Source: an uncultured Pelagibacteraceae bacterium (lineage in GTDB: Bacteria; Pseudomonadota; Alphaproteobacteria; Pelagibacterales; Pelagibacteraceae). From it: 64,000 nucleotides of DNA. Position 1 is the first letter of the stretch. Every line of letters begins with the position of its first letter. The position numbers were made by a program, and so were the translations under genes. The stretch lies in contig CACORJ010000001.1 of NCBI GenBank assembly GCA_902629575.1, forward strand, positions 144,271 through 208,270. Direction: 5' to 3'. This document shows positions 1-64,000 of the stretch, one piece after another. A model generated the notes under the pieces. The model had not been told where the DNA came from. It was given only the letters and a program-made list of their open reading frames with translations, and made no database searches.

Positions 1-1478
1 TCAATATTTTCTTTTAGCAATCCTTCTTTTAGCATTAAGCCAAGATTATTTTTTGCTTGTCTCCAATGAGTATCTGCACTTTTATAAATAATATGTCTTA
101 AATCATTAAGTCTACCTGGTGTTTTTGGTTTATTATGTTTATTCCAATACTCTCTACTTTGACCGCCTTTCCAATTTTTTGTTGTAAAACCTAAAATTTC
201 AACTTTAACAGAGCAACGCTCTAGAGTTCTTGATAAAATATCTGCACATATTGCAGCAATTGTAATAGGTCGTCCACGCATTGATCCCGAATTGTCAATC
301 AAGAGAGTAACAATAGTATCTTTAAAATCTAAATCTTTTTCTTTCTTGAACGATAATGAGTTATAAGGATCCATTATTATTCTAGGAAGTTTGGAACTAT
401 CTAATAGACCTTCTTCAAGATCGAATTCCCAAGCTCTGTTTTGTTTTGCTAATAACTGCCTTTGTAATTTATTAGCAAGTTTTGTAACAATATCTTGAAA
501 ACCAATTAATTGTTGATCTAAAGTTTTTCTCAGTTTTGAAGACTCGTCCGAATTCTCTAAGTTTTCCGCCTTGATAATTTCATCATATTGAGATGTAAAA
601 ATTTTATATTCAATATTAATATCATTGATATTTTTTTTTTGAATAACTTGCTCGGATGTTTGTTGATTTTCATCAGTATCTACAAGTTGTTCATCTAATT
701 TATAGTCATCAATGCTATAATCTGAATCTAAACTAGCTTGATTTTCATCATCTTGATTTTGATCTTTTTGATCCTCATTTCCTTCCTGATCTTCATTTGA
801 TTGATTATTTTGATCAGACTCTTGATTTTCCTCTTTAGTTTCCTCATTATCCTCTGTTTGAAAAATATCCATTTCTTGTAATATTTTCGAGAATTTAGAG
901 CCGTAAGTATTCTGATCTTCAAAATTATCTTTCAAAAATTTAATGTGTTTTTTTATTGATTGATCAAATTCTTCTTCCCAAAAATTTAACATTTTTGAAC
1001 AAGTTAAACTTAGTTCAATATTATAAAAATTCTTAAGCATATAAAGTTCAAATGCCTCATTTATTGACACATCTTCTTTAGTTTTTAGTTGATCCTTTTT
1101 TTTACCATTTATTATATGGCTATAATTATCTTTGAGATTCTTATCGATTCCTTTAAGCATTTTGCAACCCAATTTTTCATATCTAGTTCTTTCCGCTATT
1201 GCATACAATGGTTTGCAGTTCGAATTCATTGGTATGTTTTTCTTATAAATATTATTATTTGAAAATTTCTTTTTTAAGGCTGCTGAGTCTGCGTCTGCTC
1301 TTGCTTTTACAAAGTCAAATTTGTTATTAAGTTCATCTAATTCAAATAAATCTGATTTTTTGGATTTTTTTTCTAATTCTGTTTTAATCCCATCATTTAA
1401 ATCCTCTGAAATAACCCTAATAGTAGAGGATAAAGCCTGTCTTAACTTTTCTTTGAAATTTATTTCTTTATTGCTCAT
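1..1478 (-). CDS. cobT: CobT-like VWA protein (cobaltochelatase subunit CobT family), 3' end outside window
   Basis: I translated this by hand because the ORF track omits it; the frame stays open to the left edge, so the C-terminus is missing (about 492 codons present). The N-terminal half is followed by a long acidic Glu/Asp/Gln/Asn-rich linker, then a von Willebrand A domain with a MIDAS motif ([10 protein letters not shown]) and the CobT-like stretch [13 protein letters not shown]. CobT works with the AAA+ protein CobS and the large subunit CobN to insert cobalt in aerobic B12 synthesis. Its ATG overlaps the cobS stop (TAATG), so the two are probably translationally coupled. No cobN is in the window. 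The pair may act as a generic AAA+/VWA chaperone, but the family assignment is firm. Confidence 0.88.
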
Positions 1479-2452
1479 TAAATTTGAATATTTACTAAAG
1501 ATTCTGGTAAATCTTCTCCAAAACATCTTTGATAATATTCTGCGATCGTATTTTTTTCCATATCATCGCATTTATTTAAAAAGGTAACTCTGAAAGCATA
1601 TCCTACATCTTTAAAAATTTTAGCATTGTCTGCCCAATGCAGTACGGTTCGAGGACTCATTACAGTTGATATATCTCCTGCTATAAAACCCTTTCTAGTT
1701 AAAGATGCAACTTTAATCATATTAGCAATTTTTTCCTTACCCTTTGGATTATCTAGACTTTTATTTTTTGCTATTATAATTTCCATTTCTTTTTCAAGAC
1801 TTAGATAATTTAAAGTTGTTACTATATTCCACCTGTCCATTTGACCTTGATTAATTTGTTGTGTACCATGATAAAGTCCAGTGGTATCCCCTAAGCCAAC
1901 TGTATTTGATGTTGCAAATAATCTAAAAAATTTGTTTTGCTTGAGAACTTTATTTTTATCTAAAAGAGTAAAGTTTCCTTCCGACTCCAATACTCTTTGA
2001 ATAACAAACATTACATCAGGCCTACCTGCATCATACTCATCAAATACTAATGCAACTGGATTCTGAATTGACCAAGGTAAAATTCCTTCATTAAATTCAG
2101 TTACTTGTTTTCCATCCTTAAGTACTATTGCATCTTTACCAATTAAATCTATTCGACTTATATGGCTGTCTAAGTTTACTCTAATGCAAGGCCAATTTAA
2201 TCTAGCTGCTATTTGCTCAATATGGGTTGATTTTCCCGTACCATGATATCCTTGTACCAAAACTCTTTTGTTGTAAGCGAAACCTGAGATAATAGCTAAT
2301 GTCGTATCGCGATCAAATTTATAACTTTTATCAATATCTGGTACATAATCATTTTTTTTTGAAAAGGCATCGATCTCCATATCTGAGTCAATACCGAAAG
2401 TTTGTTTTACAGAAATCTTTATATCAGGTTGTAAATTAAGTTCAGGTGTCAA
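1478..2452 (-). CDS. cobS: CobS-like AAA+ ATPase (cobaltochelatase subunit CobS family)
   Basis: This is a 324-aa AAA+ ATPase of the CobS/MoxR type. Walker A is GYHGTGKST at residues 68-76 and Walker B is VALVFDEYD at 133-141. The conserved segment [17 protein letters not shown] lies between them. CobS forms the ATPase ring that drives CobN-dependent cobalt chelation together with CobT. It overlaps the upstream J-domain gene by 11 bp and the downstream cobT by 1 bp, giving a tight J-protein/cobS/cobT operon. The metal-chelation role is inferred from the family only, because no CobN is seen here. Confidence 0.92.
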
Positions 2453-2969
2453 TTTTTTCTCTATAAGTATTTTTTAACTGCGTATAAGCTAAAGTGATTT
2501 GTTTAAGTTTTTCTTCATATTTTTTATTACCGGCATTTATATCTGGGTGAAATTTTTTAACAAGGATTTTAAATTTTTCTTGAATTTTTTGCCATTTTAA
2601 ACCTACCGAAACCCCCAAAATACTGAAGGCTTTAATATCTTTATGATCAAATTTAAATTGACGCATATGATTGTAATCAGATTTAAGTTTATCTTTATCT
2701 AACTCATCCCTGAGAGTGTTGTTCCATAAGACTTTGAAAAAATTGTCAGATGAGCTGAAGCTTTGAGTTGGCTTGTGCCAAATCATATCTGATTTTAAAA
2801 AATCAATCACTTGGTTATCATTCATACCAGCAAAATAATTCCAATTTTTATTAAATTCTTTTACGTGCTCCAAACAAAGCATACGATATTTCTTGCTATT
2901 ATCCTTCTCAACAGGAGCTTTATATTCACCTATTTCCTTACAATTATTCCAGTCACAAATATTTTTCAT
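2442..2969 (-). CDS. J-domain (DnaJ-like) co-chaperone protein
   Basis: The 175-aa product has a C-terminal J-domain with the diagnostic HPD tripeptide at residues 141-143, between a basic helix II (KFKILVKKF) and a helix III ending near ITLAYTQLK. J-domains stimulate the ATPase of DnaK. The N-terminal part has paired cysteines (C5, C10, C32) that could bind metal, but I recognise no named domain there. It is the first gene of the minus-strand group leading into cobS and cobT, and is divergent from bolA with only 19 bp between starts, so the two must share a promoter region. The client protein is unknown; CobS/CobT are candidates by position only. Confidence 0.85.
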   Translation of the reverse strand: MKNICDWNNCKEIGEYKAPVEKDNSKKYRMLCLEHVKEFNKNWNYFAGMNDNQVIDFLKSDMIWHKPTQSFSSSDNFFKVLWNNTLRDELDKDKLKSDYNHMRQFKFDHKDIKAFSILGVSVGLKWQKIQEKFKILVKKFHPDINAGNKKYEEKLKQITLAYTQLKNTYREKIDT

Positions 2970-2988
2970 GGTATAATAAACAACATTT

Positions 2989-3249
2989 ATGAATATAAAT
3001 GATTTAATTGCAATTATAAAAAAAAAATTAAATGAAGAAATTAAAATTGAACAAATTGATGTTCAAGACAAGACATTCCTTCATAAAAATCATCAAGGTT
3101 TTCAAGCAGGAAAATTTCATTTAAAAATTATTATTAATTCTAATGAGCTTAAAAGTCTCAATAAAATAAATAGCAACAAAAAAATTTATAAAGTTTTAGA
3201 AAAAGAAATGAGAGAATATATTCATTCGTTGCAAATTTTAATTAGCTAA
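2989..3249 (+). CDS. bolA: BolA family protein
   Basis: This 86-aa protein has the BolA-fold length and order: an N-terminal helix (NDLIAIIKKKL), a strand with the conserved HxGFQAGKFHLKI region, and a C-terminal helix with the (R/K)EYIHSLQI ending typical of the family. BolA proteins partner monothiol glutaredoxins in iron-sulfur cluster handling or regulation. Which BolA subclass this is cannot be settled from the sequence alone. Its stop lies inside the 3' end of aroB on the opposite strand (12-bp convergent overlap), leaving no room for a separate terminator. Confidence 0.85.
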   Translation: MNINDLIAIIKKKLNEEIKIEQIDVQDKTFLHKNHQGFQAGKFHLKIIINSNELKSLNKINSNKKIYKVLEKEMREYIHSLQILIS

Positions 3250-4344
3250 CTCTTTTTTTAAAAAAGTTTTTATTTCTAAACGAGTAAATTCTTTATTTAT
3301 TACAGTTGAGCCAATTTTTTTTAACAGTATTAAATTTATTTTATCTGAAGTATTCTTCTTATCTTTACTCATGAACTTTAAAATCAAGTTTAGATTTTTT
3401 GATAAAAAATATTTTCTAATATTATTTGGAAGTTTTGCATTACTAATATGATTTATTATTTTTTGATACTCACCTATTTTAATTAATTTTTTTTTTAGAC
3501 TAAATCTTAATGCCGTAGAGATACCTAATATGACAGCCTCACCATGGTTTAATTTCCTTGAATACCCTTGAGCAGCCTCATAAGCATGTGCAAAAGTATG
3601 CCCGAAGTTTAATATTTTCCTCTTATTTTTTTCTTTTTCATCTTTCTCAACTATCATTTTTTTTATCTTGCAACTTTCAAATATTGCTTTTTCAATAAAT
3701 GGACTTTTTAAATTCATAATGTTTGAGTAATTTTTATTTAAATACTCAAAAAAGATTTTATCTAAAATTAATGAATGTTTTAAAATTTCTCCGTATCCAC
3801 AAATTATTTCTCTTCTTGGTAACGACTTTAAAAATTCAGTATCACTAATAACTATCTTTGGTTGATAAAAACTCCCAATAAGATTTTTACCTTCACTTGT
3901 ATTAACACCTGTTTTGCCACCAATAGAAGAGTCCACCTGTGATAGCAAGGTTGTTGGAATATTTATTAATAACAAACCTCTTTTAAATAAACTTGATGCG
4001 AAGCCTCCAATATCACCAGTAATACCTCCGCCTATTGTTATTAAACTATCTGACCTTGAAAAATTATTGATTAGTAATATTTTCAAAATTTTATTCACAT
4101 TATCTAAATTTTTATTTTTTTCATTGGCATTGAAGATAAATTTAAATATCTTTTTTTTCTTTAATGATTTTGAGATTTTTGTAATCATTTTTGAAGGAAC
4201 CTTATTGTCAACTATTAATAGACACTTATGGAAGTTAATAGAGTTACTATCTAAGTAAGTATGTAAATTTTTAATAATATTTGAACCAATTATAATTGGG
4301 TAGTTTTCTAATTTTGTTTTTACATTTAATTCAATGTTTTTCAT
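3238..4344 (-). CDS. aroB: 3-dehydroquinate synthase AroB
   Basis: This 368-aa enzyme converts DAHP to 3-dehydroquinate, the second step of the shikimate pathway, using NAD and a divalent metal. Visible signatures are GGGITGDIGGF (NAD-binding region), PTTLLSQVDSSIGGKTGVN, and the metal-ligand segments GYGEILKHSL, LNFGHTFAHAYE and LNHGEAV. Length is normal for the family. It overlaps the 3' end of aroK by 14 bp, consistent with an aroK-aroB operon, which is a common bacterial pairing. The 3' end overlaps the convergent bolA. Confidence 0.96.
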   Translation of the reverse strand: MKNIELNVKTKLENYPIIIGSNIIKNLHTYLDSNSINFHKCLLIVDNKVPSKMITKISKSLKKKKIFKFIFNANEKNKNLDNVNKILKILLINNFSRSDSLITIGGGITGDIGGFASSLFKRGLLLINIPTTLLSQVDSSIGGKTGVNTSEGKNLIGSFYQPKIVISDTEFLKSLPRREIICGYGEILKHSLILDKIFFEYLNKNYSNIMNLKSPFIEKAIFESCKIKKMIVEKDEKEKNKRKILNFGHTFAHAYEAAQGYSRKLNHGEAVILGISTALRFSLKKKLIKIGEYQKIINHISNAKLPNNIRKYFLSKNLNLILKFMSKDKKNTSDKINLILLKKIGSTVINKEFTRLEIKTFLKKELAN

Positions 4345-4843
4345 ATATCTTTATTATTTTATCAACAATTTCACTTTTTGTAAGATTTTCACATTCAATT
4401 TTATACTTAGCTTTTGAATAAACAATTGACCGTTTTTTTATCAAATCAGCAAGCTCATTTCTCGTTGACTTAAATGCAATTGGTCTATTTTGATTGTTTT
4501 TTATTCTTTTTATTAAAGTTACCATATCCCAATTAAGCCAAAAAGAAATATGTTTTTCTAAAATCTCTTTTTTAATTTTGTTATTTAAAAAACCTCCTCC
4601 TCCTAGAGAGATGACTGAATTATTTTTTTTCAAATATTCTAATGTAATGAATTCTTCAATTTCTCTAAAGTATTTCTCACCTTTAATTTCAAATATTTTT
4701 GAAATCGACAATCCTAGACGTTTTTCAATCTCTTTATCTACATCAACAAAGTCAATTTTTAATTTTTTTGATACGATTAAACCTATAGATGTTTTACCAG
4801 AACCCATCATACCTAAAAAAACTAAATTTTCTTTTGATTTCAT
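4331..4843 (-). CDS. aroK: Shikimate kinase AroK
   Basis: The enzyme phosphorylates shikimate with ATP. The P-loop GMMGSGKTS is near the N-terminus, followed by DVDKEIE (shikimate-binding Asp), the FREIE segment, SLGGGGFL and the lid region NQNRPIA. The ORF track gives 191 aa from base 4906, but the first 21 residues precede the usual shikimate-kinase start. I prefer the ATG at 4843 (170 aa), which begins MKSKENLVFLG. The longer start would also run into the divergent small gene at 4901. The gene overlaps aroB by 14 bp and is likely co-transcribed with it. Confidence 0.93.
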   Translation of the reverse strand: MKSKENLVFLGMMGSGKTSIGLIVSKKLKIDFVDVDKEIEKRLGLSISKIFEIKGEKYFREIEEFITLEYLKKNNSVISLGGGGFLNNKIKKEILEKHISFWLNWDMVTLIKRIKNNQNRPIAFKSTRNELADLIKKRSIVYSKAKYKIECENLTKSEIVDKIIKIYEKH

Positions 4844-4900
4844 AAGTTTCTGTATTGAAAAAACACAAATATGTCTTAATTTAATTTTAATCAACGTTAT

Positions 4901-5080
4901 ATGCAATTTATAAGAAACTCAAGTTCCCGTAAAGGCGCTACAGGTTTAATAATAAAATTAACCTTTCTTTTAATTTTATTTCTTGGAGCAATATTTTTAT
5001 TAGGAAAAGTGGATTTTCCAGCACCAAAAAAAGAAATAGAAAAAATCATCTCTAATGAAAATTTTAAAATTGTTAAATAA
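4901..5080 (+). CDS. Small single-span membrane protein (59 aa), not in ORF track
   Basis: Direct translation from the ATG at 4901 gives a 59-aa protein beginning MQFIRNSSSRKGATG. It has a basic N-terminus, one strongly hydrophobic segment (about residues 16-35, LIIKLTFLLILFLGAIFLLG), and a short tail that is charged after KVDFPAPKKE. This suggests an N-in single-span inner-membrane protein. The stop lies 26 bp inside the next gene, which uses another frame, so the two are probably coupled. I recognise no family. The ORF track shows only the antisense shadow of this region. Codon use matches the neighbours. Confidence 0.65.
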   Translation: MQFIRNSSSRKGATGLIIKLTFLLILFLGAIFLLGKVDFPAPKKEIEKIISNENFKIVK

Positions 5081-6827
5081 ATATTATTTATCAATTATTT
5101 TATTAACTCTTTTTGTCAATTTGAATGTAAAAGCCGAAGATAAACCAATTGATATATGGAATATAGAACAAAAGGAAATAGAGGGAAATAATTCAACTAA
5201 TAAGAAAAAAATTGAAAAAATTGAAAACGAACAAACATCACAATCTAGTGTCTACAATTTACAATCTCAAGAGGAATTAAATAAAGTTCTAGTAGAGTCT
5301 TCAGTCAATTCTCAGGAAATAAAAATTATAGGTCTTTATGATCCTGAGGATTACAGTTTAAAAATTGATATGTGGTCAAATTCTAATGGTGATCAATTAA
5401 AATATCTTTTTTCAAATTTATCAAAAATTCAATTATCAAATGATGCTACAGAATTAATGAACATAGCTTTATTAACTAATTCATATCATCCTGATATAAA
5501 TATGAAAAAAAATGAATTTTTAAAAATCAAATCTGATTGGTTAATCAAAATTAATGATAGAGAGCTGATTGAGGAATATTTACTTAAAAATCAAATACTT
5601 AATTTACATCCTGAACTAACTAGATTCTTGGTAGATCAGTATTTATCAGAATCAAATATTGAAAAAGCGTGTGATTTGTTTTTCAAGAACAACGAAGTTA
5701 TTGAAAATGAATACTTATCGAAGTTTAATCTTTATTGCCTAATAAATGCTGGCAGATCAGATGAAGCACAATTAATTTTTGATTTGAAAAAAGAACTTGG
5801 TTTTAATGATGAATATTTTGAAAATAAAATAAATTATTTATTTGGATACAGCAATGAACCTAATTTAGAGATTTCAGAAAATTCTATTTTAGACTTTCAT
5901 TTAGCACATAGAACAAATGTAGATTTTATTTTTGAACCAAAAACAAACACTAGTCCACTAATATGGAGGTATTTATCAACTTCTAATTTATTATATAAAA
6001 TTGATGAAATTGATATTTTAGAAATAGATAAGATTTTATTAATTGAGAAGGCCACTCATGATAAAAATTATCCTGAGAGTGATTTATTTTCTTTATATAA
6101 AAGATTTCAGTTCAATATAAATCAACTTTTAAATGCTCTAGAACTTTATAAATCTTTATCAAATGTTGAGGCTAGAGCATTAATTTATCAAAAAATATTA
6201 TTAGAGTCAGACGATAAAAAAAAAATAGAACTCCTTAAAATTTTGAAAGATTTATTTAAAAAAGATGGTTATGAAAATGCTTTTGATAAGGAATTAATAA
6301 AATTTTTAGATGAAATAAATCCTGAAGAGGTTCCATCAAATTTCACAACATTTTATAATGATAATTTATTTGATGAATCAAAAAAGAAAAATAATATAAA
6401 ATTTAATAAAGATATACTGCATCAATCAAAAATAGTGAACTATTTTAATGGAGATTTCGCTAATTCTAAAATTGAAAAAGATTTAAATAATTTTTTGAAA
6501 AAAATAAAAAAAAACAAGAAATATTTTCTATCTAAAAAAGATATTATTTTAATTGAGTCAATTAAATCAGATGGTATTAAAATTTCAAAAAAATACGATG
6601 ATCTATATGATATAAATGATTTTGATATACCCACAGATATTCAGGTAATGATAAATAACAAAGAGATTGGCTTAACACTATTGAGAATAATTGAAGTAAT
6701 TGGTCAAGACGATCTCGAAGCATTAGATGAAGATACTATTTATTTCATAATTAGTGCCCTTAATCAATTAGATATCGATTATATTAGAAATAAGATTTTA
6801 TTAAAAGTTCTTCCTTTAAAAGTTTAG
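5055..6827 (+). CDS. Predicted exported protein of unknown function, 590 aa
   Basis: The N-terminus reads as a Sec signal peptide: a basic start, a hydrophobic core (YYLSIILLTLFVNLNV) and an AxA-like site with cleavage probably after residue 27 (VKA). The mature protein is acidic and Asn/Lys/Glu-rich, begins with a low-complexity linker (about 30-75), and then looks all-helical with recurrent Leu-rich amphipathic helices, perhaps an alpha-solenoid. I see no catalytic motif and no further membrane span. It overlaps the 59-aa membrane protein upstream and sits 22 bp before def, so it heads the def-fmt-truA group. Function is unknown. Confidence 0.75.
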   Translation: MKILKLLNKYYLSIILLTLFVNLNVKAEDKPIDIWNIEQKEIEGNNSTNKKKIEKIENEQTSQSSVYNLQSQEELNKVLVESSVNSQEIKIIGLYDPEDYSLKIDMWSNSNGDQLKYLFSNLSKIQLSNDATELMNIALLTNSYHPDINMKKNEFLKIKSDWLIKINDRELIEEYLLKNQILNLHPELTRFLVDQYLSESNIEKACDLFFKNNEVIENEYLSKFNLYCLINAGRSDEAQLIFDLKKELGFNDEYFENKINYLFGYSNEPNLEISENSILDFHLAHRTNVDFIFEPKTNTSPLIWRYLSTSNLLYKIDEIDILEIDKILLIEKATHDKNYPESDLFSLYKRFQFNINQLLNALELYKSLSNVEARALIYQKILLESDDKKKIELLKILKDLFKKDGYENAFDKELIKFLDEINPEEVPSNFTTFYNDNLFDESKKKNNIKFNKDILHQSKIVNYFNGDFANSKIEKDLNNFLKKIKKNKKYFLSKKDIILIESIKSDGIKISKKYDDLYDINDFDIPTDIQVMINNKEIGLTLLRIIEVIGQDDLEALDEDTIYFIISALNQLDIDYIRNKILLKVLPLKV

Positions 6828-6849
6828 AAATTAGTTTATCAATTTAATC

Positions 6850-7374
6850 ATGAGTATAAGAGATATAATAACTGTCCCAGACCAAATATTAAAAAAAATT
6901 TCAGAACCTTTAGATAAAGTAGGTTTAAATGAAAAAAAACTTGTAAATGATTTATTTGAGACTATGTATAAATCAAACGGCATTGGTCTTGCAGCAGTTC
7001 AAGTTGGTATACTCAAAAGAGTTTTGGTTGTCGATGTTTCATCGAAAGAAAATGAGAGGAATCCAATGTGCCTAATAAATCCCACAATAAAAAGTTTAAG
7101 TAATGAAATGTCTTTGTATGAAGAGGGCTGTTTATCTATTCCAGATACTTTTATTGAAATACAAAGACCAAAATCTTGCAAAATAGAGTATTTAGATATT
7201 AATGGGAAAATTAAGATAGAAGAGTTTAGTGGCCTTCTTTCAACTTGTATTCAGCATGAAATTAATCACTTGGATGGAAAATTGATTATTGACCACCTTT
7301 CTAAATTAAAAAAAGAGATGATAATTAAGAAAATTTCTAAAATAAAAAAAAATCCTGACAGAGTAATAGTGTAA
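6850..7374 (+). CDS. def: Peptide deformylase
   Basis: This metalloenzyme removes the formyl group from the initiator Met of new proteins. All three family motifs are present: GIGLAAVQ (44-51), EEGCLSIP (91-98, metal ligand Cys94) and HEINH (136-140, ligands His136/His140 and the catalytic Glu137). Length (174 aa) is normal. The stop is 1 bp before the fmt start, so def and fmt are probably co-translated. This is the classic pairing of formylation and deformylation. Confidence 0.97.
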   Translation: MSIRDIITVPDQILKKISEPLDKVGLNEKKLVNDLFETMYKSNGIGLAAVQVGILKRVLVVDVSSKENERNPMCLINPTIKSLSNEMSLYEEGCLSIPDTFIEIQRPKSCKIEYLDINGKIKIEEFSGLLSTCIQHEINHLDGKLIIDHLSKLKKEMIIKKISKIKKNPDRVIV

Positions 7375-7375
7375 T

Positions 7376-8308
7376 ATGTCTACAAAAATTATTTTTATGG
7401 GTACGCCTTTATTTTCTGTACCAGTTTTGAAATCCTTATATCAAAATGGCTTTCCGGTAACTTTAGTTTATACACAACCTCCACAAAAATCACACCGTGG
7501 ACAAAAAATTAATAAATCTCCTATCCAAGGTATATCCGAAACTTTAAATATTGATTTTAGATCACCTCAGAGTTTAAAAAATAATAAAGAGGAGTACGAT
7601 TTTTTGAAAAGTTTAAATGCAGATTTAGCGGTTGTTGTAGCTTATGGACAAATAATTCCAGAAAATTTTTTAAATTTAACGAAAAAAGGATTTATTAATG
7701 TTCATGCCTCTATTCTTCCCTCTTGGCGAGGCGCAGCTCCAATACAGAGGTCAATTATGAATTTAGATAAAGAGACAGGAATTAGCATTATGAAAATGAA
7801 TGAAAAATTAGATAGCGGACCTGTAAGTAATATTTACAAAATAAAATTAGATCAGAGTCTTAATGCACAAGAAATATCAGATAAACTCTCACTTTTAGCT
7901 GCTGAAAAAATTTTAGACAACGTAGATGATATATTAGAAAATAAAGTAAAATTTGTAGAGCAAGATCATACAAGAGCAACTTATGCAAATAAAATTGATA
8001 AAAATGAGGGTAAAATTGATTGGAGTGAAGAAGCCTCAAAAATTATTGGTAAGGTTAATGGTTTATTCCCAACACCAGGTGCTTTTTTTAATTTAAAGGG
8101 AGAAAGATATAAAGTTTTAAAGGCAGAGAAAGGCAGCGGTGTTGGTAAAATTGGAGAAGTTGTTTCAGATAAATTAGAAATAGTTTGCGGAAAAAATCAA
8201 TCTATTAAAATTCTTGAAATTCAAAGAGAAGGAAAAAAATCTCAAAAAATTAGCGAGTTTATACTTGGATCTAATATTAAAAAAGGAACAATAATTCCAA
8301 ATGTTTAA
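7376..8308 (+). CDS. fmt: Methionyl-tRNA formyltransferase
   Basis: The enzyme formylates Met-tRNAi using 10-formyl-THF. Catalytic residues are at Asn108, His110 (NVHASILPSWRGAAPIQ) and Asp146 (KLDSGPV), equivalent to Asn106/His108/Asp144 of the E. coli enzyme. The Rossmann-like N-terminal domain starts at FMGTPLFSVP and a C-terminal OB-like domain follows. Length 310 aa is typical. The 3' end overlaps truA by 8 bp. Confidence 0.97.
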   Translation: MSTKIIFMGTPLFSVPVLKSLYQNGFPVTLVYTQPPQKSHRGQKINKSPIQGISETLNIDFRSPQSLKNNKEEYDFLKSLNADLAVVVAYGQIIPENFLNLTKKGFINVHASILPSWRGAAPIQRSIMNLDKETGISIMKMNEKLDSGPVSNIYKIKLDQSLNAQEISDKLSLLAAEKILDNVDDILENKVKFVEQDHTRATYANKIDKNEGKIDWSEEASKIIGKVNGLFPTPGAFFNLKGERYKVLKAEKGSGVGKIGEVVSDKLEIVCGKNQSIKILEIQREGKKSQKISEFILGSNIKKGTIIPNV

Positions 8309-9041
8309 ATATCAAATATTAGTAGAGTATGTAGGAACTGATTTTAGAGGCTGGCAAGTTCAAAAAAGAGGAAAAACTGTCCAAGGACTTATTCAAGAAA
8401 AAATTTCTACATTACTAAAAGAAAAAATTGATTTAATAGGCTCAGGAAGAACAGATACTGGTGTACATGCTATTGAGCAATCTGCACATTTTGTATGTAA
8501 GTCAAGAATTTCTAATTTAGATAAATTTTTAAAATCTATAAATCATTTTCTGAAAAAAGATTTAGTATCAGTTATTAAAATAAAAAAAAAAAATAAAAAT
8601 TTTCATTCAAGATTTTCTGCAAAAATGAGAATATATAAGTATATAATCATAAATCGTGCTAGTACACCAGTTTTAGACCATAAAAGGGCATGGCATATTA
8701 TAAAAGATTTAGATTTGGATATAATGAAAAAAGCAGCAAAAAAATTAGAAGGTACAAAAGATTTTTCTACCTTTAGAGCTTCTAGCTGTAGAGCTAAAAG
8801 TCCAATAAAAACTATCGAGTCTGTTAAAATTAAATATAATAGTCATAAAATAGAAATTGTGTTTAAATCTAAATCATTTTTACAACAACAAGTTCGTTCT
8901 ATGGTTGGGTGTCTCAAATATGTAGGTGAAAAAAAATGGAGTTTGAAGAATTTTGAAAGTATTATGAATTCAAAAAAAAGAGTTTTGTGTGCACCACCAG
9001 CTCCACCAGAGGGTTTATATTTAACTAGGGTTATTTATTAA
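8301..9041 (+). CDS. truA: tRNA pseudouridine(38-40) synthase TruA
   Basis: TruA makes pseudouridine at positions 38-40 of the tRNA anticodon arm. The catalytic motif GRTDTGVHA contains the nucleophile Asp52. Other family signatures are GTDFRGWQ near the N-terminus, FSTFRASSCRAKSP, and the C-terminal QQQVRSMVGCL. At 246 aa it has normal length. It is last in the def-fmt-truA group. Its last 21 bp overlap the convergent SET-domain gene, so its C-terminal codons are shared with the other strand. Confidence 0.96.
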   Translation: MFKYQILVEYVGTDFRGWQVQKRGKTVQGLIQEKISTLLKEKIDLIGSGRTDTGVHAIEQSAHFVCKSRISNLDKFLKSINHFLKKDLVSVIKIKKKNKNFHSRFSAKMRIYKYIIINRASTPVLDHKRAWHIIKDLDLDIMKKAAKKLEGTKDFSTFRASSCRAKSPIKTIESVKIKYNSHKIEIVFKSKSFLQQQVRSMVGCLKYVGEKKWSLKNFESIMNSKKRVLCAPPAPPEGLYLTRVIY

Positions 9042-9512
9042 TTTCTTTTTATTGCCCATGGCAAATTTTTTATTAATTCTCCATCTTGACTCGGCTCTAA
9101 CAATATAACCGCAGCAATTTTTAGAATTACATTTACAAGGAAACTGTTTAAAATCTTCGTCATAACCAAAACCGTAATCGCATGTGAATTCCTCACCTTT
9201 TTTTATATCTCTTATTGCTGTTACCCAAACTTTAAGACCTTTGCCATTATAATCACAATTATTATCACATGAGTGGTTAATTAATCCTGCAATGTTCCAC
9301 GAAAAATCCCCGTCAAGTGTATATCTTCTATTAAGTGTGAATAAATAAATTGGTTTTTTATTATCAAATTTATCAGACTCCTCAACTTCTTTGTTTGTAA
9401 TAATTTTCCCAACATAATTTATTATCTTTGTCCCTTCTTTAATATCTCGTGTTGCATAAAGACCTCTTCCTTTATTATCTATTTCTGATTTTTTAATCTT
9501 ATATAATTTCAT
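9021..9512 (-). CDS. SET-domain protein, putative lysine methyltransferase
   Basis: This 163-aa protein is essentially a free-standing SET domain. The N-terminal GRGLYATRDIKEGTKI binds AdoMet in the family. The NHSCDNNC pseudoknot motif (79-86), GEEFTCDYG with the catalytic-type Tyr113, and a post-SET-like Cys cluster (C126, C128, C133, C134) follow. SET proteins transfer methyl groups to lysines; bacterial substrates are mostly unknown. It lies 30 bp downstream-oriented from a histone-deacetylase-like gene on the same strand. The substrate cannot be predicted from sequence. Confidence 0.88.
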   Translation of the reverse strand: MKLYKIKKSEIDNKGRGLYATRDIKEGTKIINYVGKIITNKEVEESDKFDNKKPIYLFTLNRRYTLDGDFSWNIAGLINHSCDNNCDYNGKGLKVWVTAIRDIKKGEEFTCDYGFGYDEDFKQFPCKCNSKNCCGYIVRAESRWRINKKFAMGNKKKLINNPS

Positions 9513-9542
9513 ATAACTTAATTGTAATTAGTTTGATTTTAA

Positions 9543-10466
9543 TTAATTAAATTCAACAAGTGCATTAACATGTTCATTTGCACTTTCTGCAAGAGCATTT
9601 AAATCATATCCACCCTCTAAGATTGATAAAACCTTACCTTTTGTAAATTTATTAGTTGCTGATAGAGCCCTTTTAGTTATCTCATAAAAATCCTTAGAAT
9701 TTAATTGAAACTGGGCTAAAGGATCATCTTTGTGTGCATCAAAACCTGCTGAGAATATTAAAAAGTCAGGTTTATACTCAATTAATCTATCCAAAACTCT
9801 ATCAAATGCATTAAAGTATTTTTCTGAATTTGTGCCTGCAGGCAAAGGAATATTAAGTGAATTATTGAAATCACCTTTATCTTTATCTGTACCCCCACCG
9901 GGATAAAAAGGATATTGATGAGTTGATATGTATAATGAATTTTTATTTCTTCTCATAACATCGTAATTTCCATTACCCCAATGCACATCAAAATCAACAC
10001 AGGCAACTTTTTTATACTTATATTTACTAGTCAAATAATTTGTTGCAATGCCAGCATTTGACAAACAACAAAATCCCATTGCTTTATCTTTTTCTGCATG
10101 ATGTCCAGGTGGTCTTGATAAACAGAATGCATTTTTGAATTCATTTTTTTCTATTCCATCTATTGCCTTTATTGTTGCTCCTGCTGCTTCAAAAACTGCT
10201 TTCTTGCTACCTGGTGATATGACGGTATCTCCATCTAAAAATTTAAGTCCTTTTAGAGGAAAAGAATTTTCAAGATTATCTAAGTAATTTTTTGAGTGGG
10301 TCATAGCCAATATATCATAGGGAACAATATCTGGTTTTTCCCAAATTAAATCTTTTCTAATTTTTAATTGATTTTTAATTGTTATAACTCTTTTTGGTTG
10401 CTCAGGATGACCATCTCCAGTTATATGTTTCTCATAATTATCTGAATTTATAATTGCAGTTTTCAT
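9543..10466 (-). CDS. Histone deacetylase family / acetylpolyamine amidohydrolase-like protein
   Basis: This is a 307-aa zinc-dependent arginase/deacetylase-fold enzyme. The catalytic His pair is in RPPGHHAEKD (His122/His123), zinc ligands are in DFDVHWGNG (Asp160, His162) and SAGFDAHKDDPLA, and LEGGYDL is near the C-terminus. Bacterial members deacetylate acetylpolyamines, acetoin-related substrates or acetyl-lysine, so the substrate is open. It shares 1 bp with dapE upstream (stop/start overlap), placing it at the end of a dapD-dapE operon, with the SET gene following. Confidence 0.92.
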   Translation of the reverse strand: MKTAIINSDNYEKHITGDGHPEQPKRVITIKNQLKIRKDLIWEKPDIVPYDILAMTHSKNYLDNLENSFPLKGLKFLDGDTVISPGSKKAVFEAAGATIKAIDGIEKNEFKNAFCLSRPPGHHAEKDKAMGFCCLSNAGIATNYLTSKYKYKKVACVDFDVHWGNGNYDVMRRNKNSLYISTHQYPFYPGGGTDKDKGDFNNSLNIPLPAGTNSEKYFNAFDRVLDRLIEYKPDFLIFSAGFDAHKDDPLAQFQLNSKDFYEITKRALSATNKFTKGKVLSILEGGYDLNALAESANEHVNALVEFN

Positions 10467-11620
10467 TAAAAATAGTTTTGTAAAATATTTTCATAAATTT
10501 TTGTTAAAGCTTTTAGGTCTTTTAATGATACTGACTCATCCACTTTATGCATATTTTTACCTACTAAGCCAAATTCTAGGCACGGGGAGATTTTTCGAAT
10601 AAATCTTGCATCTGAAGTCCCCCCAGTTGTTGAGAGTTTTGGTTTTATTTTTGTAATTCTTTTTATAATTTTTTGTATCATTAAAGTTGTGCTATTTTTT
10701 TTTGTTAAAAAGGCTTCTCCTGATACTGAATAATTTACTTTGTACTTAGAATTATTTTTTTTACATTTTCTTTGAAAAATTTTATTTAGTTTTTTTTTAA
10801 TGGAATCTGATGAATGCTTATTATTAAATCTTATATTAAAAGTTGCTTCCGCTGTTTGTGGAATAACGTTGTCTGCATTATTGTCAATATTGATTCTAGT
10901 TATCTCTAAATTAGATGGTTGAAAGTTTTTTGTTCCTCTATCAAATTTTATTTTTTTTAGTTCGTTTAGAATCTCTACAATAGTTGTTGAAGGATTGTTT
11001 GCGCGATGAGGATACGCCACATGCCCCTGCACTCCTTTAACAATAATATTTCCAGTTATGCTACCTCTCCGCCCTATTTTTATCATTTCTCCTAATCTAT
11101 TTGGATTAGTCGGTTCACCAACTAAACAAAAGTTTATTTTTTCTCTCTTTTTTTTTAAATAATTTACCACTTTTTTTGTTCCATTTACCGCATCTCCTTC
11201 CTCATCTCCTGTAATTAGAAAACTTATAGATCCATTAAATTTTTTATTTTTTGATATAAAAACACTTACAGCTGTCACGAATGCTGCTATTGAACTCTTC
11301 ATATCATTTGCACCTCTTCCTATTAAATGACCTTTTTTGACTAGTGGTTTAAAAGGATTTACTGACCAGTCTTTGATACTTCCTGGAGGTACAACATCTA
11401 AGTGACCAGCAAAACAAAAATTCGGTTTTTTATTTCCTAATCTTGCATACAAGTTTTTAACTGGTTTAAAATTTTTTTCTTTAAACTCAATAATTTCTGT
11501 TTCAAAACCTAATTTTTTTAATTTTTTTTCTAAAAATTTCATTACTCCAGAATCAATGGGTGTTATTGATGGGAATTTAATTAGCTCTTTAGCTAACTTA
11601 ACCTCATTAAAAATTATCAT
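10466..11620 (-). CDS. dapE: Succinyl-diaminopimelate desuccinylase DapE
   Basis: An M20-family di-zinc hydrolase that converts N-succinyl-LL-DAP to LL-DAP in lysine and peptidoglycan synthesis. Metal-binding motifs are FAGHLDVVPPG, GRGANDMKSS, TGDEEGDAVNGT (catalytic Glu-Glu) and VGEPT, with a C-terminal GGTSDARF and His ligand. Length 384 aa fits DapE. It directly follows dapD (4-bp gap), the preceding succinylase branch enzyme, and is coupled to the HDAC-like gene by a 1-bp overlap. Confidence 0.95.
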   Translation of the reverse strand: MIIFNEVKLAKELIKFPSITPIDSGVMKFLEKKLKKLGFETEIIEFKEKNFKPVKNLYARLGNKKPNFCFAGHLDVVPPGSIKDWSVNPFKPLVKKGHLIGRGANDMKSSIAAFVTAVSVFISKNKKFNGSISFLITGDEEGDAVNGTKKVVNYLKKKREKINFCLVGEPTNPNRLGEMIKIGRRGSITGNIIVKGVQGHVAYPHRANNPSTTIVEILNELKKIKFDRGTKNFQPSNLEITRINIDNNADNVIPQTAEATFNIRFNNKHSSDSIKKKLNKIFQRKCKKNNSKYKVNYSVSGEAFLTKKNSTTLMIQKIIKRITKIKPKLSTTGGTSDARFIRKISPCLEFGLVGKNMHKVDESVSLKDLKALTKIYENILQNYF

Positions 11621-11624
11621 TAGA

Positions 11625-12452
11625 TTATTCCCTTAACAGATCGTTTACAGATGTTTTTGATCTTGTTTTTTCATCAACTTGTTTAATTATTACTGCGCAA
11701 TATAAAGATGGTTTTGAATTATCTTTTTTATCTGGTAATGAACCGGGAACTACGACAGAATACGGAGGGATTTTACCATAAGATATTTTTCCTGTTTTTC
11801 TATCAACTATTTTAGTTGATTGACCAATATACATTCCCATACTTAAAACAGAACCTTCACCCACAATTACCCCTTCAACTACTTCAGACATTGCACCTAG
11901 AAAAACATTATCTTCAATTATTGTTGGTAGTGCTTGTGCGGGCTCTAGAACACCACCCACACCAGAGCCAGCGGATATATGACAGTTTTTTCCAATTTGT
12001 GAGCAACTTCCAGCTCTAGCGAAAGTATCAATCATTGTACCCTCGTCAATATATGCACCAATATTTACATAACATGGCATTAGAACAGCATTTTTTCCAA
12101 CAAAAGATCCTTTTCTAACTGGTGAATTAGGAACCATTCTAAAACCCGCCTTTTCATGATCTTCCTTTGACCAACCTGCTGTTTTGCCTTTAAGTAAATG
12201 AGATTTGTCATACCAACTACTGTATGGACCATTTAAATTTTCCATAGGGTAAATTCTAAAACTTAGCATAATTGCTTTTTTTAAATATTGATGTGTAATC
12301 CATTCTCCATTAATTTTTTCAGCAACACGAGATTTACCGTTATCTAGATCGCTAATTACTTGATTTATCGCATCTTTAAGTGATCTATCTGAATTTGGGT
12401 TTACTTTTTCTTTAATCTCCCAAGCATCATTTATAATTTTTTCTAAAGACAT
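11625..12452 (-). CDS. dapD: 2,3,4,5-tetrahydropyridine-2,6-dicarboxylate N-succinyltransferase DapD
   Basis: DapD succinylates tetrahydrodipicolinate in the succinylase branch of lysine/DAP synthesis. The 275-aa sequence has the family N-terminal helical domain and a left-handed beta-helix of hexapeptide repeats (for example VGKNAVLMPCYVNIGAYIDEG), with the conserved GTMIDTFARAGSCSQIGKN. It lies immediately upstream of dapE and 3 bp after the HAD gene on the same strand. Confidence 0.96.
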   Translation of the reverse strand: MSLEKIINDAWEIKEKVNPNSDRSLKDAINQVISDLDNGKSRVAEKINGEWITHQYLKKAIMLSFRIYPMENLNGPYSSWYDKSHLLKGKTAGWSKEDHEKAGFRMVPNSPVRKGSFVGKNAVLMPCYVNIGAYIDEGTMIDTFARAGSCSQIGKNCHISAGSGVGGVLEPAQALPTIIEDNVFLGAMSEVVEGVIVGEGSVLSMGMYIGQSTKIVDRKTGKISYGKIPPYSVVVPGSLPDKKDNSKPSLYCAVIIKQVDEKTRSKTSVNDLLRE

Positions 12453-12455
12453 AAT

Positions 12456-13145
12456 TTATGTACTTTTTAATAACCTTATTTCTTTTAGAAATAAAGATAG
12501 ATTTTCAATTTTATGAGAAATATAATCTTTATCAGAATCTATCATTCCAAAATGTTCATCATTAATTAGCCAAACAGTTGTGCAGCCTCTTTTGTGGCCT
12601 ATACTAAGATTTTTGGCTATATCTTCAATGTAAATTGTCTCTTTGGGATTAATCCCAAATTTCTTTACCATTGCGTCAAATGTTTTAGCCTCTGGTTTAG
12701 GTACATAGTTAGCATCTTGAATATCAAATATTTTTTCTCTTCCAAATAAATCATATATTCCTAGATGAGTAAGAATATTTTCTGCATGATCTGCACTCCC
12801 ATTTGTAAAAATAAACTTTTCCATATTCAATTGTTCAAGTTCATTACGCATTATTTTATCTTCTTTCATAAATGTTAGGTCAATTGTGTGAACATATTTA
12901 AGAAATTCCTGTGGCGGTATTTTATGGTGTATCATAAGACCATTTAAACTTGTATTATATTTATAAAAATAATTTGTCTGAAGTTCTTTGGCTTCTTTAA
13001 TATTTATTTTGAGTCTTTCAGAAATAAATTTTGTCATTCTTTTTGATACCTGACCAAACACTTTTTCAAGAGAGTAATTATTATGTTTTCCATAACATAC
13101 TCCATCAAGATCTAATAAAAGGTAATTTTTATCTTTTAAACTCAT
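12456..13145 (-). CDS. HAD-superfamily hydrolase, pyrimidine 5'-nucleotidase-like
   Basis: A 229-aa HAD phosphatase. Motif I is LLLDLDGVCYG with the nucleophile/acid pair DxD, motif II is IFTNGSADHA, and the later motif IYIEDIAKNL supplies the metal-binding acidic residues. The cap insertion and the DGVCYGKHNNYSLE region resemble the alphaproteobacterial pyrimidine 5'-nucleotidase group (SDT1/PPM-like). It overlaps argB by 4 bp and precedes dapD by 3 bp. The physiological substrate is inferred from family resemblance only. Confidence 0.8.
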   Translation of the reverse strand: MSLKDKNYLLLDLDGVCYGKHNNYSLEKVFGQVSKRMTKFISERLKINIKEAKELQTNYFYKYNTSLNGLMIHHKIPPQEFLKYVHTIDLTFMKEDKIMRNELEQLNMEKFIFTNGSADHAENILTHLGIYDLFGREKIFDIQDANYVPKPEAKTFDAMVKKFGINPKETIYIEDIAKNLSIGHKRGCTTVWLINDEHFGMIDSDKDYISHKIENLSLFLKEIRLLKST

Positions 13146-14008
13146 TTTCTTATCAAAGTTCCAGACCCTTTATCTGAGAGTAATTCAAATAATACTGAGT
13201 GTTTTTTTCTACCATCAATGATTACTACACCCTTCACTCCATTTTTTGCTACATCAAGACAATTTTCAATTTTTGGAATCATTCCACCTGTAATTGTTTT
13301 ATTGTTTATTAATTGATCTATTTTTTCTGTATTTAACTCGGAAAATAACTTATTATCAGAATCTAAAACTCCTTCAACATCGCTAATAATAATTAATCTT
13401 CTAGCATTAATTGTTTTAGCAATCGCCCCTGCAGCGGTATCAGCATTAATATTATAAACTTTGTTATTTTTATCTAAGCCCAAAGGAGAGATTACTGGAA
13501 CTTTCTTTTCTTTTAAAATATTATCAATAACAGAACGATCAATTTTTGTTGGTATACCAACGTATCCTAATTTTTCATTCTCCTGAACTACTGATATTAT
13601 ATTATTTTCACCATTATTAATACTTACACATCTGCATTTATTTTTAATCAAAACAGTTGTTATTTCTTTATTAAAGCTAGTTAAAACTTTTTCTACAATA
13701 TTAATTGATTTTTCATCTGTTACTCTTAGACCATTAATGAATGAGCTCTCAATTCCATTAACTTTTAACTCATTTGATATTCTTTTCCCTCCTCCATGCA
13801 CCAAGATTGGAACCAAACCTATTTTATATAGTATTGAAATATCCTTTATAAAATCATTTAGTAAATTTTCTTTTTCTAAAATACTACCACCACATTTTAT
13901 GACAACATACTCACCATAATATTTTTGTAGGTATTTTTTAACTTCTTTGAAAGATGGACCTTTTTCAGGTAATATTTCTTTGATTTCTTGTTCTCTAATT
14001 TCTACCAT
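13142..14008 (-). CDS. argB: Acetylglutamate kinase ArgB
   Basis: This amino-acid kinase phosphorylates N-acetylglutamate, the second step of arginine synthesis. It shows the YVVIKCGGSIL N-terminal Lys/Gly loop, the substrate loop VPILVHGGGKRI, an INADTAAGAIA nucleotide-site segment, and GGMIPKIENC. Length 288 aa is normal. It overlaps yidC by 1 bp. Other arginine genes are scattered in this window (argD/argF at 42.6-44.7 kb, argJ at 55.8 kb) and not in one operon. Confidence 0.95.
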   Translation of the reverse strand: MVEIREQEIKEILPEKGPSFKEVKKYLQKYYGEYVVIKCGGSILEKENLLNDFIKDISILYKIGLVPILVHGGGKRISNELKVNGIESSFINGLRVTDEKSINIVEKVLTSFNKEITTVLIKNKCRCVSINNGENNIISVVQENEKLGYVGIPTKIDRSVIDNILKEKKVPVISPLGLDKNNKVYNINADTAAGAIAKTINARRLIIISDVEGVLDSDNKLFSELNTEKIDQLINNKTITGGMIPKIENCLDVAKNGVKGVVIIDGRKKHSVLFELLSDKGSGTLIRK

Positions 14009-15687
14009 TAAGTCGAAGTTTTAACGGTAGTTCGTTTCATTATGAAGAGTTGTTGTGCCATTGTTAAAATATTATTAACAGTCCAGTAAATGACTAATCC
14101 TGCAGGGAAAGGAGCTAATATTACTGTTAAGAATAGAGGGAAGAACATAAATATTTTTGCCTGCATTGGATCAGTTGGAGCAGGATTTAATTTTTGTTGA
14201 ATCCACATAGAAACTCCCATTGCAACTGGCCATGCTCCTATTACTAAAAACGAGGGAACATCGAATGGAAGCAAGCCAAATAAATTAAATATAGATGTTG
14301 GATCACGTTCTGATAAATCTTGAATCCAACCATAGAATGGCATCTGCCTCATCTCAATAGTGACAAATAGCACTTTATATAATGCAAAGAAAACAGGAAT
14401 TTGAACTAATATCGGCAAACACCCTGACATAGGATTTACTTTCTCTTTCTTATAAAGGGCCATCATTTCTTGTTGAAGTTTCATCTTATCATTTTTGTGA
14501 AGTTCTTTTAAACGAACCATTTCAGGTTGAAGAACTTTCATTTTTGCCATGCTTCTGAATGAAAAGTTTGCTAAAGGAAAGAAAACTAATCGAATACAAA
14601 TTGTTATTGCGATAATAGCAAGGCCATAATTTCCTAGTAATTTAAAAAAATAGTCTATTCCATAAAACAAAGGTTTAGTTATAAAATATAGGAATCCCCA
14701 ATCTATAACTAAATCAAATTTATCAATATTTAATTTATCAGCATATCCATCAACGACATCAACTCTTTTGGCAGCAACTATGATTTGCATTTCATCCTCT
14801 ATTGATGATTTACCTCTAAGCTCTATAGGTTGAGTAGCAATATAATTAGCTCTAAATTTTTTCTTATAATCAAAAGTAATTTTAAATTCTCTATTTCTTG
14901 GAGGAATAATTGAACTTATCCAATATTTATCACCAATACCAAACCAACCTTTGTTAGCATTTTTGCTAAATTTTTTCTCAGAAATATCATCATAATCCTC
15001 CTCAAAAAGCTCACCATCAAGAGCTGCCAACATTCCTTCATGTAAAATATAAAAATTTGATAGTCCCTCGGGCACTTTATTTCTAATAATTTGTCCATAA
15101 GAATAAAAATCGAACTTTTTGTCAGTATTATTGATTACTTTTTGTTTTATTGTAAATAAAAACTTATCGTCTAATGAAATCTCTTTTTCAAATTTTATTC
15201 CTTGATTATTAGTCCAATTTAACTTTATTGGGTTTTTTTCCGTCAGTAGATTATTGCCATCAACTGACCACAAAGATTCTGAGTTTGGAATGTCTATATT
15301 TTTATCTGAAGTTACAAATCCACTTTCTATGTAATATCCATCTTCTATATTTCTTGGATTCAATAGTGTTACATTTTCATTACTTTTTAATTGAGTATTG
15401 TACTGTTTAAAGGTTAAGTCATCGATAACACCACCTTTTAATGCAATTGAACCCTTAATATTTTCGTTGTCAAAATTTACTCTTTCAATTTGATTTATTG
15501 CTTCGGTCCTAGAAATCTCTACAAAAGTTTCTTTTTGTTCTAAACTAGGGGTATCAGAATTTTGCTCTATTTTGTTTTTTTCCGAAACTTTTTTTGTTTG
15601 AGTTGGCTCAGGAACAAAAAATAGCGCATAAAGAACAATTACAGCTGCCGAAAGAGAAATTGCTGCGATTACATTTTTTGTATCCAT
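14008..15687 (-). CDS. yidC: Membrane protein insertase YidC
   Basis: A 559-aa Oxa1/Alb3-family insertase that integrates proteins into the inner membrane with or without SecYEG. Residues 5-25 form the first membrane segment, followed by a large periplasmic beta-rich domain (about 50-330). A C-terminal five-helix insertase core follows, with the conserved hydrophilic-groove Arg region (NFSFRSMAKMKVLQPEM), LPILVQIPVFFALY and YWTVNNILTMAQQ. It belongs to the rpmH-rnpA-yidD-yidC cluster and overlaps yidD by 1 bp. Confidence 0.96.
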   Translation of the reverse strand: MDTKNVIAAISLSAAVIVLYALFFVPEPTQTKKVSEKNKIEQNSDTPSLEQKETFVEISRTEAINQIERVNFDNENIKGSIALKGGVIDDLTFKQYNTQLKSNENVTLLNPRNIEDGYYIESGFVTSDKNIDIPNSESLWSVDGNNLLTEKNPIKLNWTNNQGIKFEKEISLDDKFLFTIKQKVINNTDKKFDFYSYGQIIRNKVPEGLSNFYILHEGMLAALDGELFEEDYDDISEKKFSKNANKGWFGIGDKYWISSIIPPRNREFKITFDYKKKFRANYIATQPIELRGKSSIEDEMQIIVAAKRVDVVDGYADKLNIDKFDLVIDWGFLYFITKPLFYGIDYFFKLLGNYGLAIIAITICIRLVFFPLANFSFRSMAKMKVLQPEMVRLKELHKNDKMKLQQEMMALYKKEKVNPMSGCLPILVQIPVFFALYKVLFVTIEMRQMPFYGWIQDLSERDPTSIFNLFGLLPFDVPSFLVIGAWPVAMGVSMWIQQKLNPAPTDPMQAKIFMFFPLFLTVILAPFPAGLVIYWTVNNILTMAQQLFIMKRTTVKTST

Positions 15688-15938
15688 TATTTTTTTTCTT
15701 TTATATTTCTATTAACAGGGTCAAAACCCTCACCACCACCAAGAAATTTTAATGGATGACACGAGCAGACTCTTCTAATTCCCATTTTAAGACCCTTAAA
15801 AAAACCAAACGTCTTCAAAGATTCTATACAATATTCAGAACAAGTCGGTAGATAACGACAGGAATGACCTAATAGAGGGCTAATTAAATACTTATATCCT
15901 TTTATGATATTTATTAAAATGATTGTGAAAATATTCAT
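15687..15938 (-). CDS. yidD: Membrane protein insertion efficiency factor YidD
   Basis: This 83-aa protein has the YidD core YKYLISPLLGHSCRYLPTCSEYCIE with conserved cysteines, and the C-terminal RRVCSCHPLKFLGGGEGFDPV. It probably associates peripherally with the inner membrane and assists YidC-dependent insertion. It sits between rnpA and yidC, its usual place, with 1-bp overlaps on both sides that indicate translational coupling. Confidence 0.95.
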   Translation of the reverse strand: MNIFTIILINIIKGYKYLISPLLGHSCRYLPTCSEYCIESLKTFGFFKGLKMGIRRVCSCHPLKFLGGGEGFDPVNRNIKEKK

Positions 15939-16279
15939 TAATTTATTCTTTCTAAATCTCGAAATAAGGTTTCTTTTATAATTGTATATTCATTATTTAG
16001 CATAGTTGGCTTAGCAATAACAAGATATGAATAATTATATTTTAAAGAAATTTTCTTTACACTATCATTTACTATATTTCTTAATCTTCTTTTGATCTTA
16101 TTTCTTTTTATCGCATTACCTAATTTTTTTTTTGCCACAAAGCTTATATTAAGTTTTTTGTTGTTCTTATTTTCTATTTCACCAAAAAAAATAGTCACAT
16201 ATTTATTAGAAATTTTTTTTTGTTTTAGAAGAGATTTAAATTCCTCATTTTTTGAAAGAGCAAGTATTTTGCTTTTCAT
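15938..16279 (-). CDS. rnpA: Ribonuclease P protein component RnpA
   Basis: The protein subunit of RNase P, which assists the catalytic RNA in removing tRNA 5' leaders. The 113-aa sequence has the family RNR signature (NAIKRNKIKRRLRNIV) and a basic, Lys-rich composition. It begins 10 bp after rpmH and overlaps yidD by 1 bp. The order rpmH-rnpA-yidD-yidC is the classic one. Confidence 0.94.
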   Translation of the reverse strand: MKSKILALSKNEEFKSLLKQKKISNKYVTIFFGEIENKNNKKLNISFVAKKKLGNAIKRNKIKRRLRNIVNDSVKKISLKYNYSYLVIAKPTMLNNEYTIIKETLFRDLERIN

Positions 16280-16289
16280 TGAAATTAGA

Positions 16290-16445
16290 TTATTTTCTTT
16301 TGACGGTTGATGAGACAGTCAAATTTTTTCTACCCCTAGCTCTTCTTCTTTTAAGTAGCTTTCGACCTCCTTTTGTCTTCATCTTTGATCGAAACCCATG
16401 TTTTTTTAATCTCTTCCCTTTTTTGGGCTGGTATGTTCTTTTCAT
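16290..16445 (-). CDS. rpmH: 50S ribosomal protein L34, not in ORF track
   Basis: Hand translation from the ATG at 16445 gives 51 residues beginning [20 protein letters not shown] and continuing with [19 protein letters not shown], an unmistakable L34. It is too short for the supplied ORF list. It heads the rnpA-yidD-yidC group and has a good promoter just upstream (16478-16506). Confidence 0.97.
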
Positions 16446-16477
16446 ATTTAATGGTTCTATTTTAATAAATTTGGCTC

Positions 16478-16506
16478 TTTATAATAATTAAATATATAAA
16501 TAGCAA
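16478..16506 (-). promoter_or_regulatory. Predicted sigma70-type promoter of rpmH operon
   Basis: On the minus strand TTGCTA (16506-16501) is followed after 17 bp by TATAAA (16483-16478), 33 bp before the rpmH ATG. The spacing is ideal and the -35 is a partial match. This is a pattern match in AT-rich DNA, so it remains a prediction. Confidence 0.5.
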
Positions 16507-16536
16507 ATAGAAGATTTTATTATTAACATCAAAAAA

Positions 16537-17256
16537 ATGGAAAAAACAAAAAAAATTAAATTATTTATTGGTTTATTTTATATTTTTTTAGTCAGTCTAA
16601 TTCTATTTTTTTTATTTTCAAATTTTACATTTCAAGAAATAACAAGTTATGAGTTCATAAAAAATAATCAAAATCATATTAATGAGCTTAAAAAATCAAA
16701 TTTATTATTGTTAGCAATTTTTTTTATAATATTTTCAATATTATGGGTTTTTGCTGCTGGTTTCGGATCACCATTAGCTTTACTAGCAGGATTTATTTTT
16801 GGTAAATGGTTGGGGTTATTATTTGCTGTAATCGGTATGACAATTGGGGCATCTTTATTATATTCTTTTGCAAATTTCTTTTTAAAAGAAATGATTAAAG
16901 ATAGGTTTTTAAATAGGTTCAAAAGTCTGGAAGAAAAATTTAAAAAATCTGAGTTTGTATACTTATTAATTTATAGATTTATTGGGGGTATACCGTTTCA
17001 AATACAAAATATCTTGCCATGCATATTTAATGTGAAATTAAAAAATTTTTTTTGGTCAACTTTTCTTGGCATGATACCGTCGTTATTCTTGGTAATTTCA
17101 ATTGGTAGTGGTCTTGAAAAAATAATAAATCAAAATCTAGAGGCACCAACTATTCCTCAACTAATAACTTCACCATCAATATTTATTCCACTATGTGCGT
17201 TTTTTTTACTAATTGTGATTACAATTTTTTTAAGAAAAATTTTTTATAAACATTAA
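16537..17256 (+). CDS. VTT-domain (TVP38/TMEM64, DedA-superfamily-like) membrane protein
   Basis: A 239-aa polytopic inner-membrane protein with hydrophobic segments near residues 8-28, 55-75, 80-110, 165-190 and 205-232. The VTT core includes FAAGFGSPLALLAGFIFGKWLG and the re-entrant RFIGGIPFQIQNILPCIF segment characteristic of TVP38/TMEM64 proteins. The family is linked to lipid scrambling or transport; no substrate can be assigned here. It stands alone on the plus strand between the divergent rpmH operon and the convergent tRNA-Thr. Confidence 0.85.
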   Translation: MEKTKKIKLFIGLFYIFLVSLILFFLFSNFTFQEITSYEFIKNNQNHINELKKSNLLLLAIFFIIFSILWVFAAGFGSPLALLAGFIFGKWLGLLFAVIGMTIGASLLYSFANFFLKEMIKDRFLNRFKSLEEKFKKSEFVYLLIYRFIGGIPFQIQNILPCIFNVKLKNFFWSTFLGMIPSLFLVISIGSGLEKIINQNLEAPTIPQLITSPSIFIPLCAFFLLIVITIFLRKIFYKH

Positions 17257-17258
17257 TT

Positions 17259-17332
17259 TGGTGCTCCCACCCTGTACTGACCAGGGAACTAGTCATTACC
17301 AATGACTTGTTATACCATTTAACTACAGGAGC
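17259..17332 (-). tRNA. tRNA-Thr (anticodon GGT)
   Basis: The 74-nt cloverleaf is read on the minus strand. It has acceptor GCTCCTG/TGGGAGC, discriminator A and encoded CCA, a D-arm GTT..AAC with GG in the loop, anticodon stem AGTCA/TGACT with loop TTGGTAA, and T-stem CCCTG/CAGGG. The T-loop reads GTCAGTA instead of the usual TTCRANY, which is unusual; the C at position 56 is retained. All stems pair, so it is probably functional. It reads ACC and ACU codons. Confidence 0.85.
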
Positions 17333-17433
17333 ATATAATAACAATTGTATTTCATTGATAATAAAGCATTTTTTTCAAATTATTGCCTTAATTTTTTTTG
17401 AAATATGGATTATAAAAAACATGAGGAATTTTT

Positions 17434-17631
17434 ATGGGTATTCATTACGATTATAAATCAACTAAAAGCGCTAAACTTATGGAGAAGCAAGCTAAAAGAG
17501 AAAAAAAACTTGCAGAAAAAAAAGCAAAAAGATTAGCTAAGGAAGGTTCAAAAAAGGAGACTAAAATCGAATCTTTAGACACATCAAAACCAATTACATT
17601 GGATTTTCTTACAAATCCAAATAAAGAATGA
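17434..17631 (+). CDS. Small Lys-rich protein of unknown function (65 aa)
   Basis: A 65-aa, highly basic, Ala/Lys-rich protein whose middle (KLMEKQAKREKKLAEKKAKRLAKEG) would form a charged helix or coiled coil. The C-terminal part is less charged (ITLDFLTNP). A purine-rich ribosome site (GAGGAATTTTT) precedes the ATG. Its stop overlaps the start of the next 34-aa ORF (ATGA), which in turn overlaps dcd, supporting real translation. I recognise no family; nucleic-acid or ribosome association is only a guess from the charge. Confidence 0.6.
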   Translation: MGIHYDYKSTKSAKLMEKQAKREKKLAEKKAKRLAKEGSKKETKIESLDTSKPITLDFLTNPNKE

Positions 17632-17732
17632 CCATAAAACAAAAAAATGAGCGTTTAAGCTTAGCTTTAAAAAAGAATTTAAAAAAAAGAAAACTTTTTC
17701 AAAAAAAAATAAGAAAAAAAGTAAATAAATAA
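17628..17732 (+). CDS. Tiny basic protein (34 aa), not in ORF track
   Basis: Translation gives [20 protein letters not shown] followed by [14 protein letters not shown], that is 34 residues with about 15 Lys/Arg. The start overlaps the preceding ORF (ATGA) and the stop overlaps the dcd start (TAATG), a pattern expected of translationally coupled genes. The simple composition is a reason for caution, since Lys-rich ORFs arise by chance in A-rich DNA. No family recognised. Confidence 0.5.
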
Positions 17733-18286
17733 TGTCAGTTCTTTCAGACAAATGGATAAGAAAAATGTCTAAAGATGAGGGTATGATCACTCCCTTTGAA
17801 GAAAAACAAGTTAGAGGAGATAGTATTTCTTATGGTCTCTCTTCCTTTGGATACGATGCTAGAGTAGCTGATGAATTCAAAATATTTACAAATGTAAATT
17901 CTGAAATAGTAGATCCAAAAAATTTTAAACCTACTAATTTTGTAACAAAGAATGTAACAGAATGTGTTATTCCTCCTAATTCATTTGTTTTAGCTAGGAC
18001 TGTAGAAAAATTTAAAATTCCAAATGATGTTCTGGTAATATGTCTTGGAAAATCAACATATGCAAGATGTGGAATTATAGTGAACGTCACTCCCCTTGAG
18101 CCTGGTTGGGAGGGTTATGTGACTTTGGAATTTTCAAATACAACACCTTTACCTGCAAAAATTTATGCTAATGAGGGTGTTGCTCAATTTATTTTTTTAA
18201 AAGGAAATGAAAAACCCGAAGTATCTTATGCAGATCGAAATGGTAAATATATGGGGCAAACAGGTGTAACATTACCTAAAGTTTAA
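17732..18286 (+). CDS. dcd: dCTP deaminase
   Basis: A 184-aa trimeric dUTPase-fold enzyme that deaminates dCTP to dUTP for dTMP synthesis. It shows [17 protein letters not shown], the nucleotide-binding [12 protein letters not shown], and the catalytic-Glu segment [17 protein letters not shown]. The [11 protein letters not shown] ending is typical. It follows two tiny basic ORFs with a 1-bp overlap and precedes murA by 2 bp. Confidence 0.96.
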
Positions 18287-18288
18287 TC

Positions 18289-19548
18289 ATGCAGAAGCTA
18301 GAGGTCTTTGGGGCTAAGAAGCTAAAAGGACAAATAAAAATTTCAGGATCTAAGAACGCATCATTACCTATTATAGCAGCAACTCTATTATCAAATAAAA
18401 AAATTATTCTTAAGGAATTGCCTAAGGTTCGAGATATTGAAACCATGCTTTCTTTGTTAAAATCTCTTGGATCTCAGATAAAATTTAATAAAGATGGAAC
18501 TGAAATTGACAATTCTAAACAAAAAAAAAAGTTTGCATCTTATAATTTAGTTAAAACAATGAGGGCTGGAATTTTAGTTTTGGGTCCTCTTCTAGCTAAA
18601 TTTGGTTCAGCAAAGGTTTCATTACCAGGGGGCTGTGCAATAGGCTCTCGTCCAATTGACATTCATTTGAAAGCTTTTTCAAAATTAGGAGTGAGATATA
18701 AAATTGATCAAGGTTATGTAATCGCTAATGCTCCAAAGGGATTAAAAGGTAATAAAATTCATTTTTCAAAAGTCTCAGTAGGAGCAACTGAAAATTTAAT
18801 CATTGCAGCGACTCTAGCTAAAGGAACAACTTTGTTATCAAATTGTGCAATTGAACCAGAAATTTTAGATTTGGTAAATTTTTTAAAAAAATTGGGATGT
18901 AAAATTAAATGGATATCAAAAAGAACTATTGAGATCATCGGTGTAAATAAACTTAAAGAAATTTCTTACTCAGTCATGTTTGATAGAATAGAGGTTGGCA
19001 CTTATTTAGTAGCCGCTGCAATAACTCAAGGAAATCTTATGATTAAAAATGTTAAACCTGAAATTATTAGGACAGAAATTGATCTACTTAAAAAAACTGG
19101 AGCCAAGATAACTACAAAAAAAAATGAAATAAAAATTATTGGAAGTAAAAAAATTAAAAGTATGAAATTAAAAACAGCTCCTTATCCTGGTTTTCCAACT
19201 GATTTGCAAGCTCAAATTATGGTTTTATTATGTAAAGCTAATAATAATTCAATTATACAAGAAAATATTTTTGAAAATCGTTTTATGCATGTTGCCGAAT
19301 TAAATCGTATGGGTGCAAAAATTTCAATTCAAGGTAATAAAGCCCTAATAACAGGTAACACAAATTTTGCCCCAGCTGAGTTGATGGCTACTGATCTAAG
19401 AGCTTCAGTTTCATTAATTTTGGCAGCACTCACAGCTAATGGTAAATCAACTATAAATAGGATTTATCATCTCGACAGAGGCTATGAAAATATTGAAAAA
19501 AAGTTAAAAAAAGTTGGAGCAAAAATAAATAGAATAAAAAATGGATAA
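18289..19548 (+). CDS. murA: UDP-N-acetylglucosamine 1-carboxyvinyltransferase MurA
   Basis: This enzyme catalyses the first committed peptidoglycan step, transferring enolpyruvate from PEP to UDP-GlcNAc. The 419-aa sequence has SGSKNASLPI (Lys22), the active-site loop SLPGGCAIGSRP with catalytic Cys116 (so fosfomycin-sensitive type), and the C-terminal DLRASVSLILAAL and LDRGYENIE. It overlaps the DUF2948 gene by 8 bp. Confidence 0.97.
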   Translation: MQKLEVFGAKKLKGQIKISGSKNASLPIIAATLLSNKKIILKELPKVRDIETMLSLLKSLGSQIKFNKDGTEIDNSKQKKKFASYNLVKTMRAGILVLGPLLAKFGSAKVSLPGGCAIGSRPIDIHLKAFSKLGVRYKIDQGYVIANAPKGLKGNKIHFSKVSVGATENLIIAATLAKGTTLLSNCAIEPEILDLVNFLKKLGCKIKWISKRTIEIIGVNKLKEISYSVMFDRIEVGTYLVAAAITQGNLMIKNVKPEIIRTEIDLLKKTGAKITTKKNEIKIIGSKKIKSMKLKTAPYPGFPTDLQAQIMVLLCKANNNSIIQENIFENRFMHVAELNRMGAKISIQGNKALITGNTNFAPAELMATDLRASVSLILAALTANGKSTINRIYHLDRGYENIEKKLKKVGAKINRIKNG

Positions 19549-19942
19549 AAAATATCTAGCTAAAATTATAGCTACAGACAATGAAGGATTACAAATAATT
19601 TCAGCTTGTTGCGCAGGAGCAAAAGTAAAGATTTCTGATATAAAATTTTTGAGATCGAATAAGATTTTTTTATTGTCTATTGAAAGATCAAAGGTTGAAA
19701 CTGATCAAAAGGATAAAAAAATAAATAGTATATGTAAATTTGATTTTGTTGATAGGGTTAAATCTAAGAATATTGATCAAAATAAACAAAATTTAGTTTT
19801 AGAATTAATAGGGATTGATTATTTAAAAAATAAAGAAGATTATGAAATTAATTTAATATTTAATAATAATGCTCATATTTCTTTAATGACGGAAACGATT
19901 GAAGTAAGACTGGAAGATCAAAGTGAAATAAATACTAAATGA
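19541..19942 (+). CDS. DUF2948 family protein
   Basis: A 133-aa protein matching the alphaproteobacterial DUF2948 pattern, with ATDNEGLQIISACCAGAKVKISDIKFL at the N-terminus and a C-terminal ISLMTETIEVRLEDQSE. No function is known. It sits between murA and hisD with overlaps of 8 bp and 4 bp, and the same murA-DUF2948-hisD order is, to my knowledge, common in alphaproteobacteria. Confidence 0.8.
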   Translation: MDKKYLAKIIATDNEGLQIISACCAGAKVKISDIKFLRSNKIFLLSIERSKVETDQKDKKINSICKFDFVDRVKSKNIDQNKQNLVLELIGIDYLKNKEDYEINLIFNNNAHISLMTETIEVRLEDQSEINTK

Positions 19943-21222
19943 AAATATTAAATAGTAATAAAAAATTTTTTGATAAAAAATTAGATAGGTTATTATCAAA
20001 TAGAAGAAAAAAAGTCAGTTTTAGTGCGGTTTCAGTTAAAAATATTATTAAAGATGTAAAAAAAAATGGAGATAATGCATTATTAAAATATGAAAAAAAA
20101 TTTAATAAAAATTCTGTTATCAGTCCATCCTCAGAACAAATATCAAAATTAATAAAAGGTTTGGATAAAAATGTAAAAAAAGCAGTTGATATTGCTTTCA
20201 ATCGTATTTTCAAATTTCATTCATTGCAGAAATTTAAAAATATATCATATAAAGATAGACTAAATAATAAGCTTGAATATAAATATTTGCCGATAGAGTC
20301 AGTTGGAATATATGTTCCGGGTTCAAGCGTTTCATATCCATCAAGTGTTTTGATGAACGCAATACCTGCACTAGTGGCGGGAGTTAAAAGAATTATTATG
20401 ATTAACCCAAGTTTTAAAGGAAAACTTAATCCTGCAGTTTTATATGCTGCGAGAAAGTGTAGAATTAAGGAAATATATTCAATTGGAGGTCCTTCTGCTA
20501 TTGCCGCAGCTGCTTATGGAACAAAAAAAATAAAACGAGTAAATAAAATTGTTGGTCCTGGAAATGCTTATGTTGCAGCTGCAAAGAAAGAAGTTTTTGG
20601 TGATGTTGGAATTGAAAGTATGACAGCAGGACCATCTGAGGTAACAATTGTTTGTGATAAATATTCGGATCCTGTTTGGATAGCGAGCGATTTAATTGCA
20701 CAGGCAGAGCATGATCCACTAGCACAATGTATTTTGATATCTAAAGACGAGAAATTAATTACAAAAGTAAAATTAGAAATATCTTTACAATTAAAAAAAA
20801 TACCAAGAGAGAAAATTGCAAGAAAGAGTATTACAACTAATGGGATCTTAATGTATGTAAATTCTGATAAAAAAATTACAGAAATAGTAAATAAGATTGC
20901 GCCGGAGCATTTAGAGCTTAATATTAAAAATTATAAATCATTACTTCCAAAAATATATAATGCTGGCTCGGTTTGCCTTGGTAAATATGCAATTATGGCA
21001 ATGACAGATTACAATATTGGATCTAATCACATCTTACCTACAAATGGTTCAGCAAAGTATTCTTCTGGAATAAGTGTTAATGAATTCTATAAAAGAATTT
21101 CTTACATAAAACTATCAAAAAAGGGTATTGAAAGTCTCGGGCCATCAGTTATAACTCTTGCAAATTATGAAGGCTTAGAAGGACATGCTTGTTCTGTAAA
21201 AAAAAGAATTTGGAGAAAATAA
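19939..21222 (+). CDS. hisD: Histidinol dehydrogenase HisD
   Basis: HisD performs the last two oxidations of histidine synthesis, histidinol to histidine, with NAD and zinc. The 427-aa protein shows [63 protein letters not shown] (zinc ligands) and IAPEHLEL. It overlaps the DUF2948 ORF by 4 bp and ends 2 bp before the TTG start of infA. Confidence 0.97.
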
Positions 21223-21224
21223 AT

Positions 21225-21440
21225 TTGTCAAAACAAGATCTACTTGAATTTAAAGGTAAGGTAACAGACCTGTTACCAAATGCTATGTTTAGAGTTCAAT
21301 TAGAAAATGGTCATACTGTTACTGCACATACTGCAGGCAAACTTCGAAAAAACAGAATTAGAGTTCTGCAAGGTGATAATGTTACAGTAGAAATGACCCC
21401 TTATGATCTTACTAAAGGAAGAATAATCTTTAGAGGTTAA
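21225..21440 (+). CDS. infA: Translation initiation factor IF-1, TTG start
   Basis: The ORF track starts at 21189 inside hisD, but IF-1 proteins are about 72 aa and begin like [11 protein letters not shown] place the start at TTG 21225 (71 aa), preceded at good distance by GGAG. The S1/OB-fold sequence [38 protein letters not shown] and [13 protein letters not shown] are diagnostic. IF-1 binds the ribosomal A site during initiation. It lies between hisD and tRNA-Phe. Confidence 0.93.
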
Positions 21441-21446
21441 TCTTAA

Positions 21447-21521
21447 GGCTGAGTAGCTCAGGAGTAGAGCAGAGCCCTGAAAAGGCTTGTGTCGGAGGTG
21501 CGAATCCTTCCTCAGCCACCA
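21447..21521 (+). tRNA. tRNA-Phe (anticodon GAA)
   Basis: A 75-nt cloverleaf with acceptor GGCTGAG/CTCAGCC, discriminator A and encoded CCA, D-stem GCTC/GAGC, and anticodon stem GAGCC/GGCTT with loop CTGAAAA. The T-stem is GGAGG/CCTTC. The T-loop is TGCGAAT, so position 55, normally T (pseudouridine), is G. It begins 6 bp after infA. Confidence 0.95.
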
Positions 21522-21598
21522 CCACTTTCAACTTGAAATAATTTTTAAAAGAAATTAACTTTAAGTATTATAAATAACAAAAAGGACTAAGAAACAAG

Positions 21599-21811
21599 AT
21601 GAGTACATTACAGGGTAAAGTAAAATGGTTTAATGGTAAAAAAGGTTACGGTTTTATCGAAAGAGATGACAAAGAAAAAGATGCGTTCGTGCATGCTTCG
21701 GCAGTCAAAGCAGCAGGAATGAGATACTTAAATGAAGGTGATAAATTAGAGTTTACTCTAGAAGATGGTCCCAAAGGTCCTTCTGCAGTTAATCTTAAAA
21801 AATTAGACTAG
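21599..21811 (+). CDS. Cold-shock-domain protein
   Basis: A 70-aa CSD protein with both RNA-binding motifs: [17 protein letters not shown] (RNP1 is KGYGFI) and DAFVHASAV (RNP2). It is a single-stranded nucleic-acid binding RNA chaperone. AAGGACTAAGAAACAAG precedes the ATG, giving an SD at a long spacing. The gene stands alone after tRNA-Phe and is followed by two hairpins at 21831-21902. Confidence 0.95.
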
Positions 21812-21830
21812 TATTTTTTAAAAAAAATTA

Positions 21831-21870
21831 AAAGGGCGTTATATCTATTAAAATTAGGTAAACGTCCTTT
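21831..21870 (+). repeat. Inverted repeat downstream of the cold-shock gene
   Basis: AAAGGGCGTT and AACGTCCTTT form a 10-bp stem (one G-T pair) enclosing a 20-nt AT-rich loop. It is unusually GC-rich for this region and not followed by a T-run, so it looks like an mRNA 3' structure and not a terminator in itself. Confidence 0.5.
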
Positions 21871-21877
21871 AGATTTT

Positions 21878-21902
21878 AAGGGTTGATTAAATCCTTTTTT
21901 TG
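21878..21902 (+). terminator. Probable rho-independent terminator of the cold-shock gene
   Basis: AAGGGTT, loop GATTA and AATCCTT form a 7-bp stem that runs directly into seven T residues, the classic intrinsic-terminator layout. It lies 67 bp after the stop codon of the cold-shock gene. Confidence 0.65.
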
Positions 21903-21929
21903 TCTAAAAGACTGTTCATGATAAATAAA

Positions 21930-22019
21930 ATGTCTAATAAGCTGTCAAATAAAAGTACTCAAAGATCCACTTTTAGAGGAACTAATATAGGTACGCACAG
22001 ATATTGGCATGCTAGCTAA
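21930..22019 (+). CDS. Possible 29-aa peptide of unknown function (tentative)
   Basis: An ATG at 21930 opens 29 codons, MSNKLSNKSTQRSTFRGTNI followed by GTHRYWHAS, ending inside a terminator-like hairpin. An in-frame ATG at 21918 would add four residues. No convincing ribosome-binding site is seen. The codon content (Trp, Tyr, His, Gly) is less trivial than a random AT-rich ORF, but coding is unproven; the stretch might be a small RNA instead. Confidence 0.25.
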   Translation: MSNKLSNKSTQRSTFRGTNIGTHRYWHAS

Positions 22020-22038
22020 AGCTAGCAATTAATTTTTA
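22010..22038 (+). terminator. Hairpin plus T-run before tRNA-His
   Basis: TGCTAGC, loop TAAA and GCTAGCA form a perfect 7-bp stem, followed after a short AT stretch by TTTTTA. This resembles an intrinsic terminator for whatever is transcribed from about 21903-22010. The T-run is offset by about 6 nt, so the call is moderate. Confidence 0.45.
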
Positions 22039-22087
22039 TAATATAATTTTAAATCCACTAAAAATAATATAAAACCAAAAAGGATAT

Positions 22088-22161
22088 GCCTTGGTGGTGA
22101 AATAGCATCACGTCGGTTTGTGGATCCGAAGTCGTAGGAGCGTAACCTACCCAAGGTACCA
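22088..22161 (+). tRNA. tRNA-His (anticodon GTG), no encoded G-1, A73
   Basis: A 74-nt cloverleaf with acceptor GCCTTGG/CCAAGGT (closing G1-T72), discriminator A73 and encoded CCA. The anticodon loop is TTGTGGA in a stem TCGGT/TCCGA with a T-T at the innermost position. The T-stem is GTAGG/CCTAC with loop AGCGTAA, and the D-loop lacks the usual GG. The base before G1 is T, so the canonical G-1/C73 pair is absent, as known for a group of alphaproteobacterial tRNA-His. The hisS ATG is only 4 nt downstream. Confidence 0.9.
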
Positions 22162-22165
22162 AAAA

Positions 22166-23560
22166 ATGAATAAAGAAAATAAACTCAATCCATCCTTACC
22201 ATCTGGATTTGAAGATCGTTGGGGAAAAAAGCTAGTTTTAAAAAAACAGCTTTTACAAGTGATTGAAAAAAATTTTATAAAATTTGGGGCCGAACCTTTA
22301 GAAACCCCATCTTTTGAGATAAGTGAAAATATAGGATCTTTTCTAGCAGAAGATGAAGCTAATCCTATGTCTGATGTTTTTTTATTTAAAGATGGAGATA
22401 AAAATATTACTTTGAGATATGACTTATCTAGTCCGCTCGCGAGGTTTGTAGCTCAGAATAACCAAGAACTTCCAACAATTTACAAAAGATATGCTATTCA
22501 AAATGTTTTTAGAAATGAAAAACCTGGCAATGGAAGGTATAGAGAATTTCTTCAAGCTGACTTTGATATAATTGGCAATACCAATCCCGCACAATCAAAT
22601 GCTGAACTTTGCAATTTGATTTCAGCGACTTTATTAGAATGTGGTCTTAAAAAAGATCAATTTACTATTAATGTTAGTAATAGAAAAATTGTTCAAGGTT
22701 TGATTGACGAGCTTAATATTTCTTCTGAAAAACAAACAAAAGTGATTAGAGCAATTGATAAATTAGATAAACCTGGGTTTGGTTTATCAGGGGTCGAGGC
22801 TTTACTTAAAAAAGAGAGAAAAGATACTTCGGGTGCAATCACGAAAGGTGCAGATTTAAATGACGTTCAAGTGGAAAGAATTTTAGATTTTCTAAAAATA
22901 AAAGATCTAAAAAAATTAAAAGATAAGTTTACAAATCCACTATCTCAAGAGGGGATAAAAGAAATAGAGGACGTCTTCCAAATTCTTGGATTTGGAAAAT
23001 ATAAAAACCAAGTTCAAACAAATTTTACAATCGTGAGAGGCCTTGCTTATTATGATGGGTTTATCGTAGAGACAAATTTAAATTTTGAAGTAAAAAATAA
23101 TAAAAAAAAAGTAATTGATATAGGTAGTATTTGCTCAGGAGGTGCTTACGCAAAACTTATTTCAAGATTTAAGGGTGTAGATATACCAGGTACAGGAATT
23201 TCATTTGGAGTTGATCGATTATTGTTTGCATTAATGCAACTAGATCAAATAAAGATTAATGAACAAAAGCCAGTTCTAGTTTGTGTTATGGATGAAAAAT
23301 ATTTGAAAAATTACTATGAAATTTTAGAGCAATTAAAAGCTAACAATATCAGTGTTGAGATATTTTTAGACACAAAAAAGAATTTAGGAAAACAACTTAC
23401 TTACGCAAATAAACGTAAACTTGATCTTGCTATAATTTGTGGTGAAAATGAATTTAATGAAAACACAGTTACAATAAAAAACCTTAAAGGTATTAAGGGT
23501 GAAAACAATCAAACTATTCCAAAAGAAAATTTAGTTAATGAAATCAAAAAACTTATCTGA
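22166..23560 (+). CDS. hisS: Histidyl-tRNA synthetase HisS
   Basis: The ORF track begins inside the tRNA-His gene; the true start is the ATG at 22166 (464 aa, MNKENKLNPSLPSGFEDRW). Class II motifs are visible: TLRYDLSSPLARFVA, motif 2 in YAIQNVFRNEKPGNGRYREFLQADFD, and the HisRS-specific RGLAYYDGFIVE with SFGVDRL near motif 3. A C-terminal anticodon-binding domain follows. The SD-like AAGG lies within the 3' acceptor strand of tRNA-His. It is a divergent HisRS, which fits a tRNA-His lacking G-1. The gene overlaps hisZ by 23 bp. Confidence 0.95.
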   Translation: MNKENKLNPSLPSGFEDRWGKKLVLKKQLLQVIEKNFIKFGAEPLETPSFEISENIGSFLAEDEANPMSDVFLFKDGDKNITLRYDLSSPLARFVAQNNQELPTIYKRYAIQNVFRNEKPGNGRYREFLQADFDIIGNTNPAQSNAELCNLISATLLECGLKKDQFTINVSNRKIVQGLIDELNISSEKQTKVIRAIDKLDKPGFGLSGVEALLKKERKDTSGAITKGADLNDVQVERILDFLKIKDLKKLKDKFTNPLSQEGIKEIEDVFQILGFGKYKNQVQTNFTIVRGLAYYDGFIVETNLNFEVKNNKKKVIDIGSICSGGAYAKLISRFKGVDIPGTGISFGVDRLLFALMQLDQIKINEQKPVLVCVMDEKYLKNYYEILEQLKANNISVEIFLDTKKNLGKQLTYANKRKLDLAIICGENEFNENTVTIKNLKGIKGENNQTIPKENLVNEIKKLI

Positions 23561-24584
23561 AAATATACTTAAATCAGTAAAGTCAAAAGGATTTAAGTTA
23601 ATAAATTTACCATCAGTAATAGAAGCCAATCACATTGTTCAAAGATCAGGTGAAAACTTTAGGAAATTTATATTTTCATTTATTGATCAAAATGGCAGTG
23701 AATTATGTTTAAGGCCAGATTTAACGATTGTATCGTGTTTAAGATATTTAGAGAACAATCTAAAAGGCAAAGAGAAAATATTTTATAGTGGTCAGGCTTA
23801 TAGAAAATCACAGAACAAAAAAGACTCTATTATTAGAAATCAAATCGGATTTGAGATTATTGGTTCTAAAAATGAAAAAAATGATGACAAAGAAATAATT
23901 AATACCTCTCTTAAATCTTTACAAAATCTAAAATATAGTTCTGGTACTTTAACAATTGGCAATATTGAAATTTTTAATCTTCTTATTTCAAAGTTAGATA
24001 TTCCGAAAAGATGGAAATTAAGGCTATCAAGACATTTTTGGAGAGAAAGTTATTTTAATGATCTTTTAAAAAGACTAGAAACTAACTCTGATGTTGATCC
24101 AACTATTGTTGAAGTTGATAAAAGACGCTACTTAAAGATGTTGAAAGATAATCAATCTAAAGTTGTTGCAGGGAGATCAATAAAAGAAATCTTAAAAAGA
24201 TTTGATCATAAGATAAAAGACCCAAGAAGAACAAATAAAGGTAAAAACGTTTCAAAAATAATTAAAGATTTTTTAAGAATAAAATGTCCAATAAATAAAG
24301 CAGCCAGTGAATTAAACAAATTTTTTAAGAAATATAAGATTAATCTTGCTGTAGATCAAAGATATTTTCCTTTGTCACAAAATAAAGTTTCGAAACTAAA
24401 TGTTATTTTTTCTGCCTCATTTGGAAGACAACTTGAATATTACACAGGAATGGTTTTTAGAATTGATATCAAATCAAATTTAAAAAATAAAAATGTTATT
24501 AATGGTGGAAGGTATGATCACTTAATCTCAGATCTTGGATCTAAAAAAGAGGTTCCAGCAGTTGGGGCTGCATTAAATATATGA
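23538..24584 (+). CDS. hisZ: ATP phosphoribosyltransferase regulatory subunit HisZ
   Basis: A 348-aa HisRS-like protein without amino-acylation capacity. It keeps the class II fold signature (SELCLRPDLTI; FYSGQAYRKSQNKKDSIIRNQIGFEIIG) and the FGRQLEYYTGMVF segment, where HisRS has RGLAYYDGF. HisZ combines with short-form HisG to make the active, histidine-feedback-controlled ATP-PRT. Adjacency to the short hisG (4-bp overlap) strongly supports this. Confidence 0.92.
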   Translation: MKSKNLSENILKSVKSKGFKLINLPSVIEANHIVQRSGENFRKFIFSFIDQNGSELCLRPDLTIVSCLRYLENNLKGKEKIFYSGQAYRKSQNKKDSIIRNQIGFEIIGSKNEKNDDKEIINTSLKSLQNLKYSSGTLTIGNIEIFNLLISKLDIPKRWKLRLSRHFWRESYFNDLLKRLETNSDVDPTIVEVDKRRYLKMLKDNQSKVVAGRSIKEILKRFDHKIKDPRRTNKGKNVSKIIKDFLRIKCPINKAASELNKFFKKYKINLAVDQRYFPLSQNKVSKLNVIFSASFGRQLEYYTGMVFRIDIKSNLKNKNVINGGRYDHLISDLGSKKEVPAVGAALNI

Positions 24585-25273
24585 TGAATGATATCATAAA
24601 TGTTGGAATTCCTAGCAAAGGTAGACTTAGAAAAGATGTTTTAAATATCTTTAAAAAGAAGAAATTAAAACTTTTTTCTGAGAGAGGAGAAAGAGATTTG
24701 CTTGCATCAATTAAAGGTAAAAAGAATATTAAAATTATTTATTTACATGCGCGAGAAATTATTCAAAGATTAGGAGAGGGTTCTTTAGATTTTGGATTTT
24801 CTGGATTTGATTTATTTAAAGAGAGCGAAATTAATATTCAAAATAAAATTAGTGTCAGTAAAAAATATAATTTTGGTAAAGCAAAATTAGTTGTTGCTAT
24901 TCCTGATGAATGGATTGATGTACAAACGATTGCTGATTTAGAGGAAATAGCTTTTGAATTTAAAGATAAAAAAAAGAAAAGATTAAGAGTGGCAACAAAA
25001 TATCCTAACTTAACAAGAGAATTTTTGTTTTCTAAAGGAGTAACTCAATTTAAGTTAGTAAGCAGCTTAGGTGCAACAGAAGCTTATCCTTTCACAGAGT
25101 CTAGTGAGATTATTACAGATATAACTTCCACTGGAGAAACATTAAAAGCTAATAACTTAAGAATATTGAAAGATGGAGAAATATTAAAATCTGAAGCCTG
25201 TATGATGATTTCTAGATTATCTGTTAAAAAAAAAGCTTTGAAAAGTTTGACTAAATTACTTTCTAAGGATTAA
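24581..25273 (+). CDS. hisG: ATP phosphoribosyltransferase catalytic subunit HisG, short form
   Basis: A 230-aa HisG that lacks the C-terminal regulatory ACT-like domain of the long form, in keeping with the neighbouring hisZ. It shows NVGIPSKGRLRKDVL, a PRPP-type segment ITDITSTGETLKANNLRIL, and RVATKYPNLTREF. The enzyme joins ATP and PRPP in the first step of histidine synthesis. The start overlaps the hisZ stop. Confidence 0.95.
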   Translation: MMNDIINVGIPSKGRLRKDVLNIFKKKKLKLFSERGERDLLASIKGKKNIKIIYLHAREIIQRLGEGSLDFGFSGFDLFKESEINIQNKISVSKKYNFGKAKLVVAIPDEWIDVQTIADLEEIAFEFKDKKKKRLRVATKYPNLTREFLFSKGVTQFKLVSSLGATEAYPFTESSEIITDITSTGETLKANNLRILKDGEILKSEACMMISRLSVKKKALKSLTKLLSKD

Positions 25274-25399
25274 ATCTTTCCAATAAATAAATTTAACCAA
25301 AAATTTACTAGTTATAAATAAATATATTCCTCAAATCGAAATATAGATAATAATTTTTTTCTTGTTTACATTAAATAAAAGGGGAATAATTACCTTACT

Positions 25400-26494
25400 A
25401 TGCAAGATTCGTTAATATATCTACTTTTGGCACTCATTATTGTGGTGATCTTCCTATTATTAAAACAAAGAAGAAATAAGGATGATCAAAACGAAAATAA
25501 AGAGGCTGAGGAAATAGCAAATTTAAAAACAGAAATTGTTACATTAAAAGATACCTTAAATAATACTATCAATACTTCGCTCGGTTCAATGTCAACTTCC
25601 TTTAACGCTCTTTCAACAGGAGTTACAAAGGATATGACTGAGGCCCTTACTAAAGTTGATGAGAAAGTTGGTAACTTTAATCAACAAGTACAATTATTAA
25701 ATCAAAGCCAAGAGGGAATTACTAAAATTTTAGCAGGTGTTAAAAAGTATGGAACATTAGCAGAGTATTCTTTAGATGCTTTAATTAAAGATTTATTACC
25801 CGCATCTCAATTTCAGACAAATGTAAAGATGAAAGAAGATACAAGTGAAAATGTAGAATTTGCAATCAAGCTTCAAGGAGATGTTTTAGTTCCAGTAGAT
25901 AGTCATTTTCCAGTAGAAAAATTTAAAGCAATCACAGATGCTTATGATGCAGATGATAAAAAAGCAGTTGCTGATGCTAGAACAAAATTAGCAAGTGCAT
26001 TTAAGACTAAGGCAAAAAGTGTAATGGAAAAATATATTGTTCCACCAAAAACAACTGATTTTGCAATAGTGTATGCGCCAACAGAAAGTCTTTATAAAGA
26101 ATTAACCGAATATCAGGATCCAAGCACTAAAGAATTATTAACCCAAGAATTAATGAAAAAATACAAAATAGTAATTTGTGGCCCTAATACTCTATCTGCT
26201 TATTTACAATCATTACATATGGGCTTTCAATCACTAAAAGTACAAAAAGGAGCAACAGAAATATATAACCATCTTAAAACTATCACTACTAGATTTGGAA
26301 AACATTTTGACAATATAATAACACTTAGAAAAAAATTAGAAGAGGCCATGAGTGTAGTAGATAAGTTTGGTACCGATGCAAGATCAATAAGCAGAACTCT
26401 AGAAAATATTAAAGATCCCGAGCAAGTTGAGAAAGCTGTACAAACAGAAAACGTAGAAAAATTTGTTGAAAGAAATAAACAGCTCAAAAATTAA
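25400..26494 (+). CDS. rmuC: DNA recombination protein RmuC
   Basis: This 364-aa protein has an N-terminal membrane anchor (about 5-20, YLLLALIIVVIFLLL), a coiled-coil region (about 35-115), and the RmuC endonuclease-fold domain with VEFAIKLQGDVLVPVDSHFPVEKF and AIVYAPTESLYKEL. RmuC limits inversion recombination in E. coli by an unclear nuclease activity. The 126-bp upstream spacer separates it from hisG. It heads a group with two further nucleases. Confidence 0.92.
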   Translation: MQDSLIYLLLALIIVVIFLLLKQRRNKDDQNENKEAEEIANLKTEIVTLKDTLNNTINTSLGSMSTSFNALSTGVTKDMTEALTKVDEKVGNFNQQVQLLNQSQEGITKILAGVKKYGTLAEYSLDALIKDLLPASQFQTNVKMKEDTSENVEFAIKLQGDVLVPVDSHFPVEKFKAITDAYDADDKKAVADARTKLASAFKTKAKSVMEKYIVPPKTTDFAIVYAPTESLYKELTEYQDPSTKELLTQELMKKYKIVICGPNTLSAYLQSLHMGFQSLKVQKGATEIYNHLKTITTRFGKHFDNIITLRKKLEEAMSVVDKFGTDARSISRTLENIKDPEQVEKAVQTENVEKFVERNKQLKN

Positions 26495-26531
26495 TTTCTT
26501 TTTTCCAATAATACCGATTATAAGAAATCTC

Positions 26532-27218
26532 ATGCAGTGGAATAACAAATTTATTTATCCTAAATCTACAAGATCAATTGTACAAGGTTCAAGACATTAT
26601 TCAGTAAATGAGGAAAATCTTCCCTCTGTAACAACAATTTTAAAAGCAACCGAGTCTGAAGAAAAAAAAGCAAAATTAGCTGAATGGAAAAACAGAGTTG
26701 GCCATAAACAAGCTGAAATTATTTCAAGAGAAGCAACAAGTCGTGGAAGTTCTATGCACGATTATTTAGAAAAATTTTTACTTGGAAAATTAAACATGGA
26801 TTTACTTGGAGATAATACTCGTGAAAAAAAGATGGCTGATCAAATTATAGAAAACGGATTAAGAGATAAATTAAGTGAGATTTGGGGATGTGAAGCAACT
26901 TTATATTACCCAGGAAAATATGCAGGCGCTGCAGATTGTATTGGTATTTACGAAAACAAAGAAACAATCATAGATTTTAAACAAAGCAACAAACCAAAAA
27001 AAGATGAGTGGATTGATGATTATTATCTACAGTGTGCAGCATATTCATTAGCCCACAATAAAGTTCATGGTTCAAATATTACTCAAGTAGCAATCCTTCT
27101 ATGTACCAAGGACAATACTTTTCAAAGATTTATAATTGAGGGTGAAAGATTAATAAATTATCAAAATCAATTTATGGAAAAAGTTGAACAATTTTATTCA
27201 CAAAGGATGGTAAATTGA
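26532..27218 (+). CDS. PD-(D/E)XK exonuclease, RecB/MGME1-like
   Basis: From the ATG at 26532 the product is 228 aa; the track start at 26463 lies inside rmuC. Residues fit a RecB-type single-strand exonuclease: PSVTTIL (31-37), SSMHDYLE with His76, Glu121, GAAD with Asp135, IDFK with Asp148/Lys150, and QCAAY with Gln167. This order and the PSVTTIL element resemble mitochondrial MGME1 and phage exonucleases. The stop overlaps the sbcB TTG start, so it is coupled to exonuclease I. The biological role in bacteria is unknown. Confidence 0.78.
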   Translation: MQWNNKFIYPKSTRSIVQGSRHYSVNEENLPSVTTILKATESEEKKAKLAEWKNRVGHKQAEIISREATSRGSSMHDYLEKFLLGKLNMDLLGDNTREKKMADQIIENGLRDKLSEIWGCEATLYYPGKYAGAADCIGIYENKETIIDFKQSNKPKKDEWIDDYYLQCAAYSLAHNKVHGSNITQVAILLCTKDNTFQRFIIEGERLINYQNQFMEKVEQFYSQRMVN

Positions 27219-28663
27219 ATTATGTAGTGTGGGACATAGAAACGGACTCGGCACAATTAGATTGGGCTACAATGATTGAGATTGGTGCTATTTTATTAGA
27301 TGAAAATTTTAATGAAAAAGAAAGATTTACAGCAAGATGCAGAATGCCACAAGACCGAGTTCCATCTGCGACCGCTTTATGTATTAATAAATCAAATGTT
27401 GATTTGATTACTAAAGGCAATTTAAGTCATTATCAAATGATTGCTCAAGTAGAAAAAAAATTCCGTGAATGGTCACCTGCAACATTTATGGGTTTTAGCT
27501 CGATCGGATTTGATGATGAAATTCTTAGGAGAGAGTTTTTTAAATCTTTAAGAAAACCATATTTGATTAACACAGAAGGTAATTCAAGGCATGATGCATT
27601 AAATATGATAAAAGCAGCATTTGCTGTTGATGAAAATGTTCTGAAAACTGAGCTTAATCCTAAAGGAAACAAATCTATGAAGCTAGAGTCGCTAGCAAGA
27701 CTTAATGGCTTTGATTCCTCGGGAGCGCATGGAGCTCTTTTCGATACTGAGTTAACTGTAAAGGTTTTAGGTTTATTGAAAAATAAACAACCTGATTTGT
27801 GGCACGAATACTTAAAGACTAAAAGTAAAGTTGTTGTTGAAAATTTAATAAAACAGGAAAAAATGTTTACGATTAATGAGAATTTTTTTGGTAAAAATTT
27901 TTTATTTTTGGTTGCACCTCTACACCCTAATTCATACATGCATCCAGTTTATAAATGGGGACAGGTAGTAAATTTATCGGCAAATATTGAAGAATTACAA
28001 AAACTTAATTATCAAGATTTGAAAAAAGAAATGAAAAAATCACCACGCTTTTATAAAACAATTAAATCTAATAAAGCACCAATAATTTTAGATAAAGGTT
28101 TAGGCTTGAAAGTGGATCCATATAAAAAAATTGGAATTAATTTGTTGAACAAAAGAGCAGAATTAATGAAATCAAATGAAAAATTTTCTCAGGATATATG
28201 TAATATTTTAAAAGAGGCAGCAGAAGAAAAAATGGAGACATCATCACAAGAAGATGTTGAGCCTGAAGAAACAATTTATTCTGGAGGTTTTGATACTTTC
28301 AATAAAGACATTCCATTATTTGAAAAATTTCACTCTTCAGAATGGAAAGAGCGATTGGCTTTGTTAGATAAGTTTAAAGATGACAGATTGGTAACCTTTG
28401 GCCATAGTCTAATATATAATGAGGCTCCAGAAATTTTACCAAAAGAAATTCATACAAAAATTAAAAGAAGAATTGCATCCAGAATACTCAGCACAAACAA
28501 AGAGAAATGGTGGACAGTTTCAGCTTTTTACTCAGAGTGTGATGAAATTAGAGAAAATGACGACAAAATGTTCTCATTTAAAACAGTAGATGAAAAACTT
28601 AAATTTCTTGATGGAATTAATGATTATGTCATGAATTTAGAGCAAAAATATTCTGATGCTTAG
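27215..28663 (+). CDS. sbcB: Exodeoxyribonuclease I (SbcB), TTG start
   Basis: A 482-aa DEDDh exonuclease that degrades single-stranded DNA 3'-5'. ExoI is visible in VVWDIETDS (Asp7, Glu9), PSATALCINKSNVDLI, GFSSIGFDDEILRREFF and GAHGALFDTELTVKVLGL (His/Asp), plus the SH3-like and C-terminal helical parts (YSGGFDTFNKD). It starts with TTG within the previous stop (TTGA), preceded by an AAAGGATGG ribosome site. The linkage to rmuC and the MGME1-like gene suggests a shared role in DNA-end processing. Confidence 0.92.
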   Translation: MNYVVWDIETDSAQLDWATMIEIGAILLDENFNEKERFTARCRMPQDRVPSATALCINKSNVDLITKGNLSHYQMIAQVEKKFREWSPATFMGFSSIGFDDEILRREFFKSLRKPYLINTEGNSRHDALNMIKAAFAVDENVLKTELNPKGNKSMKLESLARLNGFDSSGAHGALFDTELTVKVLGLLKNKQPDLWHEYLKTKSKVVVENLIKQEKMFTINENFFGKNFLFLVAPLHPNSYMHPVYKWGQVVNLSANIEELQKLNYQDLKKEMKKSPRFYKTIKSNKAPIILDKGLGLKVDPYKKIGINLLNKRAELMKSNEKFSQDICNILKEAAEEKMETSSQEDVEPEETIYSGGFDTFNKDIPLFEKFHSSEWKERLALLDKFKDDRLVTFGHSLIYNEAPEILPKEIHTKIKRRIASRILSTNKEKWWTVSAFYSECDEIRENDDKMFSFKTVDEKLKFLDGINDYVMNLEQKYSDA

Positions 28664-28728
28664 TTGATAAATCCGAAAAGATTACTTTTGATCATTGAAT
28701 ATTCATTTGAATCAATTATATCCCTTAT

Positions 28729-29046
28729 ATGCTTATAGATTTTAAAGACGAAGATTTTGAAAATAAAATTAAAAATGAGGACGTATCAGTAATTCAATTT
28801 TCTGCTGCTTGGTGTGGTCCTTGCAAGGCTCTAAAGCCTGTAATGGATAAATTATCAGATGAATATAAAGACAAAGCTAGTTTTTATTACGCAGATATAG
28901 AAGATGGTGGAATTAACACTGGAAGTGCCGCAGGCATTAGGGGAGTACCTACTGTAATTGTCTATAAAAAAGGTGTTGAAGTAGATAGGAAAGTAGGCGG
29001 TGTTCCGGAGGGGCACATGAAGGAATTTTTAGAAAAAAATATCTAA
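28729..29046 (+). CDS. Thioredoxin
   Basis: A 105-aa thioredoxin with the active-site WCGPC (residues 28-32), the FSAAWCGPCKALKPVMDKL helix, and the cis-Pro motif RGVPTVIVYKKG. It reduces protein disulfides in the cytosol (no signal peptide). The end overlaps the convergent folC by 4 bp. It may be the main thioredoxin or a paralogue; the sequence does not decide. Confidence 0.93.
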   Translation: MLIDFKDEDFENKIKNEDVSVIQFSAAWCGPCKALKPVMDKLSDEYKDKASFYYADIEDGGINTGSAAGIRGVPTVIVYKKGVEVDRKVGGVPEGHMKEFLEKNI

Positions 29047-30311
29047 TTTAAATTCAGAACTTCACCAGCTAGATATAATGAGCCCGTTATTAAGACCAAG
29101 TCATTTTTTTTGACGGGAATTGATTTAATCGCTTCAAATATATTTTTTTTGTATTGAACATTTTTAAAGCCAATTAACTTATTACTTAAATCTTGCCCTC
29201 CAATCGAATTAGGTTGATTTGGTATATCAATAGTGGTCAAGCTCGTAATCTCTTTAAAGTAACTCATATACTCTTGATGATTTTTATTAGCCATCATTCC
29301 AATAATGATATGTTTATTACAATTTAAGCTCTCTAAGTAATCGTTTAAAACTTTCGCACCTAGAGGATTATGAGATCCATCTACTAATAATCTATTTTCT
29401 CTAAGCAAATCTTTTAATTTTCCCTCGAAGATTTCTTGTAGCCTTGCTATACTTTTAATTTTTGTGATACCATTTTTAATATGTTCATCATTTATATTAA
29501 ATTCTTTGACTACTCTTAGAGTTGCGATTGCTGTTGAAATATTTTCTAATTGGAACTGTCCATTTACATTTGGCCTCGGAAGTTTAATTCTTCCAGTTAT
29601 ATCTTCATAATAGAAGAAATTATTTTGATTCACTAAATAATTATAATCTTTACTAAAAAATAATTTATTGGACTTATTATTTTTTATTGTTGTTTCAATT
29701 TGTCTTGATGTTTTATTTGAACTTTGTTTTGCAACAATAATATTAGAATTAAGTAATTTTGAAGTTTTCTCAAAGATTATTTTTTCTATTGTTTGTTCGT
29801 TTTTAGGAAGCCAGTCTAAATGGTCTAAGCCTATTGAAGTAACTACGCTGGCCAAGTTTTGTTTAAGAATATTAGTTGCATCAAATCTATGGAAAAGTCC
29901 TGTCTCAATTAAATTTATATTATTAGGGTATTCTGCTGATTTATAAAAATATGCTGCTGTTAAAATTTCAAAAAATGTAATTGGTTGATTATCATTAGCT
30001 TTTTCAACCTGTTCTAAAAGATTAGATAATTCATTATCACTAAGCTCTTCGTTATTAAAAATAAATCGTTCATTAATTTTTTTAATATGTGGACTGGTAT
30101 AGATATTACAATTAATTCCTGCTTCTTTTAGAATCGCATACATTGCCTGAATCGTCGAATATTTACCATTAGTGCCAACTACAGAAATTGCTTTAATTTT
30201 ATCTTGAGGATTATCTAATTTTTTACAAAGATTTAATATTCGATCTAAGCTTAGATCAATTTCTTTAGGATGCAGCTTTTGTAAGCGACTGACTATCTTC
30301 TGGAGTTTCAT
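29043..30311 (-). CDS. folC: Bifunctional folylpolyglutamate synthase/dihydrofolate synthase FolC
   Basis: A 422-aa Mur-ligase-fold enzyme that adds glutamate to dihydropteroate or folates. The N-terminal LHPKEIDLSLDRIL, the GLDHLDWL metal region and the C-terminal LVDGSHNPLGAKVL are typical. The P-loop reads GTNGKYST (46-53) where the family has GTNGKGS(T/S), a Tyr replacing Gly51. The start lies 47 bp inside accD, so the two are tightly coupled; accD-folC is a common alphaproteobacterial pair. Confidence 0.93.
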   Translation of the reverse strand: MKLQKIVSRLQKLHPKEIDLSLDRILNLCKKLDNPQDKIKAISVVGTNGKYSTIQAMYAILKEAGINCNIYTSPHIKKINERFIFNNEELSDNELSNLLEQVEKANDNQPITFFEILTAAYFYKSAEYPNNINLIETGLFHRFDATNILKQNLASVVTSIGLDHLDWLPKNEQTIEKIIFEKTSKLLNSNIIVAKQSSNKTSRQIETTIKNNKSNKLFFSKDYNYLVNQNNFFYYEDITGRIKLPRPNVNGQFQLENISTAIATLRVVKEFNINDEHIKNGITKIKSIARLQEIFEGKLKDLLRENRLLVDGSHNPLGAKVLNDYLESLNCNKHIIIGMMANKNHQEYMSYFKEITSLTTIDIPNQPNSIGGQDLSNKLIGFKNVQYKKNIFEAIKSIPVKKNDLVLITGSLYLAGEVLNLN

Positions 30312-31194
30312 TTTCTTCAGTGCTTATAACAGAATTTTTCTTTAACAATATTGATAATAAAGTTCCAATTTTTTCAGATAAATCTTTTCTTTCAACTATT
30401 AAATCAACAAATCCTGTTTTCTGGACATATTCACTTGTTTGAAAGTTTTCCGGCAGTTCTTCTTTGACTGTTCCTTGTATAACTCTTTTTCCTGCAAAGG
30501 CTATTAGAGATCCTGGTTCAGCAATATGAATATCGCCTAACATTGCATAAGAAGCAGTTATTCCTCCAGCAGTGGGGTCAGTTATTAATACAAGATATGG
30601 AAGGTTATTATTCTTTAATTCATTAATAGCTAATGTTGTTCTAGTCATTTGAGATAGTGATATTAAACTTTCCATCATTCTCATCCCGCCACCTGCACTT
30701 ACACAAATAAATGGAGTTTGATTCTCAATAGCATGCTGAATTCCATATAAAAAAGCCTCACCCTCAGCCGAAGCCATTGAAGCACCTAAAAATTCGAAGT
30801 CAGATGCAACTGCTGTTACTTTAATATTATTAATATTTCCACAAGCAACTAACATTCCACACTCAAGACCAGTTTTTTTACGAGCACTTTTTAATCTATC
30901 TTTATATGTTTTTGAGTCTGTCCAGTTTAAAGGGTCATCTTTAGGAATTGGTGTTTTAAAAATTTCATAATTATCTTTCCCAAAAAGAATATCAAATCTT
31001 TGATTAGGCTTTATTCTATGATGTTTATTACAATCTGGGCAAACCCATAAATTTTTTTCTAAATCTTTTTTCAAAATTGGGCCTTTACAACATGAAGTCC
31101 AGTCGCTATTTGCTATCTCCTCCTTAGAGGCTCTTTTATGAATAGCAGTTTTTATTTTTTCACCTGCTTTAATTATTTTTGTAATCCAATTCAT
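30265..31194 (-). CDS. accD: Acetyl-CoA carboxylase carboxyltransferase subunit beta AccD
   Basis: A 309-aa AccD with the N-terminal four-Cys zinc ribbon (SCCKGPILKKDLEKNLWVCPDC) and the crotonase-like carboxyltransferase core (SAGGGMRMMESLISLSQM; DPTAGGITASYAMLGDI). With AccA (52.1 kb) it transfers CO2 from biotin to acetyl-CoA, the first step of fatty-acid synthesis. It overlaps trpA by 4 bp and folC by 47 bp, so it is embedded in the trp-containing operon. Confidence 0.96.
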   Translation of the reverse strand: MNWITKIIKAGEKIKTAIHKRASKEEIANSDWTSCCKGPILKKDLEKNLWVCPDCNKHHRIKPNQRFDILFGKDNYEIFKTPIPKDDPLNWTDSKTYKDRLKSARKKTGLECGMLVACGNINNIKVTAVASDFEFLGASMASAEGEAFLYGIQHAIENQTPFICVSAGGGMRMMESLISLSQMTRTTLAINELKNNNLPYLVLITDPTAGGITASYAMLGDIHIAEPGSLIAFAGKRVIQGTVKEELPENFQTSEYVQKTGFVDLIVERKDLSEKIGTLLSILLKKNSVISTEENETPEDSQSLTKAAS

Positions 31195-31991
31195 TTAATT
31201 TTATCTTTAAGTTTTTTAACAATACTAGTAACATTTGTGACAGCATTTTGTCCCCTTTTAATAGAATTAGTTATTTCCTTGCAAATTGCACTTCCAACAA
31301 CCAAACCGTCAGCTTTTTTGAGTGATTTTATTGTTTTTTCAGTAATTCCAAATCCAATTACCACATTTTTAGATTTCTTTTGGTTTTTAATTTTAAAATA
31401 TCGCTCCAATATTTTTTTAGAGGATACTTTTAATTTGCCTCCTGTAGTTGAAAGCATACTTATATAATAAACCATATCATGAGAGTCGTTGATTATTCTT
31501 TTCAATCTTAGCTTAGATGTAGTAGGTGAAACTAATTGAATAAAATTAATTCTATTTTTTTTACATTTTCTAGCAAAAGATTTATTTTCTGGATAAGGTA
31601 AATCAACAACTATCAATCCATCAATTTTTGACTTTTTACATTTTTCTAAAAATTTATTTTCATTGTATTGAAAAATCATATTGTAATAACCCATTAGTAT
31701 TATAGGTTTATTTTTTTTTATTTTTTTAAAGTCTTTAGCTATTGAAAATACATCATTAATTTTAATTCCATTTTTAATGGCTCTATAAGCGCTAGTTTGA
31801 ATTTGACCACCATCTGCAATAGGAGTATTGTGTGGAAAGCCTAGTTCACATATATCAGCATAATTAGAAATTGATTTTAAGATTTCTAAAGATTTTTTTT
31901 TAGTATCATCTCCAGCTACTGTGTAAGTAAGCAAAGCTGGTCTATTTTCTTTTTTAGCATTTTTAAAAGCACTGTTAATTAAAGAACTCAT
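31191..31991 (-). CDS. trpA: Tryptophan synthase alpha subunit TrpA, divergent
   Basis: A 266-aa TIM barrel that cleaves indole-3-glycerol phosphate. Catalytic Glu49 (ICELGFP) and Asp60 (PIADGG) sit exactly at E. coli positions. The loop between them reads PHNTPIAD instead of the usual PFSDPLAD, so Asp56, which contacts beta Lys167 in the classical complex, is Thr. Loop 6, usually SRAGVTG, reads SMLSTTGG. The substrate-binding VIGFGI and VVGSAI are kept. Overlaps trpB by 1 bp and accD by 4 bp. Confidence 0.88.
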   Translation of the reverse strand: MSSLINSAFKNAKKENRPALLTYTVAGDDTKKKSLEILKSISNYADICELGFPHNTPIADGGQIQTSAYRAIKNGIKINDVFSIAKDFKKIKKNKPIILMGYYNMIFQYNENKFLEKCKKSKIDGLIVVDLPYPENKSFARKCKKNRINFIQLVSPTTSKLRLKRIINDSHDMVYYISMLSTTGGKLKVSSKKILERYFKIKNQKKSKNVVIGFGITEKTIKSLKKADGLVVGSAICKEITNSIKRGQNAVTNVTSIVKKLKDKIK

Positions 31992-33223
31992 TATTTTTTA
32001 CCTAATCTTTCCTTTAAAATATCTCTATCTTTTTTTGCATCACCACACGAATTAACAATTATAATTGTATCTTCGCTTAATTTAGGAGCAATTTTAATTG
32101 CTTCTGCAAATGCGTGACTTGGTTCCAAACTGGGATTCAAATTTTCATATTTAGTCACCATTTGATGAGCATTTAAAGCTTCTTCATCTGTTGCATAAGT
32201 ATATCTTGCTCTTTTAGTATCCTTCAAAAAACAGTGCATAGGACTTACACCAGGATAATCCAATCCAGCGCTTATAGATTCAGTCTCATTTATTTGTCCC
32301 TCTTTATTTTGGCATACATAAGAAGCTGCACCATGTAATATTCCAATTTTAGTTTTATTACTTAAAGGAGCTGCATGAAGTTTTGATTTTTGAGGTCCAC
32401 CTGCTTCAACACCTATTAATTCAATTTTTTTTTTATTATAGTCAATAAACTCACTCCAAAATCCATATGCTGAACTTCCACCCCCAACACAGTTAATTAA
32501 TTTTATTTTATTTGGAATATTTTTAAATTCAGATTTCAATTGTAATTTCAATTCTCTAGAAATTTGTGCTGTACTCCAGCCACAAATTTTAACAAATATA
32601 TTTGGACCAACAGTGCTTCCAACACACATATGAGTGTTATCACAATTTGATACCCAATATCTCATACATTCACTTACAGCATCAACTAACGTTTGGCTTC
32701 CAGAGTAAACAGGAACTATTTCGGCTCCATTTTTTCTAATTGCATTACAGTTAGGTTTTTGTCTTTTAATATCCCTTGCGCCCATGAATATTTTACATTT
32801 AAGGCCAAATTTTTTTGCAGCCATACTTAACATTTTTCCAGCATAACCAGCTCCAGTATCTCCAACTATATATTTTTTACCCATTTCCTTACAAATAAGA
32901 GCATGAACAGTTGCATTATATATTTTATGTGCGCCCCCATTTGCCTCAGAAACAACCTTTGCCCAAATTTGAGCACCACCTAGTTTTTTTGTTAAATTAT
33001 TAAGTTTTACAAACGAAGTAGGAGTTCCAATATAATTTTTGAAATAATAATCTCTTTTTTTTAGAAATTTTTTATTGTTTCTTAATTTTTTAAATTCATT
33101 TGTTAAATCTTCTACAGGTTTTTTTAAGGTTTCAGGAATAAAACTCCCCCCAAATTTACCGCCCCAAAAGCCATGTTGATCATGCTGATCAATTAATGGA
33201 ATCCCTTTTTTAAGTTTCATCAT
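31991..33223 (-). CDS. trpB: Tryptophan synthase beta subunit TrpB, divergent active site
   Basis: A 410-aa PLP enzyme that condenses indole and serine. The PLP lysine is kept as Lys100 in GGAHKIYN, with phosphate-binding CVGGGSSA and the ISAGLDYPGVSP segment. The usual ETGAGQHG reads DTGAGYAG, so the catalytic Glu (E. coli 109) is Asp122. The SGSATLKDA loop reads SGSQTLVDA (Lys167 is Val), and the PLP-pyridine Ser377 region reads VNSCGDAKKD. Genomic position between trpF and trpA supports a tryptophan role. It overlaps trpF by 14 bp; a second Met could reduce this to 11. Confidence 0.85.
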   Translation of the reverse strand: MMKLKKGIPLIDQHDQHGFWGGKFGGSFIPETLKKPVEDLTNEFKKLRNNKKFLKKRDYYFKNYIGTPTSFVKLNNLTKKLGGAQIWAKVVSEANGGAHKIYNATVHALICKEMGKKYIVGDTGAGYAGKMLSMAAKKFGLKCKIFMGARDIKRQKPNCNAIRKNGAEIVPVYSGSQTLVDAVSECMRYWVSNCDNTHMCVGSTVGPNIFVKICGWSTAQISRELKLQLKSEFKNIPNKIKLINCVGGGSSAYGFWSEFIDYNKKKIELIGVEAGGPQKSKLHAAPLSNKTKIGILHGAASYVCQNKEGQINETESISAGLDYPGVSPMHCFLKDTKRARYTYATDEEALNAHQMVTKYENLNPSLEPSHAFAEAIKIAPKLSEDTIIIVNSCGDAKKDRDILKERLGKK

Positions 33224-33836
33224 GTGCCCGTTTCATCTTATTTAAAAATATATCTATTTTGGATTTATCCTTTAACCCAGAAGTTTCTAGACCCCCAGAT
33301 ATATCTATAATATCTGCTATTTCTTTATAATATTCAAGATGGTCATTTATCTGAATGTTACCAGCTATCATTAATGGTTTTTTTATCTTTATTTTTTTAA
33401 TAAGTTCATGATCGAAAGCCATACTTTTTTCATAGCCTTTACTATCAAACAAATAAATGTCAGTTACCTCAGAAAACAAATGATATTTTTGAACATCGCT
33501 TTCTTCTACTACAGTTAAAGCAGTTATAATCTTTCTATTATATTTTTCTCTAATTTTTTTGATTTCTTCAGGTGTGCAGTCATATATCTGGTAATAATCA
33601 AAAGGCATTTGTTTAATTTTTTCTAAAATTTCCTCGTCAGGCTTAACCAGTACTGCCACAAAATAAGATTTCTTTTTATCTAAAGTTAATAGTTCGTTTA
33701 ACTTCTCAACCTCAACATATCTTGAGCTTTTTTTATAATTGCAAATAAAACCAATAAACTTAGGTGGATATTTATGATTAATTATAAAACTTAGAGTATC
33801 GAGATCTGAAATCCCACAAATCTTACAACCTTTCAT
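33210..33836 (-). CDS. trpF: Phosphoribosylanthranilate isomerase TrpF
   Basis: A 208-aa TIM-barrel isomerase of tryptophan synthesis. The N-terminal GCKICGI (catalytic Cys), KFIGFICNYKKSSRYV, and IYLFDSKG with a catalytic-type Asp are typical, and IDISGGLETSGLKDKSKI is the phosphate-binding end. It directly precedes trpB, and its start shares a base with the pyrF stop. Confidence 0.92.
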   Translation of the reverse strand: MKGCKICGISDLDTLSFIINHKYPPKFIGFICNYKKSSRYVEVEKLNELLTLDKKKSYFVAVLVKPDEEILEKIKQMPFDYYQIYDCTPEEIKKIREKYNRKIITALTVVEESDVQKYHLFSEVTDIYLFDSKGYEKSMAFDHELIKKIKIKKPLMIAGNIQINDHLEYYKEIADIIDISGGLETSGLKDKSKIDIFLNKMKRAHDET

Positions 33837-34507
33837 TAGGCTAAATGATTGATTAATGTTTGAATGTTTTTTTTTATGTTACCATTAGTAATTGGTCTTC
33901 CAATTACTAGCCAATCACTTCCATTTTTATATGCCTGTTTTGGCGTTAACACTCTTTTTTGATCATTTAATTTTGATTTGAATCTTATTCCGGGTGTTAT
34001 AATTTCTTTCTTAAATACTTTTCTAACTATTTTAACTTCTTGCGCACTACAAACAATGGCATCTAATTTTGCTTTATTTGCTAACATAGCTTGTTGGTAA
34101 ACTAACTTTTTAACATCTTTATTAAAACCAATTTCTTTAAGAGCTTTATTATCCAAAGACGTTAAAATTGTTACACCCACTAATCTAGTTCTGCCAGAAG
34201 CCTTCTTAGCTGCTTTTAAAGCCTCTAATCCTGAGTTGATATGTATGGTGCAATAATTAAATTTAAGATCTTTGATTGCCTTTATAGCTGAGGAGCAAGT
34301 ATTTGGTATATCTGAAAATTTGTAATCTCCAAAAGTTACTTGATTTTTTAATTTTGAAACAAACTTTCTGCCATTTTTTGAATTTAAAAACTCTAATCCA
34401 AACTTATAACCTATTTTTAATTTTGAAGTCTTTGATTTTTTAATTATCCCTTTTATTTTTGGTATATTTGTGCTGTCACAAGCTATAAATATTTTATTCT
34501 TTTTCAT
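33836..34507 (-). CDS. pyrF: Orotidine 5'-phosphate decarboxylase PyrF
   Basis: A 223-aa TIM barrel that decarboxylates OMP to UMP. The catalytic Asp-Lys-Asp array is present in FGDYKFSDIPNT (family: LDLKFHDIPNT), with IFIACDS at the N-terminus and TPGIRF and WLVIGRPIT for the phosphate. It overlaps ihfB by 14 bp and trpF by 1 bp. Confidence 0.93.
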   Translation of the reverse strand: MKKNKIFIACDSTNIPKIKGIIKKSKTSKLKIGYKFGLEFLNSKNGRKFVSKLKNQVTFGDYKFSDIPNTCSSAIKAIKDLKFNYCTIHINSGLEALKAAKKASGRTRLVGVTILTSLDNKALKEIGFNKDVKKLVYQQAMLANKAKLDAIVCSAQEVKIVRKVFKKEIITPGIRFKSKLNDQKRVLTPKQAYKNGSDWLVIGRPITNGNIKKNIQTLINHLA

Positions 34508-34787
34508 TGTTTAATTTATTAAATAAGTCTTTAGCCATTTTAAAGTGAATTGTTTTTTTTTCAGGTGTATGAACTTTTTCACCTGTTTTCGGATTTCTTG
34601 AGATTCTTGCTTTTTGTATATTTGTGAAAAAAATTCCAAATCCTCTTAACTCTACTCTATCCCCACGTTTAAGGGATCTCTTAATTTCTCCAATTATAAT
34701 TTCAGTAAATTTTTTGAGATCTTTTTTTAAAAAATTTGGATAATTTTGGTAAATTTGTCTTAAGAGCTTTGATTTTACAATAGCCAA
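34494..34787 (-). CDS. ihfB: Integration host factor beta subunit (HU/IHF family)
   Basis: A 97-aa DNA-bending protein of the HU/IHF family. The beta-arm reads KARISRNPKTGEKVHTP with the tip Pro that intercalates into DNA, and the core VELRGFGIFFT is typical. Its position directly downstream of rpsA matches ihfB in many proteobacteria, which is why I prefer IHF-beta over HU. IHF bends specific sites in recombination and transcription. Confidence 0.88.
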   Translation of the reverse strand: MAIVKSKLLRQIYQNYPNFLKKDLKKFTEIIIGEIKRSLKRGDRVELRGFGIFFTNIQKARISRNPKTGEKVHTPEKKTIHFKMAKDLFNKLNNEKE

Positions 34788-34803
34788 TTTAATCTTCTTT
34801 AGT

Positions 34804-36531
34804 TTATTCCTTTTCCTCGTCTTTTTTCTTTAGATCTTCCGATAAAGATGAAAAAGGAAGATTTTTTCCAGACCCCTCTGACCCATATTTTTCTAAAGCC
34901 TCTTTCTTCTCAATTTCTTCAAGTAACTTTATACTTAGGACTACTTTTCTTTTATCTAAATCAAGCTCAGCTATTGCACAGTCTATTCTTTCACCACCAG
35001 TAAACCTTGAGGGCCTAGCATCAGCTGAATTAATTGCAATTTGAGATTTTTTAATTTGGAAATCCATTTCACAACCTTCAGGTCTTACGATTAACCCTTT
35101 GTTATCAGAAGCCATTATCTTAACAGTAACAGTTTGATTAACCTTTTTACCATTGAACCAGTCGAACGGATCTGGTTGAGTTTGTCTTAGCCCCACTCTT
35201 ATTTTTTGATCAGATACTTTGATTTCTAATACCTTTACTTTAATTTTATCACCTTTTTTATATTTAGTTAATTCTTCCTCACCGTTGTTTAAATAAGTCA
35301 AATCATTACAATGTAAAAATGCGTCAATATCTAAACCCCCTATTTTTACAAATAACGAATACTCGTTTTTATTAACAACTTCACCCTCTACTATTGAGCC
35401 AATTGGATATTTTTTTTCAAAAGTTTCGAAGGGATTTTCTTGGGTTAATCTATGAGATATAGCTACTCTTCGTTTCTCTTTATCTATTTCTGTAATAACA
35501 CAATTTATCTCATCTCCAACTTTAAACATTTTTTTTGCAGAAAGATTTTTTTTTGTCCAACTTAACTCGCTAGAGTGTAATAAGGTTGTCAATCCTGGTT
35601 CTAACTCACAAAAAGCACCAAAGTCCATAATTTTTACAACTTTAGCCTTATACATTTTATTTAATTCATAGTTTTCAATATGTTCGAAAGGGTCTGGAGA
35701 AAGCTGTTTTACAGAGCACCCAACTTGCAATTTTTCTTTATCTACCGATATAACTTTTAAATCATGTTTTTCACCAATATTGAAAACTTCATCAGGATGA
35801 TTTACCCTAGAATATGATATTTCTTGTAAATGAACTAACACATCAAGTTCATTATTAACGTTAAAAAAACATCCAAAAGAGCTATAACCTTTTACCTCAG
35901 CCCCTCTGATTATGTCTCCCACTTTATATTTCTCAATAATTTTTGCTTTATCTTCTTTTTTAAATGAAGAAATAATTTCTCTTCTTGAAACGCATGCATT
36001 CCCTCTTATCTTATCTAATTTTATCAACGCAAACTTTTGAGGTTCATTCATTAAATGACTAATATCCTTCAGAGGTTTATCGCTTATTTGAGAACCAGGT
36101 AAAAACATTAAAGAACCAGTATCAATATGTTCTACAATACAGCCACCTTTACACTTTGAGGTGATCTTTCCCATAATAGGTTCATTTTTTTCATATGCCT
36201 CAACTAATTTATCCCAACCTTTAATCTTTTGTGCTTTACTAGCTGAAACTAATACTTCGCCATTTCTATCTTCAATTTTTTCTAACAATACGGATATAGT
36301 CTCACCTATTTTAATTTTGTCACCTAAACCCATACTTTTTAATTCATTTATATCCAAGACTGGTTCACTTTTAAGTCCTTCAATAAATAAAAAGACAAAT
36401 TTTTCTGTGATTTTATTAATTTTACCTTCGATTATTTTTCCCTCTTCAATATTTACTTTTGAAAGTTGACTATTTAATAGTTTTTTAAATTCTTGTGAAG
36501 CTGGGTTACTTAAATCGTTATATATTTCCAT
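34804..36531 (-). CDS. rpsA: 30S ribosomal protein S1
   Basis: A 575-aa S1 with about six OB-fold S1 repeats (for example EGKINKITEKFVFLFIEG, GAEVKGYSSFGCFFNVN, AKVVKIMDFGAFCELEPG, EGEVVNKNEYSLFVKIG). It binds mRNA and helps start translation of structured or SD-poor messages. Length is typical. It begins a long minus-strand operon with ihfB (16-bp gap), pyrF, trpF, trpB, trpA, accD and folC. No cmk lies between it and aroA. Confidence 0.96.
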   Translation of the reverse strand: MEIYNDLSNPASQEFKKLLNSQLSKVNIEEGKIIEGKINKITEKFVFLFIEGLKSEPVLDINELKSMGLGDKIKIGETISVLLEKIEDRNGEVLVSASKAQKIKGWDKLVEAYEKNEPIMGKITSKCKGGCIVEHIDTGSLMFLPGSQISDKPLKDISHLMNEPQKFALIKLDKIRGNACVSRREIISSFKKEDKAKIIEKYKVGDIIRGAEVKGYSSFGCFFNVNNELDVLVHLQEISYSRVNHPDEVFNIGEKHDLKVISVDKEKLQVGCSVKQLSPDPFEHIENYELNKMYKAKVVKIMDFGAFCELEPGLTTLLHSSELSWTKKNLSAKKMFKVGDEINCVITEIDKEKRRVAISHRLTQENPFETFEKKYPIGSIVEGEVVNKNEYSLFVKIGGLDIDAFLHCNDLTYLNNGEEELTKYKKGDKIKVKVLEIKVSDQKIRVGLRQTQPDPFDWFNGKKVNQTVTVKIMASDNKGLIVRPEGCEMDFQIKKSQIAINSADARPSRFTGGERIDCAIAELDLDKRKVVLSIKLLEEIEKKEALEKYGSEGSGKNLPFSSLSEDLKKKDEEKE

Positions 36532-36694
36532 TAATTGTTTAATTTTAAATAGTTATTTTAAAACACGACCTTTTAGATAAATTTATCATTTAAATCAACA
36601 GAAAATCAAAAGTTTAAATATCTGATAATTCCTAATAATCTTATATTTTAGAGGTTTTTAAGCGCTTACTTACAATTAGAATATCAAAATTATC

Positions 36695-38011
36695 TTACTT
36701 TTTGACACTATTAATAGTTTTTAAAAAAGAGGGAAAAGAACTCTTGATCGAGTCTTTATCATGAATAGCCCAATTACCTCCAAATGATAGAGCTGCTATT
36801 ACACTTGTCATAAAAACTCTATGATCTTTAAGAAAATTTTTTATGATAATATTTTTATTTATTTTAAGGTTTGGATCTCCAAAAATTTTAATTGAATCAT
36901 GAGTTGTAATTGTTTTAACCCCAATTAATTTTAATATTTTTGAACCCCATTTAAGACGAGGACTTTCCTTTTTATTGAGTTCGGATAATCCTTTAAAATA
37001 AGATACCCCTTTTGCTTTTGCTGCAATTAAAAAAATTACCAGAAATTCATCTATAGCACTACTATTAAATTTCTTGGGACAGTTTATTGCTTTTAAATTT
37101 TTCGCACTTTCAACTATTAAATCTGCAATTTTCTCACCTTTATAAATATTTATCTTTTTAAAAGTAATTTTAACACCCATCATTTTTAATATTTTGATAA
37201 TTCCAATTCTTGATGGATTTATATTAACATTCTTAATTGTTAACTTTGATTCTTTTGATAAAGCTGTAAGTACTATAAAGAATGCACTTGAGCTTATATC
37301 TGAAGGTATTTTGTAGTCTAAAGAACTAATTTTTTTTATTCCTTTTATTTTAATAATATCATGATTTTTTTTTTGAATAACTGTAATTGGTATCTTTAAA
37401 TATCTAAAAAGTAACTCAGTATGATTTCTAGATTTTTTTGCTTTGATTAATGTCGTTCCATTGGTATTTAAAGCTGCGAGCATAATTGCACTTTTACATT
37501 GAGCAGATCCTCTATTTTCTATATAACTAATTGGTCTAGTTTTGTTTGTACCTTCAATCAAAACAGGAAGTTTTCCGTTTCTAGAAAAAATTTTTGCACC
37601 AAATTTTTTAAGAGGTTTTGTTATTCTTGAAAAATCTCTTTTTGACAAACTTTTATCGCCAATTATTTTAATTTTACCTTTTGAGTGTATTAAAAGACCA
37701 ATAATTAATCTGCCCAAAGTTCCAGAATTTCCAGCATCTAAAATGATTTCATTTTTATATCTGTAACCATTTATGCCCATTCCTATAATTGTACACCTGT
37801 TTTTTGACAATTTTATTTTAACACCTAATTTTCTTAAACATCGCAAAGTACTTAGTACATCGTCTGATTTTAAAATATTTGTTGCTGATGATTTACCAGT
37901 TGCCTGAGAAGCCAAAAGTGCCCATCTTATAGATAAACTTTTATCTCCCTCAATTTGTAAAGTTTTATTGAAGGGTTTAATCGCTTTATTAATCGAAAAA
38001 ATATTGCTCAT
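36695..38011 (-). CDS. aroA: 3-phosphoshikimate 1-carboxyvinyltransferase (EPSP synthase) AroA
   Basis: A 438-aa enolpyruvyl transferase of the shikimate pathway, transferring enolpyruvate from PEP to shikimate-3-phosphate. Recognisable elements are IEGDKSLSIRWALLA (Lys-Ser substrate site), ILDAGNSGTLGRLIIGLL, RGSAQCKSAIMLAAL, ESPRLKWGSKIL and DHRVFM. Some residues differ from standard AroA (usually GDKSISHR, NAGTAMR, DHRIAM), so it is a divergent lineage. A 163-bp spacer separates it from rpsA. The upstream gene on this strand is lptB. Confidence 0.92.
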   Translation of the reverse strand: MSNIFSINKAIKPFNKTLQIEGDKSLSIRWALLASQATGKSSATNILKSDDVLSTLRCLRKLGVKIKLSKNRCTIIGMGINGYRYKNEIILDAGNSGTLGRLIIGLLIHSKGKIKIIGDKSLSKRDFSRITKPLKKFGAKIFSRNGKLPVLIEGTNKTRPISYIENRGSAQCKSAIMLAALNTNGTTLIKAKKSRNHTELLFRYLKIPITVIQKKNHDIIKIKGIKKISSLDYKIPSDISSSAFFIVLTALSKESKLTIKNVNINPSRIGIIKILKMMGVKITFKKINIYKGEKIADLIVESAKNLKAINCPKKFNSSAIDEFLVIFLIAAKAKGVSYFKGLSELNKKESPRLKWGSKILKLIGVKTITTHDSIKIFGDPNLKINKNIIIKNFLKDHRVFMTSVIAALSFGGNWAIHDKDSIKSSFPSFLKTINSVKK

Positions 38012-38020
38012 TAGTTGATG

Positions 38021-38797
38021 TTAGCTAATTTTAAAAGAATCACCAAAATATACATTTTTAGCATCAATATTTTGAATTAAATTTGAAGGAGTTCCCTCAG
38101 CAATTACTTTTCCGTTATGAATTATTGCTGCAGTATCTACACATGCCAACAAATCTCTAGCTTGGTGATCACATAAAATTATCGAGATATTATGAATACT
38201 TTGTAAGTCAACAATTATTTGTTGTAAAATTTTTATTGTAAGCACATCTAAGGCCGCAAAAGGTTCATCAAGTAAAAGAATTTTAGGCTCGGGTATTAAT
38301 GCAAGTGCAATGACTAATTTTTTTTTTTGACCACCTGATAGAACGTCAGCTTTAATATCTCTTATTTGATCTAACTCAAATTTAGAAATCAACGAATTTA
38401 TTTTTTCTTCTCTATAACTTAAATTATCAATTGTGATTTCCGCTATTGCTTTTAAATTTTCATAAACTGTTAAATCATGAAAGTAACCGCCATTTTGTGG
38501 AACAAAACCTATTTTATATTTAAGTGTTCGTTGATTAATTGGATAGTTGTTAATTTTTTCTGAATTAATTTTAATAGAACCGTAACTTGGAGATAGTAGT
38601 CCAATTATCAAATTAAATATTGTAGATTTTCCAACACCATTAGGCCCAAGCAGGCCTAAAATTTGACCATTACCAAGTTTTAAATCAAGGTTATCTAAAA
38701 TTATCTTTCTTCCAAATTTAAAAGATAGTTTTTCTAATTTTAAAATTTCGTTTTTATTACTAAAAGATTTAATTCTAAATTTTTTAATATTTGACAT
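38021..38797 (-). CDS. lptB: LPS export ABC transporter ATPase LptB
   Basis: A 258-aa ABC ATPase with Walker A GPNGVGKS (51-58), signature LSGGQKKKLVIALAL, Walker B ILLLDEPFAALD and the switch His (LCDHQARD). The GQKKKL and DLTVYENLKAI features match LptB. It powers lipopolysaccharide extraction from the inner membrane through LptFG. It directly follows lptC, with only 2 bp between them, so no lptA intervenes. The LPS link is supported by neighbouring kdsD and distant kdsB. Confidence 0.92.
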   Translation of the reverse strand: MSNIKKFRIKSFSNKNEILKLEKLSFKFGRKIILDNLDLKLGNGQILGLLGPNGVGKSTIFNLIIGLLSPSYGSIKINSEKINNYPINQRTLKYKIGFVPQNGGYFHDLTVYENLKAIAEITIDNLSYREEKINSLISKFELDQIRDIKADVLSGGQKKKLVIALALIPEPKILLLDEPFAALDVLTIKILQQIIVDLQSIHNISIILCDHQARDLLACVDTAAIIHNGKVIAEGTPSNLIQNIDAKNVYFGDSFKIS

Positions 38798-38799
38798 AA

Positions 38800-39375
38800 C
38801 TAATTTTTTATAACCTCTATATTTTCATTCTCATTATCCATATATATAGTAACTCTCTTAGTTATTAAATTTAACAATATATTATCAGATTGAATTGTTC
38901 CGTCTAAACTTACATATCTAACATTTTCGAAAATTTTAACAGTATTATCTTGAAAGTTAATATCAATTTTATTAGAAAAAATTTTATTTTTCATATAATT
39001 GATCTGCACGTTTTTTCTAAATTTTGTGTTATAATTAGAGTTATTATATAAAGCTTCATCAGATCTTATAGTTAATGTTAAACCATTTTTGTCTATAAAT
39101 TTTGCTACAACTCCTTGCATTTTGACCAATTCTATTTCATTAATATACGTTAATTCACTAAAGTCAGACTTTATGATGTATAAGTTATTTTCTTCTAATT
39201 TTACCTCATACTTTAAATTTCTAATGATATTATTTTCTGTTTGTTCTTCCATTTGATCGGTTGGAACGTTATTATCAACTTTTTGTTTCTCATCATCAGA
39301 AAAATATATTTTCTGTAAAACAGAAATAGATATCAGTACAATGCTGAATAGAGTTATTTGAATAATTCTTTTCAT
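38800..39375 (-). CDS. lptC: LPS export protein LptC-like
   Basis: A 191-aa protein with an N-terminal membrane anchor (IIQITLFSIVLISISVL) and a short linker. The remainder is a beta-rich periplasmic domain with the LptC/LptA jellyroll pattern (LYIIKSDFSELTYINEIEL, LTLTIRSDEALYNNS, IFENVRYVSLDGTIQSDNI). LptC receives LPS from LptBFG. Similarity among LptC, LptA and OstA-like domains leaves a small chance that it replaces LptA. It lies between kdsD and lptB. Confidence 0.8.
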   Translation of the reverse strand: MKRIIQITLFSIVLISISVLQKIYFSDDEKQKVDNNVPTDQMEEQTENNIIRNLKYEVKLEENNLYIIKSDFSELTYINEIELVKMQGVVAKFIDKNGLTLTIRSDEALYNNSNYNTKFRKNVQINYMKNKIFSNKIDINFQDNTVKIFENVRYVSLDGTIQSDNILLNLITKRVTIYMDNENENIEVIKN

Positions 39376-39382
39376 CAGTTTC

Positions 39383-40348
39383 TTATTTTATAGTATTAAG
39401 AAGATTATGGATGTGTATTACTCCAATAGTTTTTTTTCTATTTTCTTTACTATAAACACAGATATTTGTAATTTTTTTTTTGTTCATTAGATTAAGAACG
39501 TCAGTTGCTAATGTATTTTTTTCAACTATATATGGCTTTTTTGTCATGAATTTTTTTATTTTTAAATTATCAATGGTTTTTTTTGTTTGCATAAGTCTTT
39601 TTAAATCACCGTCAGTAAACACGCCGGCATTTAAACCTTCATCATTAGTGAGCACTAAAAAACCTAGTTTCTTTGAATTTAAAATTTTCAATGCTTTTTT
39701 CATAATTACATTTTGATTTACAAAAGGTATCCTATTTTTTGTTAACATAACATCCTGAGCTGTTTTCAATTTATTACCTAAGTTTCCTGCTGGGTGAAAT
39801 TTTTTGAAATCCATTTTTCCAAATTTCTTTTTTTCCATTGATGCAATCGATAATGCATCACCTAAACATAATTGAGCAGTTGTACTTGAAGTCGGAACGA
39901 TTCCAAATCCGGATTCTTTTACCTCTGGTATAAGTAATTTAATATTTGAGGATTTATAGAGAACTGAGTTTTTGTTAGATACTATTCCGATCAAAGTAAT
40001 TTTATTTGATTTTGCATATTTTATTATTTCTTTCAGCTCATTCGTATTTCCTGAATAACTTATTAATATTATCAAATCTTGGTTTGTAATTCTTCCTAGA
40101 TCACCGTGAGAACAATCATTTGCAGAAATTGAAAATGATGGAGTTCCGACTGAAGATAATGTAGAGGAAATTTTAGAAGCTATTTTTCCACTCTTACCCA
40201 CACCACATAAGATAACTTTTGATTTACAATTAGAAATTGCTTTTACAGCTTCATTGAAAGATTGATTTATTGAATTTTTTAATTTTTTTAAAGCTCTAAT
40301 TTGTAGGTCGATAACTTCATTACCAATTTCATTTATTTGTTTTTTCAT
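39383..40348 (-). CDS. kdsD: Arabinose-5-phosphate isomerase KdsD (SIS + two CBS domains)
   Basis: A 321-aa enzyme interconverting ribulose-5-P and arabinose-5-P for Kdo synthesis. The SIS domain contains VGKSGKIASKISSTLSSVGTPSF and CSHGDLGRI. Two CBS domains follow (about 200-321; PFVNQNVIMKKALKIL, DGDLKR, EKNTLATDVLNLM). It lies 1 bp from the RNase D-like gene and 7 bp before lptC, consistent with a Kdo/LPS cluster; kdsB is at 45.4 kb. Confidence 0.92.
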   Translation of the reverse strand: MKKQINEIGNEVIDLQIRALKKLKNSINQSFNEAVKAISNCKSKVILCGVGKSGKIASKISSTLSSVGTPSFSISANDCSHGDLGRITNQDLIILISYSGNTNELKEIIKYAKSNKITLIGIVSNKNSVLYKSSNIKLLIPEVKESGFGIVPTSSTTAQLCLGDALSIASMEKKKFGKMDFKKFHPAGNLGNKLKTAQDVMLTKNRIPFVNQNVIMKKALKILNSKKLGFLVLTNDEGLNAGVFTDGDLKRLMQTKKTIDNLKIKKFMTKKPYIVEKNTLATDVLNLMNKKKITNICVYSKENRKKTIGVIHIHNLLNTIK

Positions 40349-40349
40349 T

Positions 40350-40961
40350 TTAATGTGACCAGATATCTTCTTTAAATAAGGCTAAATCAAGTTCAACTCT
40401 TGTTTTTAAAAATTTTAAACAATTTTGATAAAGTTCAATTCTGTTCTCTCTTTTTAAAATTTTATTTAATTCATCATGGATTTTATGAAGATACACAACA
40501 TCATTAGCACAATATTTAAGTTGAGCTGGAGTTAACTCCCCACCGAAATCTGAATTTTGAAATTGTTTACTTATATCAATATTAACAAATTCTTTTATAA
40601 GTGTTTTAAGAGAATGATTATCTGAATAAGATCTAGCCAATTTAGAAGCTATTTTTGTATCTAAGATATTATTAGTTTCAGTCTTGAGATAATATTTTAT
40701 GTGAGCTAAGTCAGCTCTACCATAATGAAAAATTTTAGTAATGTTTTTGTCCGATAGAATACTAACTAAGTTTGGAGCGCTGTAAGTCTCTCTATTAAGT
40801 TGAATTATATGTGCATCGGAGTTTCCAGACGATAATTGAATTAAACACAATGGGTCTCTTCTTACATTTAGACCCATAAATTCTCCATCTATCGCTATTA
40901 CATTGCCTAACTTATAATCATCTGGTAAATCAAATTTGTGAACTTTAATATCAATATTCAT
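40350..40961 (-). CDS. rnd: Ribonuclease D-like 3'-5' exonuclease
   Basis: A 203-aa stand-alone DEDDy exonuclease domain. AIDGEFMGL supplies the Asp/Glu pair, FHYGRADLAHIKYYL the second Asp, and YCANDVVYLHKIHDEL the Tyr/Asp. It is about half the length of E. coli RNase D because it lacks the HRDC domains, as is usual for this alphaproteobacterial form. RNA 3'-end trimming is the expected role. It is divergent from the NDUFA9-like gene with 17 bp between them. Confidence 0.87.
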   Translation of the reverse strand: MNIDIKVHKFDLPDDYKLGNVIAIDGEFMGLNVRRDPLCLIQLSSGNSDAHIIQLNRETYSAPNLVSILSDKNITKIFHYGRADLAHIKYYLKTETNNILDTKIASKLARSYSDNHSLKTLIKEFVNIDISKQFQNSDFGGELTPAQLKYCANDVVYLHKIHDELNKILKRENRIELYQNCLKFLKTRVELDLALFKEDIWSH

Positions 40962-40978
40962 TTTAGAAATATATATAT

Positions 40979-41950
40979 ATGAAACCTAAAAATTGTCTAA
41001 TATTTGGTGGCAGCGGGCAGATAGGAAGGCACTTAATAAGAAAACTAACAAAAAATAATATTGCTGTCACAGTGGTGACACGTAACATACATCAAAAAAG
41101 TTATATAATTAAGACCCAAGGAAATGCTGGATATATAGAAATAGTTGAAGCAAATATCTATGATGAAGAAAAAATAAGGGAACTTTTCTCAAAAACAGAT
41201 TTATGTATAAACTTAGTAGGAATTTTATTCGAAAAAAAGAAAGGTAACACTTTCTACAATATTCACACCCTTTTCCCATCTTTATTGGCAAAATTAGCAA
41301 AAGAATTTAAACTTAAGAACTTCATTCATTTATCCGCACTTGGGATAAACGAGGCAAAAGATAGTGATTATGCAAAAAGTAAACTAGAGGCAGAAAAAAA
41401 TATTTTAGCAAATTTTCCGCTCTCAACAATATTAAGGCCTTCAGTTGTTTACTCAGTTGATGATAATTTCACTACATCATTTATGACTTTATTGAGTAGA
41501 TTACCTTTTTTTCCGCTGTACTACTCCGGACAAACTAAGTTTATGCCAATTCATTGTTCTGATTTAACCGAGATTATCTATCATGTAATTTCCAATAATA
41601 TTAACTCAAATATTATTGAGTGTGTTGGCCCAGAGATAATCACATTTAAAAATATCATCGAAAGGTTATTAATATCTATTGACAAAAAAAGAATTTTATT
41701 ACCTATGCCTCTTCCTTTAGCAACTTTATCTGCAAAAATATTTCAGCTTATGCCAAATCCTTTGCTTACGGAAGACCAATTAAGATTACTGAAATACGAT
41801 AATGTACTGACATATAAATATAAAAGTAATTTTGATTTAGGAGTTCCTAGCAAAAGAAATTTTGATGAGGAAGTAAAAAAATATTCTTATATGTGGCGCA
41901 AAGGTGGACAGTTTTCAACTGAAAAATATATTTCCAAAGAAAATAAGTAA
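40979..41950 (+). CDS. NDUFA9-like NAD(P)-binding (atypical SDR) protein
   Basis: A 323-aa Rossmann-fold protein with the dinucleotide motif GGSGQIG (10-16), the INLVGILFEKKKGNTFYNIH segment and HLSALGINEAKDSDYAKSK, closely matching the NDUFA9-like family. In mitochondria NDUFA9 is an accessory complex I subunit; in alphaproteobacteria homologues may associate with complex I or act independently. No nuo genes are in the window. It converges with gcrA. Confidence 0.85.
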   Translation: MKPKNCLIFGGSGQIGRHLIRKLTKNNIAVTVVTRNIHQKSYIIKTQGNAGYIEIVEANIYDEEKIRELFSKTDLCINLVGILFEKKKGNTFYNIHTLFPSLLAKLAKEFKLKNFIHLSALGINEAKDSDYAKSKLEAEKNILANFPLSTILRPSVVYSVDDNFTTSFMTLLSRLPFFPLYYSGQTKFMPIHCSDLTEIIYHVISNNINSNIIECVGPEIITFKNIIERLLISIDKKRILLPMPLPLATLSAKIFQLMPNPLLTEDQLRLLKYDNVLTYKYKSNFDLGVPSKRNFDEEVKKYSYMWRKGGQFSTEKYISKENK

Positions 41951-41962
41951 AGTTAAATTTGA

Positions 41963-42457
41963 TTAACCAGACTGAATTTTTTTTTCTATAAATTCTGGTA
42001 CTTCATCTTTATCCGATATTTCCTCTTTTTTACCCTTAGGTTGATAGGCATACAATAGATGAAGTTTACAATATGAAAAATCTTTTAATGAAGATCTACC
42101 ACAAAAATAAAAATTAGACTCATCAGGATGTCCAATTGGCCATTTACAAGAATTTTCGTCCAATTCCTCTAATTGTTTTGGATTTTCTGGTTCGAAATCT
42201 TTTTCAATTATCAAAGATTGAAATTTACTTTTTCTTCCTCTTTTAACTTTAACTCTACTATCTTTAATTGTAGCCTCAAAATTTTTATTTGTTGTTGCAG
42301 TTCTAGTTTTGATTTTGGCGGAGAGATTTAATCTATGAGCTTTTCCAATAACAGCATTTCTACTAATACCACCTATAATTTCTGCAATTTGACTTGCTGT
42401 ATTACCTTTCCCCCAAAGCTCTTTAAGTTTCGCAACTTTTTCTTCTGTCCAGCTCAT
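41963..42457 (-). CDS. gcrA: GcrA family cell-cycle regulator
   Basis: A 164-aa protein with the GcrA N-terminal helix-turn-helix (SWTEEKVAKLKELWGKGNTASQIAEIIG, then SRNAVIGKAHRL), a disordered basic middle, and a C-terminal zinc-type module (CKWPIGHP, FYFCGR, SYCKLHLLYAY). In Caulobacter GcrA binds sigma70 and activates promoters with CcrM-methylated GANTC sites. It stands alone, divergent from argD across a 190-bp spacer that contains a GAATC site. Confidence 0.93.
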   Translation of the reverse strand: MSWTEEKVAKLKELWGKGNTASQIAEIIGGISRNAVIGKAHRLNLSAKIKTRTATTNKNFEATIKDSRVKVKRGRKSKFQSLIIEKDFEPENPKQLEELDENSCKWPIGHPDESNFYFCGRSSLKDFSYCKLHLLYAYQPKGKKEEISDKDEVPEFIEKKIQSG

Positions 42458-42647
42458 TTTTACAATATGTTGTATAAAAAATATTTATAAGTACAATATA
42501 ATGATAAATAAAACTAGTTAACAAGTAATTATTAAGACTTATCAACAATATTTAAATACTAAAAAAATAAAATATTACAATCGTTACTTGAATCTATTTA
42601 ATTTGTTTATAAGAGAATTGTGAAAAAAAAAAAATTTTAATTTATTT
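42458..42647. promoter_or_regulatory. Divergent intergenic region gcrA/argD (190 bp)
   Basis: This AT-rich spacer must hold the promoters of both gcrA and argD. I see one GANTC-type site (GAATC in TTGAATCTATTT), an imperfect ACAATATGTTGTA inverted repeat next to gcrA, and poly-A before argD. I see no coding ORF, and no promoter pair stands out enough to place precisely. Confidence 0.4.
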
Positions 42648-43811
42648 ATGAGTTTTTTGGCTAGTAATTATAAGAGAAGAAATTTATCTTTTAAAAAAGG
42701 TAAAGGGTCTTATTTGTTTTCTACAAGTGGGAAAAAATATCTTGATTTCTTAAGTGGTATAGCCGTTAATACTCTAGGTCATTCTAACCCAAGATTAATC
42801 AAAGCTTTAAATGCACAAGCAAAAAAAGTCTGGCATGTATCAAATTCTTTTCAAATACCTGAAGGTGAGATTTTAGCAAAAAAATTAGCAAAAAAAACTT
42901 TTGCTGATAAAGTGATATTTGTCAATTCCGGGGCAGAAGCTAACGAAACAGCAATTAAAATTGCTAGAAGATATTTTTATTCAATAGGAAAACCTTATAA
43001 AAACAGAATTTTATGTATAAAAAATTCATTTCATGGAAGAACATTAGCAAATATTTTTGCAAGTGGATCTAAAAAAATGACAGAAGGTTTTGGACCAAAA
43101 GTAAATGGTTTTGATCATTTTAATTATTCTGATTTAAATTCTTTAAGAAAAAAAGTTACGAAAAATACTGCGGGTATTTTTTTTGAAACAGCTATGGGTG
43201 AGTCTGGCATAAAAGTACATACAAAAAAATTTCTTAGAGAAGTAAAGAAAATTTGCATAGAAAAAAATATTCTTCTTATATTAGACGAAGTTCAGTGTGG
43301 AATAGGACGATCAGGGAAATTTTTTGCTTATGAATATGCAAAAGTAAAACCTGACATTGTACCAATAGCAAAAGGGATAGGAGGAGGTTTTCCAATCGGA
43401 GCTGTTTTAATGACAAAAAAAGTTTCAAATTGTATGGTTCCCGGAACACATGGAAGTACATATGGAGGAAATCCTTTAGCAATGGCCATCGGAAATGTTA
43501 TTATGGATGAAGTTTTTAAAAAAGGATTTTTAAATAATGTAAGAAAAAATTCTAAATATTTTCTAGGGAAATTAAATTCTTTAAAAAATAAATATCCAAA
43601 AATCATTAAAGAAATAAGAGGAATTGGACTTTTGATAGGAATTCAAGTTAGTGTAGATTTAGAGAATTTTATAAATAAGCTTACTCAGAATAAACTTCTA
43701 ACCATAAGAGCAGCTGAAAATGTTGTTAGAATATTACCTCCGCTTAATGTGAAAAAAAAAGAGATAGATATTGCTTTAAAGATTTTAAATAAGGTTTGTT
43801 CGGAATACTAA
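42648..43811 (+). CDS. argD: Acetylornithine aminotransferase ArgD
   Basis: A 387-aa class III PLP aminotransferase of arginine synthesis. Evidence includes FLDFLSGIAVNTLGHSNP, VNSGAEANETAIKIAR, SFHGRT, ILDEVQCGIGRSGKFFAYE and the PLP-lysine segment PDIVPIAKGIGGGFPIGA, followed by THGSTYGGNPLA. ArgD can also act in lysine (DapC) synthesis; the window contains dapD/dapE but no separate dapC. It is followed by argF after 4 bp. Confidence 0.95.
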   Translation: MSFLASNYKRRNLSFKKGKGSYLFSTSGKKYLDFLSGIAVNTLGHSNPRLIKALNAQAKKVWHVSNSFQIPEGEILAKKLAKKTFADKVIFVNSGAEANETAIKIARRYFYSIGKPYKNRILCIKNSFHGRTLANIFASGSKKMTEGFGPKVNGFDHFNYSDLNSLRKKVTKNTAGIFFETAMGESGIKVHTKKFLREVKKICIEKNILLILDEVQCGIGRSGKFFAYEYAKVKPDIVPIAKGIGGGFPIGAVLMTKKVSNCMVPGTHGSTYGGNPLAMAIGNVIMDEVFKKGFLNNVRKNSKYFLGKLNSLKNKYPKIIKEIRGIGLLIGIQVSVDLENFINKLTQNKLLTIRAAENVVRILPPLNVKKKEIDIALKILNKVCSEY

Positions 43812-43815
43812 TCTT

Positions 43816-44745
43816 ATGAAACATTTTGTAAATTTAAAAGATATACCTGTAAGAGATTTAAGAAAAATTTTACACGATGCAAAAAAAAGGAAGAAAAAAA
43901 GATCAAAATTAAATACTTTAATTCCAGATAAAGATGTCCCATTAAAAGGCAAACTATTAATCCAAATGTTTGAGAAATCAAGTTTAAGAACTAGATTGAG
44001 TTTTCATCTAGCTATTAAACAGCTTGGTGGTGGAACATTAACGCTTAGATCAAATGAGCTTCATTTGGGAGAGGGAGGAGAGACAATTGAGGATACTGCA
44101 AAAATTTTATCGGTTTTTGGTGATGGATTTATGTTAAGAACTGATAGTGATGAAAAAATAATAAATTTTAAGAAATATTTATCCATACCAATAATTAACG
44201 GTTTATCGCCGTCTTCTCATCCAACTCAGGTTTTATCAGATATATTTACAGTAGAGGAATTAAAAAAAAAACCTATTTCCAAACTAAATATAACTTGGAT
44301 TGGAGATTCTAATAATGTTCTAAATAGCTTAATTGTAGCATCTGTGAAGTTTTCTTTTCAGCTTAATATTGGTTGTCCAAAAAAATATAAGCCAAAAAAA
44401 TTTATTTTAGAGTGGGTTAAAAGTAAAAATAAAAAAGTAAATATTTTTTATGACGCAAAAAAAGCAGTGAAAAATGCTGACGTCATATTTTCTGATAAAG
44501 TGATATCTTTGAATGATCAAGTTAACAAAAAAAATAAAATTAAAGAATTTAAAAATTTTAAAGTCGATAGCAATTTAATTAGTTTTGCAAAAAAAAACTG
44601 TATATTTTTACATTGTTTACCAAGAGGTAGTGAGATAGATGACTCAGTTTTTAAAAGTGTTAAATCTAAAGTTTGGTTGCAAGCATTGAATAGAATTCAC
44701 GTGCAAAAAAGTATTTTATTGTATTGTTTTGGTAAATTAAGGTAA
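43816..44745 (+). CDS. argF: Ornithine carbamoyltransferase ArgF
   Basis: A 309-aa carbamoyltransferase that forms citrulline. It has the SSHPTQVLSDIFTVEE segment (HPxQ carbamoyl-phosphate site), LNITWIGDSNNVLNSLIVA and the HCLP motif with catalytic Cys. The phosphate-binding STRT motif reads SLRT at 56-59, with Leu in place of Thr. The loop after HCLP (RGSEIDD) is shorter than in the usual HCLPAxRGEE. It follows argD, and ends overlapping cycM by 9 bp. Confidence 0.92.
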   Translation: MKHFVNLKDIPVRDLRKILHDAKKRKKKRSKLNTLIPDKDVPLKGKLLIQMFEKSSLRTRLSFHLAIKQLGGGTLTLRSNELHLGEGGETIEDTAKILSVFGDGFMLRTDSDEKIINFKKYLSIPIINGLSPSSHPTQVLSDIFTVEELKKKPISKLNITWIGDSNNVLNSLIVASVKFSFQLNIGCPKKYKPKKFILEWVKSKNKKVNIFYDAKKAVKNADVIFSDKVISLNDQVNKKNKIKEFKNFKVDSNLISFAKKNCIFLHCLPRGSEIDDSVFKSVKSKVWLQALNRIHVQKSILLYCFGKLR

Positions 44746-45276
44746 AGGTAAAGGATTATCCGAATTTTTGTTAAGATACTTTATTACCGAAGCTCTATCT
44801 TTCTCTTTTCTTAAACCAGCATAAGCCATTTTAGTTCCTTTGATCCATTTTGCTGGTTTGATTAAAAATCCATTTAATTCCTCAAAACTCCAATTTTTTT
44901 CATAAGCTGCTAGTGCTTTAGAATATTTGTAACCCTCAACTCCTCCAATTTTTCTTCCAACGACGTTATATAATGCTGGACCAATATTATTTTTTCCGCC
45001 TTTTACTATTGAGTGACAAGCTGCACATTTTTTAAAAATTTTTTCTCCAGAGGTCACATCGCCTAATGACATTAAAGCTGCAATATCCACTTTCTGTTCT
45101 TCCTTTTCCTCAGAGTCAGACGGAGTTATTGATGCTTGTTCTACATCCACTTTATAACCAGGCACCTCTGGTTTCTCAACATAAAATATTATATTTGATA
45201 GTTTACTTATGCCTATTACTAGTAGAGCAACCATAAGCACAGCAGCGATAATTTTGTTTAGTTCGAATGAGTCCAT
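44737..45276 (-). CDS. cycM: Membrane-anchored cytochrome c (CycM-like)
   Basis: A 179-aa class I cytochrome c with an uncleaved N-terminal anchor (about 8-33) and an acidic linker. Then come the haem-binding CAACH (84-88) and the axial Met150 in GTKMAYAG, with GPALYNVVGRKIG and FNGF-like helices between. CycM-type cytochromes carry electrons between complex III and terminal oxidases in alphaproteobacteria. It converges with argF (9-bp overlap) and is divergent from kdsB. Confidence 0.93.
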   Translation of the reverse strand: MDSFELNKIIAAVLMVALLVIGISKLSNIIFYVEKPEVPGYKVDVEQASITPSDSEEKEEQKVDIAALMSLGDVTSGEKIFKKCAACHSIVKGGKNNIGPALYNVVGRKIGGVEGYKYSKALAAYEKNWSFEELNGFLIKPAKWIKGTKMAYAGLRKEKDRASVIKYLNKNSDNPLPLP

Positions 45277-45379
45277 TTTTAAAAATTATTTAAATCTATA
45301 ACATTAAATTTTAAAAATTGCTTATATTTTGCTGTACAATTTTGCCCCTCTTATTAATCTAAACAAATATATAAAAACT

Positions 45380-46111
45380 ATGAAAACTTTAATAATTATA
45401 CCGTCAAGAATGTCCGCAGTTAGACTGCCTGGTAAACCACTACTTAAAATAAATGGTTTATCAATAATTTCTCATGTTTTCAAAAAAGCTGAAAGTGCAA
45501 AAATAGGTGAGGTGATTGTAGCTACCGAGGATCAAGAAATAATAGATGACGTAAAAAGTAATGGTGGAAATGCAGTATTAACCTCTAAAAACCACAAAAC
45601 TGGAACCGATAGAATTTTTGAGGCATTTAATATCCTAAATGAAAATAATATAGATTTTATAATGAACATTCAAGGTGATGAGCCAGACATTGACATAGAT
45701 GACATTAAAAATTTAGATACAAAAATGAAGTCTGGTATTTCGAAAATTGGGACACTAGCTGCTAAAATAAATAATGAAGAAATGTATCAGGATGAAAATT
45801 TAGTAAAAGTAAAAATTCAAGATCCATTTGAAAAAAATCCATTTCCTTGTGCAGAATATTTTATGAGAAAAATAAATAATAAAGATAATGTTTATCACCA
45901 TATTGGAATTTATTCTTACGAGGTTCGAACTCTTAAAAAATTTATATCATTTAGTCAGACAAAAAATGAATTAAAACATAATCTCGAACAATTAAGGGCT
46001 TTAGATAATGGTATAAACATAAATGTAATGCTTGCTAAAAAATCTCCAATAGGTATTGATACTCAAAAAGACTATCTGGCTATAAAAGAAATTATGAAGT
46101 ATAAAATTTAA
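45380..46111 (+). CDS. kdsB: 3-deoxy-manno-octulosonate cytidylyltransferase KdsB
   Basis: I take the ATG at 45380 (243 aa, MKTLIIIPSRMSAVRLPGKP); the track start at 45329 adds 17 non-conserved residues. KdsB activates Kdo with CTP to CMP-Kdo for LPS. The N-terminal nucleotide site, VVATEDQEI, MNIQGDEPDI and HHIGIYSYEV are typical. It shares 1 bp with pheA. Confidence 0.94.
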   Translation: MKTLIIIPSRMSAVRLPGKPLLKINGLSIISHVFKKAESAKIGEVIVATEDQEIIDDVKSNGGNAVLTSKNHKTGTDRIFEAFNILNENNIDFIMNIQGDEPDIDIDDIKNLDTKMKSGISKIGTLAAKINNEEMYQDENLVKVKIQDPFEKNPFPCAEYFMRKINNKDNVYHHIGIYSYEVRTLKKFISFSQTKNELKHNLEQLRALDNGININVMLAKKSPIGIDTQKDYLAIKEIMKYKI

Positions 46112-46941
46112 TGGGTAAAATTTTTTTTCAGGGCACTTTCGGTGCATACTCTCATCTCGCCTCTCTTTCTATTGATCCAAAGGCAGAAATTATTCCTTGC
46201 AAAACATTTGATGAATGTTTTTTGAATGCGTCAAATGAAAATAATGCGAAAATAGTAATTCCAGAGTCAAATAGAATAACTGGAAATATAGGTATAGAAT
46301 ATCTCATTTTTAAATATCGCTTGAATATTTATTCTGAGTATTTTCAAAAAATTGAGCATAACTTACTTGGCCAACCTGGTGCAAAGTTATCTGATATCAA
46401 GAATGTTTATTCTCACGCTCAGGCTTTATCTCAATGTTCTAAATTTATTAAATTAAATAAAATGAATGAACATGTCAGAGCAGATACTGCTGGTTCAGCA
46501 GAAATGATTTCAATTAGTAAAAAAAAAGATGAGGCTGCAATAGCTTCAACTTTAAGTGCTAAAACATATGGATTGGAAATAATTAAAAGGAACATTGAAA
46601 ACGAAAAAGGCAACTTAACAAGATTTTTAGTCATGGGAAAAGATTTATTACAACCTGTATTTGGAAAAAAAAAATATATCACATCTTTTTTATTCAAACT
46701 AAAAAGCAAACCTGCAGCACTCTATCAATCTTTAGGTGGTTTTGCTATTAATGGAGTTAATTTAACAAAACTTCAAAGTTATCCAGAAAAAAACTCTTTT
46801 GATTCATTCTTTTTTTTGTGCGATCTTGATGGACATATAGAGGAGCAAAAGGTTCAAAAATCTCTCGAGGAGTTAGGTTTACACTGTCAAGATTTTCATG
46901 TTCTAGGTGTTTTTGAGGCAGATCCTGTTAGAGAAAAATAA
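46111..46941 (+). CDS. pheA: Prephenate dehydratase PheA
   Basis: A 276-aa monofunctional prephenate dehydratase producing phenylpyruvate. Evidence is FFQGTFGAYSHLA at the start, VYSHAQALSQC, ADTAGSAEMIS, the catalytic TRFLVMGKD, and a C-terminal ACT domain (SFLFKLKSKPAALYQSLGGFAINGVNLTKLQSYP) giving phenylalanine feedback. There is no fused chorismate mutase. The gene overlaps kdsB by 1 bp and precedes SRP RNA. Confidence 0.95.
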   Translation: MGKIFFQGTFGAYSHLASLSIDPKAEIIPCKTFDECFLNASNENNAKIVIPESNRITGNIGIEYLIFKYRLNIYSEYFQKIEHNLLGQPGAKLSDIKNVYSHAQALSQCSKFIKLNKMNEHVRADTAGSAEMISISKKKDEAAIASTLSAKTYGLEIIKRNIENEKGNLTRFLVMGKDLLQPVFGKKKYITSFLFKLKSKPAALYQSLGGFAINGVNLTKLQSYPEKNSFDSFFFLCDLDGHIEEQKVQKSLEELGLHCQDFHVLGVFEADPVREK

Positions 46942-46951
46942 AAATCTTTTC

Positions 46952-46981
46952 TTGTAGATTAGAAAATAATACTGCTATAAT
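46952..46981 (+). promoter_or_regulatory. Predicted promoter of the SRP RNA gene
   Basis: TTGTAG (46952-46957) and a perfect TATAAT (46976-46981) are 18 bp apart, and the SRP RNA stem begins 7 bp after the -10 box, exactly where initiation is expected. Confidence 0.7.
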
Positions 46982-46985
46982 AGCT

Positions 46986-47073
46986 CTGGAGGCTAGAGGT
47001 GAATGCTGCTTTAACCCGATCAGATCTTAACAGAAGCAGTCGTAGAGACAGTTATTCAGGTTCTAGTCTCCTA
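46986..47073 (+). ncRNA. ffs: Signal recognition particle RNA (4.5S, bacterial small form)
   Basis: The conserved apical core GATCAGATCTTAACAGAAGCAG aligns base for base with the E. coli 4.5S core GGTCAGGTCCGGAAGGAAGCAG. The flanks GGAGGCTAGAG and TTCTAGTCTCC pair to close an approximately 85-nt hairpin. The apical tetraloop would be UAAC (URRC type) in place of GGAA. The RNA binds Ffh to target membrane proteins. It lies just upstream of dnaX, a frequent location, and the ends are approximate. Confidence 0.9.
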
Positions 47074-47085
47074 AAATAAACAAAA

Positions 47086-48735
47086 ATGAACAAACATTCA
47101 AAAGTTTTAGCACTTAAATATAGGCCACAAACCTTTGATGATCTTATTGGTCAAGATATTGTGAGTGAAACTATAAAAAATTCAATACTAGCAAATAAGG
47201 TGCCGAATGCATATCTTTTTACAGGAATAAGGGGGATTGGTAAAACAACAATAGCAAGAATTGTAGCAAAATCTTTGAATTGTATAAATGGAATTGAAAA
47301 TTTATGTAAAGAGAACTTGTGTAATAATTGTGAGTCTATTGCCAATTCAAGTCATATAGATGTTTTAGAAATGGACGCTGCAAGTAAAACAGGAGTTGAT
47401 GATGTAAGAGATTTAATTGAATTTTCAAAATATGGCCCAACATCATCGAAATATAAGATTTATATTATTGATGAAGTACATATGTTAAGCAAACAGGCGT
47501 TTAATGCACTTTTAAAAACTTTAGAAGAACCACCTGAATATCTAAAATTTATATTTGCAACAACTGAAATTAACAAAATTCCAATTACAGTGTTATCGAG
47601 ATGTCAAAGATTTGATTTATCGAGGATTAAATCAAATGAATTATTTGATTTTATAAAAAAAATTAAAAATAAAGAAAATGGTAATGCTAATGATGACTCT
47701 TTAAGATTAATTGTAAAAATTTCAGAGGGGTCCGTTAGAGATGCACTTTCGTTACTGGATAGAGCTTTACTAAGTTTAGAAGATGGAAAAGAATTAGACT
47801 TAATTTCAGCACAAAAAATATTCGGTTATTTTGATAAGTCACAATTAATAGATTTATTTAGTTTAATTTTAGTTGGTGACGAAAATAAGGTTATAGATAA
47901 TTATAGAAAAATTTATGATCAGGGAGTCGAACCAAAAGTTTTTATAAATGATTTTTTAGAAATCTTATATTATTTTAAAAATATTAATCTTCTAACTCTT
48001 GAAAGCACCAATTTTTCACTTAATGATGAAGAATTTAACAAAATCAAAAAATTGTCAAATAACATAGATAGCGAAGTTTTGATTCTGTTTTGGCAATTTA
48101 CAATTAAAACTTTAGGAGAATTAGATATTGTTTCCAATCAAAATATTTCAATTGAAATGTTTTTATTAAGATTAATTCATCTTAAAAATCTAAAATTAGA
48201 AAATAAAATGGATAATGAGAAAATTAATATCAATGAAAAAGAAAATCAAAAAGATAATTCACCTAACATAGTGAATAAAAAAACAATTGATCAAATTAAA
48301 AATGTTGCTCAAGAAAAAAAGGCTAAACCGCAAAATCAAATTGAGACAAAGGCATCAAATGAAATAAAGATTAAATCTTTCAATGATTTATTAAGAATAT
48401 GCAATGATAAAAAAGAAATGAGATTAAAGTATGAATTAGAAAAAAATGTTAATTTAGTAAAATTTGAAAATGGAAGAATTGAAATTTCTTTTAATGATAA
48501 TTTGGATAAAAACTTCGTTAAGAATCTTTCATCAAAGTTATTAGAGTGGACCAAGCATAGGTGGATAATAACTCTTACTAAAAGTGAGGGAGAGATGTCA
48601 ATTAAAGATCAAGAAAAAATCAAACAAAAAGAATTAATAAATAATGCAAAAAAATCTAAAATATATAGAGACATGGTAAGATATTTTTCTGATGCAGAGT
48701 TGGTCGATGTTAAAACTTTCAAAAGTGATGAATGA
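47086..48735 (+). CDS. dnaX: DNA polymerase III subunit tau/gamma DnaX
   Basis: A 549-aa clamp-loader ATPase. It shows YRPQTFDDLIGQ, Walker A GIRGIGKTT, the Cys zinc site (C..NLCKENLCNNC), DEVHMLSKQAFNALLKTLEEPP and sensor SRCQRFDL. The C-terminal third is Lys/Asn-rich and less conserved, as expected for tau. I looked for no frameshift signal beyond noting the A-rich runs. It forms an operon with ybaB and recR. Confidence 0.95.
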   Translation: MNKHSKVLALKYRPQTFDDLIGQDIVSETIKNSILANKVPNAYLFTGIRGIGKTTIARIVAKSLNCINGIENLCKENLCNNCESIANSSHIDVLEMDAASKTGVDDVRDLIEFSKYGPTSSKYKIYIIDEVHMLSKQAFNALLKTLEEPPEYLKFIFATTEINKIPITVLSRCQRFDLSRIKSNELFDFIKKIKNKENGNANDDSLRLIVKISEGSVRDALSLLDRALLSLEDGKELDLISAQKIFGYFDKSQLIDLFSLILVGDENKVIDNYRKIYDQGVEPKVFINDFLEILYYFKNINLLTLESTNFSLNDEEFNKIKKLSNNIDSEVLILFWQFTIKTLGELDIVSNQNISIEMFLLRLIHLKNLKLENKMDNEKININEKENQKDNSPNIVNKKTIDQIKNVAQEKKAKPQNQIETKASNEIKIKSFNDLLRICNDKKEMRLKYELEKNVNLVKFENGRIEISFNDNLDKNFVKNLSSKLLEWTKHRWIITLTKSEGEMSIKDQEKIKQKELINNAKKSKIYRDMVRYFSDAELVDVKTFKSDE

Positions 48736-49058
48736 TAATTATGACTGATTTTACTAAAATATTAGATAAAGCAAAAGAACTTGAAGCGAAAATGAAAGAG
48801 AGTCATGAAAAAATAAAAAGTATAAGAGTGCAGGGAACCTCAGGATCAAACGCTGTTAAGGTAACATTAGATGGAGAAGGCGAGATGCAAAAAATAGAAA
48901 TTTCCGACGAAATTTTGAAAGAAAATAAAACTATTATTGAGGATTTGATAGTGGCAGCTCATAACAATGCAAAAATACTACTCAAGTCGAAAACTTCAGA
49001 AGAAATATCAAAAGCTACAGGCGGTCTTGGTATCCCTGGTTTTAAATGGCCACTATAG
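48732..49058 (+). CDS. YbaB/EbfC family nucleoid-associated protein
   Basis: A 108-aa protein in the usual place between dnaX and recR. The YbaB pattern is seen in ILDKAKELEAKMKESHEKIKSIRVQGTSGSNAVKVTLDGEGEMQKIEIS and ATGGLGIPGF at the C-terminus. It probably binds DNA as a dimer. The ATG at 48732 overlaps the dnaX stop (ATGA); ATG 48741 is an alternative start. Confidence 0.92.
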   Translation: MIIMTDFTKILDKAKELEAKMKESHEKIKSIRVQGTSGSNAVKVTLDGEGEMQKIEISDEILKENKTIIEDLIVAAHNNAKILLKSKTSEEISKATGGLGIPGFKWPL

Positions 49059-49061
49059 TTG

Positions 49062-49658
49062 ATGCAAAATATTCAAGAAATTGAGGATTTAATAAAATTA
49101 ATTTCAAAATTGCCAGGCCTAGGACCGAAATCTGCGAAAAGAATAATTTTAAAACTTATTAATAATAGAGATGAAATAATAAAACCAATGGCTAATACTT
49201 TGGCCCAAGTGTATAAAAATGTTATGCGCTGTAACTCCTGTGGCTCATTAAAATCAAATATAGAGGGATGTTTTAATTGCGAAAATATAAAGGAAAAATT
49301 AAACAAAATTTGTGTTGTTGAGGATATAGCAGATCAATGGTCTATTGAAAATTCAAATATATTTAAAGGTTACTTTCATATTCTTGGTGGTACAATTTCA
49401 TCAGCAGGGATCAAAAAAGAAAATCTTTTGATAAATTCACTGGTTGAAAGAGTAGTTAAAGATAAAATTGAAGAAGTTATTTTAGCTACAAGTGCAACAG
49501 TAGAGGGTCAAACCACAGCATATTATATTCAAGATAGTTTGAGAAAAACTAATGTTAAAATTACAAAATTAGCGCAAGGTTTACCAGTAGGTGGAGAGAT
49601 AGAAAGTTTAGATGATGGAACTCTATTTTCTGCATTTAAAAATCGTTCAAATATCTAA
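49062..49658 (+). CDS. recR: Recombination protein RecR
   Basis: A 198-aa RecR with a helix-hairpin-helix (LISKLPGLGPKSAKRI), a four-Cys zinc finger (CNSCGSLKSNIEGCFNC), and a Toprim domain (ICVVEDIADQWSIEN; ILGGTISSAG). RecR works with RecF/RecO to load RecA on gaps. The track begins with a TTG at 49059, but the ATG at 49062 is the more natural start. It ends 2 bp from convergent glcB. Confidence 0.94.
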   Translation: MQNIQEIEDLIKLISKLPGLGPKSAKRIILKLINNRDEIIKPMANTLAQVYKNVMRCNSCGSLKSNIEGCFNCENIKEKLNKICVVEDIADQWSIENSNIFKGYFHILGGTISSAGIKKENLLINSLVERVVKDKIEEVILATSATVEGQTTAYYIQDSLRKTNVKITKLAQGLPVGGEIESLDDGTLFSAFKNRSNI

Positions 49659-49660
49659 CA

Positions 49661-51817
49661 TCAAACTGATTTAACTTTTTCTCTATTTAAATGCAGAAGA
49701 GGCTCTGTGTAACCAGATGGTTGTTCTTTTCCTTTGAAGATTAAATCACAAGCAGTTTGAAAAGAAATGGAATTTTCAAAGTTATCACTCATTCTTTGAT
49801 AATTTTTATCACCTTTATTTTGATCATCAACTACTTTTGCCATATCTTTCATTATTTCAATAACTTGTATTTTAGTTGTTATCCCATGATGTAACCAATT
49901 CGCTATATGTTGAGATGAAATTCTTAAGGTTGCTCTATCTTCCATCAATCCAATGTTGTTTATATCGGGAACCTTAGAGCATCCAACACCTTGATCCACC
50001 CACCTTACGACATAACCAAGTAATGTTTGAGCAGAATTAGAAATTTCCTTATTAATCTCATCTATAGACCAATTCGGTCTATCAGCAATCGGTATTGTTA
50101 ATAGATCATCTAATTTCGAAGGGGTTCTTGATTGAATTTCTTTCTGTTTTTTAAATATATTTATTTCATGATAGTGAAGTGCATGCAGAGCTGCAGCAGT
50201 GGGGGATGGAACCCACGCGCAGTTAGCACCTGCTTTTAAGTGAACTGTTTTTTGATCCAGCATATCTTTCATTCTATCTGGCATTGCCCACATTCCTTTT
50301 CCAATCTGTGCCTTTCCTGAAAAACCACATTTTATTCCAACATCAACATTATTATTCTCATATGCTTCAATCCATTTAGATGATTTCATATCGCCTTTTT
50401 TAATCATTGGCCCAGCTTCCATAGATGTATGTATTTCATCTCCAGTTCTATCGAGGAATCCTGTATTAATAAAAAAAACTCTATTTTTTAGAGTTCTAAT
50501 ACATTCTTTAAGATTAACTGATGTTCTTCTTTCCTCATCCATGATACCAATCTTACAAGTATATTTTTTTAAATTTAAAACCTCTTCTACTTTTGAGAAT
50601 ATTAAATCTGTAAAAGCTGTCTCATCAGGACCATGCATCTTAGGTTTGACAATATAAATAGACCCTGTTCTTGAGTTACCTCTTTTTTTTAAATCATGTA
50701 ATGCTGCTGCCGTAGTAATAAATGCATCCATTATACCCTCTGGAATCTCACTTTCATCTTTTAATAGTATTGATGAATTCGTCATTAAGTGTCCAACATT
50801 TCTGTTTAGTAACAAACTTCGACCATGTAATTTTAATCCTTTTCCATCCCTTGAAATATAGCTTCTGTTTGGATTTAACTTTCTTTCAAAAGTTTTGCCT
50901 TCCTTTTCAAATCGGCTTTTTAAATCACCTTTCATCAGGCCAAGCCAGTTTCTATAACATAATATCTTATCCTCTGCATCGACTGCTGCAACACTGTCTT
51001 CATTATCACATATAGTTGATACTGCAGACTCTAAGATGATGTCGCTTATACCAGCGTGATCTTGCTGCGCACTAAATGCTCTAGGATTTTTCAAAATTTC
51101 AATATGTAGATTATTATTTTTAAGGATAATTGCCGAGGGATTATCTACCTCGCCTCGATGTCCAATAAATTTATTTTCATCTTTTAAGTTTGTGACATCA
51201 ATTCCTTTTAATAGTTTTAGCTTTCCTTCTTGAATTGCTATCCCTGTAATTTTTTTCCAGCTGAAATCAGTTAGAGCAAAGTATTTATCTAAAAACTCTC
51301 TTCCATATTTGATTACAAACTCACCTCTCTCAGGGTCATATCTTTGAGAAGCACTATCTTCAGATTCTTCAATTGCATCAGTTCCATATAGGCTGTCGTA
51401 CAAACTCATCCATCTTGCATTAGCAGCATTTAATGCATATCTAGCATTCATTATCGGAACAACTAATTGAGGGCCTGCGATTTTTGCTATTTCATCGTCA
51501 ATATTTTCTGTTTCAATGTTAAAATCCTCACCTTGTTTTTTTAAATACCCAATCTCTAATAAAAACTCTTTATATGCATCAAGAATAATATTATTACCTA
51601 TATTTTTTTTATGCCAATCATCAATTTTTTTTTGAAATTCATCTCTGATTTTAAGTAATTCTTTATTTTTAGGTGCTAACTCGTTGACTGCTTTGTCGAA
51701 ACCAGCCCAAAAGTTGTCTGGTTTAATTTCAGTACCCTTTAAAAGTTCATTATTTACAAATTCAAGAAGTTCATTTGAAACTTTAAGGCTATTAATTTTA
51801 GTATATTTTTTTTGCAT
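49661..51817 (-). CDS. glcB: Malate synthase G
   Basis: A 718-aa malate synthase of the G type, close to the usual 720 residues. It condenses glyoxylate and acetyl-CoA to malate. Recognisable parts are [83 protein letters not shown] and [20 protein letters not shown]. It is preceded by a glycine riboswitch and a TTGACA promoter, so glycine availability controls flux. A clear SD (GAGGTGAT) precedes the ATG. Confidence 0.97.
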
Positions 51818-51831
51818 ATCACCTCTTGTTA

Positions 51832-51975
51832 CCCCATCTGTATTTAGGCCTGAGAGTTTTTGCTCCTTCGGCGGAAATTTATCACTTTCCAGAGTGTTAT
51901 GCTTTGTCGGTCCATTTACCTGAGAGTTTCCGGGGTGGTTGCTCCTTCGGTGCTAAACTATTAGTCTCTCCCAAC
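51832..51975 (-). promoter_or_regulatory. Tandem glycine riboswitch in the glcB leader
   Basis: On the minus strand two aptamer-like units follow one another. The first has GGGAGAGAC, CACCGAAGGAGCAA and CTCTCAGG. The second has CTCTGG, CGCCGAAGGAGCAA, ACTCTCAGGCC and CAGATGGGG, ending about 14 nt before glcB. The conserved CCGAAGGAGCAA and CTCTCAGG motifs identify the glycine riboswitch class. The second aptamer ends just before the ribosome-binding site, suggesting translational or local control. A glycine switch on malate synthase has been described in SAR11. Confidence 0.93.
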
Positions 51976-51981
51976 GAGTTA

Positions 51982-52009
51982 AATCTACTTGTAATTATTA
52001 TGTTGTCAA
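51982..52009 (-). promoter_or_regulatory. Predicted promoter of the glycine riboswitch-glcB transcript
   Basis: On the minus strand a perfect TTGACA (52009-52004) and TAGATT (51987-51982) are separated by 16 bp. The riboswitch begins at about 51975, close to the expected start site. Confidence 0.6.
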
Positions 52010-52072
52010 ATAATTATTAAAACTACAACATTTTATTGCCTTTTTTAATACATAAGTAATATTCTAAGTAGA

Positions 52073-53173
52073 ATGAAAAATTATCTTAATTTTGAAAATG
52101 ACATCAAAAATTTAGAGGGAGAACTGGAAAAGCTTAAAGATCCCTACAACCAAGAAGGCCTTTCTGAGGTCGATACTAATAAAATTTCTCAAACACAAGA
52201 AGAAATCGATTTAAAACTTAAAGAAATTTACTCTAATCTTGATCCTTGGCAAACGACTATGGTAGCAAGACATGAAGATAGGCCAAAATCAAAATTTTTT
52301 ATTGATAACTTGTTTGATGAATTTATTTCTTTATCAGGTGATAGATATTATGGAGAAGATAAATCAGTAATTGCTGGACTTGCTAAATTAGAAGGACAAT
52401 CTGTTTTAGTAATAGGTCAAGAAAAAGGTGAAAACCTAGAAACCAGAATTGAAAGAAATTTTGGCATGATGAGACCTGAAGGTTACAGAAAAACTATTCG
52501 ACTAATGGAGTTAGCAGACAAATTTAAAATTCCAATATTATCTTTTATTGATACGCCCGGGGCATATCCAGGTGTTGGAGCAGAGGAAAGAGGACAAGCA
52601 GAGGCTATAGCAAAGTCCATAGAGTGTTCTATGAAAGTAAAAGTGCCAACTATAGCAATTATAATTGGTGAGGGAGGTTCAGGAGGAGCGATTGCGTTAG
52701 CCTCCTCTAGTAAAGTTATAATGTTAGAAAATGCTATATACTCTGTAATATCTCCTGAGGGATGCGCAACGATATTATGGAGGGATCCTAAAAAAATGCT
52801 TGATGCTGCAAAAGCCATGAAACTATCGGCAAAAGATCTTTTAGAACTAAAAGTTATTGATGAGATAATTCCCGAACCTTTAGGAGGAGCTCATAGAGAC
52901 AGAAATTTAATACTTAATAGTGTGAAAGATTCTGTTATTAAAAATTTAAAATCATTTAAAAACATGACCTCTGGAGAAATTTTAGATCAAAGAAAAAATA
53001 AATTTCTAAAGATTGGAAGAGGAAAGGGTTTTATAAGTAATTCTGAGAGTCTTAGTTTACAAGAAAATAAAAAAAATATTATTTTTAATTTTTCTTTTCA
53101 AGATAAAAAATATATTTATTTGCTTGGAGGTCTGGTCTTATCATTAGTAGCTTTAATGTTTATTTTTTTATAA
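52073..53173 (+). CDS. accA: Acetyl-CoA carboxylase carboxyltransferase subunit alpha AccA, with C-terminal membrane tail
   Basis: The first about 315 residues are a normal AccA: LEGELEKLKDPYN, HEDRPKSKFFIDNLF, NFGMMRPEGYRKTIRLM, SFIDTPGAYPGVGAEERGQ, IGEGGSGGAIAL and SPEGCATILWRD. It pairs with AccD (30.3 kb). The protein is 366 aa and so about 45 residues longer than usual. The extra tail ends in a 20-residue hydrophobic run (YIYLLGGLVLSLVALMFIFL), a probable membrane anchor. It converges with secA by a 6-bp overlap. Confidence 0.95.
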   Translation: MKNYLNFENDIKNLEGELEKLKDPYNQEGLSEVDTNKISQTQEEIDLKLKEIYSNLDPWQTTMVARHEDRPKSKFFIDNLFDEFISLSGDRYYGEDKSVIAGLAKLEGQSVLVIGQEKGENLETRIERNFGMMRPEGYRKTIRLMELADKFKIPILSFIDTPGAYPGVGAEERGQAEAIAKSIECSMKVKVPTIAIIIGEGGSGGAIALASSSKVIMLENAIYSVISPEGCATILWRDPKKMLDAAKAMKLSAKDLLELKVIDEIIPEPLGGAHRDRNLILNSVKDSVIKNLKSFKNMTSGEILDQRKNKFLKIGRGKGFISNSESLSLQENKKNIIFNFSFQDKKYIYLLGGLVLSLVALMFIFL

Positions 53174-55711
53174 AGCGCCACAACAATGTTTATATTTTTT
53201 TCCTGAATTACAAATGCAAGGCTCATTTCTTCCAATTTTTTTGCTTTTATAACTTTGATCTTTTTTATTAATATTTTCTGTTAGATCATTTTTAGTTTGT
53301 TCAACAATCTTTAAGTTCATTAATACCGTAATATAATCAAATTTTAACTTTTCTAACAAACTAGAAAATAAATCAAATGCTTCTTTTTTATATTCAATTA
53401 AAGGATCTCTTTGACCATATGATCTTAAACCAACGACTTGTCTCAATTGTTCCAGATATTGTATATGTGATTTCCAATTAAAATCTATTGATTGTAACAA
53501 TATTCTTTTTTCTATTTCTTTAGATTGATCTTCACCTAAAATCTTTATTCTTTCTAACCTATTAAGATTAAACTGATTTTGTATTCTTTTTTTAAAATCC
53601 TTATCATCAAGAGATGTGATTTCTGTAAATAATTTTTCTTCTAAACTTTTTCCCATAAGTGATTTTAATTTTATTTCAAAATCGTTACTTTTAGGATTAG
53701 CTAATTTTTGAATTTTTAATTTTATCAAATCATCCAAGATTTCATTTAAAAAATCTTCTGAATAAAGAAAAATTTGATTACTATTCATTGCATTATCTCT
53801 TTGAGAAAAAATAACATGTCTTTGATCGTTTAAAACATTATCAAACTTGATAAGTGTTTTTCTGATATCAAAGTTTCTAGCTTCAACTTTTTGTTGAGCC
53901 CTTTCTAAAGCTTTATTAATCCAAGGATGATCAATACTTTCTCCATCTTTTAGACCTAGTTTTTGAAGAATATTATTCATGGACTCAGATCCAAATATTC
54001 TCATTAAGTCATCTTCTAGACTTACATAAAATATTGAACTTCCTTCATCTCCTTGTCTACCAGACCTTCCTCTTGCTTGATTATCAACTCTTCTAGACTC
54101 CATTCTTTCTGTACCAATTACAAATAAGCCACCCAGAGATTTAATTTTTTCTTTTTCTATTTTTAACTCTTCTTCTGGAATAGAACCTTTTTTTCCACCT
54201 AGTTGTATGTCAACTCCACGTCCTGAAATACTTGTAGTTATTATTACTGATCCTTTTTTACCGGCATTAGAAATAATCTCAGCTTCATTTTCATGATTTT
54301 TAGCATTTAGAATTACATGCTTAATTTTTTCTTTATTTAAAAGCTTCGAGTATATCTCAGATTTATTGATGCTTGATGTAAAAACTAATAAAGGCTGACC
54401 AATCTGATTACATTCTTTAATTTTTTTGATTATTGCAAAATTCTTTTCCTCTTCAGTTCTAAATATCTGATCATTAAAATCATTACGTATCATAGGATTG
54501 TTGGTTGGAATGACGACCACAGGTAAATTATAAATTTCATAAAATTCCTCTGACTCAGTTGCCGCAGTTCCAGTGCAACCAGAAATTTTTTTATATAGTT
54601 TAAAATAATTTTGATATGTAATAGATGCTAATGTTTGATTTTCTGCTTGAATTTCAATTTTTTCTTTTGCTTCTAAAGCTTGATGAAGTCCATCACCAAA
54701 ACGTCTACCTTCAAGAATTCTTCCAGTTAATTCGTCAATAATTTTTAAGCTATTATCTTTGATAATATAATCTTTACCTTTTTCAAATAAATGATTTGCT
54801 TTTAAAGCCTGATTAACGTGATGAACTAAAGCTAAATTTTGTGGATCATAAAAATTATTATTTTTAAGTATTCCTGCATTTGAAAAAATTTTTTCAACAC
54901 TATTAATGCCTTCATTAGTAAGTAAAATATTTTTATCTTTTTCATCTATCTCAAAGTCTTTTTTACTTAGTTGTTTCACCAGTCTATCAATAGCTAAATA
55001 TTGATTTGTTTTGTCCTCTGCTGCTCCTGAAATCACTAAGGGCGTTCTTGCTTCATCAATTAAACATGAGTCAATTTCATCGACGATGGAATAATTATGC
55101 TCTCTTTGTACTTTCTCATGTTTTGAGTATTTCATATTATCTCTTAAATAGTCAAAGCCTAACTCGCTATTTGTTGCATAAGTGATATCACAATCGTAAT
55201 TCTTCTTTCTCTCAAAATCATTTTGATCATTATTTATGTATCCTGAAGTTAATCCCAAAAGATTATAAATTTGACCCATGTCAAGTGAATCTCTTTTAGC
55301 TAAATAGTCATTTACAGTCACAACATGAACACCCTTTCCCTCCAGTGAGTTTAAGTAAGCTGATAATGCAATTGTTAATGTTTTTCCTTCACCCGTTCTC
55401 ATCTCAGCAATCTTGTTTTCATGAAGAACAATGCCGCCAATTAACTGAACGTCATAGTGACGTTCATTTCTAGACCTTTTAGAGGCTTCCCTAACTAAAG
55501 CAAAAGCATCAGGAAGAATTTGATCTAATGTTTCACCATTTTTAACTCTATTTTTTAATTCTTCTGTTTTTTTTGGAAAGTCCTCAATTTTAAGAATTTT
55601 ATATTTTTCCTCTAATAAATTTATATTTTTTACAGTTTTGCTAATTCTATCTAGTTCTTTCTGGTTTCCAGATTTGATAAATTTAGTTATATAGTTTAAA
55701 GGATTAAACAT
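53168..55711 (-). CDS. secA: Protein translocase ATPase SecA
   Basis: An 847-aa SecA, the ATPase that pushes preproteins through SecYEG. Visible parts are Walker A MRTGEGKT, the DEAD-type IVDEIDSCLIDEART, SGCTGTA, GRSGRQGDEGSSIFYVS, and the C-terminal zinc-binding NEPCICNSGKKYKHCCG (SecB/lipid-binding). Length is typical for alphaproteobacteria. It is divergent from argJ with 53 bp between starts. Confidence 0.97.
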   Translation of the reverse strand: MFNPLNYITKFIKSGNQKELDRISKTVKNINLLEEKYKILKIEDFPKKTEELKNRVKNGETLDQILPDAFALVREASKRSRNERHYDVQLIGGIVLHENKIAEMRTGEGKTLTIALSAYLNSLEGKGVHVVTVNDYLAKRDSLDMGQIYNLLGLTSGYINNDQNDFERKKNYDCDITYATNSELGFDYLRDNMKYSKHEKVQREHNYSIVDEIDSCLIDEARTPLVISGAAEDKTNQYLAIDRLVKQLSKKDFEIDEKDKNILLTNEGINSVEKIFSNAGILKNNNFYDPQNLALVHHVNQALKANHLFEKGKDYIIKDNSLKIIDELTGRILEGRRFGDGLHQALEAKEKIEIQAENQTLASITYQNYFKLYKKISGCTGTAATESEEFYEIYNLPVVVIPTNNPMIRNDFNDQIFRTEEEKNFAIIKKIKECNQIGQPLLVFTSSINKSEIYSKLLNKEKIKHVILNAKNHENEAEIISNAGKKGSVIITTSISGRGVDIQLGGKKGSIPEEELKIEKEKIKSLGGLFVIGTERMESRRVDNQARGRSGRQGDEGSSIFYVSLEDDLMRIFGSESMNNILQKLGLKDGESIDHPWINKALERAQQKVEARNFDIRKTLIKFDNVLNDQRHVIFSQRDNAMNSNQIFLYSEDFLNEILDDLIKLKIQKLANPKSNDFEIKLKSLMGKSLEEKLFTEITSLDDKDFKKRIQNQFNLNRLERIKILGEDQSKEIEKRILLQSIDFNWKSHIQYLEQLRQVVGLRSYGQRDPLIEYKKEAFDLFSSLLEKLKFDYITVLMNLKIVEQTKNDLTENINKKDQSYKSKKIGRNEPCICNSGKKYKHCCGAL

Positions 55712-55764
55712 TATTTTTTGATATATTGTTTTAATATAAGTATAAAATAGTCATTTTAAACAGT

Positions 55765-57066
55765 ATGGGAATAAATATACCGAATTTTTTATCTTCGAAA
55801 TCAAAAAATCGAAAAATGATTGATTTTCAGGATCTAGACCACTTGGACGGTTTGTCAATATCTGCTGTTAGTGCAAATTTATATAATTCTAATAGAGATG
55901 ATTTGGTTATGTTTTATTTTAGAGATGGTGCAAATCACGCCTCTATTTATACACAATCTAAAATTTTATCAGAAAATATAAAATGGAATTTAAGCCAAAA
56001 GCCTAAGAAAATTTATTCTTTAGTAGTGAACACTAGGAATGCTAATTCTTTTACTGGAGAACAAGGTTTTAAAAGTTTGCAAAATATTGCAGATACGATC
56101 TCTAAAGAGCTAAATGAAAAACAAAAAAATGATGAGGAAAATCCAGTTAAGATTAAACCGAAAAATATCTTGTTTGGCTGTACAGGGACTATAGGAGAGA
56201 CATTTCCATTTGAGAAAATTAACTCAAAAATTCCAGATCTTATTAAAAATATCAAATATACGCAAAATAAACTAATTTGGATGAAAGCTGCTCTTGGAAT
56301 AATGACTACAGATACTCGACCCAAAATGGCTATGGAAGAATGTTTTATTGGTAAAACTTTAGTAAAAATTTATGGAATTGCAAAAGGCTCGGGAATGATA
56401 TCCCCAAATATGGCAACAACTCTAGGCTATATTTTTACAGATGCAGACCTTCCAAACGATATACTAAAAAAATTATTAAAAAAAAATATTGAAAATACAT
56501 TTAATGCAATAAGTTGTGATGGTGATACTAGCACTAATGATATGGTTACAATTTTTTCAACGGGTAAAACTAACCATATTAAGATAAATAGTTTTACGGA
56601 TAAAAGATTAAATGATTTTGATCAGTCACTAAATAAAGTTTTATTAAATTTAGCAAAAAGAATTGTAGCAGATGGAGAAGGAGCAACTAAATTTATAACA
56701 ATAAATGTTTTTGACACGAAATCCGAATTAGATGCAAAAAAAATTGCTTTTTCAATTGCTAATTCTCCATTAGTTAAAACAGCTATATCTGGTGAGGATC
56801 CTAATTGGGGTAGAGTGATTATGGCGATCGGTAAATCAGATACTCAGATTATAGTAAATAAATTATCAATAAGATTTGGTAACATAAATGTAGTCCATAA
56901 AGGAAAATTACATAATTCATACAATGAGACTGATGCTGCGCAATATATGAAAAATGCTGATATTGAAATTAATGTAAATGTTGGGACTGGAAACAAAAAC
57001 TTTACTGTATATACTATGGATTTTACAAAAAAATATATAGAAATTAATGCAGACTACAGAAGTTAA
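55765..57066 (+). CDS. argJ: Glutamate N-acetyltransferase/ornithine acetyltransferase ArgJ
   Basis: A 433-aa Ntn-type enzyme that recycles acetyl between acetylornithine and glutamate in arginine synthesis. The self-cleavage site is in KGSGMISPNMATTLGYIFTDA (Thr after MA), with SCDGDTSTNDMV, VADGEGATKFI and SGEDPNWGRVIMAIGKS following. Length is normal. Together with argB, argD and argF elsewhere in the window it completes much of the acetyl-cycle route. Confidence 0.95.
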   Translation: MGINIPNFLSSKSKNRKMIDFQDLDHLDGLSISAVSANLYNSNRDDLVMFYFRDGANHASIYTQSKILSENIKWNLSQKPKKIYSLVVNTRNANSFTGEQGFKSLQNIADTISKELNEKQKNDEENPVKIKPKNILFGCTGTIGETFPFEKINSKIPDLIKNIKYTQNKLIWMKAALGIMTTDTRPKMAMEECFIGKTLVKIYGIAKGSGMISPNMATTLGYIFTDADLPNDILKKLLKKNIENTFNAISCDGDTSTNDMVTIFSTGKTNHIKINSFTDKRLNDFDQSLNKVLLNLAKRIVADGEGATKFITINVFDTKSELDAKKIAFSIANSPLVKTAISGEDPNWGRVIMAIGKSDTQIIVNKLSIRFGNINVVHKGKLHNSYNETDAAQYMKNADIEINVNVGTGNKNFTVYTMDFTKKYIEINADYRS

Positions 57067-57104
57067 TATATTGAATTTTATAAAATGACCACCATATCAG
57101 CTTA

Positions 57105-57533
57105 ATGATAAAGTATAGTTTAGTATGTAAAGATTGTGAATTAATTTTCGAAAGTTGGTTTTCAAGCTCAAAAGAATATGAAAAATTGAAAAAGAAAAAT
57201 TTCTTGAATTGTCACAGTTGTAATTCATTACGCATAGAAAAAAATTTAATGGCGCCAAGCTTAGTAAGCAAGAGTTCTAATTCGGAAATTAGTAAAAATA
57301 TAGAAAAATTTAATAGCATCAAAAAAACAATTTCTGAATATCAAAAATTTATTAAAAATAATTTTGAGTATGTTGGTAAAAATTTTGCCTATGAAGCGAG
57401 ATCTATACATTATGGTGGAAAAAAAAAAAAGAAAGGTATCTACGGCACAGCTTCAAAACAAGATTTAAAAGAGCTGAAAGAAGAGGGAATTAACACGCAA
57501 ATGATTCCTTGGGTAGAAGATAAAAATAACTAA
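57105..57533 (+). CDS. DUF1178 family zinc-ribbon protein
   Basis: A 142-aa protein of the alphaproteobacterial DUF1178 family. It shows MIKYSLVCKDCELIFESWFSSS and NCHSCNS, which form a Cys4-type ribbon (C9, C12 and a later CxxC), then a C-terminal half with VGKNFAYEARSIHYG. Function is unknown. It ends inside convergent ubiG (4-bp overlap). Confidence 0.88.
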   Translation: MIKYSLVCKDCELIFESWFSSSKEYEKLKKKNFLNCHSCNSLRIEKNLMAPSLVSKSSNSEISKNIEKFNSIKKTISEYQKFIKNNFEYVGKNFAYEARSIHYGGKKKKKGIYGTASKQDLKELKEEGINTQMIPWVEDKNN

Positions 57534-58261
57534 TTCTTGATAAATTTAGCAATGTAATTTACTGATTTATCTTCACTAATACTCCATTGATCTGTCAATA
57601 TATTAAATTTCATTCCATCAACTTTATCTAAATTCAAATTATTTTTTTTTTGTAAAGATATTAGTTCCTCTGGTTTTAAAAACTTTTCCCATTCATGAGT
57701 TCCAATTGGTAACCAACGTAAAACATATTCCGCACCAATTATGCCAAAAATATATGATTTTAGAGTTTTATTTAACGTTGCAACAAACATTATGCCATTT
57801 TTTTTTAAGAGTTTACCACATGAACCCAAAAAAAAATCTACATCATTGACGTGCTCTACAATTTCCATATTTAAAATAACATCAAATTTTTCATTTGTTT
57901 CTAGTTTTTCTGGTGATGAACATAAATATCTTATTTTAAGATTATTTTTTTTTGAATGAAGTTTTGCAACTTTAATATTTTTTTCTGATGCATCAATTCC
58001 TGTAACATCAGCACCAAGTCTACACATTGGTTCAGATAATAAACCTCCTCCACAACCTATATCCAAAATTTTAATATTTTTTAATGGAGATTTTGATTTT
58101 TTCAATTTGAACGTTTCAATTATATTTTCTTTAATATAGGAAATTCTAATAGGATTAAATTTGTGTAAAGGTTTGAATTTACCCTCAGGATCCCACCATT
58201 CCTCTGCAATTTTAGAAAATTTTTCAATTTCCTTAGAATTTATTGTATTCAAAGTATTCAT
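57530..58261 (-). CDS. ubiG: Ubiquinone biosynthesis O-methyltransferase UbiG
   Basis: A 243-aa class I AdoMet methyltransferase. UbiG signatures are EKFSKIAEEWWDPEGKFKPLHKFNPIRISYI, motif I LDIGCGGGLLSEPM, VTGIDASEKNI, and WLPIGTHEWEKFLKPEEL. It performs both O-methylations in ubiquinone synthesis. The gene stands alone on the minus strand, divergent from lysC. Confidence 0.95.
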   Translation of the reverse strand: MNTLNTINSKEIEKFSKIAEEWWDPEGKFKPLHKFNPIRISYIKENIIETFKLKKSKSPLKNIKILDIGCGGGLLSEPMCRLGADVTGIDASEKNIKVAKLHSKKNNLKIRYLCSSPEKLETNEKFDVILNMEIVEHVNDVDFFLGSCGKLLKKNGIMFVATLNKTLKSYIFGIIGAEYVLRWLPIGTHEWEKFLKPEELISLQKKNNLNLDKVDGMKFNILTDQWSISEDKSVNYIAKFIKN

Positions 58262-58330
58262 TTATTTGACATAACAATTAAGATGCATTTTATCAAATAT
58301 TAATTAAATTAAGCTTTTTTATAAAAAACG

Positions 58331-59548
58331 ATGAAGACAATAGTACTTAAATTTGGTGGAACTTCTGTAGGATCTATAGAGAGAATTAAAAAAGTCACAA
58401 AAATCATTTTAAAATATAAAAAAAAAAAGAATAGAGTTATCGTGGTGTCCTCTGCAATGAGTGGAGTAACTAATGAATTGATAAAAAAATCAAAATTGAT
58501 AAGTGGAAATTTTGATAAGGCAGAGTACGATGCTCTTGTATCTACTGGGGAACAAGCAGCATGTGCTTTAATTGCTGGAAGACTAAATCATTCAGGCTTT
58601 AAAGCAAGGTCATGGATGTCTTGGCAAGTGCCAATTATTACAAAAGGTCCTCATAATAGCTCTAGAATAGAAAAAGTTTTTCTGAGAAATTTACTAAAAT
58701 ATTTAAGATCTGGTGGAATTCCTGTGATAACTGGTTTTCAAGGAATAAATAATCTTAATAGAATTACTACGATTGGAAGAAGTGGATCAGATGCTTCTGC
58801 TATAATGATTGCTAAGTTTTTTAAAGCCGATGAGTGTATAATATATACTGATGTTGAAGGAGTTTATACAACTGATCCACGGATCAATAAAAAAGCAAAA
58901 AAGATAAAAAAAATTGAGTATGATGAAATGTTAGAAATGTCCTCATTAGGATCTAAAGTAATGCAACCCACATCGGTCCAGGATGCTAAAATTAACGATA
59001 TAGAAATTAGGGTTAAATCTTCGTTCACTAATAAATCGGGGACATTAATTACAAAAAAATTTAAAAAGAAAAATATTAATAATGAGATAATAACAGGGAT
59101 TTCTTTTACAAAAAATGATGCAAAAATTACTATAGCAGGTGTAAAGGATAAACCAGGAGTAGCAGCATATATATTTGAACCATTATCTAAAAATTTTATT
59201 AATGTAGATATGGTTGTTCAAAATATTTCATTAGATGGAAAGGAAACAGACTTAACATTTACAATAAGATCTGAGGATGTCAAAAAGACTGAGAAAATAA
59301 TCAGAGAAAATAAAAATATATCATTTAGAAAGTTATCTTTTGACACGAACTTAGCTAAAATATCGATTATTGGCGTAGGAATGATTACAACTCCAGGAAT
59401 AACTTATAGAATGTTTAAAGCGTTAGCTTCAAAGAAAATAAATATAATGGTAATATCAACTTCTGAAATAAAAATTTCTGTTTTAATTTCATCAAGTTTA
59501 TTAAAGAAAGCTGTAGCTGTTTTGCATAATGAATTTAATTTAGATTGA
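58331..59548 (+). CDS. lysC: Aspartate kinase LysC
   Basis: A 405-aa aspartokinase, first enzyme of the lysine/threonine/methionine branch. The kinase part has VLKFGGTSVGSIERI, STGEQAACALIAGRL, RSGSDASA and VYTTDPRI. Two C-terminal ACT domains follow (about 265-405; GVKDKPGVAAYIFEPLS and GVGMITTPGITYRMFKALA), so feedback inhibition is expected. It precedes ispG by 3 bp and heads a lysC-ispG-prfA-prmC group. Confidence 0.96.
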   Translation: MKTIVLKFGGTSVGSIERIKKVTKIILKYKKKKNRVIVVSSAMSGVTNELIKKSKLISGNFDKAEYDALVSTGEQAACALIAGRLNHSGFKARSWMSWQVPIITKGPHNSSRIEKVFLRNLLKYLRSGGIPVITGFQGINNLNRITTIGRSGSDASAIMIAKFFKADECIIYTDVEGVYTTDPRINKKAKKIKKIEYDEMLEMSSLGSKVMQPTSVQDAKINDIEIRVKSSFTNKSGTLITKKFKKKNINNEIITGISFTKNDAKITIAGVKDKPGVAAYIFEPLSKNFINVDMVVQNISLDGKETDLTFTIRSEDVKKTEKIIRENKNISFRKLSFDTNLAKISIIGVGMITTPGITYRMFKALASKKINIMVISTSEIKISVLISSSLLKKAVAVLHNEFNLD

Positions 59549-59551
59549 AAT

Positions 59552-60649
59552 ATGAACATTAGACCTTTTAGAGAAATTAAACGGAGAAAAACTAGAGTAA
59601 TAAGTGTCGGAAACATAAAAATTGGTGGTGATAATCCCATATCTGTTCAATCAATGACTAACACGTTAACCACAGATATTAGAGCCACTATAAATCAAAT
59701 AAATGACATTGCAAAAGAAGGTGCTGATATTGTAAGAGTTTCTTGTCCAGATAAAGATTCTACATTCGCACTCAAAGAAATTGTAAAACACGTTCCATTA
59801 CCAATAGTAGCAGATATCCATTTCCATTATAAAAGAGCAATTGAAGCTGCAGAGAACGGAGCAAAATGTTTAAGAATTAATCCTGGCAATATAGGTGATA
59901 AGAAAAAGATTTATGAAGTTTTAAGTGCCGCAAAAAATAATAATTGTTCGGTAAGAATAGGTGTTAATGCTGGATCTTTAGAAAGAGATATATTAGAAAA
60001 ATTTAAAGAGCCATGTCCTGAGGCTTTAGTAGAAAGTGCGCTTAGAAATATTAAAATTTTAGAGGATCAAGATTTTTTTAATTTTAAGGTAAGTGTTAAA
60101 TCTTCAGATGTTTTCTTGTCAATTGCTGCATATCGTCAACTTTCAAAAGTAACCGATTATCCTTTACACCTTGGAATTACTGAAGCGGGAAGTTTTGTTT
60201 CGGGAAGCATTAAATCATCAATAGGCCTAGGATCTCTTTTAATGGATGGTATAGGCGACACTATAAGAATTTCCTTATCAGACGACCCACCACAAGAAAT
60301 AAAGATTGGTAATGAAATTTTAAAATCGTTAAATTTAAGAAATAGAGGAGTAAAAATCATATCTTGTCCTTCATGTGCAAGACAAGCTTTTAAAGTTATA
60401 GATACAGTGAAAATTCTTGAAGAAAAATTATCTCACATCAAAACACCAGTCACTTTATCTATTATTGGATGTGTTGTTAATGGTCCTGGAGAGGCAGCTA
60501 TGACAGATATTGGTATTACAGGGGGTGGGAAAGGTAATAATATGCTCTATTTATCAGGTATTCAATCCAAAAAGGTTTTAACCGATGATATAATTGAAAA
60601 AGTTGTATACGAGGTTGAAAAAAAAGCGTCCGAATTAGAAAATAAATAA
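59552..60649 (+). CDS. ispG: 4-hydroxy-3-methylbut-2-enyl diphosphate synthase IspG
   Basis: A 365-aa [4Fe-4S] enzyme of the MEP isoprenoid pathway. The TIM-barrel part has [20 protein letters not shown] and [15 protein letters not shown]. The C-terminal cluster ligands appear in [10 protein letters not shown] and [10 protein letters not shown]. Length is right for the short bacterial form. It is directly followed by prfA. Confidence 0.96.
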
Positions 60650-61723
60650 ATGATCCCATTAAAAACAATTGAAGACCTTATAGGTAAGCATTCATTATTA
60701 GAAAAAGAATTATCTTCAGGATCTACTGATAAAAAAAATTTTGCAGAAAAGTCAAAAGAATATTCTGACCTTAATGAGATTATAGATAATGCCAAAAGGT
60801 ATGTGTCTTTTGATAGTAATAAAATAGAGCTTCAAAAAATTCTCGATGATAAAAATTCAGACGAGGAGCTTAGGAAAATGGCAGAAGCAGAATTAACAGA
60901 TCTTAATATTGAGAATGAAAAAAATGAAAAAAGATTAAAATTATTTTTATTACCCAAAGATGAAGCAGATCAAAAAAATGCTATTATAGAAATTAGAGCT
61001 GGTACTGGAGGATTAGAGGCAAGTTTATTTGCTGCTGACTTATTCAAGATGTATGAAAAAGTAAGTCATAAAAAGAAATGGTCTGTAGAATTAATTTCTA
61101 TTTCTAGAAGTGAAGCTGGTGGTTTAAAAGAAGTAATTGCATCGATAAAAGGTAAAAATATTTATTCAACTCTAAAATATGAAAGTGGTGTCCACAGAGT
61201 TCAAAGAGTCCCCGACACTGAGACACAAGGAAGAGTTCATACCTCTGCAGCAACCGTTGCAGTTTTACCAGAAGCAGAGGAAGTTGATTTAAAGATTAAT
61301 GAAACAGATTTAAGAATAGATGTTTTTCGAGCAGGCGGTCCTGGAGGGCAGTCAGTTAATACAACTGACAGTGCAGTAAGAATTACACATATTCCAACTG
61401 GTATATCAGTATCTCAGCAAGATGAGAAGTCTCAACATAAAAATAAAGCTAAAGGTTTAAAAATCTTAAGAGCACGGTTGTATGAATTAGAGAGATCTAG
61501 AATAGATCAAGAGAGATCTAAAGATAGAAAAAACAAAATAGGAACAGGAGATAGATCTGAAAGAATAAGAACTTATAATTTTCCTCAAGGAAGGGTAACT
61601 GACCATAGAATTAATCTTACAATTCATAAATTAGAGGAATTTTTGGAAGGAGAGGCTTTTGATGAAATGATTGAGTCTTTAACTTTACAAGCACAAGAAG
61701 AAAGTCTTAATAATTTAATTTAA
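60650..61723 (+). CDS. prfA: Peptide chain release factor 1
   Basis: A 357-aa RF1 that recognises UAA/UAG and triggers peptidyl-tRNA hydrolysis. The peptidyl-transferase-centre motif GGQ sits in [22 protein letters not shown], and [30 protein letters not shown] precedes it. It adjoins prmC, whose product methylates the GGQ glutamine. Confidence 0.97.
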
Positions 61724-61731
61724 TTATCGCC

Positions 61732-62574
61732 ATGGAAATAGAAATAGCTTTTAAAAATGCATATCAAAAACTTAAAAATAATAAGATTAAATCTGCATCA
61801 ATTGATAGCGAAATTTTATTATCAAAAGCTATTAATAAAAGTAGAGAATTTATAATTTTAAACTCTAAATATAATATTTCTAATGACGAGTATGTAAGAT
61901 ATGAAGAAATGATAAATCAACGGCTAAGAGGAAAACCTATATCTTACTTAACAGGTAAAAAGTTTTTTTGGAAATATGAATTTTTTATTAACGAAGATGT
62001 ATTAATTCCTCGACCTGACTCTGAAATAATTATAGAAGAAGTATTAAGAATTTATAAAAAAAAAAAGAAAATAAACTTTCTTGATATAGGATTTGGTTCA
62101 GGATCCATTTTAATCTCAATACTTAAGGAAAGAAATGATTTCAGAGCAACAGGTATTGATATTAGTAGTGGTGCACTAAAAGTATGTAAAATCAATGTAA
62201 ATAAATTATGTGTTTCTAATAGGGTAAAATTAATTAAATCAGATATTGACAAATTCTTTATTGGGAAATATGATTTAATAATATCTAATCCTCCTTATAT
62301 AAAAAAATTAGATTTAAAGTATTTGGATAAAGATATAATAAACTTTGAGCCAGAAATTGCTCTTAACGGTGGATTAGATGGTATATCAGAAATCAGAAAA
62401 ATTATTAAAAAGTCATCTGAACTGATTAAAAATGGTGGAAAATTAATTTTAGAAATTGCATATAACCAAAAAAAAGAGGTTAAAAAATTATTAAAAAATA
62501 ATAGCTTTTATGTTAATTCGGTTGTTAAAGATCTTGCGAATAACGATCGATGTATAATCAGCACTAAGATATAA
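61732..62574 (+). CDS. prmC: Release factor glutamine methyltransferase PrmC
   Basis: A 280-aa AdoMet enzyme that methylates the GGQ Gln of release factors. The N-terminal helical domain is followed by FFINEDVLIPRPDSE, FLDIGFGSGSILISIL (motif I) and the NPPY motif (DLIISNPPYIKK). It follows prfA by 8 bp, matching the enzyme-substrate pairing. Confidence 0.95.
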   Translation: MEIEIAFKNAYQKLKNNKIKSASIDSEILLSKAINKSREFIILNSKYNISNDEYVRYEEMINQRLRGKPISYLTGKKFFWKYEFFINEDVLIPRPDSEIIIEEVLRIYKKKKKINFLDIGFGSGSILISILKERNDFRATGIDISSGALKVCKINVNKLCVSNRVKLIKSDIDKFFIGKYDLIISNPPYIKKLDLKYLDKDIINFEPEIALNGGLDGISEIRKIIKKSSELIKNGGKLILEIAYNQKKEVKKLLKNNSFYVNSVVKDLANNDRCIISTKI

Positions 62575-62583
62575 AGATTACTT

Positions 62584-63021
62584 ATGGTTACATTTAGAAA
62601 TAACAATAATAGAAGAAATAGTTATAGAAGAAATGACCGAAATTTTAAATCAAATGGTGATAGACCTAAATACGGAGCAAATTTCTCAAGTAATGATAAT
62701 TTTCAAAGAAAGATACCTGGTAGAAATAATCACAACGCCTCAAAACTAATCGAAAAATACAATAATTTAGCAAGAGAGGCTTTATCGACTGGTGACAAGA
62801 TTCTTTCAGAAAATTACTTTCAACATGCAGATCATTTTACAAGAATTTTAAGTGATCAAGAAAATTTTAGAAAATCAAAAATTTCTACGGAAACTAATGA
62901 AAATAAGAATGTTAATGTGGATAATGTAGTTGATGAAAATTTAAGTGAAGAAAAATTAAAAGAAAAAATTGTAAAAAATAAAGATGAGGAAATTGAAACT
63001 AAATTTGTTATCTCAAAATAA
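62584..63021 (+). CDS. DUF4167 family protein
   Basis: A 145-aa protein with an Asn/Arg/Gly-rich, disordered N-terminus (FRNNNNRRNSYRRNDRNF) followed by the conserved core SKLIEKYNNLAREALSTGDKILSENYFQHADHFTRIL, which defines DUF4167. The C-terminus is acidic and low-complexity. The family may bind RNA, but function is unknown. It follows prmC by 9 bp and abuts the M23 gene end to end. Confidence 0.85.
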   Translation: MVTFRNNNNRRNSYRRNDRNFKSNGDRPKYGANFSSNDNFQRKIPGRNNHNASKLIEKYNNLAREALSTGDKILSENYFQHADHFTRILSDQENFRKSKISTETNENKNVNVDNVVDENLSEEKLKEKIVKNKDEEIETKFVISK

Positions 63022-64000
63022 CTAATTTATTCCAATTATTTTTTCAGATTTTAATACATCTAGCTTTATTTTTTTGGTCTCAAATATTTTTCTCTCTTCT
63101 CCTTTAAGGATCTTACCAGATGGTAATTTAAGAGTCTGAGAATTAACTTTTTTACCATTTATAATAACCTCATAATGTAGGTGTGGACCAGTAGACTTTC
63201 CTGTTGAGCCAACATAACCTATTGTTTGACCTTGCTTAACTCTAACTCCCTTTTTTATTCCTTTCGCAAACTTAGACATATGGGCATATACAGTTTGATA
63301 AGTTGAATTGTGTTTAATAACTACACAATTACCTCCACCTCCACACCACCCTGCTTTTTTAATCGTTCCTGATCCAGAGGCCATAATCGGAGTGCCCATT
63401 GGAGCAGCAAAATCTGTTCCTCTATGCATTTTATTAAAACCATCGATTGGATGTTTTCTCATTCCAAAGGGTGAAGATAGTCTTGCACCATTGATAGGTG
63501 TTTTCATAAGAGCTTTTTTTATGCTTCTACCATTTTCATCATAGTGACCGTTGCTACCCTCTTTATCAAAATAATAAAGAGTATTATCCTCTCCGCCTAA
63601 AATCAAATTTGCAAATAATATATTTCCTGTTTCAATTACTTTTTCATTTTCATTTATAAAAATTTCATACATAATTTGAAATCTATCTTTTTTCTTAATA
63701 TCTCTTTGAAAATCTATTTGAAAACCGTAAATACTTGCTAGTTCTATAATAGTATTCACCGGAATTTTTCTATCGATTGCAGACTTATATAAACTTTGAA
63801 GAATTATATTTTCTTGATAAATTATTTTTTTATCTAATTTTGTTAAAATTATTTCTTGATTAAAATTATTTTCCTCGTCATTTTTTGTTAAAAGAATTCT
63901 TTCTTTATTAGAAACTTGAAATATGAAATCTTTGATGTTGTTATTGGATTGATTAATAGTAAGGTATATTTTTTGATTAGTATTTAATCTATTCAAATTT
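63022..64000 (-). CDS. M23-family metallopeptidase, N-terminus outside window
   Basis: A zinc endopeptidase of the lysostaphin/M23 type that trims peptidoglycan cross-links in the periplasm. The domain reads RLSSPFGMRKHPIDGFNKMHRGTDFAAPMGTPIMASGSG (HxxxD zinc site) and THLHYEV-like GPHLHYEV, and the frame remains open to the right edge. The track Met at base 63996 has no signal peptide, so it is probably internal and the real start lies beyond the window. An N-terminal LysM-like or OapA-like region precedes the peptidase. Confidence 0.9.
   Translation of the reverse strand, partial: NLNRLNTNQKIYLTINQSNNNIKDFIFQVSNKERILLTKNDEENNFNQEIILTKLDKKIIYQENIILQSLYKSAIDRKIPVNTIIELASIYGFQIDFQRDIKKKDRFQIMYEIFINENEKVIETGNILFANLILGGEDNTLYYFDKEGSNGHYDENGRSIKKALMKTPINGARLSSPFGMRKHPIDGFNKMHRGTDFAAPMGTPIMASGSGTIKKAGWCGGGGNCVVIKHNSTYQTVYAHMSKFAKGIKKGVRVKQGQTIGYVGSTGKSTGPHLHYEVIINGKKVNSQTLKLPSGKILKGEERKIFETKKIKLDVLKSEKIIGIN

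Follow-up and report, generated by a model that had tools for sequence, protein, structure and literature searches.

The trpB and trpA genes of this SAR11 genome probably encode a working tryptophan synthase, the sole one of the cell, which belongs to a SAR11-specific type (type A) and would make tryptophan from indole-3-glycerol phosphate (IGP) and serine using a rebuilt network for closing and allostery. For substrate channelling and inter-subunit allostery this enzyme is the textbook case, and SAR11 are among the most abundant bacterial groups and the commonest bacteria of the ocean. The window, i.e. the whole stretch of 64,000 nucleotides that was analysed, comes from a Pelagibacteraceae genome of 1.06 Mb (27 contigs, 89.5% complete). 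Its trpF-trpB-trpA genes are flanked by pyrF and accD, with trpA and the end of trpB sharing one base. Features are listed in the table below; residue numbers are anchored on E. coli MG1655 TrpB and TrpA.

Table. Genes and diagnostic residues of the type-A tryptophan synthase locus (window positions; the residue number in the window protein is given first)
Feature	Position	Strand	Evidence or conservation
trpF, phosphoribosylanthranilate isomerase, divergent type, 208 aa	33210..33836	-	PF00697 75 bits, cut-off 22.7
trpB, tryptophan synthase beta subunit, SAR11 type A, 410 aa	31991..33223	-	TIGR00263 390 bits; PDB TrpB matches to 1.8e-100; TM 0.87-0.96 to solved TrpB
TrpB K100 (K87), PLP lysine in GGAHK, kept	32924..32926	-	161/161 type A
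TrpB D122 (E109D), indole-activating carboxylate	32858..32860	-	D 161/161 type A; E 31/31 canonical
TrpB Y127-A128 (Q114Y, H115A), substrate carboxylate loop and indole sub-site wall	32840..32845	-	near-fixed in type A; roles from PMC9512447
TrpB A161 (R148A), classical closed-state partner of Gln114	32741..32743	-	A or S 145/150
TrpB V180 (K167V), lost inter-subunit contact	32684..32686	-	161/161
TrpB S251 (N236S), PLP phosphate loop	32471..32473	-	161/161
TrpB D395 (R379D)	32039..32041	-	146/150
trpA, tryptophan synthase alpha subunit, cognate type A, 266 aa	31191..31991	-	TIGR00262 208.8 bits, cut-off 102
TrpA E49, catalytic, kept	31845..31847	-	158/158
TrpA T56 (D56T), lost inter-subunit contact	31824..31826	-	T, A or C 147/148 type A; remaining one gap
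TrpA D60, catalytic, kept	31812..31814	-	157/158

With 390.1 bits, the window TrpB misses the TIGR00263 cut-off of 392.45, which is exceeded in 16 of 42 and in 64 of 198 SAR11-order genomes; the scores are sharply split, with full-length genes of most SAR11 at about 320-406 bits and the canonical alphaproteobacteria listed at about 630-665. The predicted model (pLDDT 84) has the TrpB fold. Homology to TrpB2 is distant only, since type A reaches 90 bits there against TIGR01415/PRK12391 cut-offs of 366-519, and is paired with trpA. The alpha subunit passes the TIGR00262 cut-off and has both catalytic acids. Type A shares with the canonical Salmonella/E. coli enzymes (TIGR00262/TIGR00263) the fold, the PLP lysine, beta R141-D305, alpha E49 and D60 and the operon pairing, and differs from them by E109D, H115A, Q114Y, R148A/S, K167V, N236S and R379D in TrpB and by F54H, D56T and G181S in TrpA.

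These replacements were assessed over 161 type-A alignment rows and, column by column, by comparing 150 distinct type-A with 58 canonical TrpB sequences, the latter being mostly top-scoring alphaproteobacteria plus eight others, a weighting that somewhat flatters their apparent invariance. Type A replaces 41 of the 151 near-invariant canonical columns, while the beta core residues K87, R141, D305 and E350 are kept, including the R141-D305 salt-bridge residues (R in all 161 rows, D in 160 with one gap). Across related type-A TrpB (150-161 sequences), Asp109, Val167 and Ser236 are exceptionless and Ala115, Tyr114 and Asp379 nearly so, whereas E109, H115 and K167 are all present in 58/58 canonical sequences. 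The claims of the earlier note that TrpB keeps its PLP lysine but has Asp for catalytic Glu109 and Val for Lys167 therefore hold throughout the type, and a sequencing error is ruled out by the presence of D109 and V167 in every row, from many independent genomes. That note had not listed H115A, Q114Y, R148A/S, N236S and R379D, nor N89Y, N171S, Y186M and others. It had also singled out the Ser377 region; there, the residue itself is Cys, an ordinary state because 23 of 31 canonical alphaproteobacterial TrpB have it too, and the true oddity of the motif is the change of R379 to D, plus that of G380 to A or S.

In TrpA, 6 of 47 near-invariant columns are replaced, including F54H, D56T/A/C and G181S, and the retention of Glu49 and Asp60 next to a Thr in place of Asp56 in the window protein, as first described, extends to the whole type with T, A or C at position 56. 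Alpha56 and beta167, which we take to be in contact across the subunits of the classical complex, change in exact concordance, as had been proposed from the window alone: of 200 distinct TrpB/TrpA pairs, the 51 that have a beta167 Lys all have Asp or Glu at alpha56, and the 149 that have another residue at beta167 all have a non-acid at alpha56, with the 147 type-A pairs each combining T, A or C with V. This 200/200 is a count of sequences and not of evolutionary events; possibly no more than one or two of these underlie the co-loss, which is statistically weak since it could be a single event. It is nevertheless reasonable to read the two subunits as a co-evolved pair whose closing mechanism differs, because the concordance is exact and there is no second trpB. 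Our search of the open-access literature, outside which most subscription papers lie, found no papers on E109D or on K167/D56.

The type-A pair very likely still makes tryptophan, given the sole trpB, the selection on it, the trpC and trpD genes of relatives, the TrpB fold match and reports on P. ubique. We know of no assayed enzyme of type A. No second trpB, canonical or other, was found in the genome of the window, in which trpB is single-copy among four PLP-fold-II genes (the other three being cysK-, diaminopropionate ammonia-lyase- and thrC-like), and single-contig relatives have one strong TrpB match each. The gene is under strong purifying selection (dN/dS of 0.05-0.065 against close relatives). 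P. ubique reportedly synthesises the full set of 20 amino acids (PMC5764234), and its strain HTCC1062 has, according to PMC2395257, a single trpB from the divergent cluster. With the TrpA catalytic acids kept and trpC and trpD present in relatives, these reports speak against the shifted substrate that the earlier note had offered as an alternative to altered closing. Loss of the upper pathway was considered, as trpC and trpD are found in type-A relatives and absent from the window's assembly, and rejected: contig 18 stops some 100 bases beyond lexA, at the place where a relative has the start of trpC, so that the absence is an assembly gap. A search for a gene of the other flank gave no match.

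TrpF divergence was rejected as part of the tryptophan synthase change, type-A TrpB being accompanied by several TrpF types or by none adjoining; one genus (L272 and L273, in G042 and G016) has no trpF between pyrF and trpB. The pyrF gene of the window (33836-34507) is 92-93% identical to that of L043, L045 and L068, and 51-54% identical to that of L063, L099 and L263, though trpB and rpsA of the latter are at 84-92%; pyrF seems to be exchanged at the trp locus too. In the single-contig genome G040 (L274, about 5477-6273), trpA is broken by a frameshift or a sequencing error into one open frame of 177 aa and another of 96 aa.

Type A appears confined to SAR11: nothing approaching it was found in 398 proteobacterial genomes, the best non-SAR11 match having 410 bits versus 849. 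Among 50 other genomes of the same genus (all at least 94% complete), 44 have a type-A match (85% identity in the single-contig genome G026), three have type B (G074, G078, G176), one has type D (G160) and two have no assembled locus (G156, G174). More broadly, no loss of trpBA is shown in seven SAR11 genomes without a match that were inspected: G156, G174, G571, G572 and G044 are also without accD, and the contigs of G574 and G595 stop at the locus.

The same syntenic site is occupied by other trpBA versions, namely type B (G078, G074, G176, G579, G590), type D (G160, G602), a canonical form (G215) and a B-like form (G510). In seven of these genomes (L256 to L262, i.e. L256, L257, L258, L259, L260, L261 and L262, in G078, G160, G602, G579, G590, G215 and G510, respectively), the non-type-A genes lie between trpF and accD, several with window-like flanks. 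Because the flanks of G078 and G579 are close to those of the window (rpsA 83-91%, accD 84-87%), with B-type TrpB merely 34-38% identical to the window TrpB, trpBA has been exchanged in place within SAR11. The versions differ in their closing residues: (i) type A has T/A/C at alpha56 with V at beta167, mostly Y114 with A/S148, and R141-D305; (ii) type B has E56-K167, Q114-K148, and R141 with Q305 or T305; (iii) G510 has E56-K167, A114-K148 and L141-N305; (iv) type D has T56-L167, M114-I148 and K141-D305. In quick trees of TrpB and TrpA, types A, B and D each lie on one side of a branch (SH-aLRT 100) and B joins G510 (99); long branches make the placement of A and D uncertain, D standing apart from A in the quick tree, as would fit an independent loss of the alpha56 acid and of beta167 Lys in D, and an AU test not rejecting an A+D grouping (p 0.66). 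A virus or plasmid origin was rejected: there is no relative of at least 60% in phages or plasmids and none in viral contigs. Note that three phage-filed records (OR848387.1, CAKLQH020000002.1 and MT835865.1) hold a bacterial-looking trpB, one with adjoining trpC, which is probably host contamination. Separately, L269 (G009) is at 82% for TrpB and 68% for TrpA and at 32-39% for rpsA, accD, folC and trpF relative to the window, a pattern of either trpBA transfer between SAR11 genera or unusual constraint.

In the classical enzyme, Glu109 stabilises the charge at indole N1, Gln114 bonds to Asn145 and Arg148 solely in the closed state, closing is stabilised by Arg141-Asp305, and the Phe306-His115 distance decides whether indole fits; PMC9512447, from which these roles are taken, calls it an open question how the indole sub-site is opened. 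Type A replaces two closing-network pairs together, alpha D56-beta K167 by T/A/C with V and beta Q114-R148 by mostly Y with A/S, and keeps the carboxylate at beta109 in a shortened form. From these residue identities and published work on another species, we infer that the subunits would still close, via R141-D305 and new apolar contacts, and that their coupling may be weaker or differently wired. H115A would make the indole pocket roomier, perhaps to the point of fitting indole without the allosteric switch, since His115 is the wall whose distance to Phe306 sets the pocket size. Altered TrpA dependence is shown to occur naturally in the stand-alone TrpB of Pelodictyon luteolum (PMC11917138), where the six residues concerned lie mostly far from the active site; in type A, for which we infer it, the residues are catalytic and contact ones. 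More tentatively, SAR11 might hold several interchangeable cassettes at one locus, each with a different part of the closing network dismantled (alpha56-beta167 and beta114-148 in A and D; beta305 in B and G510, and also beta141 in G510), to which type A would add an indole pocket pre-sized by H115A, making TrpB independent of the allosteric switch.

Could this be an ordinary tryptophan synthase that drifted on a fast-evolving lineage, its replacements compensated one by one and its kinetics and allostery still E. coli-like? The catalytic core and R141-D305 are retained, and the genes of this SAR11 locus do diverge widely, with rpsA, accD and folC at 34-39% relative to genus g9; in that same comparison, however, trpB, at 82%, is better conserved than any other gene of the locus, and neither its strong purifying selection nor active-site changes as atypical as fixed E109D and H115A, at positions that the canonical sequences compared keep without exception, fit drift well, which makes this account rather unlikely.

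It is improbable that the pair makes a product other than tryptophan, such as a beta-substituted alanine formed with another nucleophile. Two indole-pocket residues, Glu109 and His115, are changed, as is Tyr186, presumably near the pocket, which would suit such a shift, and E109D alters substrate preference in Salmonella. Against it, no other trpB is present in this genome or in complete relatives, the trpC, trpD and trpF genes and the TrpA acids are maintained, and P. ubique reportedly makes every amino acid. A TrpB working largely standalone on free indole, next to a TrpA acting as a separate indole-glycerol phosphate lyase, would explain why both the inter-subunit pair and alpha-G181 are lost; we regard it as very improbable, as trpA and trpB are adjacent and type-matched in every locus compared and so minute a cell would be expected to leak free indole. 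A tryptophan synthase with a rebuilt closing network thus remains our preferred reading.

A divergent SAR11 TrpB1 cluster, the same group as type A, was published in 2008 by Kagan et al. (PMC2395257); the excerpts of that paper describe no residues, no TrpA partner changes and no types B, D or canonical at the locus. Neither the residue-level rewiring with its matching TrpA change nor the cassette exchange with at least three other trpBA versions was found described in the open-access literature, most subscription papers lying outside that search; the cluster itself was already known. An abundant group of bacteria appears to run its tryptophan synthase with neither Glu109 nor His115 and with the alpha56-beta167 pair lost, so that nature seems to have rebuilt a model enzyme of allostery. 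The sister versions found in related cells (A, B, D and canonical) differ in exactly these closing-network elements, and provide a natural test of which of them are needed.
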